DNA from: DATDCY01 sp031406795 [NCBI: Candidatus Rokuibacteriota bacterium]
Lineage (GTDB): Bacteria > JAUVQV01
DNA: 15,995 nt
Assembly: GCA_031406795.1 (NCBI GenBank)
Contig: JANOHV010000009.1
Coordinates: forward strand, 1 to 15,995
Reading direction: 5' to 3'
The notes under the pieces are model-generated. The model ran no database searches. It worked only from the letters and a program-made list of their open reading frames with translations, and was not told where the DNA came from. Positions 1-15,995 of this stretch are shown here, piece by piece. The first letter of the stretch is position 1, and every line of letters begins with the position of its first letter. Both the position numbers and the translations under genes were made by a program.

Positions 1-178
1 CCGCCTGCCCGACCAGCAACTCCCCGCCGGGAGTAAATCCGACGCAGGAGGGGAGCATCGTCGTCTCGCCGGGACCGATGATCCGCACCCGGCCGTCGAC
101 GAACGCCGCGATCTCCGAATTGGTCGTCCCCAGGTCGATGCCGACCACCACGCCAGGTTCTGCCGTCTTCATCTCCAT
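1..178 (-). CDS. Hsp70 (DnaK-family) chaperone, N-terminal fragment
   Basis: ATP-dependent chaperone of the Hsp70/actin-ATPase fold, expected in the cytoplasm. Only about 59 residues lie in the window; the rest continues past the left edge. The visible protein has the Hsp70 phosphate-1 loop, GIDLGTTNSEIAAF, followed by a beta-hairpin region (VDGRVRIIGPGE, then MLPSCVGF), as in the first strands of DnaK. Two in-frame starts are possible, ATG at 178 and ATG at 172. The AAAGGATGGAG stretch just upstream suits 172 best as a ribosome binding site. It is the last visible gene of a leftward operon that also encodes a GrpE-type exchange factor and a J-domain protein, so it very likely works with them. 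That separate setting, and the divergent partners, suggest a specialised Hsp70 paralogue rather than housekeeping DnaK. The substrate-binding domain, which would decide this, is not visible. Confidence 0.88.
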   Translation of the reverse strand, partial: MEMKTAEPGVVVGIDLGTTNSEIAAFVDGRVRIIGPGETTMLPSCVGFTPGGELLVGQA

Positions 179-239
179 CCTTTCAGGTAAAGGTACCGCG
201 AATCTTCACCGTTATTCACGCCAGCTCTTGTGCTTCGTA

Positions 240-262
240 GGGGAGGGGTTGATCCCCTCCCC
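240..262. repeat. GC-rich palindromic mini-repeat (copy A)
   Basis: A perfect 9-bp inverted repeat: left arm GGGGAGGGG at 240-248, loop TTGAT, right arm CCCCTCCCC at 254-262, preceded by GTA and followed by GCCCG. It lies in the 173-nt spacer between the grpE-like and Hsp70 genes, about 60 nt upstream of the Hsp70 start, so a leftward transcript would carry it as a strong hairpin. Its sequence matches three elements between pheS and pheT (9958-10074), which marks it as a dispersed repeat family. It could act as an mRNA-processing or attenuation element, or be a passive mobile palindrome; the sequence does not decide. Confidence 0.75.
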
Positions 263-351
263 GCCCGTTCCCGGTGAATCGTCTTCATCTTGGACGGTGG
301 TCAACCCCGGCCCCTCGAGTCGCCGTGCTGCGAAAGAAGCAAGTCAACCGA

Positions 352-1191
352 TCATTTGTCATGGTCCACCGTAGTGTTCAGCGGCGAGGCCGCAACTTTG
401 ACGCGGACCGGCCGGTAGAGTTCCCCCTGCCACAGATACCCGCGCTGATAGACCTCCAGGACCGTTCCCGTGGCGACGCGGGAGGTCACCTCGCGATCCA
501 CGGCCTCCATCAGGTGCGGGTCGAAGGGCAGGCCCTGGCATTCGATCTCCCGAACCTGATATCCGGCGAGGATCTCCTCGAGATAGTCCAGGCTCAGACG
601 ATACCCTTTTCGCAGGGCCGCGAGGCTTGTTGCGTCCTGCTCCAGCTTTCTCCCGCTTCCGCCGAAGAGACCGGCGAGCCACCCGGCCCGCGGCGGCGCC
701 GCCTGGCCACCCGACCGCAGTGCCTCCAGGCCGCGCATCAGCCGGTCCCGCAGCATAACCAGATGCGCGAGCATCTCCCGGCGCACCCGCTGTTCCACCT
801 CGCGGCGAAGTTCCCGCTCCCGCTCCTGCCGCTCCCCCCGCCCCTCGTCCGCGATGCGGCGGGCCTCGGCGAGGGCCTCACGGTGAAGGCTCAGGATCTG
901 GTCGACGCGATCGCCGAGACCGGCCGTGGCCTCGAGCCGCTCGTGGAGCTGCTTGAAGGCCCGCCCCTGAAGCCTGATCTCCTGGGTCTGGGCAGTCAGG
1001 GCCGACCAGATCGCGAAGAGGTCGTCGCCCTCTGCGACCGTGCCCTCGCTCTCGGCGCCATCTCCTTTTTCCAAATCCGCCCAGACCTCCGCGGCAATCC
1101 CCGTCGGCGGCGCTTCCTCCGCCAGGGCGTTGTTCAGCAGGTCCCGGAAGCGTTCCACCAGGATCTCCCGACGTTCATCAGGCAGCGTCAT
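352..1191 (-). CDS. grpE: GrpE-type nucleotide exchange factor, elongated
   Basis: Predicted nucleotide exchange factor that releases ADP from the Hsp70 encoded next to it. The C-terminal part (about residues 205-268) is a clear GrpE beta-domain: FDPHLMEAVDREVTS, then GTVLEVYQRGYLWQGE and YRPVRVKVA. Before it comes a long charged helical region (about 60-155) typical of the GrpE dimer stalk. At 279 residues it is much longer than the usual 170-200. The extra length is an acidic N-terminal region (1-60) and an insert around 155-190 (GGQAAPPRAGWLAGLFGG) that interrupts the helices. The ATG at 1191 overlaps the stop of the upstream J-domain gene (ATGA), and an AAAGGA ribosome binding site lies just before it, so translation is probably coupled. 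The domain call is secure. That it serves this Hsp70 rather than a housekeeping one is inferred from position. Confidence 0.9.
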   Translation of the reverse strand: MTLPDERREILVERFRDLLNNALAEEAPPTGIAAEVWADLEKGDGAESEGTVAEGDDLFAIWSALTAQTQEIRLQGRAFKQLHERLEATAGLGDRVDQILSLHREALAEARRIADEGRGERQERERELRREVEQRVRREMLAHLVMLRDRLMRGLEALRSGGQAAPPRAGWLAGLFGGSGRKLEQDATSLAALRKGYRLSLDYLEEILAGYQVREIECQGLPFDPHLMEAVDREVTSRVATGTVLEVYQRGYLWQGELYRPVRVKVAASPLNTTVDHDK

Positions 1192-1496
1192 TTTCCTTTC
1201 AGAACCTCCATCCAGAACTGCGGGCCGACGAATCTCCTCTGCGGGATCCGACCGTGGATGAGCAGCGTGAAATCGAGATCCCCGGTGCCCGCGACAAGCT
1301 GATACCGGGCGCGGCGGCGGGGATCGCGCAGGACCGCGTAGGCATCGCGTATCCGTTCGAATTCATCGGCACGATCCGGCGGGTATTCCCTGACCTTCGC
1401 CAGGTAGGCGGCGCGGATCTGCTCTTCCGTCGCCGCGGCTGATACACCAAGGATCTCCCAGGGATCATCGATTGCGCTGTCAACCCGGTTCCTCAT
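1188..1496 (-). CDS. Small J-domain co-chaperone with non-canonical HPD motif (PPD)
   Basis: 102-residue protein with an N-terminal J domain (about residues 10-67): DDPWEILGVSAAATEEQIRAAY, a charged helix, then the loop YPPDR and FERIRDAYAVLRDP, matching helices I-III. J domains stimulate Hsp70 ATPase through an invariant His-Pro-Asp; here the His position is Pro (P39-P40-D41). The C-terminal 35 residues have no recognisable domain. There is no Gly/Phe region, zinc finger or DnaJ C-terminal domain, so it is not a full DnaJ. The ATG at 1496 follows GAGGTGGAAGGA, a good ribosome binding site. It sits 33 nt after the TPR-like gene and overlaps grpE by 4 nt. Whether it still activates Hsp70, or does so by an altered contact, cannot be told from sequence. 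Confidence 0.88.
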   Translation of the reverse strand: MRNRVDSAIDDPWEILGVSAAATEEQIRAAYLAKVREYPPDRADEFERIRDAYAVLRDPRRRARYQLVAGTGDLDFTLLIHGRIPQRRFVGPQFWMEVLKGK

Positions 1497-1529
1497 GTTC
1501 CTTCCACCTCTTTCGCGATCTTGAGCACA

Positions 1530-4148
1530 TTACGAAAAATCGAATAGATTTTTCTGCCGTTCCCGCGCTTCCTTCTTCTTCTCCGCGGCGGCTTTTTTCC
1601 GGTCGGGCTCCGCTCGCGTACGCTCCGCCACTTTCCGGGCGAGCGCATCGAGCAACTCGAGCATCGCGGGATCGTCGGAATCGGCCGCCCGCTTCCGTGC
1701 GGCACCTCCGCGGCAGGTTGCCTGGCGTTCCGCTCGACACTCCGGGCATTCACATTCCGCGGCGAAATCCCTGACTTGTCTGTTTCGGCGGGGTGGCCCG
1801 GGTTGCCGCTGCGTGGGGTGTGTGCGCTGCTGCCGCTCCTTTTCGACGACCGCCTGAACCTGTTCGCTGTTCAGGCTCTTCCCCATCTCCTCGAGCAGAT
1901 CCTGGCCCGCCCACGACAACGTGGACTTCAGCCCGATGCCGTCGTCGATAGACTTCAGGTCCCGGCGCCGCCGCGCGAGCTCCAGAGCCGCTGCGATCGC
2001 GTGGACGCGCCGCTCCTCTTCCCACGGGGGGAGGATGCCCGCCCGCAACAGCAGGAACCGGGGGAGGAAATCCCCGCCGCCGTCGATTCCCGCCACGGTA
2101 GCGGCATAGGAGAGATGCGGACCTTCGCTGCCGACGAGCGCGGTGGCGATGGCCATGTCATACAGAGGTCCGGGCGGGAGGGGACGCGAGTCCCCTCTGT
2201 CAGTGAGTTCCTTGATCAACCTTTTTTCCCACCGCTGCGGGAGCGCAATGCTCAGGCCCAGGCCGGCGCCAAGGGCGTAGACGCGGGCGACGTCCCCTGC
2301 CAGATCGCCTCCTTCCGCTTCGGGCGGCGGCAGGAGAGCCTCACGAACGTCGTCGGGCAGGCCCCCGTTGATCGCCAGAGTCGAGAGGAGTGTCGAGGCC
2401 GCGATGTCGCCGAGCCGCGCCACCACCCCATCCCGGACGGCCGCGGCCTCCGGTTCCCTCCCGAGCAGATGCAGGGCACCCCAGCGCAGGGCTTCCAGGA
2501 AAGCCGGTCGGTCGCCCTCCCGGCACAGCGGCAGCGCCTCGAGCGCGGCGATGTCCGCTTCGATCAGCTTTGGCTTTTTCTGACGCAGGTGCCGGAGGGC
2601 GGCGATGACCAGCAGGCGCAGCTTCGTGCGATGGACTTCAGGATTGAGGGCATCGAGACGCTCGGCCTTCGCCAGCCAGCCCAGGGCTTTCTGGAAGGCG
2701 CCCCGGCCCTGCGTCGCCGAGGCGAGGAAAAGCAGGGGCTGAACATCCTGCGGGAGGGCGCGGTGCCATCTCTCGGCGACCTCTTCGGCCGCGCCGCCGT
2801 CTCCCTGTTTCTTCGCCCAGGCCAACCATTCGCCGAAAGTCTCCCCATGAGGCTCGATGGCGCAGGAGCGCGCGAAGTGGGCCTGGGGGGAAAATTCCGC
2901 CGGGGGCAATGCCCCCGGCCGGAGTTGGTTGTCGGCGAAATCATCTTCGTAGATCGTCCGGGCGTCCTCCAAGTCTGCGGCGGGATAGGACGCGAGAATC
3001 CCGGCCACGTGGAGAAAAAGCATTGCCTCGGCCGAACTGCCCGCGGCGAACCGGCCCTCCTGGAGCGCCAGACGACGATACTCCTCCCAGGCATCGATGA
3101 CGACCGACAGCGTTTCGGGTTCGTGAAACTTTTCGATGGTCGCGGCGAAGAGCCGACAATACTCCGCGTCCTGCCGTGGGGCGCCACCCAGCGCGGCCTG
3201 CATCTTTTTCTCGGGAAAGCCGTGCACGACGGCCCGTATCGAGATGCGGATACGGAGTCGCTGCACGAGATCCGGAGCGGCGCGACGGCAGAGATCGACC
3301 GTGGGGGCGATCTGCTCCAGCGCATCGCGCGCGTGTGCCTGGTGAAAGCTCTGTTCCAGACGCGCCAGCGCCTCGCTGAAACCGGCGCTCCCACCATCGA
3401 TCTGGTCGACGAGACGGGCCGCGCTTTCGGTCAGATCCCGCGCGGGCTTCCCGGAGCAGATCGCCTCCAGGGCAGGCACGAGCCGCGCGGGGATGGTTCC
3501 CGGTTCCACGGCGGCGAGAAAGCGCCGGCAGGCGACGTCGTCCCGACGATAAAACGCGGCGATCGCCCGGACGAGTGTCTTCCACGACGCGAGCGGGCTG
3601 CGGCGGGAGATCTCGGAAAGTTCGATCGCCTCATCTTCCACGGGGCCCTGCGTAACCGCATCAAAAGCGGCGGTGAGGGCGGCGGCCCCCCGGCGCAGGG
3701 GATGGTCGGACGGGAGGGCGGAGCAGCGCGCCAGAGACTGAAGATCGCCGACATCCCTTTTGATCGTCTCTTCGATGGCCGCTTTGCGCTCCGGCGGGAG
3801 GTCGGGATCGAGCAGGGGCCGCACCAGATCGTCCAGCCTGCCCCGGCTCAGAGCGATCTGGCCCCCGATCTGCTGGAGTCGTGGCCGGGAAGCGGGGTAC
3901 TTGTCCCGCACCAGCCCCGCCAGGGCATCGGCCTCCTCCCACATCTGCTTGTTCGCCATCGCCTGAATGCGGGCGAGGTAGGCCTCGATCAGGAGATTCT
4001 CACTTGCGGCCGAGGCCGCGTGCTTGTGGATCTGCTTGGCGAGATCGAGCGCGGACTTGCTTTCGCCACGGCCAATCAGGATGCCGACTCGCTCCGCGTC
4101 ACCCGGATCGGGCGGGAGCGCGCTGTTCTTCATCTGCAGCTTACTCAT
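1530..4148 (-). CDS. Large helical-repeat (TPR-like) protein of chaperone operon, function unknown
   Basis: 872-residue soluble protein with no signal peptide or membrane segment. Most of it looks alpha-helical with repeat character: an N-terminal TPR-like stretch (about 18-110; SALDLAKQIHKHAAS, EEADALAGLVRDKYP) and a clearer pair of TPR-like units at about 450-510 (WHRALPQDVQPLLFLAS, AFQKALGWLAKAERLDALNP). A Pro/Arg-rich linker (775-795) leads to a small Cys cluster, C799-E-C801-P-E-C804 and C812, possibly a metal site. The highly charged tail ends in NLFDFS. I do not recognise the family. It is the first gene of the leftward unit with J-domain, GrpE and Hsp70 genes, so it may be a client adaptor or scaffold for that Hsp70; this is inference. 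The ATG at 4148 has only a weak ribosome binding site; Met6 is an alternative start. A long open frame on the opposite strand is a GC-codon shadow. Confidence 0.82.
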   Translation of the reverse strand: MSKLQMKNSALPPDPGDAERVGILIGRGESKSALDLAKQIHKHAASAASENLLIEAYLARIQAMANKQMWEEADALAGLVRDKYPASRPRLQQIGGQIALSRGRLDDLVRPLLDPDLPPERKAAIEETIKRDVGDLQSLARCSALPSDHPLRRGAAALTAAFDAVTQGPVEDEAIELSEISRRSPLASWKTLVRAIAAFYRRDDVACRRFLAAVEPGTIPARLVPALEAICSGKPARDLTESAARLVDQIDGGSAGFSEALARLEQSFHQAHARDALEQIAPTVDLCRRAAPDLVQRLRIRISIRAVVHGFPEKKMQAALGGAPRQDAEYCRLFAATIEKFHEPETLSVVIDAWEEYRRLALQEGRFAAGSSAEAMLFLHVAGILASYPAADLEDARTIYEDDFADNQLRPGALPPAEFSPQAHFARSCAIEPHGETFGEWLAWAKKQGDGGAAEEVAERWHRALPQDVQPLLFLASATQGRGAFQKALGWLAKAERLDALNPEVHRTKLRLLVIAALRHLRQKKPKLIEADIAALEALPLCREGDRPAFLEALRWGALHLLGREPEAAAVRDGVVARLGDIAASTLLSTLAINGGLPDDVREALLPPPEAEGGDLAGDVARVYALGAGLGLSIALPQRWEKRLIKELTDRGDSRPLPPGPLYDMAIATALVGSEGPHLSYAATVAGIDGGGDFLPRFLLLRAGILPPWEEERRVHAIAAALELARRRRDLKSIDDGIGLKSTLSWAGQDLLEEMGKSLNSEQVQAVVEKERQQRTHPTQRQPGPPRRNRQVRDFAAECECPECRAERQATCRGGAARKRAADSDDPAMLELLDALARKVAERTRAEPDRKKAAAEKKKEARERQKNLFDFS
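2178..2197. repeat. Perfect palindrome embedded in the TPR-like gene (site 1)
   Basis: Inverted repeat with arms GAGGGGAC (2178-2185) and GTCCCCTC (2190-2197) and a GCGA loop. It lies inside the 872-residue gene and codes for part of the peptide RGDSRPLPPGP (about residues 651-661). Read on the coding strand, its right flank (TCCCCTCCCGCCCG) resembles the flank of the intergenic palindrome at 240-262. This suggests a diverged copy carried in frame in a loop. Confidence 0.6.
2899..2919. repeat. Perfect palindrome embedded in the TPR-like gene (site 2)
   Basis: Nine-bp perfect inverted repeat: GCCGGGGGC at 2899-2907, loop AAT, GCCCCCGGC at 2911-2919. It is inside the TPR-like coding region and encodes part of RPGALPPAEF (about residues 410-419), a proline-rich spot between helical segments. 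The hairpin would be very stable in mRNA of either strand. It differs in sequence from the 240-262 family, so it may be a second repeat type or a chance result of GC-rich codons. Confidence 0.5.
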
Positions 4149-4226
4149 GCCACGTCTTCACGGTCGATGATTTTATCCGCTCTTCTCTGGAAATGGTACA
4201 CGATCCGGCGATGTGCGTGATCTCGC

Positions 4227-4257
4227 TGATGGCGGAGGCGTCCATGGTCAGTTCAAG
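4227..4257 (-). promoter_or_regulatory. Candidate heat-shock (sigma-32-like) promoter of the chaperone operon
   Basis: On the leftward strand, CTTGAAC (4257-4251) and CGCCATCA (4234-4227) are separated by 16 nt. They resemble the sigma-32 elements CTTGAAA and CCCCATNT. The predicted transcript would start near 4220 and carry a leader of about 70 nt before the TPR-like gene. The site lies just past the hipA stop, where an independent promoter for a chaperone operon would be expected. The match is imperfect and the call is tentative. Confidence 0.3.
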
Positions 4258-4278
4258 CGTTGAGTGCCACATTGCGGC

Positions 4279-5508
4279 CTACCGCAATTGCGGCAGGGAT
4301 TGAGCGATCTGCCTGATGCTGACAGGGGAGACCCCGGCTTCGGTGGCGAAGTCCTTCCATCGGGCGACGGCCGCCTGTACCTGATCGATGATCCCGGCGA
4401 TCTCGCGCTTGGTCACGCCGGCTTGTTCAGCCAGTCGAAGCATCTGCGATCTCCCCGGGTTCTTGCCCTCGCCGGCCAACGACATGGTGTGCTCGCCGCC
4501 GGGGCCGGGGGTGTACAACAGATCGTACGAGGGGGAAAGAGCCCAGTCGCCCGTGGTGTCGTCCAAGAGAAATGCGAAGTTCTTCACATGGTCGTCGCGA
4601 TTGTGGGCCAGTACGTTGAAGACCATGCAGCGGCAGGCTCGCAGCACGTCCTGATGGTTTCGCGTCAGCAGTGACGTGGCCTTGAGCAAGTCGGCATAGT
4701 CGGCCGACGGGATGCGGAAGTTTGATTGAATAAGGTTGCCGAACGTGTGGACGTGGTAGCGCCGCTTGCCGTCGCGGTCGAACCGCTTGCTGCCGAAGAA
4801 CCGGTCGCCTTCTGAAGTCTCGAACAGGCGCGTCGGCGGCAGGTCGATGCCGGCAGCGCCGGCCATCAGGGAATAGGCGTACTCGATCGCCCCGGCGTCG
4901 CGGCTTTCGCTCCTGGCCGCGAACTTCACGATCCAGTGCTCGATGCCAGCGGGAAGGTCGTCTTCACCGGAGGTGACGTCGCCGCTGCCGGAGTTGAAGC
5001 CCACCAGTACCTTGGGCCGCGCACCACCGGGCGAACCGCCGGCCCGCAGCAGTTGCGGCAATACGTCAACGGCAACGCCGGCCAGTATGTCCTGGGACTG
5101 CCGAGCCAGATCATGCAGGTCGAACACGCCGGCATCGACGTTATCGCGATCGGTCGGCGGGTGGTACGTCAGTGCGCCCATCGTCCTCGTGCCGAGCCAG
5201 GAGAGCCGGTCCAGCGGGCTTACTTCGGCCAGGTTCCGCCCGCGAGATCGGAAGTGCCGGTCCATCAGCAGCAGGCCCCAACCGTCGGGCAGAGAGTCAT
5301 CGAACAGGCCCGGCAGTGGCCCGAAATCGCGGTCGGTATGCTCGAACAGCCCGGGCCCGAACGGCAGGCGGAAGGGCGACAGGTTCAGTCCCGCGGCGAG
5401 GAAGCCGGGCGCATATTCAAAGTACACCCGGCCGTGATCCTCGGCCAGCGTGCCAACGGGCAACGAGTCGCCGGGGCGGCGTGTGAAGCGGACCTCAAGT
5501 TTCCTCAT
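4279..5508 (-). CDS. hipA: HipA-type toxin kinase
   Basis: Serine/threonine protein kinase toxin of type II HipBA systems; E. coli HipA phosphorylates glutamyl-tRNA synthetase and causes growth arrest. The 409-residue protein has the HipA N-subdomain 1 (about 1-110, with LPGLFDDSLPDGWG) and the kinase core. Visible kinase features are the Gly-rich loop S159-PGGARPK, aligned with the segment holding autophosphorylated Ser150 of E. coli HipA; K195 in HWIVKF (ATP lysine); the catalytic loop AHNRDDHVKN (D305, N310); and SPSYDL (D329, Mg-binding). All key residues are intact, so it should be active. The start ATG overlaps the hipB stop (ATGA), with GAGG about 6 nt upstream. Length matches the family (about 400-440). 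The in vivo target of this homologue cannot be inferred; family members differ in target. Confidence 0.93.
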   Translation of the reverse strand: MRKLEVRFTRRPGDSLPVGTLAEDHGRVYFEYAPGFLAAGLNLSPFRLPFGPGLFEHTDRDFGPLPGLFDDSLPDGWGLLLMDRHFRSRGRNLAEVSPLDRLSWLGTRTMGALTYHPPTDRDNVDAGVFDLHDLARQSQDILAGVAVDVLPQLLRAGGSPGGARPKVLVGFNSGSGDVTSGEDDLPAGIEHWIVKFAARSESRDAGAIEYAYSLMAGAAGIDLPPTRLFETSEGDRFFGSKRFDRDGKRRYHVHTFGNLIQSNFRIPSADYADLLKATSLLTRNHQDVLRACRCMVFNVLAHNRDDHVKNFAFLLDDTTGDWALSPSYDLLYTPGPGGEHTMSLAGEGKNPGRSQMLRLAEQAGVTKREIAGIIDQVQAAVARWKDFATEAGVSPVSIRQIAQSLPQLR

Positions 5509-5816
5509 ATCCGGCCTCGCTTGGGGAGAGGCCTGGCGGCGCGTTGCTCAAGCTCCGCGATGCTCCGTGCCGACGGCGGCTCGAACAGCTTGTTGAATTC
5601 CTCGAGCCGGGACAGGGCGTGGGCAATCTTGAGCACCAATTCCAGCGAGCCCATCCCGGTGGTCTCGAACCGCTTGAGCGATGCAGCTGTCACTCCGGCC
5701 CGGAGCGCCAGCGTGCTCCGGGTCCAGCCCTTGAGCAATCGCAGGGCCTTGGAACGGTCGGCCAGCGAGCGGCCCATCTCGGCAGGACCAACCAGTGAAA
5801 GTGTCGCCGCATTCAC
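5505..5816 (-). CDS. hipB: HipB-type antitoxin, XRE-family HTH
   Basis: 103-residue DNA-binding antitoxin that should neutralise HipA and repress the hipBA operon. An XRE/Cro helix-turn-helix spans about residues 16-72: MGRSLADRSKALRLLKGW, TLALRAGVTAASLKRFE (recognition helix), then TGMGSLELVLKIAHAL. The charged C-terminal tail (about 80-103) is probably the part that contacts HipA or is disordered. The start is GTG at 5816. No Shine-Dalgarno precedes it, but a consensus-like -10 box ends 6 nt upstream, so the mRNA probably begins at this GTG. A downstream ATG (Met14, 5777) is a possible alternative and would still give the whole HTH. The gene overlaps hipA by 4 nt. Confidence 0.9.
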   Translation of the reverse strand: MNAATLSLVGPAEMGRSLADRSKALRLLKGWTRSTLALRAGVTAASLKRFETTGMGSLELVLKIAHALSRLEEFNKLFEPPSARSIAELEQRAARPLPKRGRI

Positions 5817-5822
5817 GATGAT

Positions 5823-5851
5823 ATTGTACTGCGATTGTGTATTACAGTCAA
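5823..5851 (-). promoter_or_regulatory. hipBA promoter, leaderless
   Basis: Leftward, TTGACT (-35, 5851-5846) and TACAAT (-10, 5828-5823) are separated by exactly 17 nt. This is five of six matches to each sigma-70 consensus box. Six nt (ATCATC) follow before the GTG of hipB at 5816, so transcription would be expected to start at or within a base or two of the start codon. Confidence 0.75.
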
Positions 5852-5852
5852 T
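5823..5852. promoter_or_regulatory. Candidate HipB operator overlapping the promoter
   Basis: On the plus strand, ATTGTACTG (5823-5831) and CAGTCAAT (5845-5852) form an imperfect inverted repeat (ATTG-T-ACTG against ATTG-ACTG). The two half-sites cover the -10 and -35 boxes of the hipBA promoter, which suits a dimeric HTH repressor such as HipB. A related sequence, GCGTAATGCAGTTAA at 5878-5892, matches GTGTATTACAGTCAA at 5837-5851 at 11 of 15 positions, 41 bp away (about four helical turns). It could be a second site. Confidence 0.45.
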
Positions 5853-5921
5853 AAGTTATCCGTATGTAAGATATTTAGCGTAATGCAGTTAATATATTGT
5901 CTGTAAAACAACTAGACTTGA

Positions 5922-6173
5922 AGCTGGTCAGCAGCCTGTTCGGCGTCCTGTCGGGCCATTGAGCAGTCGGATGGTCGGCGCAGCGAGCAGGCGGTCCGTC
6001 TCTTCAGGGAAGGGAGCATGGACTTCACCGATGCCTATGCGCTGGCGGCGGCAGGGCAGGCCGGGTGCGCCTCGATAGCGACGTTTGACCGAAGACACTT
6101 CCGCCCTTCCACCTCTGATTGCCCCATTGACATGCCCGCGTCTCCGTCGCAAAGTAATTCCGACTGTGAATAG
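5922..6173 (+). pseudogene. Remnant of a VapC-like PIN-domain toxin (C-terminal part)
   Basis: An open frame without a plausible full-length start encodes a PIN-domain C-terminal end. LFREGSMDFTDAYALAAA followed by ASIATFDRRHFRP matches the last acidic residues and the closing (S/T)xDxxHF strand of VapC ribonucleases. The first ATG in frame is at 6018. The N-terminal half of the domain, with the first catalytic Asp and Glu, is missing; a stop codon (TGA at 5919) and the AT-rich hipBA control region lie where it should be. After RRHFRP the sequence (STSDCPIDMPASPSQ) no longer looks like VapC up to the TAG at 6171. I see no VapB antitoxin. Most likely a decayed toxin-antitoxin locus, probably not functional. 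Confidence 0.65.
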
Positions 6174-6185
6174 AGGGTTTTCACA
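6165..6185. promoter_or_regulatory. Inverted repeat upstream of the 86-residue gene
   Basis: TGTGAA (6165-6170) and TTCACA (6180-6185) form a perfect 6-bp inverted repeat with a 9-nt centre, ending 29 nt before the ATG at 6215. The arms resemble Crp/Fnr half-sites, but the spacing is wrong for Crp. It may be an operator for another dimeric regulator, or chance. Confidence 0.3.
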
Positions 6186-6214
6186 ACAGATACACTCGAG
6201 ACAGGGGGAATGCC

Positions 6215-6475
6215 ATGGGATACACGATCGTCGGGTTGAAGGACAAGGTCATGGAGATGTACCCCGAACTGCAGCGCAGCGGGATCGCGGTGAATCTCTC
6301 GTTCGACGCGGAGAAGGACGCCTACATCTTGAAGATGCAGAAGGATGGCCACGAGCTCACGACGCACCTCGAGAGGCAGGACGCGGACGACTGCATGCGG
6401 GGCATCAAGTGCGTCACGCTCGGCATGCAGGTCGAGCAGTTCTCCAAGAACTTCACGATTCGCGAAGGGCTGTAG
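6215..6475 (+). CDS. Conserved-looking small protein, function unknown
   Basis: 86-residue soluble protein, MGYTIVGLKDKVMEMYPEL at the start and a compact alpha/beta pattern after it. It has no signal peptide or membrane segment. Two Cys (in DDCMRGIKCV) are six residues apart. The sequence reads as a real gene: an AGGGGGAA ribosome binding site at 6203-6210, a normal codon pattern, and a stop before the next spacer. The pattern GHELTTHLERQDADDC looks like a conserved core. I have a vague impression of similar small proteins in Geobacter-like bacteria but cannot verify it, and I know of no assigned function. It stands alone: a remnant PIN gene is upstream and a hydrolase gene starts 176 nt downstream. 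Confidence 0.8.
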   Translation: MGYTIVGLKDKVMEMYPELQRSGIAVNLSFDAEKDAYILKMQKDGHELTTHLERQDADDCMRGIKCVTLGMQVEQFSKNFTIREGL

Positions 6476-6651
6476 TCGACTGACCTCGGGTTCTTTGCCT
6501 CGGTGCAATTTCGACTCATTGCCGGTCCGTGTCAAGCATCCTTGCCGCATTCGCCGGATAGCGTCTTGACCCCATGGGAATCGGTGGAACGAGGAAGTAT
6601 GCTCGGAGCGGCATGACCATCCAGGCAGACACTCACGGAGAGGGCGGATCG

Positions 6652-7344
6652 ATGGAACGACTGATCCGGATCGAAGTTGCCGCGGGGAGGATCGAAGGTG
6701 ATCTCGTGGTGCCGGCGGACGCGCGCGGGGCAGTTCTCTTCGCTCACGGGAGCGGCAGCAGCCGCCACAGTTCCCGCAATCGTTACGTCGCCCAGGTCAT
6801 CCAGCGGGCGGGATTCGCGACGCTGCTCATCGACCTGCTGACGCAAGGGGAGGAAGCCGTCGATCTGCGCGGCGGACGGGTGCGCTTCGATATCGGCCTG
6901 CTCTCAGGCCGACTCTTGAGCGCAACGGAGTGGCTGCAGCAAGCCGCCGAAACCGCCGGCCTGCGGATCGGCTACTTCGGCGCAAGCACCGGCGCCGCCG
7001 CCGCGCTCGTCGCGGCCGCCGAACGCCCGGACGGGATCGGCGCCATCGTCTCGCGCGGCGGCCGACCCGATCTGGCGGGAAGCGATCTCTCCCGCGTCCG
7101 CGCTCCGACCCTGCTCATCGTCGGCGGCGAGGACACCGCGGTGATCAGGATGAATCGCGACGCTTTCGAGCTGCTCCCGGGCCGGAAGGAGTTGACCATC
7201 GTCCCGGGCGCAACGCACCTCTTCGAAGAGCCGGGGACCCTCGAGGAAGTGGCCCGCCTCGCGGCGAGCTGGTTCTCGGCTTACCTCGCGCCGCCCGGTC
7301 AGAAGCCCGCTGGCATCGCAGGATACGCTCGCCGCGGCGCCTAG
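6652..7344 (+). CDS. Alpha/beta hydrolase, dienelactone-hydrolase-like
   Basis: 230-residue cytoplasmic alpha/beta-hydrolase. The oxyanion region AHGSGSSRHSSRNRYVA (from residue 31) is typical of a small hydrolase group near dienelactone hydrolases. The nucleophile elbow is G-A-S112-T-G, with acid D161 (VGGEDTAV) and H189 (PGATHLFEEPG), so the triad is complete. Substrate unknown. I chose ATG 6652 because GGAGAGG lies 8 nt upstream and the protein then begins directly with the family's first strand; upstream starts at 6574 and 6613 have no clear ribosome binding site. Members of this group are sometimes found next to or fused with phosphoribosyltransferase domains; none is present here. No lid domain is visible. 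Confidence 0.87.
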   Translation: MERLIRIEVAAGRIEGDLVVPADARGAVLFAHGSGSSRHSSRNRYVAQVIQRAGFATLLIDLLTQGEEAVDLRGGRVRFDIGLLSGRLLSATEWLQQAAETAGLRIGYFGASTGAAAALVAAAERPDGIGAIVSRGGRPDLAGSDLSRVRAPTLLIVGGEDTAVIRMNRDAFELLPGRKELTIVPGATHLFEEPGTLEEVARLAASWFSAYLAPPGQKPAGIAGYARRGA

Positions 7345-7407
7345 TCTTCCCTCCACTGCGGCCATGCGCTACAATGCGCCCATAAAAACTCGGGCAAGGG
7401 AGGCGAG

Positions 7408-7719
7408 ATGGCAACGAGCAAGGCTGGATCAGGCAGACGGTGGGTGGTGACCGGCGCGATCGTGGCCGGAGCCCTCTTCTCCTTGGTGGTCTTCTCAGGC
7501 GGCTGCAAGAAGGAGTCCTCGAGCGAGAAGGCCGGGCGCGATGCCCGCGAGGCGTTCGAGAAGAGCAAGGAACTCATCAAGGAAGGGCTCCAGAAGAGTG
7601 GCGAGGCCGCCAGGGAGGGCCTCCAGAAGAGTGGCGAGGCCGCCAAGGAAGGCCTCGAAAAGTCCCAGGAAGCGGCGAAGGACTTCTCGAAAGGCTGGCA
7701 AGAGGGCGGCAAGAAGTGA
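7408..7719 (+). CDS. Predicted lipoprotein or membrane-anchored protein with 11-residue repeats
   Basis: 103-residue protein with an N-terminal hydrophobic segment (about 12-30) ending at FSGGC33, which fits a lipoprotein signal, though the -3 position is not the usual Leu. If processed, the mature protein would start at Cys33. The rest is a lysine/glutamate-rich amphipathic helix made of 11-residue repeats from residue 48 to 102. This pattern is known from LEA-like and apolipoprotein-like helices and from YtxH-type stress proteins, which suggests binding to membrane surfaces or a stress role; this is inference. GGGAGG precedes the ATG at a good distance. A weak -10-like TACAAT lies at 7370-7375 without a clear -35. 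The stop is 10 nt before the next gene, so the two may be cotranscribed. Confidence 0.8.
   Translation: MATSKAGSGRRWVVTGAIVAGALFSLVVFSGGCKKESSSEKAGRDAREAFEKSKELIKEGLQKSGEAAREGLQKSGEAAKEGLEKSQEAAKDFSKGWQEGGKK
7549..7713 (+). repeat. Five tandem 33-nt (11-residue) coding repeats
   Basis: Within the lipoprotein-like gene the protein repeats as EAFEKSKELIK, EGLQKSGEAAR, EGLQKSGEAAK, EGLEKSQEAAK and DFSKGWQEGGK. The second and third units (7582-7614 and 7615-7647) are identical at 30 of 33 nucleotides, which points to recent duplication. Eleven-residue periodicity corresponds to three helical turns and gives a continuous amphipathic face. Confidence 0.85.
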
Positions 7720-7729
7720 GTCGCCCCCG

Positions 7730-8089
7730 ATGAGTGCGATGGGGGAGGGTCCCGTCTCGGGCTGCTTCACCGCGGAGGAGGAGCGGCTGCATGAAGCCGG
7801 ATTCGCCGCGATCAGCGCGGGTCTGGCCGCCGGGCTTGGTTTCGACAAGGCCTGCGCCGGCATTGAAGCGACGGACGCCGAGCTTCGCCGGATCATCGCC
7901 GACGATTATCTCAAGGTGGCGATCGCGCAGCGCAATTTCCAGGGTACCGAAAGCACCGCGGACATCGCCGCGGCCTTCGGGATCCCCGTTGAGCGCGTCG
8001 AATGCGCCCGCCGGGAGATGCTCGCCGAAGTCGCGTCGGCCTCCGTGGACGTCTTCCGCCGCCAGGGAGGAGAAGTCCCCGACGCCTGA
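7730..8089 (+). CDS. Small helical protein with HTH-like segment, function unknown
   Basis: 119-residue soluble protein, mainly helical. After a short N-terminus it reads CFTAEEERLHEAGF and a charged helix, then TADIAAAFGIPVERVECARR, which looks like a helix-turn-helix: helix, Gly turn, then a helix starting PVERV. It lacks any effector domain that I recognise. The ATG at 7730 is 10 nt after the preceding stop, with only a weak ribosome binding site; ATG 7739 is an equal alternative. Close spacing suggests cotranscription with the lipoprotein-like gene. It could be a small DNA-binding regulator, but the HTH reading rests on sequence pattern alone. Confidence 0.68.
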   Translation: MSAMGEGPVSGCFTAEEERLHEAGFAAISAGLAAGLGFDKACAGIEATDAELRRIIADDYLKVAIAQRNFQGTESTADIAAAFGIPVERVECARREMLAEVASASVDVFRRQGGEVPDA

Positions 8090-8196
8090 GCGGCCGCCGG
8101 GTGTGGCCGATCCGGCTCGCCCTGCGTAGGACTGTCCTCCACCGGAGCGTGTGTGGGCGGGTCTCACGATTCCGGCGGGTATGGTACCGTTACCAC

Positions 8197-8865
8197 GTGA
8201 ACATCGATCGTCCGCAATTTCCGTCAGCACAATTCAGGGGACACCTCCTGGCCGCGCTGCTCCTCTGCGGACTGGTCGCCGCCTGTTACTTCTACGTCGA
8301 TCGGCCCGCGGCGATCTGGGTGCGCGGCATCGATCCGCAGATCGTTGGTGTCTTCAAGAAGATTACGGTCCTCGGCAGTTCAACTCCCTATCTGATCGCG
8401 CTGGCGGTGCTCTATCCACTCCTGCGCTTCTCCCTGCGACGCGAGGCGGCCGCGACGCGGGCGCTGTTCGTCCTCACGGCCATTGTCGTTTCGGGCTTGT
8501 CGGTCGATCTTCTGAAGTGGATCGTCGCTCGCTGGCGCCCGAAAGCCTTCTTCGCCGACCCTTCGGAGTATGGCTTCGCGTTCTTCAGGTCCGGCTACAT
8601 CCACTACTCGTTCCCCTCCGGGCACGCGACAACCGCCCTGGCGGTGGGCTGCGCGTTGACGCTCCTGTATCCGCGGCTGCGCGCGGTGTGGGTAAGCGTC
8701 GCCACGCTGGCGGCCGCGAGCCGGGTGATCGTCGGGGCGCACTATCCGGGCGATGTGCTCGCGGGTGCCTGGTTCGGGATCGTGCTCACGCTGGCGCTCG
8801 CCCGCACGGCCTGGTTTCGCGCCGCGCTCGAGGCGCCGCGTTTGACAACCACGCCCCGGAAATGA
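8197..8865 (+). CDS. PAP2-family membrane phosphatase
   Basis: Integral membrane lipid phosphatase of the type 2 phosphatidic acid phosphatase family; members hydrolyse phosphatidate, phosphatidylglycerophosphate or undecaprenyl pyrophosphate. All three signature motifs are present: K107-WIVARW-R-P (KX6RP), P140-SGH, and S175-R-VIVGA-H182-YPG-D186. About five or six hydrophobic helices are seen (near 14-34, 64-80, 89-105, 145-162 and 187-205), giving 222 residues, normal for the family. The start is uncertain: GTG at 8197 puts a short polar N-terminus before the first helix, but no Shine-Dalgarno is evident. The substrate cannot be assigned. Its last codons overlap a candidate promoter for pheS. 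Confidence 0.87.
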   Translation: MNIDRPQFPSAQFRGHLLAALLLCGLVAACYFYVDRPAAIWVRGIDPQIVGVFKKITVLGSSTPYLIALAVLYPLLRFSLRREAAATRALFVLTAIVVSGLSVDLLKWIVARWRPKAFFADPSEYGFAFFRSGYIHYSFPSGHATTALAVGCALTLLYPRLRAVWVSVATLAAASRVIVGAHYPGDVLAGAWFGIVLTLALARTAWFRAALEAPRLTTTPRK

Positions 8866-8869
8866 TAAA
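8842..8869 (+). promoter_or_regulatory. Candidate pheST promoter
   Basis: A perfect TTGACA (8842-8847) and GATAAA (8864-8869) are separated by 16 nt at the very end of the PAP2 gene. Transcription would begin near 8876, about 34 nt before the pheS ATG. The drop to AT-rich sequence here (AATGATAAAAAACTG) supports it. No leader peptide or phenylalanine codon run is visible, so classical attenuation is not suggested. Confidence 0.55.
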
Positions 8870-8909
8870 AAACTGCGATATTTTCGGCACTTTCCACGAA
8901 AGGGAGGCC

Positions 8910-9935
8910 ATGGAAGAGAAGATCCGTTCGCTCGGTGAGCGCGCGCACGCCGAACTCGGCGCCGCCGTCGAACCCGGGGCGCTCGAGTCCTGGCGTGTCG
9001 AGCATCTCGGCCGCAAGGGCGCGCTGGCGGCGCTGATGACGCAGCTGGGTGCCGTCCCCAAGGAGGACCGGCCGCGTCTCGGCGCACTGGCAAACGAGAT
9101 CAAGAACGGGCTGCAGGCCGCGTTCGACCGGCGACTCGCGGCCCTCGAGGCGGAAAGCCGCCGGGCCGCCGAGGCCGCCGAGCGCGTCGACGTGACGCTG
9201 CCGGGCGCTCCGCCGAACCCCGGCCGCCTGCACCTGACGACTCAGACACTGCGGCGCATCTGCCGCATCTTCCACGGCATGGGCTTCGAGATCTTCGAGA
9301 GCCCCGAGGTCGAGAGCGACCAGTACAACTTCGAGCTGCTCAACATGCCCCAGCACCACCCGGCGCGCGACATGTGGGACACCTTTTACGTCAACGAGAC
9401 GACGCTGCTGCGCACGCACACCTCGCCCGGGCAGATCCACGCGATGAAGGGCCGCGCCCCGGAGCCGCTCCGGGTCGTGCTGCCGGGCCGGGTCTTCCGC
9501 TACGAGGCGGTCTCCGCGCGCTCCGAGTTCATGTTCTACCAGGTCGAGGGGATCGCGGTCGGGCGCAACGTGACGATGGCGCAGCTCAAGGGGCTGTTCG
9601 AGAGCTTCGCGAGCCAGATGTACGGCGGCAAGCGGCGCCTGCGCCTGCGCGGCAGCTACTTCCCGTTCACCGAGCCGAGCGTCGAGATCGACATGGACTG
9701 CATCCTCTGCGGCGGCAGGGGCTGCCGGATCTGCAAGGGCGCCGGCTGGCTCGAGATCGGCGGCGCCGGCATGATCCACCCGACGGTGCTCGAAAACGGC
9801 GGGTACGACCCGGCGATCTTCTCCGGCTTCGCGTTCGGCATGGGTCCCGAGCGCATCGCGATGCAGGTGCACGGGATCGACGACATCCGCTATTTCTACT
9901 CGAACGACCTGCGTTTCCTGGCGCAATTCGGATAA
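8910..9935 (+). CDS. pheS: Phenylalanyl-tRNA synthetase alpha subunit
   Basis: Catalytic alpha subunit of the alpha2-beta2 enzyme that charges tRNA-Phe. The 341-residue length is typical. An N-terminal coiled-coil tRNA-binding region (about 1-90) is followed by the class II core: HTSPGQIHAM (170-179), motif 2 in GRVFRYEAVSARSEFMFYQ (193-211), and motif 3 in GFAFGMGPERIAM (306-318). Between motifs 2 and 3 is a four-cysteine insert, C264-x2-C267-x4-C272-x2-C275, before GWLEIGGAGM, probably metal-binding and seen in a subset of bacterial PheS. The start ATG follows AGGGAGG. A longer upstream frame is only the shadow of the PAP2 gene. pheT follows after a 152-nt spacer with repeats. Confidence 0.96.
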   Translation: MEEKIRSLGERAHAELGAAVEPGALESWRVEHLGRKGALAALMTQLGAVPKEDRPRLGALANEIKNGLQAAFDRRLAALEAESRRAAEAAERVDVTLPGAPPNPGRLHLTTQTLRRICRIFHGMGFEIFESPEVESDQYNFELLNMPQHHPARDMWDTFYVNETTLLRTHTSPGQIHAMKGRAPEPLRVVLPGRVFRYEAVSARSEFMFYQVEGIAVGRNVTMAQLKGLFESFASQMYGGKRRLRLRGSYFPFTEPSVEIDMDCILCGGRGCRICKGAGWLEIGGAGMIHPTVLENGGYDPAIFSGFAFGMGPERIAMQVHGIDDIRYFYSNDLRFLAQFG

Positions 9936-9957
9936 CGGGAGATGAGCGGGCGCCGGC

Positions 9958-10074
9958 GGGAGGGGATCAACCCCTCCCCTAGAAACCTGGTTGACGATCG
10001 CGCAGGGGCGGGGTACATCCCCGCCCGGCCGAAGATGAATTGGAATGGCGTAGGGGCGGGGTTGACCCCCGCCC
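9958..10074. repeat. Three GC palindromes with 48-bp period in the pheS-pheT spacer
   Basis: Three inverted repeats fill the spacer. Copy B: GGGAGGGG 9958-9965, loop ATCAA, CCCCTCCC 9971-9978. Copy C: GGGCGGGG 10006-10013, loop TACAT, CCCCGCCC 10019-10026. Copy D: GGGCGGGG 10054-10061, loop TTGAC, CCCCGCCC 10067-10074. Loop centres are at 9968, 10016 and 10064, exactly 48 bp apart. The intervening 27-nt stretches are unrelated to each other. Copy B is in inverted orientation and matches the palindrome at 240-262. Copy D ends 2 nt before the GAGGAG ribosome binding site of pheT, so its hairpin could affect pheT translation. Confidence 0.85.
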
Positions 10075-10087
10075 ATGAGGAGCCCCG

Positions 10088-12532
10088 ATGCGCGTACCGC
10101 TGAAGTGGCTGTCCGAGTTCGTGACGATCGACGTCCCGCTCGACGACCTGCTGGAGCGCCTGCCGACCGCCGGCATCGAAGTCGGCGAGATCGAGCGCGT
10201 CGGGGCCGACTGGGACCGCGAGAAGGTCCTGGTCGGCGAGGTCACCGCGGTGCGGCAGCACCCGAACGCCGACCGGCTGACGCTGGCGACGGTCGCCTAC
10301 GGCGGGGGACGATCGATCGAAGTGGTGACCGGCGCCCCGAACATCACGATCGGCATGGCCGGCGTCAAGGTGCCGCTCGCGCTCTCGGGTGCCAGGCTCG
10401 TCGACGCCTATGCGCCCGCGGGCGGCTTTATCGTGCTCAAACCCTCGAAGATCCGCGGTGTGCGTTCCGAGGGGATGGTCTGCTCGGAGAAGGAACTGGG
10501 TATCAGCGCCGAGCACGGCGGCATCCTGATCCTTCCCGAGGACGCCGAGCCCGGCACGCCGCTCGTCGACTACCTGGGCGACACCGTATTGCACGTCGAG
10601 CTCACCCCGAACCTCTCGCATTGCCTCTCGCTTGCCGGGATCGCGCGCGAAGTGGCGGCGATGGGTTGCGGTACGCTGGTGGATCGCGCCGAATCGGTCG
10701 TCGAGGGCGACGGCGTCGCGGCCGAACAGGTCGCGGTGCGCATCGAGGCCCCGGAGCTCTGCGGCCGCTACTGCGCGGCGGTCGTCGCCGGGGTGACGAT
10801 CGGTACCGCGCCGTTCGCGATGCGCCACCGGTTGCGGCTGGCCGGCATCCGGCCGATCAACAACGTCGTCGACGCGACCAACTACGTCATGTGGGAGACC
10901 GGGCAGCCGCTGCACGCGTTCGATCTCGATACGCTGCGCGGCGAGGCCGGATCGGTCGGGCCGGTGATCGTCGTGCGCCCGTCCCGCGAGGGCGAGGTCA
11001 TGAAGACACTCGATAACGTCGAGCGCCCGCTCGCGACGGGCACGCTGCTGATCTGCGACGGCGCCGGACCGGTCGCGCTCGCGGGCGTCATGGGCGGCCT
11101 GCACAGCGAGGTCACCGACCAGACGCGGCGCGTGCTGATCGAAGCCGCGCAGTTCGACCGCACTAGCATCCGGGTGACCGCGATCGGCCAGCGCCTGCCG
11201 AGCGAGGCGTCGCTGCGCTTCGGGCGCGGCGTGCCGGCCGCCGGCAGCCTGGGTGCGGCCCGCCGCGCCGCCGAGCTGATGCGCCGGCACGCCGGCGGCT
11301 CGATCGCCCGCGGGGTGGTCGACGTTTACCCGCGCCCGCAGCCGGCGACGCCGGTGCGGCTCCCGGCAGGGGAGATCGAGCGCATTCTCGGCTTTGTCGT
11401 CCCCGCCGCGGAAGTCGGCCGTATCCTCCGCTCCCTCGGCTGCACGGTGGTCGAGGAGGGAACCGACTTCGTGGTCACGCCGCCGCCGACGCGCCTGGAT
11501 CTCACGATCGCCGCCGACCTGGTCGAGGAGGTCGCGCGCATCACCGGCTACCACCGCATCCCGAGCGCGCCGATGTCCGGCGAGTTCGCGCCGCCGCGCC
11601 CGAACCCGGAGATGGACGCCGAGGACCGCGCGCGCGACGCGCTCGTCGCCTGCGGCCTGACCGAGGTCATCACCTACTCGCTGACCGACCCGGCCTGGTG
11701 CCTGCGCCTCGGCATCGAAGCGGACGTCAGCGGCTTCGTCTGCCTCGCCAACCCGATGACCGCAGATCGCACCCACCTGCGCCGCCACATCCTGCCCGGC
11801 CTGCTCGAGACGCTGCGCTACAACCTGCGCTACGTCGAGCGCGTCGCGATCTTCGAGCTGGCGCGCGTCTACCTCCCCTCGGCGGTGCAGCTCCCCGAAG
11901 AGCCGCGGCGGCTGGCGCTGCTGCTCAGCGGCGCATCAATGCTGCCGTGGTGGGGCAACCCCGCGCCGCCCCCCTATGACTTCTTCCACGCCAAGGGGAT
12001 CCTCGAGACGCTCGCCGAACGGCTCAATGTCGGGCCGCTGTCGTTCGCGCCCTACGAGGGTTCGCCGTACCAGAGCGGCCGCGCCGCCGTCGTGTCGCGC
12101 GGCAGCGAGACGCTCGGCACCTTCGGTGAACTCGACCCCTCGCTGCGCCACGTCTTCGACCTGCCCGAGCGTCGCGTGGTGCTCGGCGAGTTCGACGCCG
12201 CTGCGCTGCTGGCCGGCGCGGGCCTCGGCGCCTACCGCACCCTCTCGCGCTACCCGGTGCTGACGCAGGACCTGGCGATCGTCTGCCCCGAGGAACTGCA
12301 GGCGGCGCTGGTCGAGGAGACGGTCCGCGCGGCCGCCGGGGATCTGCTCGCCTCGGTGCGGCTCTTCGATGTCTACCGCGGCGACCCACTGCCCGCGGGG
12401 ACCAGAAGCCTGGCCTTCACGCTGACCTTCCAGGCCGCGGATCGCACGCTGGCCGAGGAGGATGTCCAGCCGGCGCGCGCGAGGATCATCGCGGCGTTGA
12501 AGGACAAGCACGGGGTCGAGCTGCGCGCCTGA
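10088..12532 (+). CDS. pheT: Phenylalanyl-tRNA synthetase beta subunit
   Basis: Beta subunit of phenylalanyl-tRNA synthetase, for tRNA recognition and editing of mischarged tyrosine. The 814-residue protein shows the expected domain order: N-terminal segment (MRVPLKWLSEFV), EMAP-like tRNA-binding domain (about 40-155; VLVGEVTAVRQHPNADRL, VTGAPNI), B3/B4 editing domain (about 205-385; RPINNVVDATNYVMWETGQP), B5 domain (about 400-480; DLVEEVARITGYHRIP), catalytic-like core (about 490-700), and C-terminal anticodon-binding FDX-ACB domain (about 720-814; LSRYPVLTQDLAIVC). All look intact. The ATG is 5 nt after GAGGAG. It should be cotranscribed with pheS across the palindrome-filled spacer. Confidence 0.96.
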   Translation: MRVPLKWLSEFVTIDVPLDDLLERLPTAGIEVGEIERVGADWDREKVLVGEVTAVRQHPNADRLTLATVAYGGGRSIEVVTGAPNITIGMAGVKVPLALSGARLVDAYAPAGGFIVLKPSKIRGVRSEGMVCSEKELGISAEHGGILILPEDAEPGTPLVDYLGDTVLHVELTPNLSHCLSLAGIAREVAAMGCGTLVDRAESVVEGDGVAAEQVAVRIEAPELCGRYCAAVVAGVTIGTAPFAMRHRLRLAGIRPINNVVDATNYVMWETGQPLHAFDLDTLRGEAGSVGPVIVVRPSREGEVMKTLDNVERPLATGTLLICDGAGPVALAGVMGGLHSEVTDQTRRVLIEAAQFDRTSIRVTAIGQRLPSEASLRFGRGVPAAGSLGAARRAAELMRRHAGGSIARGVVDVYPRPQPATPVRLPAGEIERILGFVVPAAEVGRILRSLGCTVVEEGTDFVVTPPPTRLDLTIAADLVEEVARITGYHRIPSAPMSGEFAPPRPNPEMDAEDRARDALVACGLTEVITYSLTDPAWCLRLGIEADVSGFVCLANPMTADRTHLRRHILPGLLETLRYNLRYVERVAIFELARVYLPSAVQLPEEPRRLALLLSGASMLPWWGNPAPPPYDFFHAKGILETLAERLNVGPLSFAPYEGSPYQSGRAAVVSRGSETLGTFGELDPSLRHVFDLPERRVVLGEFDAAALLAGAGLGAYRTLSRYPVLTQDLAIVCPEELQAALVEETVRAAAGDLLASVRLFDVYRGDPLPAGTRSLAFTLTFQAADRTLAEEDVQPARARIIAALKDKHGVELRA

Positions 12533-12579
12533 TTGGCCGCTGAGGGGCCTATTTGCGGCGTTGCCCTTTTCGCGACTTC

Positions 12580-12605
12580 CTGCGACGTGCGAGAGTACGT
12601 CGCGG
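12580..12605 (+). terminator. Possible pheST terminator stem-loop
   Basis: Perfect arms GCGACGT (12582-12588) and ACGTCGC (12597-12603) with an 8-nt loop, extendable to 9 pairs with one G-U. It begins 48 nt after the pheT stop. The following sequence (TGTATGATTTGTGTT) is T-rich but not a clean T-run, so this is a weak intrinsic terminator or simply a 3' end hairpin. Confidence 0.35.
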
Positions 12606-12618
12606 TGTATGATTTGTG

Positions 12619-12646
12619 TTGACTTGCCTTTGAATGTGCCTAAAGA
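12619..12646 (+). promoter_or_regulatory. Weak candidate promoter for the Uma2 gene
   Basis: TTGACT (12619-12624), a 16-nt spacer and TAAAGA(T) (12641-12647) lie directly after the putative pheT terminator and about 107 nt before the Uma2 start. The -35 is good and the -10 poor. Its position suits an independent transcript for the following accessory genes. Confidence 0.3.
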
Positions 12647-12753
12647 TCATGCCATCCAATGAGAGGAGCAGGTCAGGGGATGCACCTTTCCCTTGCTCGA
12701 GGGACGGATCGAAGGAATAGCGCGATCATCCCCAGCCCGAGGTGATAGAACGC

Positions 12754-13335
12754 ATGGTACCAGCGGCGCTGAAGCGGGACGCGAAATACACTTATACAGA
12801 TTACATCCAGTGGTCCGAGGACGAGCGCTGGGAGTTGATACACGGTGTCGCGTATAACATGACACCGGCGCCCTCGCGGACCCACCAGAAAATCTCGAAG
12901 AGACTGCTGGTTGAGTTTGAAATTCATCTTCGGGGCAAGCGGTGCGAAGTGTACGACGCCCCTTTCGACGTCCGCCTCACGGCGCCCGGCGAATCCGACG
13001 AAACGACGAGCACGGTTGTCCAGCCGGACCTGGTGGTGGTCTGCGATCTGTCAAAGTTGGACGACCGGGGCTGCAAGGGCGCCCCGGATCTCGTGATCGA
13101 GATCCTCTCCCCCGAGTCAGTGGCGAGGGATCAGAAGGAGAAATTCCTTCTCTATGAACAGGCGGGGGTGCTGGAATACTGGCTGGTCCATCCAACAGAT
13201 CGTATCGTCACGGTCTTTCATCGCGGTGCCGACGGTGCCTACGGCCGCCCGGCGGTTTACACGCCCGACGAGCGGATCCGGGTCGGCGTCCTTCCGGAGC
13301 TGGAGATCGATCTCGCCGCCGTGTTCGGGGAGTAG
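12754..13335 (+). CDS. Uma2-family (DUF820) putative endonuclease
   Basis: 193-residue protein of the Uma2 family, a restriction-endonuclease-like PD-(D/E)XK fold; biological role mostly unknown. Recognisable parts in order: YTDYIQWSEDERWELIHG with E27, H44 in the next helix, VVQPDLVVVCD with D92, PDLVIEILSPES with E116, and KFLLYEQAGVLEYWLVHP near 134-151. These match the family core and look intact. I chose ATG 12754 over GTG 12742 because a perfect GAGGTGA (12739-12745) lies 8 nt upstream of the ATG, and the GTG is part of that site. Uma2 genes are often multicopy and mobile in accessory regions, which fits the drop in GC and the nearby toxin-antitoxin pair. Confidence 0.88.
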   Translation: MVPAALKRDAKYTYTDYIQWSEDERWELIHGVAYNMTPAPSRTHQKISKRLLVEFEIHLRGKRCEVYDAPFDVRLTAPGESDETTSTVVQPDLVVVCDLSKLDDRGCKGAPDLVIEILSPESVARDQKEKFLLYEQAGVLEYWLVHPTDRIVTVFHRGADGAYGRPAVYTPDERIRVGVLPELEIDLAAVFGE

Positions 13336-13427
13336 GGAACTCACGCCAGGACGAAGGTTTCGTGCAATCGTGATAGGGTTCCATCTCTCCCAATTCCGTG
13401 GCCAGCGACATTGAGGCTGATGGAATC

Positions 13428-13625
13428 ATGCCGCCGAAGACAAAGGATCTGATGGTTGAACTGGAGCGGGCCGGATTCGTGGATCGGGGTGGCAAGGGCA
13501 GTCACAGGAACTACGTTCACCCCTTGGTTTCGAGACCGATTACGATTTCCGGAAACCCGAGCGAAGACGCAAAGTATTATCAAGTACGAGCAGTACGGAT
13601 GGCGGTTGAGGAGACCAAGCGATGA
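13428..13625 (+). CDS. hicA: HicA-type mRNA interferase toxin
   Basis: 65-residue toxin of the HicAB type II system; HicA cleaves mRNA and stops translation. The small double-stranded-RNA-binding-like fold is seen as MPPKTKDLMVELERAGF (helix), then GKGSHRNYVHP with the catalytic H26, a strand (RPITISG), and a C-terminal helix (YYQVRAVRMAVEE). Its length is normal for HicA. ATG 13428 gives the family-typical N-terminus; a GTG at 13398 would add ten residues (MASDIEADGI) and cannot be fully excluded since neither start has a strong ribosome binding site. The stop overlaps the hicB start (ATGA). Confidence 0.87.
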   Translation: MPPKTKDLMVELERAGFVDRGGKGSHRNYVHPLVSRPITISGNPSEDAKYYQVRAVRMAVEETKR

Positions 13626-13861
13626 AGGAGAGCGCCCGCTACGTAAAGTTGGTGGAGTGGTCCGAGGAAGACGGATGTTATGTGGGTAGCGCCCCCGGTC
13701 TCATCTACGGCGGCTGCCACGGCGAAGACGAGAAAGCAGTCTTCGAGCAACTTTGCCAAGTCGTCGAAGAGGCGGTCGCGCTCTATCAGGAGGAGGGCAG
13801 ACAGCTTCCCCCTCCCACCTCTGGGCATGACTTCGCCAACAAGATGCAGCATGTTGCATGA
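13622..13861 (+). CDS. hicB: HicB-type antitoxin, short form
   Basis: 79-residue partner of HicA. The partial RNase H-like HicB fold is visible: YVKLVEWSEEDGCYVGSAPGL, then GGCHGEDEKAVFEQL and a long helix. The C-terminal DNA-binding domain (ribbon-helix-helix or HTH) present in longer HicB proteins is absent. The protein ends in PPPTSGHDFANKMQHVA, so this form probably neutralises HicA but may not repress its own promoter. The start overlaps the hicA stop by 4 nt, giving coupled translation in the toxin-first order usual for HicAB. Base composition is clearly less GC-rich than in pheT. Confidence 0.86.
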   Translation: MKESARYVKLVEWSEEDGCYVGSAPGLIYGGCHGEDEKAVFEQLCQVVEEAVALYQEEGRQLPPPTSGHDFANKMQHVA

Positions 13862-14033
13862 TCCAGCCCAATGGCAGTTGACCATGAGCACCGAAGGCTT
13901 CTGGCAGACGCAGTTCGGCTACGCCGGGACGATCCCGCTCGGCGGCACTCTGAGATAAATGATGAACTTCAGTAGCTCGGGTCCGTCTCGAAGTCAGCAG
14001 AGACGGGTAAGGAGACCGGCTCTGGTATAGAGT
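13862..14033 (+). other. Spacer between hicB and the CARDB gene, with an inverted repeat
   Basis: No convincing gene lies here. Two tiny frames (ATG 13871, 34 codons; ATG 13884, 24 codons) lack ribosome binding sites. A perfect 7-bp inverted repeat, CCGTCTC (13983-13989) and GAGACGG (14000-14006) with a 10-nt loop, ends 27 nt before the next ATG. It has no following T-run, so it looks more like an operator or 5' leader hairpin than a terminator. TGGTATAGA at 14023-14031 resembles an extended -10 but lies too close to the start codon to be convincing. Confidence 0.4.
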
Positions 14034-15995
14034 ATGCAAATCGTGGCACTGCAACGGTCGATTCAAGCCTTGGTGCGCCCGGCGTGTCTCGTCGCAGCGG
14101 TCTTCTTCGCCCTCTGCCTTGACCCCGTTGTCCTGCGCGCGGCCGGTCCTGTCGTCACGGTGACCTCCATGAATCCCGACTCGGGAGTCTGGATGACCCC
14201 CTGCTGCGGCATGAACGCCTGCGCCCAGTTCGTCGAGTCGACCCCATTCACGATCAGCTGCCCGGGTGGGACCCCCGTCCGGCTCGAGGCCCCCGCCAGC
14301 GTCGGCGAGACGCCCTTCACCGAGTGGCGGCGTCCGGGCTCTTTGCCTTACACCATCTCGCCGACGTTCATCGTCCTGCCGGACACCGACGTCACGCTCA
14401 CCGTAGTCTACGGGAATCCCGTCGAACCCCTCCCCGACTTTGCCGTCACCGGCATCACCCTCACGCCCGCGTCGCCCATCACCGGGCTCACCTTCAGCGC
14501 TCAGGTCACGGTGACGAACCAGGGCGCGGCCGTCAATACGTACGACGGCTGGCTCGACATCTGGACCGACCGGGCCGCCGCCGCCGGGTGCAGGATCTAC
14601 GGCACCACCGGCAGAGGGTTCGGCAGCCTCGCCCCCGGGGCGGGCCGGGTGCTGACGTTCACCGGCCTGACCGCCGGACCGGCCGGGGCCGCGACCTTCC
14701 GCGCCTTCGCCGAGGTGGACTGCCTGATCGAGGAAGCCGACGAGACGAACAACGAGGCGACCCTCGCCTACACGGTGCGCCCGCGCAAGACCCTGTCAGT
14801 CTCCTCGGTGAACCCTGCGAACGCCGCGATCCAGGTCTCCCCAAACGACCTCGTGGGTCAGGCGACCGGGACCGCCCCTTTCAGCCGCTCCTACGACCCC
14901 GGCGCGGTTGTGACCCTCACCGCGCCCGCCGACGTGGGGGGCTACGTCTTCCAGAAGTGGCGCCGGGACGGGCTCGATTTCGCGACGACGCGCTCCGTCG
15001 AGGTGACCATGGAAGCCGACCACAACCTCGTCGCCGTCTACGCGCGCCCGCCGTCACCGGATTTCTGGGTCAGCAGCATCACCGTCATGCCCACGCAACC
15101 CACGGCAGGGTATGCCTTCAGCGCCTCGATTACCGTCCAGAACAGGGGAAACGCCGGCGGCAACGGGGGGAGCCTTGCCGTCTGGGCCAACAAGCTCTTC
15201 AACTCCACGTGCACCCGGTACGAGTCGGGGATGTGTTTGGAGTACACCCCCTCGTGCAACTGGTACGAGGCGGATCAGGGGCTCCAGGTCGGCACGCTCG
15301 CCGCTGGCGAAAGCAGGACGTTCGTCTTCAGCGGCCTCGGACCGCTCGCCCAGGGCAGCGCTTACTACCTCCGCGCGTACGTCGATGCCGAATGCGAGAC
15401 TTCCGAAGGCGTGAACGGCGACCTGGAGGGCGACAACCAGAGCACCCGCAACTACCTCGTGATCACCGGTACGGTTCATACCTTGTATGTCGACACCCTC
15501 GACGGCCGGGACACGCAGATCGCCCACAGCATGGACATCTCCGGGAAGACGATCGGCACGACGCAGTTCACGCGAAACTTCCGGGACCGCTCGACGGTGA
15601 CTCTCACCGCGCCCCCGACGACTCCCGACGGTGGCGTCTTCCAGAAGTGGCTCGGGCTCGAACCCGTGGTCCCAACCACCCCCGAGGTCACGTTCACGAT
15701 GGACACCGACAAGTGGGTTGAGGCGGTCTACGTCGGCCCTGGGGAGCCCGACTTCGCCGTGACCGGTCTCGCCCTCGAACCGCCCGGCCCGCCGGCGGGG
15801 GGGACCTTCTCTGCGACGGTGACCATCACCAACGTCGGCACCGGCCGCGGGGTCCCCGGCACGCTCGTCCTGTTCCCGGACCGGAGCGTCCCGGCAAACT
15901 GTTGGGCAACGACGATCTACGGTCCGATGCACATCTACGATCTCGCCGCCGGAGCGTCCCTGACCTTTACGATCCCGGACATTCCCGCTGGTGCG
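14034..15995 (+). CDS. Large exported protein with alternating InlB-like and CARDB modules (3' truncated)
   Basis: Open for 654 codons to the right edge. An N-terminal signal peptide is seen (LVAAVFFALCL core, probable cleavage near LRA-AG at 36-38), so the protein is exported. It then alternates two module types: InlB B-repeat-like domains at about 39-127, 253-338 and 479-568 (pattern NP...VTLTAP...FQKW...VAVY), and CARDB domains at about 135-250, 343-475 and 573 onward (each opening PDF, with FSA..TV.N.G and then LAAG or LAPG). CARDB modules are adhesion-type domains common in secreted proteins of environmental bacteria. The second CARDB module carries extra Cys (CTRYESGMCLEYTPSC). The ATG at 14034 has a poor ribosome binding site but gives a proper signal sequence. 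C-terminal anchoring or a catalytic domain may lie outside the window. Long frames in the other reading frames here are shadows. Confidence 0.85.
   Translation, partial: MQIVALQRSIQALVRPACLVAAVFFALCLDPVVLRAAGPVVTVTSMNPDSGVWMTPCCGMNACAQFVESTPFTISCPGGTPVRLEAPASVGETPFTEWRRPGSLPYTISPTFIVLPDTDVTLTVVYGNPVEPLPDFAVTGITLTPASPITGLTFSAQVTVTNQGAAVNTYDGWLDIWTDRAAAAGCRIYGTTGRGFGSLAPGAGRVLTFTGLTAGPAGAATFRAFAEVDCLIEEADETNNEATLAYTVRPRKTLSVSSVNPANAAIQVSPNDLVGQATGTAPFSRSYDPGAVVTLTAPADVGGYVFQKWRRDGLDFATTRSVEVTMEADHNLVAVYARPPSPDFWVSSITVMPTQPTAGYAFSASITVQNRGNAGGNGGSLAVWANKLFNSTCTRYESGMCLEYTPSCNWYEADQGLQVGTLAAGESRTFVFSGLGPLAQGSAYYLRAYVDAECETSEGVNGDLEGDNQSTRNYLVITGTVHTLYVDTLDGRDTQIAHSMDISGKTIGTTQFTRNFRDRSTVTLTAPPTTPDGGVFQKWLGLEPVVPTTPEVTFTMDTDKWVEAVYVGPGEPDFAVTGLALEPPGPPAGGTFSATVTITNVGTGRGVPGTLVLFPDRSVPANCWATTIYGPMHIYDLAAGASLTFTIPDIPAGA

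What the first reader, a model, noticed from the sequence alone, without database searches (positions are those of the whole stretch)
1..4148. Self-contained Hsp70-GrpE-J operon led by a large TPR-like protein of unknown family
Four leftward genes in tight order encode an 872-residue helical-repeat protein, a bare J-domain protein, an elongated GrpE and an Hsp70. The components differ from a housekeeping dnaK locus: the J protein lacks all DnaJ domains, and GrpE has an N-terminal extension and an insert. The conserved-looking linkage suggests a dedicated chaperone machine with the large protein as client adaptor or scaffold. The linkage is seen; the function is inferred.
Basis: partly seen in the sequence, partly recalled or inferred. 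Interest (0 to 1): 0.62.

Follow-up and report, generated by a model that had tools for sequence, protein, structure and literature searches.

The report
Dedicated bacterial Hsp70 chaperone operon
A four-gene bacterial operon appears to make its own small Hsp70 protein-folding machine: a large helical-repeat protein, a stripped-down J protein that has lost a normally essential histidine, a long GrpE and a divergent Hsp70; the same set recurs in other bacteria beside their ordinary DnaK.

Summary
In detail: an 872-residue protein, a 102-residue J protein and a 279-residue GrpE lie head-to-tail, followed by an Hsp70 of which only 59 residues are in the window. The linkage is conserved. Homologues of the 872-residue protein occur in 19 of 349 genomes of an Acidobacteriota class; 13 carry all four genes in this order, 3 are cut by contig ends, 3 are remnants. 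A parallel cassette with an ordinary TPR protein in that place occurs in 23 of 158 Chloroflexia-class genomes. In six other genomes J and TPR are one protein, followed by GrpE and Hsp70. A DnaK above the curated cut-off is present in 57 of 58 genomes searched. The cassette Hsp70 keeps DnaK Arg167 and the GrpE loop that E. coli HscA and HscC lack. Best reading: a self-contained Hsp70 machine whose TPR-like protein and bare J act as one split co-chaperone. Clients are unknown; the window's own genome is not held. New variant of a known kind.

The parts
1530..4148 (-). 872-aa helical-repeat (TPR-like) protein, first gene of the cassette
   Evidence: ORF; homologues 31-41% identical in Acidobacteriota-class genomes; no Pfam hit in 13 of 13 members
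3795..4115 (-). residues 12-118 of the 872-aa protein, predicted as tandem helical hairpins of TPR type
   Evidence: AlphaFold2 single sequence, mean pLDDT 85.6, pTM 0.76; structural neighbours mostly TPR, Z up to 12.4, best Foldseek E 0.2
1737..1754 (-). CxCxxC motif (residues 799-804) near the C-terminus of the 872-aa protein
   Evidence: alignment A4: present in window, L269, L301, L309 (4 of 13)
1188..1496 (-). 102-aa bare J-domain protein
   Evidence: Pfam DnaJ E=9.2e-13, residues 11-65; prefers the Chloroflexia cassette J profile over a canonical J profile by 8.8 bits
1374..1382 (-). PPD tripeptide in the place of the HPD motif (J residues 39-41)
   Evidence: alignment to a profile of canonical J domains; codon positions
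352..1191 (-). 279-aa GrpE with N-terminal extension and an insert
   Evidence: Pfam GrpE E=2.5e-18, residues 135-267; long N-terminal part and insert lie in the same place as in Chloroflexia cassette GrpEs (alignment)
1..178 (-). N-terminal 59 residues of the cassette Hsp70; gene runs off the window
   Evidence: Pfam HSP70 E=1.7e-8; 72% identical to L301 cassette Hsp70 over 50 aa; shares a one-residue deletion with most split-cassette Hsp70s

Best explanation
This is a dedicated Hsp70 machine, separate from housekeeping DnaK-DnaJ-GrpE. The large TPR-like solenoid and the bare J protein together do the job of one co-chaperone: the solenoid recognises the client or tethers the machine, and the J protein passes it on by engaging the operon's own Hsp70. 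The operon's own GrpE resets the Hsp70. The J domain has swapped the HPD histidine for proline but keeps the proline and an acidic residue, and the Hsp70 keeps Arg167, so the pair is probably matched to itself and poorly matched to housekeeping DnaK. Shown: gene content and order, their conservation, the HPD change, the retained Arg167 and GrpE loop in relatives, coexistence with canonical DnaK in relatives, and J-TPR fusions elsewhere. Inferred: that the large protein binds J and clients, that the J is active on its Hsp70, and that the set is orthogonal to DnaK.
For: Linkage: 13 of 19 genomes with a homologue of the large protein have all four genes in order; 3 cut by contig ends, 3 remnants. 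Parallel cassette in 23 of 158 Chloroflexia-class genomes: TPR protein upstream of J in 21 of 21 readable, GrpE after J in 21 of 21 readable, Hsp70 after GrpE in 19 of 20 readable. Fused J-TPR, then GrpE, then Hsp70 in 6 loci: L139, L141, L142, L271, L272, L274. DnaK over the curated cut-off in 28 of 28 and 29 of 30 genomes; cassette Hsp70s score well below it. HPD histidine absent in 53 of 53 J proteins of this type, present in 75 of 75 distinct other long J domains (circular in part, see Tried and rejected). Arg167 kept in 40 of 40 cassette Hsp70s; GrpE loop ungapped in the 14 cassette sequences printed, gapped in E. coli HscA and HscC. Many of the genes overlap by a few bases. No neighbour family recurs across cassette types, bar one promiscuous-looking family in 9 of 47 loci and an ABC-transporter-like one in 4.
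Against: No experiment and no predicted complex. The window-type large protein has no demonstrable sequence homology to the TPR proteins of the Chloroflexia or fused cassettes (hhalign probability 5%), so the fusion argument is one of position. The full-length fold is unresolved (pLDDT 46). GrpE-Hsp70 spacing in the window is about 173 bp, so co-transcription of Hsp70 is not certain. The window's own canonical dnaK could not be tested. One genome (G685, draft) showed only the cassette Hsp70. Two J-TPR proteins of this type (L140, L273, both in G125) have no GrpE or Hsp70 beside them; G125 has a 584-aa Hsp70 on another contig. L264 and L189 lack an adjacent Hsp70. The set is sporadic: absent from 330 of 349 and 135 of 158 genomes of the two classes searched, as far as those searches see.
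Confidence: 0.68

Rival explanations
1. The large protein is the machine's client rather than its adaptor: the Hsp70, J and GrpE exist to fold or remodel this one big solenoid, as HscA-HscB serve IscU.
For: One constant neighbour per Hsp70 set; HscA-HscB beside IscU is a known example of a dedicated Hsp70 (locus seen; function recalled).
Against: In six loci a TPR solenoid is fused to the J domain, which fits a targeting part better than a substrate; solenoids without detectable kinship occupy the same place in different clades.
Confidence: 0.17
2. The J protein is a degenerate, inactive J-like regulator (as Pam16 is to Pam18): it docks the large protein or blocks the Hsp70, and a housekeeping DnaJ supplies the ATPase stimulation.
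For: The HPD histidine is missing in 53 of 53; loss of this histidine inactivates E. coli DnaJ (recalled, not from a call).
Against: The proline and an acidic residue stay in every one of the 53, and the partner Arg167 is kept in 40 of 40 cassette Hsp70s. A dead J would be expected to lose the acidic residue too.
Confidence: 0.2
3. It is an ordinary dnaK heat-shock locus that has merely diverged.
For: All three core parts of a DnaK system are present.
Against: 57 of 58 genomes searched carry an Hsp70 above the DnaK cut-off of 822.55 bits; cassette Hsp70s score about 438-459 (complete window-type genes), 511-576 (bare-J TPR types of Chloroflexia and Acidobacteriota), 629 (G158) or 611-659 (fused type). 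No CIRCE element in the window at up to 3 mismatches.
Confidence: 0.04
4. The set belongs functionally with the hipBA toxin-antitoxin pair just upstream.
For: hipBA lies on the same strand, 130 bp upstream.
Against: No HipA or HipB match (E 1e-3) among ORFs of 80 aa or more in the loci in hand, the cassette neighbourhoods included and three plasmid loci left out.
Confidence: 0.02

Closest known systems
DnaK-DnaJ-GrpE housekeeping system
   Same: Hsp70, J protein and GrpE; the GrpE loop and Arg167 of DnaK are kept in cassette relatives
   Different: J has no room for G/F, zinc or C-terminal domains and no HPD histidine; Hsp70 scores far below the DnaK cut-off in relatives; large solenoid encoded in the same operon; coexists with a canonical DnaK in relatives
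E. coli HscC with DjlB and DjlC
   Same: specialised Hsp70 with its own J proteins and Sel1-repeat genes nearby (DjlB/DjlC-HscC pairing from passages of PMC8215388)
   Different: HscC lacks the GrpE loop and is thought not to use GrpE (PMC8215388 passages; gap also); no grpE in the 12 kb shown and its J genes are on the opposite strand
E. coli HscA-HscB
   Same: Hsp70-J pair in the operon of its client system (client recalled)
   Different: no GrpE gene in the stretch shown, GrpE loop gapped
TPR-J co-chaperones: DNAJC7, DNAJC3/P58IPK; cyanobacterial Sll1384
   Same: TPR solenoid teamed with a J domain for client recognition (PMC13254874 and PMC9948308, passages read)
   Different: these keep HPD (Sll1384: passage read; human ones recalled) and are single polypeptides; here J and solenoid are separate genes with their own GrpE and Hsp70
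Myxococcus xanthus MXAN_6672-6671 (grpE2-dnaK2)
   Same: second grpE next to a second dnaK, as a bicistronic operon (PMC11019930, passages read)
   Different: that Hsp70 is a true DnaK able to replace E. coli DnaK, and no J gene adjoins it (same passages)

Membership tests
DnaK (TIGR02350 equivalog) | whole-protein score at or above 822.55 bits | tested here: not met
   For relatives; the window gene is truncated. Window-type cassette Hsp70s score about 438-459 bits where complete, Chloroflexia ones 530-576
HscA | GrpE loop deleted, no GrpE in the operon | tested here: not met
   loop ungapped in the four window-type relatives printed; grpE in the operon. The window's own Hsp70 stub does not reach that region
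HscC | GrpE loop deleted | tested here: not met
   for relatives; HscC falls on the same side of the tree as the split cassettes but on a very long branch, so kinship is unsettled
Hsp70 superfamily | Pfam HSP70 nucleotide-binding domain start | tested here: met
   PF00012 E=1.7e-8, residues 11-59 of the stub
J-domain proteins | J domain by Pfam | tested here: met
   PF00226 E=9.2e-13
J-domain proteins | HPD tripeptide | tested here: not met
   PPD in the window, xP[DE] in 53 of 53 of this type
GrpE | Pfam GrpE above cut-off | tested here: met
   PF01025 66.8 bits against 25.8
GrpE | nucleotide exchange on the cognate Hsp70 | not testable with these tools
   needs biochemistry
TPR proteins (872-aa protein) | Pfam TPR match | tested here: not met
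   0 of 13 members at E 0.01
TPR proteins (872-aa protein) | TPR fold | tested here: inconclusive
   residues 12-118 resemble TPR domains (Z up to 12.4, best Foldseek E 0.2), but the tool warns that Z under about 13 can be common for helical repeats; full length pLDDT 46
Known anti-phage systems (PADLOC) | match to a PADLOC model | tested here: not met
   0 families for four proteins: the three complete window proteins and the L301 Hsp70

The most novel reading that the evidence does not exclude
A further class of bacterial Hsp70 machine, besides DnaK, HscA and HscC: a GrpE-dependent Hsp70 run by a histidine-less J domain (xP[DE] instead of HPD), with targeting supplied by a large solenoid that is a separate gene in some phyla and fused to J in others. 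If the J works, the long-held view that the HPD histidine is indispensable needs qualifying, and the pair would be a natural Hsp70 system insulated from DnaK.
Probability: 0.5. Interest if true: 0.78.

Novelty: new variant of a known kind. Interest (0 to 1): 0.62.

Why it matters
It shows a conserved, self-contained Hsp70 set in bacteria outside the usual models that carries a natural replacement of the HPD histidine, together with the cognate Hsp70. That makes two open questions directly testable: how J-Hsp70 pairs become specific, and whether HPD is strictly required. The split and fused forms of J and TPR in different genomes also give a natural experiment on how J proteins acquire client-recognition parts.

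Tried and rejected
Genome-collection scan with the 872-aa protein and viral scans with GrpE and with the family alignment found no relatives; whole-genome searches with the 872-aa protein in 20 and 2 genomes found none. Plasmid searches: the large protein had no match; J matched 394 records, and of three contexts fetched two showed annotated J genes without a listed GrpE or Hsp70 (one followed by cbpM; the plasmid gene tables are incomplete) and one had no annotation. The window GrpE matched 78 of 116 genomes; none of the 20 neighbourhoods annotated showed the four-gene set. Phylum of Entotheonella (G002): 5 genomes, J hits only at ordinary DnaJ strength; the one neighbourhood read has HPD (L275). 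G001:C152 and G021:C309 looked promising but are a GrpE-end/Hsp70 pair above the DnaK cut-off and a GrpE beside a 344-aa ORF that looks like HrcA (my reading, not scanned). Profile comparison of the window-type large protein with the Chloroflexia TPR protein: not significant. Full-length AlphaFold2 model too poor to search. CIRCE and Rfam scans of the window empty. PADLOC empty. Considered and rejected: ordinary dnaK locus; link to hipBA.

Circularity and dropped rows. The canonical J profile was built from 49 rows (45 distinct) picked because they hold HPD. One search counted 91 other long J rows, which include the same gene met twice in overlapping loci; one search recounts 76 distinct, of which one (L234) is the fused J of L274 again, leaving 75 of 75 with HPD, 30 of them not picked for it. 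The 53 include three J-TPR proteins without GrpE/Hsp70 neighbours. Most of the 53 were found with J queries of this type, which favours the motif; 13 (L301-L309, L311-L313, L316) were found through the large protein instead, and all 13 lack the histidine. Three short other J rows were set apart (two HPD; one is the G222 J again). The Pfam TPR count (20 of 20) leaves out L189, whose TPR gene is in two frames. L304, L310 and L312 were left out of alignment A4 (over-long ORF, cut, 2087-aa ORF). The Hsp70 tree used 50 of 57 collected rows (11 of 18 Chloroflexia ones), quick method. Of the 58 genomes searched for DnaK, G001 and G021 have no cassette that I found, G1059, G880 and G245 hold remnants, and G747 and G125 J-TPR proteins only. 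The organism of the window is unsettled: among 52 loci found, PheS is nearest (69%) to a 'Rokuibacteriota' MAG, then Entotheonella and Chloroflexota, whereas the cassette is closest to the Acidobacteriota-class genomes.
Full report
What is in the window. On the minus strand, in order of transcription, lie an 872-aa ORF (1530-4148), a 102-aa J protein (1188-1496), a 279-aa GrpE (352-1191) and the first 59 residues of an Hsp70 (1-178) that runs off the window. Pfam recognises J (E=9e-13), GrpE (E=2.5e-18, residues 135-267 only) and the Hsp70 stub (E=1.7e-8), but nothing in the 872-aa protein. J and GrpE overlap by 4 bp and the gap between the large gene and J is 33 bp; that between GrpE and Hsp70 is about 173 bp (read). 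No whole genome is held for the window.

Direct homologues keep the set. A J-profile search of 297 genomes of the phylum of G016 (titled Acidobacteria in locus L043) led to G827, whose locus L269 has a 929-aa homologue of the large protein (39% identical in the pairwise alignment), then J, GrpE and Hsp70 in the same order. A search of 349 genomes of G827's class with the pair alignment found homologues of the large protein in 19, G827 itself included. I fetched the neighbourhood in all 19 (L269, L301-L318): 13 have all four genes in the window's order (in L304 and L307 the Hsp70 is broken into two frames); L308, L310 and L314 are cut by contig ends; L315, L317 and L318 hold only degenerate or partial pieces. 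This search used the large protein and not J or Hsp70, so the linkage was not built into it. The remaining 330 genomes gave no match, so the set is sporadic.

A parallel cassette. In the class of G222 (which holds Roseiflexus, Herpetosiphon and Thermomicrobiales genomes, so Chloroflexia) 23 of 158 genomes have a J protein of this type (E at most 2.3e-21, open frames 76-169 aa, with a step to ordinary DnaJ at 7e-20). All 23 neighbourhoods were fetched (L136, L176-L195, L199, L200). A 743-935-aa TPR protein lies upstream of J in 21 of 21 where the contig reaches it (in L189 it is split in two frames), GrpE follows J in 21 of 21 readable, and Hsp70 follows GrpE in 19 of 20 readable (absent beside it in L189). 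Here Pfam sees TPR in 20 of 20 members scanned. Five further Acidobacteriota-phylum genomes and G158 carry similar TPR-type sets; L263 and L265 have the order GrpE-Hsp70-TPR-J, and L264 lacks an adjacent Hsp70. In six genomes J and TPR are one 422-439-aa protein followed by GrpE and a 583-584-aa Hsp70 (L139, L141, L142, L271, L272, L274). Such a fusion suggests that J and the solenoid work together. Three further J-TPR proteins were not seen with these neighbours: L140 and L273, both in G125, and L267 at a contig start. In the mixed set called relatives of G001, 9 of 386 genomes hold a J of this type (G222, G150, G286, G033, G125, G319, G181, G158, G165).

A second Hsp70, not the housekeeping one. 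With the DnaK model TIGR02350, 28 of 28 and 29 of 30 genomes have an Hsp70 above the 822.55-bit cut-off; the exception is the draft G685. Seven of these 58 genomes lack a cassette or hold only remnants or J-TPR proteins (see Tried and rejected). Cassette Hsp70s score about 438-459 (complete window-type genes), 511-576 (bare-J TPR types of Chloroflexia and Acidobacteriota), 629 (G158) or 611-659 (fused type). In a quick tree of 50 Hsp70s the window-type relatives form one group (support 100), the Chloroflexia ones another (99), the fused ones another (100), and a branch of support 100 parts DnaK, HscA and the fused types from all split cassettes in the tree; the other TPR-type ones do not form one group, and E. 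coli HscC falls with the split cassettes on a very long branch, so its place is unsure. The window stub is 72% identical to the L301 cassette Hsp70 over 50 residues. It shares a one-residue deletion ahead of a PS motif with most split cassettes: the stretch is 23 residues in the window and 24 in 14 of 14 canonical, in E. coli DnaK, HscA and HscC and in 6 of 6 fused; window-type relatives have 23 in 5, 22 in 5 and unread in 1 of 11; Chloroflexia ones 23 in 16, unread or misread in 2 of 18; other TPR types 23 in 4, 24 in 1 of 5.

The J domain. Aligned to a profile of canonical J domains, the window has PPD where E. coli DnaJ has HPD. All 53 J proteins of this type read here lack the histidine: PPD 11, PPE 35, DPE 3, SPE 3, NPE 1. 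Other long J proteins in the same collection of loci: 76 distinct, of which one is the fused J of L274 met again, leaving 75 of 75 with HPD; 45 of these had been picked for HPD when the profile was made, so the unbiased part is 30 of 30. Likewise most of the 53 were found with J queries of this type; the 13 found through the large protein instead all lack the histidine too. The proline and an acidic residue are always kept. The Hsp70 side keeps Arg167 in 40 of 40 cassette sequences (11 window-type, 18 Chloroflexia, 5 other TPR type, 6 fused), and Asn170 and Asp393 in the 34 split ones; the fused type has Asp170 and His393 in 6 of 6. The contact role of these DnaK residues, and the loss of function of E. 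coli DnaJ when the histidine is changed, are recalled knowledge.

GrpE. The window GrpE shares with Chloroflexia cassette GrpEs a long N-terminal part and an insert in the same place (my reading of the alignment). The Hsp70 loop tied to GrpE use is ungapped in the 14 cassette sequences printed and gapped in E. coli HscA and HscC; the review PMC8215388 (passages read) says that HscA and HscC lack it and probably do not use GrpE. So the relatives' Hsp70s are not HscA or HscC.

The large protein. Thirteen members align over most of their length (31-41% identity to the window) and none matches Pfam. The only solved-structure profile hit at E up to 1 is a designed TPR (E=0.027), and the best weak NCBIfam hit is the TPR protein MamA (E=0.0018). 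The full-length single-sequence model is helical throughout but of low confidence (pLDDT 46); residues 12-118 alone fold confidently into helical hairpins (pLDDT 85.6). Their structural neighbours are mostly TPR domains (Z up to 12.4), but no Foldseek match is below E=0.001 and the tool warns that Z under about 13 can be common for helical repeats. Profile comparison with the Chloroflexia TPR protein is not significant. I call it TPR-like and treat equivalence with the other solenoids as positional.

How it probably works. The solenoid binds a client or a site; the small J protein, bound to it, hands the client to the cassette Hsp70 and triggers ATP hydrolysis through its xP[DE] loop and Arg167; the cassette GrpE resets the cycle. 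Only the anatomy is shown. That the solenoid is adaptor rather than client, and that the J is active, are inferences. Beside the cassettes (47 loci, genes of 120 aa or more) one gene family recurs in 9 loci, with several copies in some (it looks like sensor or regulator proteins, not scanned); the next largest families reach 3 or 4 loci. The window's upstream hipBA has no match in the loci in hand. So the set looks self-contained and its client is not given away by its neighbours.

What is known. A survey reports that multiple dnaK genes are commonest in Chloroflexi and Acidobacteria and describes a grpE-dnaK2 operon in Myxococcus (PMC11019930, passages); its text has no TPR term, and the J genes of Myxococcus do not adjoin its dnaKs. 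TPR-J proteins are known from eukaryotes and cyanobacteria (PMC13254874 and PMC9948308, passages). Eight searches of the open-licence library (one search listed 12 of 26) showed no title or abstract start that describes this cassette or its histidine-less J; only passages of four listed papers were read, and a subscription review of bacterial J proteins was not held. I therefore rate it a new variant of a known kind.

Noticed in passing
4279-5816 (-): hipB-hipA toxin-antitoxin-like pair directly upstream of the cassette on the same strand; no match in the other loci in hand.
   Followed up: yes
8910-12532 (+): pheS-pheT whose PheS is 69% identical to a 'Rokuibacteriota' MAG and otherwise nearest to Entotheonella and Chloroflexota, while the chaperone cassette is nearest to Acidobacteriota-class genomes; possible horizontal transfer of one of them.
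   Followed up: partly
1542-1556 (-): C-terminal tail of the large protein: basic stretch then QKNLF; five relatives end in QGDLF, QRSLF or QDSLF, reminiscent of the sliding-clamp-binding motif (motif recalled). Other relatives lack it.
   Followed up: no
1737-1754 (-): CxCxxC motif in the large protein, in 4 of 13 rows aligned; possible metal site.
   Followed up: no
L139, L141, L142, L271, L272, L274: Fused J-TPR cassettes pair with Hsp70s that have Asp170 and His393 (DnaK numbering) in 6 of 6, a possible compensating change at the J-Hsp70 interface.
   Followed up: partly
L137 (3747-6974), L138 (5812-9024): Proteins of 1075 and 1070 aa matched by the window J query in their C-terminal half, with no Hsp70 or GrpE hit in the locus; L137 is weakly similar to the cassette TPR family (13 bits).
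   Followed up: no
L312 2905-9165: Homologue of the large protein inside a 2087-aa ORF with no Pfam match.
   Followed up: partly
L315, L317, L318: Apparent remnants of the cassette (broken or partial large protein; L318 also a GrpE-like fragment), suggesting that the set can be lost.
   Followed up: no
G181:C25, G319:C14, G033:C1:2287413: Hsp70-like matches in open frames of about 1160-1207 aa in genomes with fused cassettes.
   Followed up: no
14034-15995 (+): Large protein with CARDB and InlB-like repeats, open at the window end; probably cell-surface.
   Followed up: partly
12742-13335 (+): Uma2-family putative nuclease.
   Followed up: no
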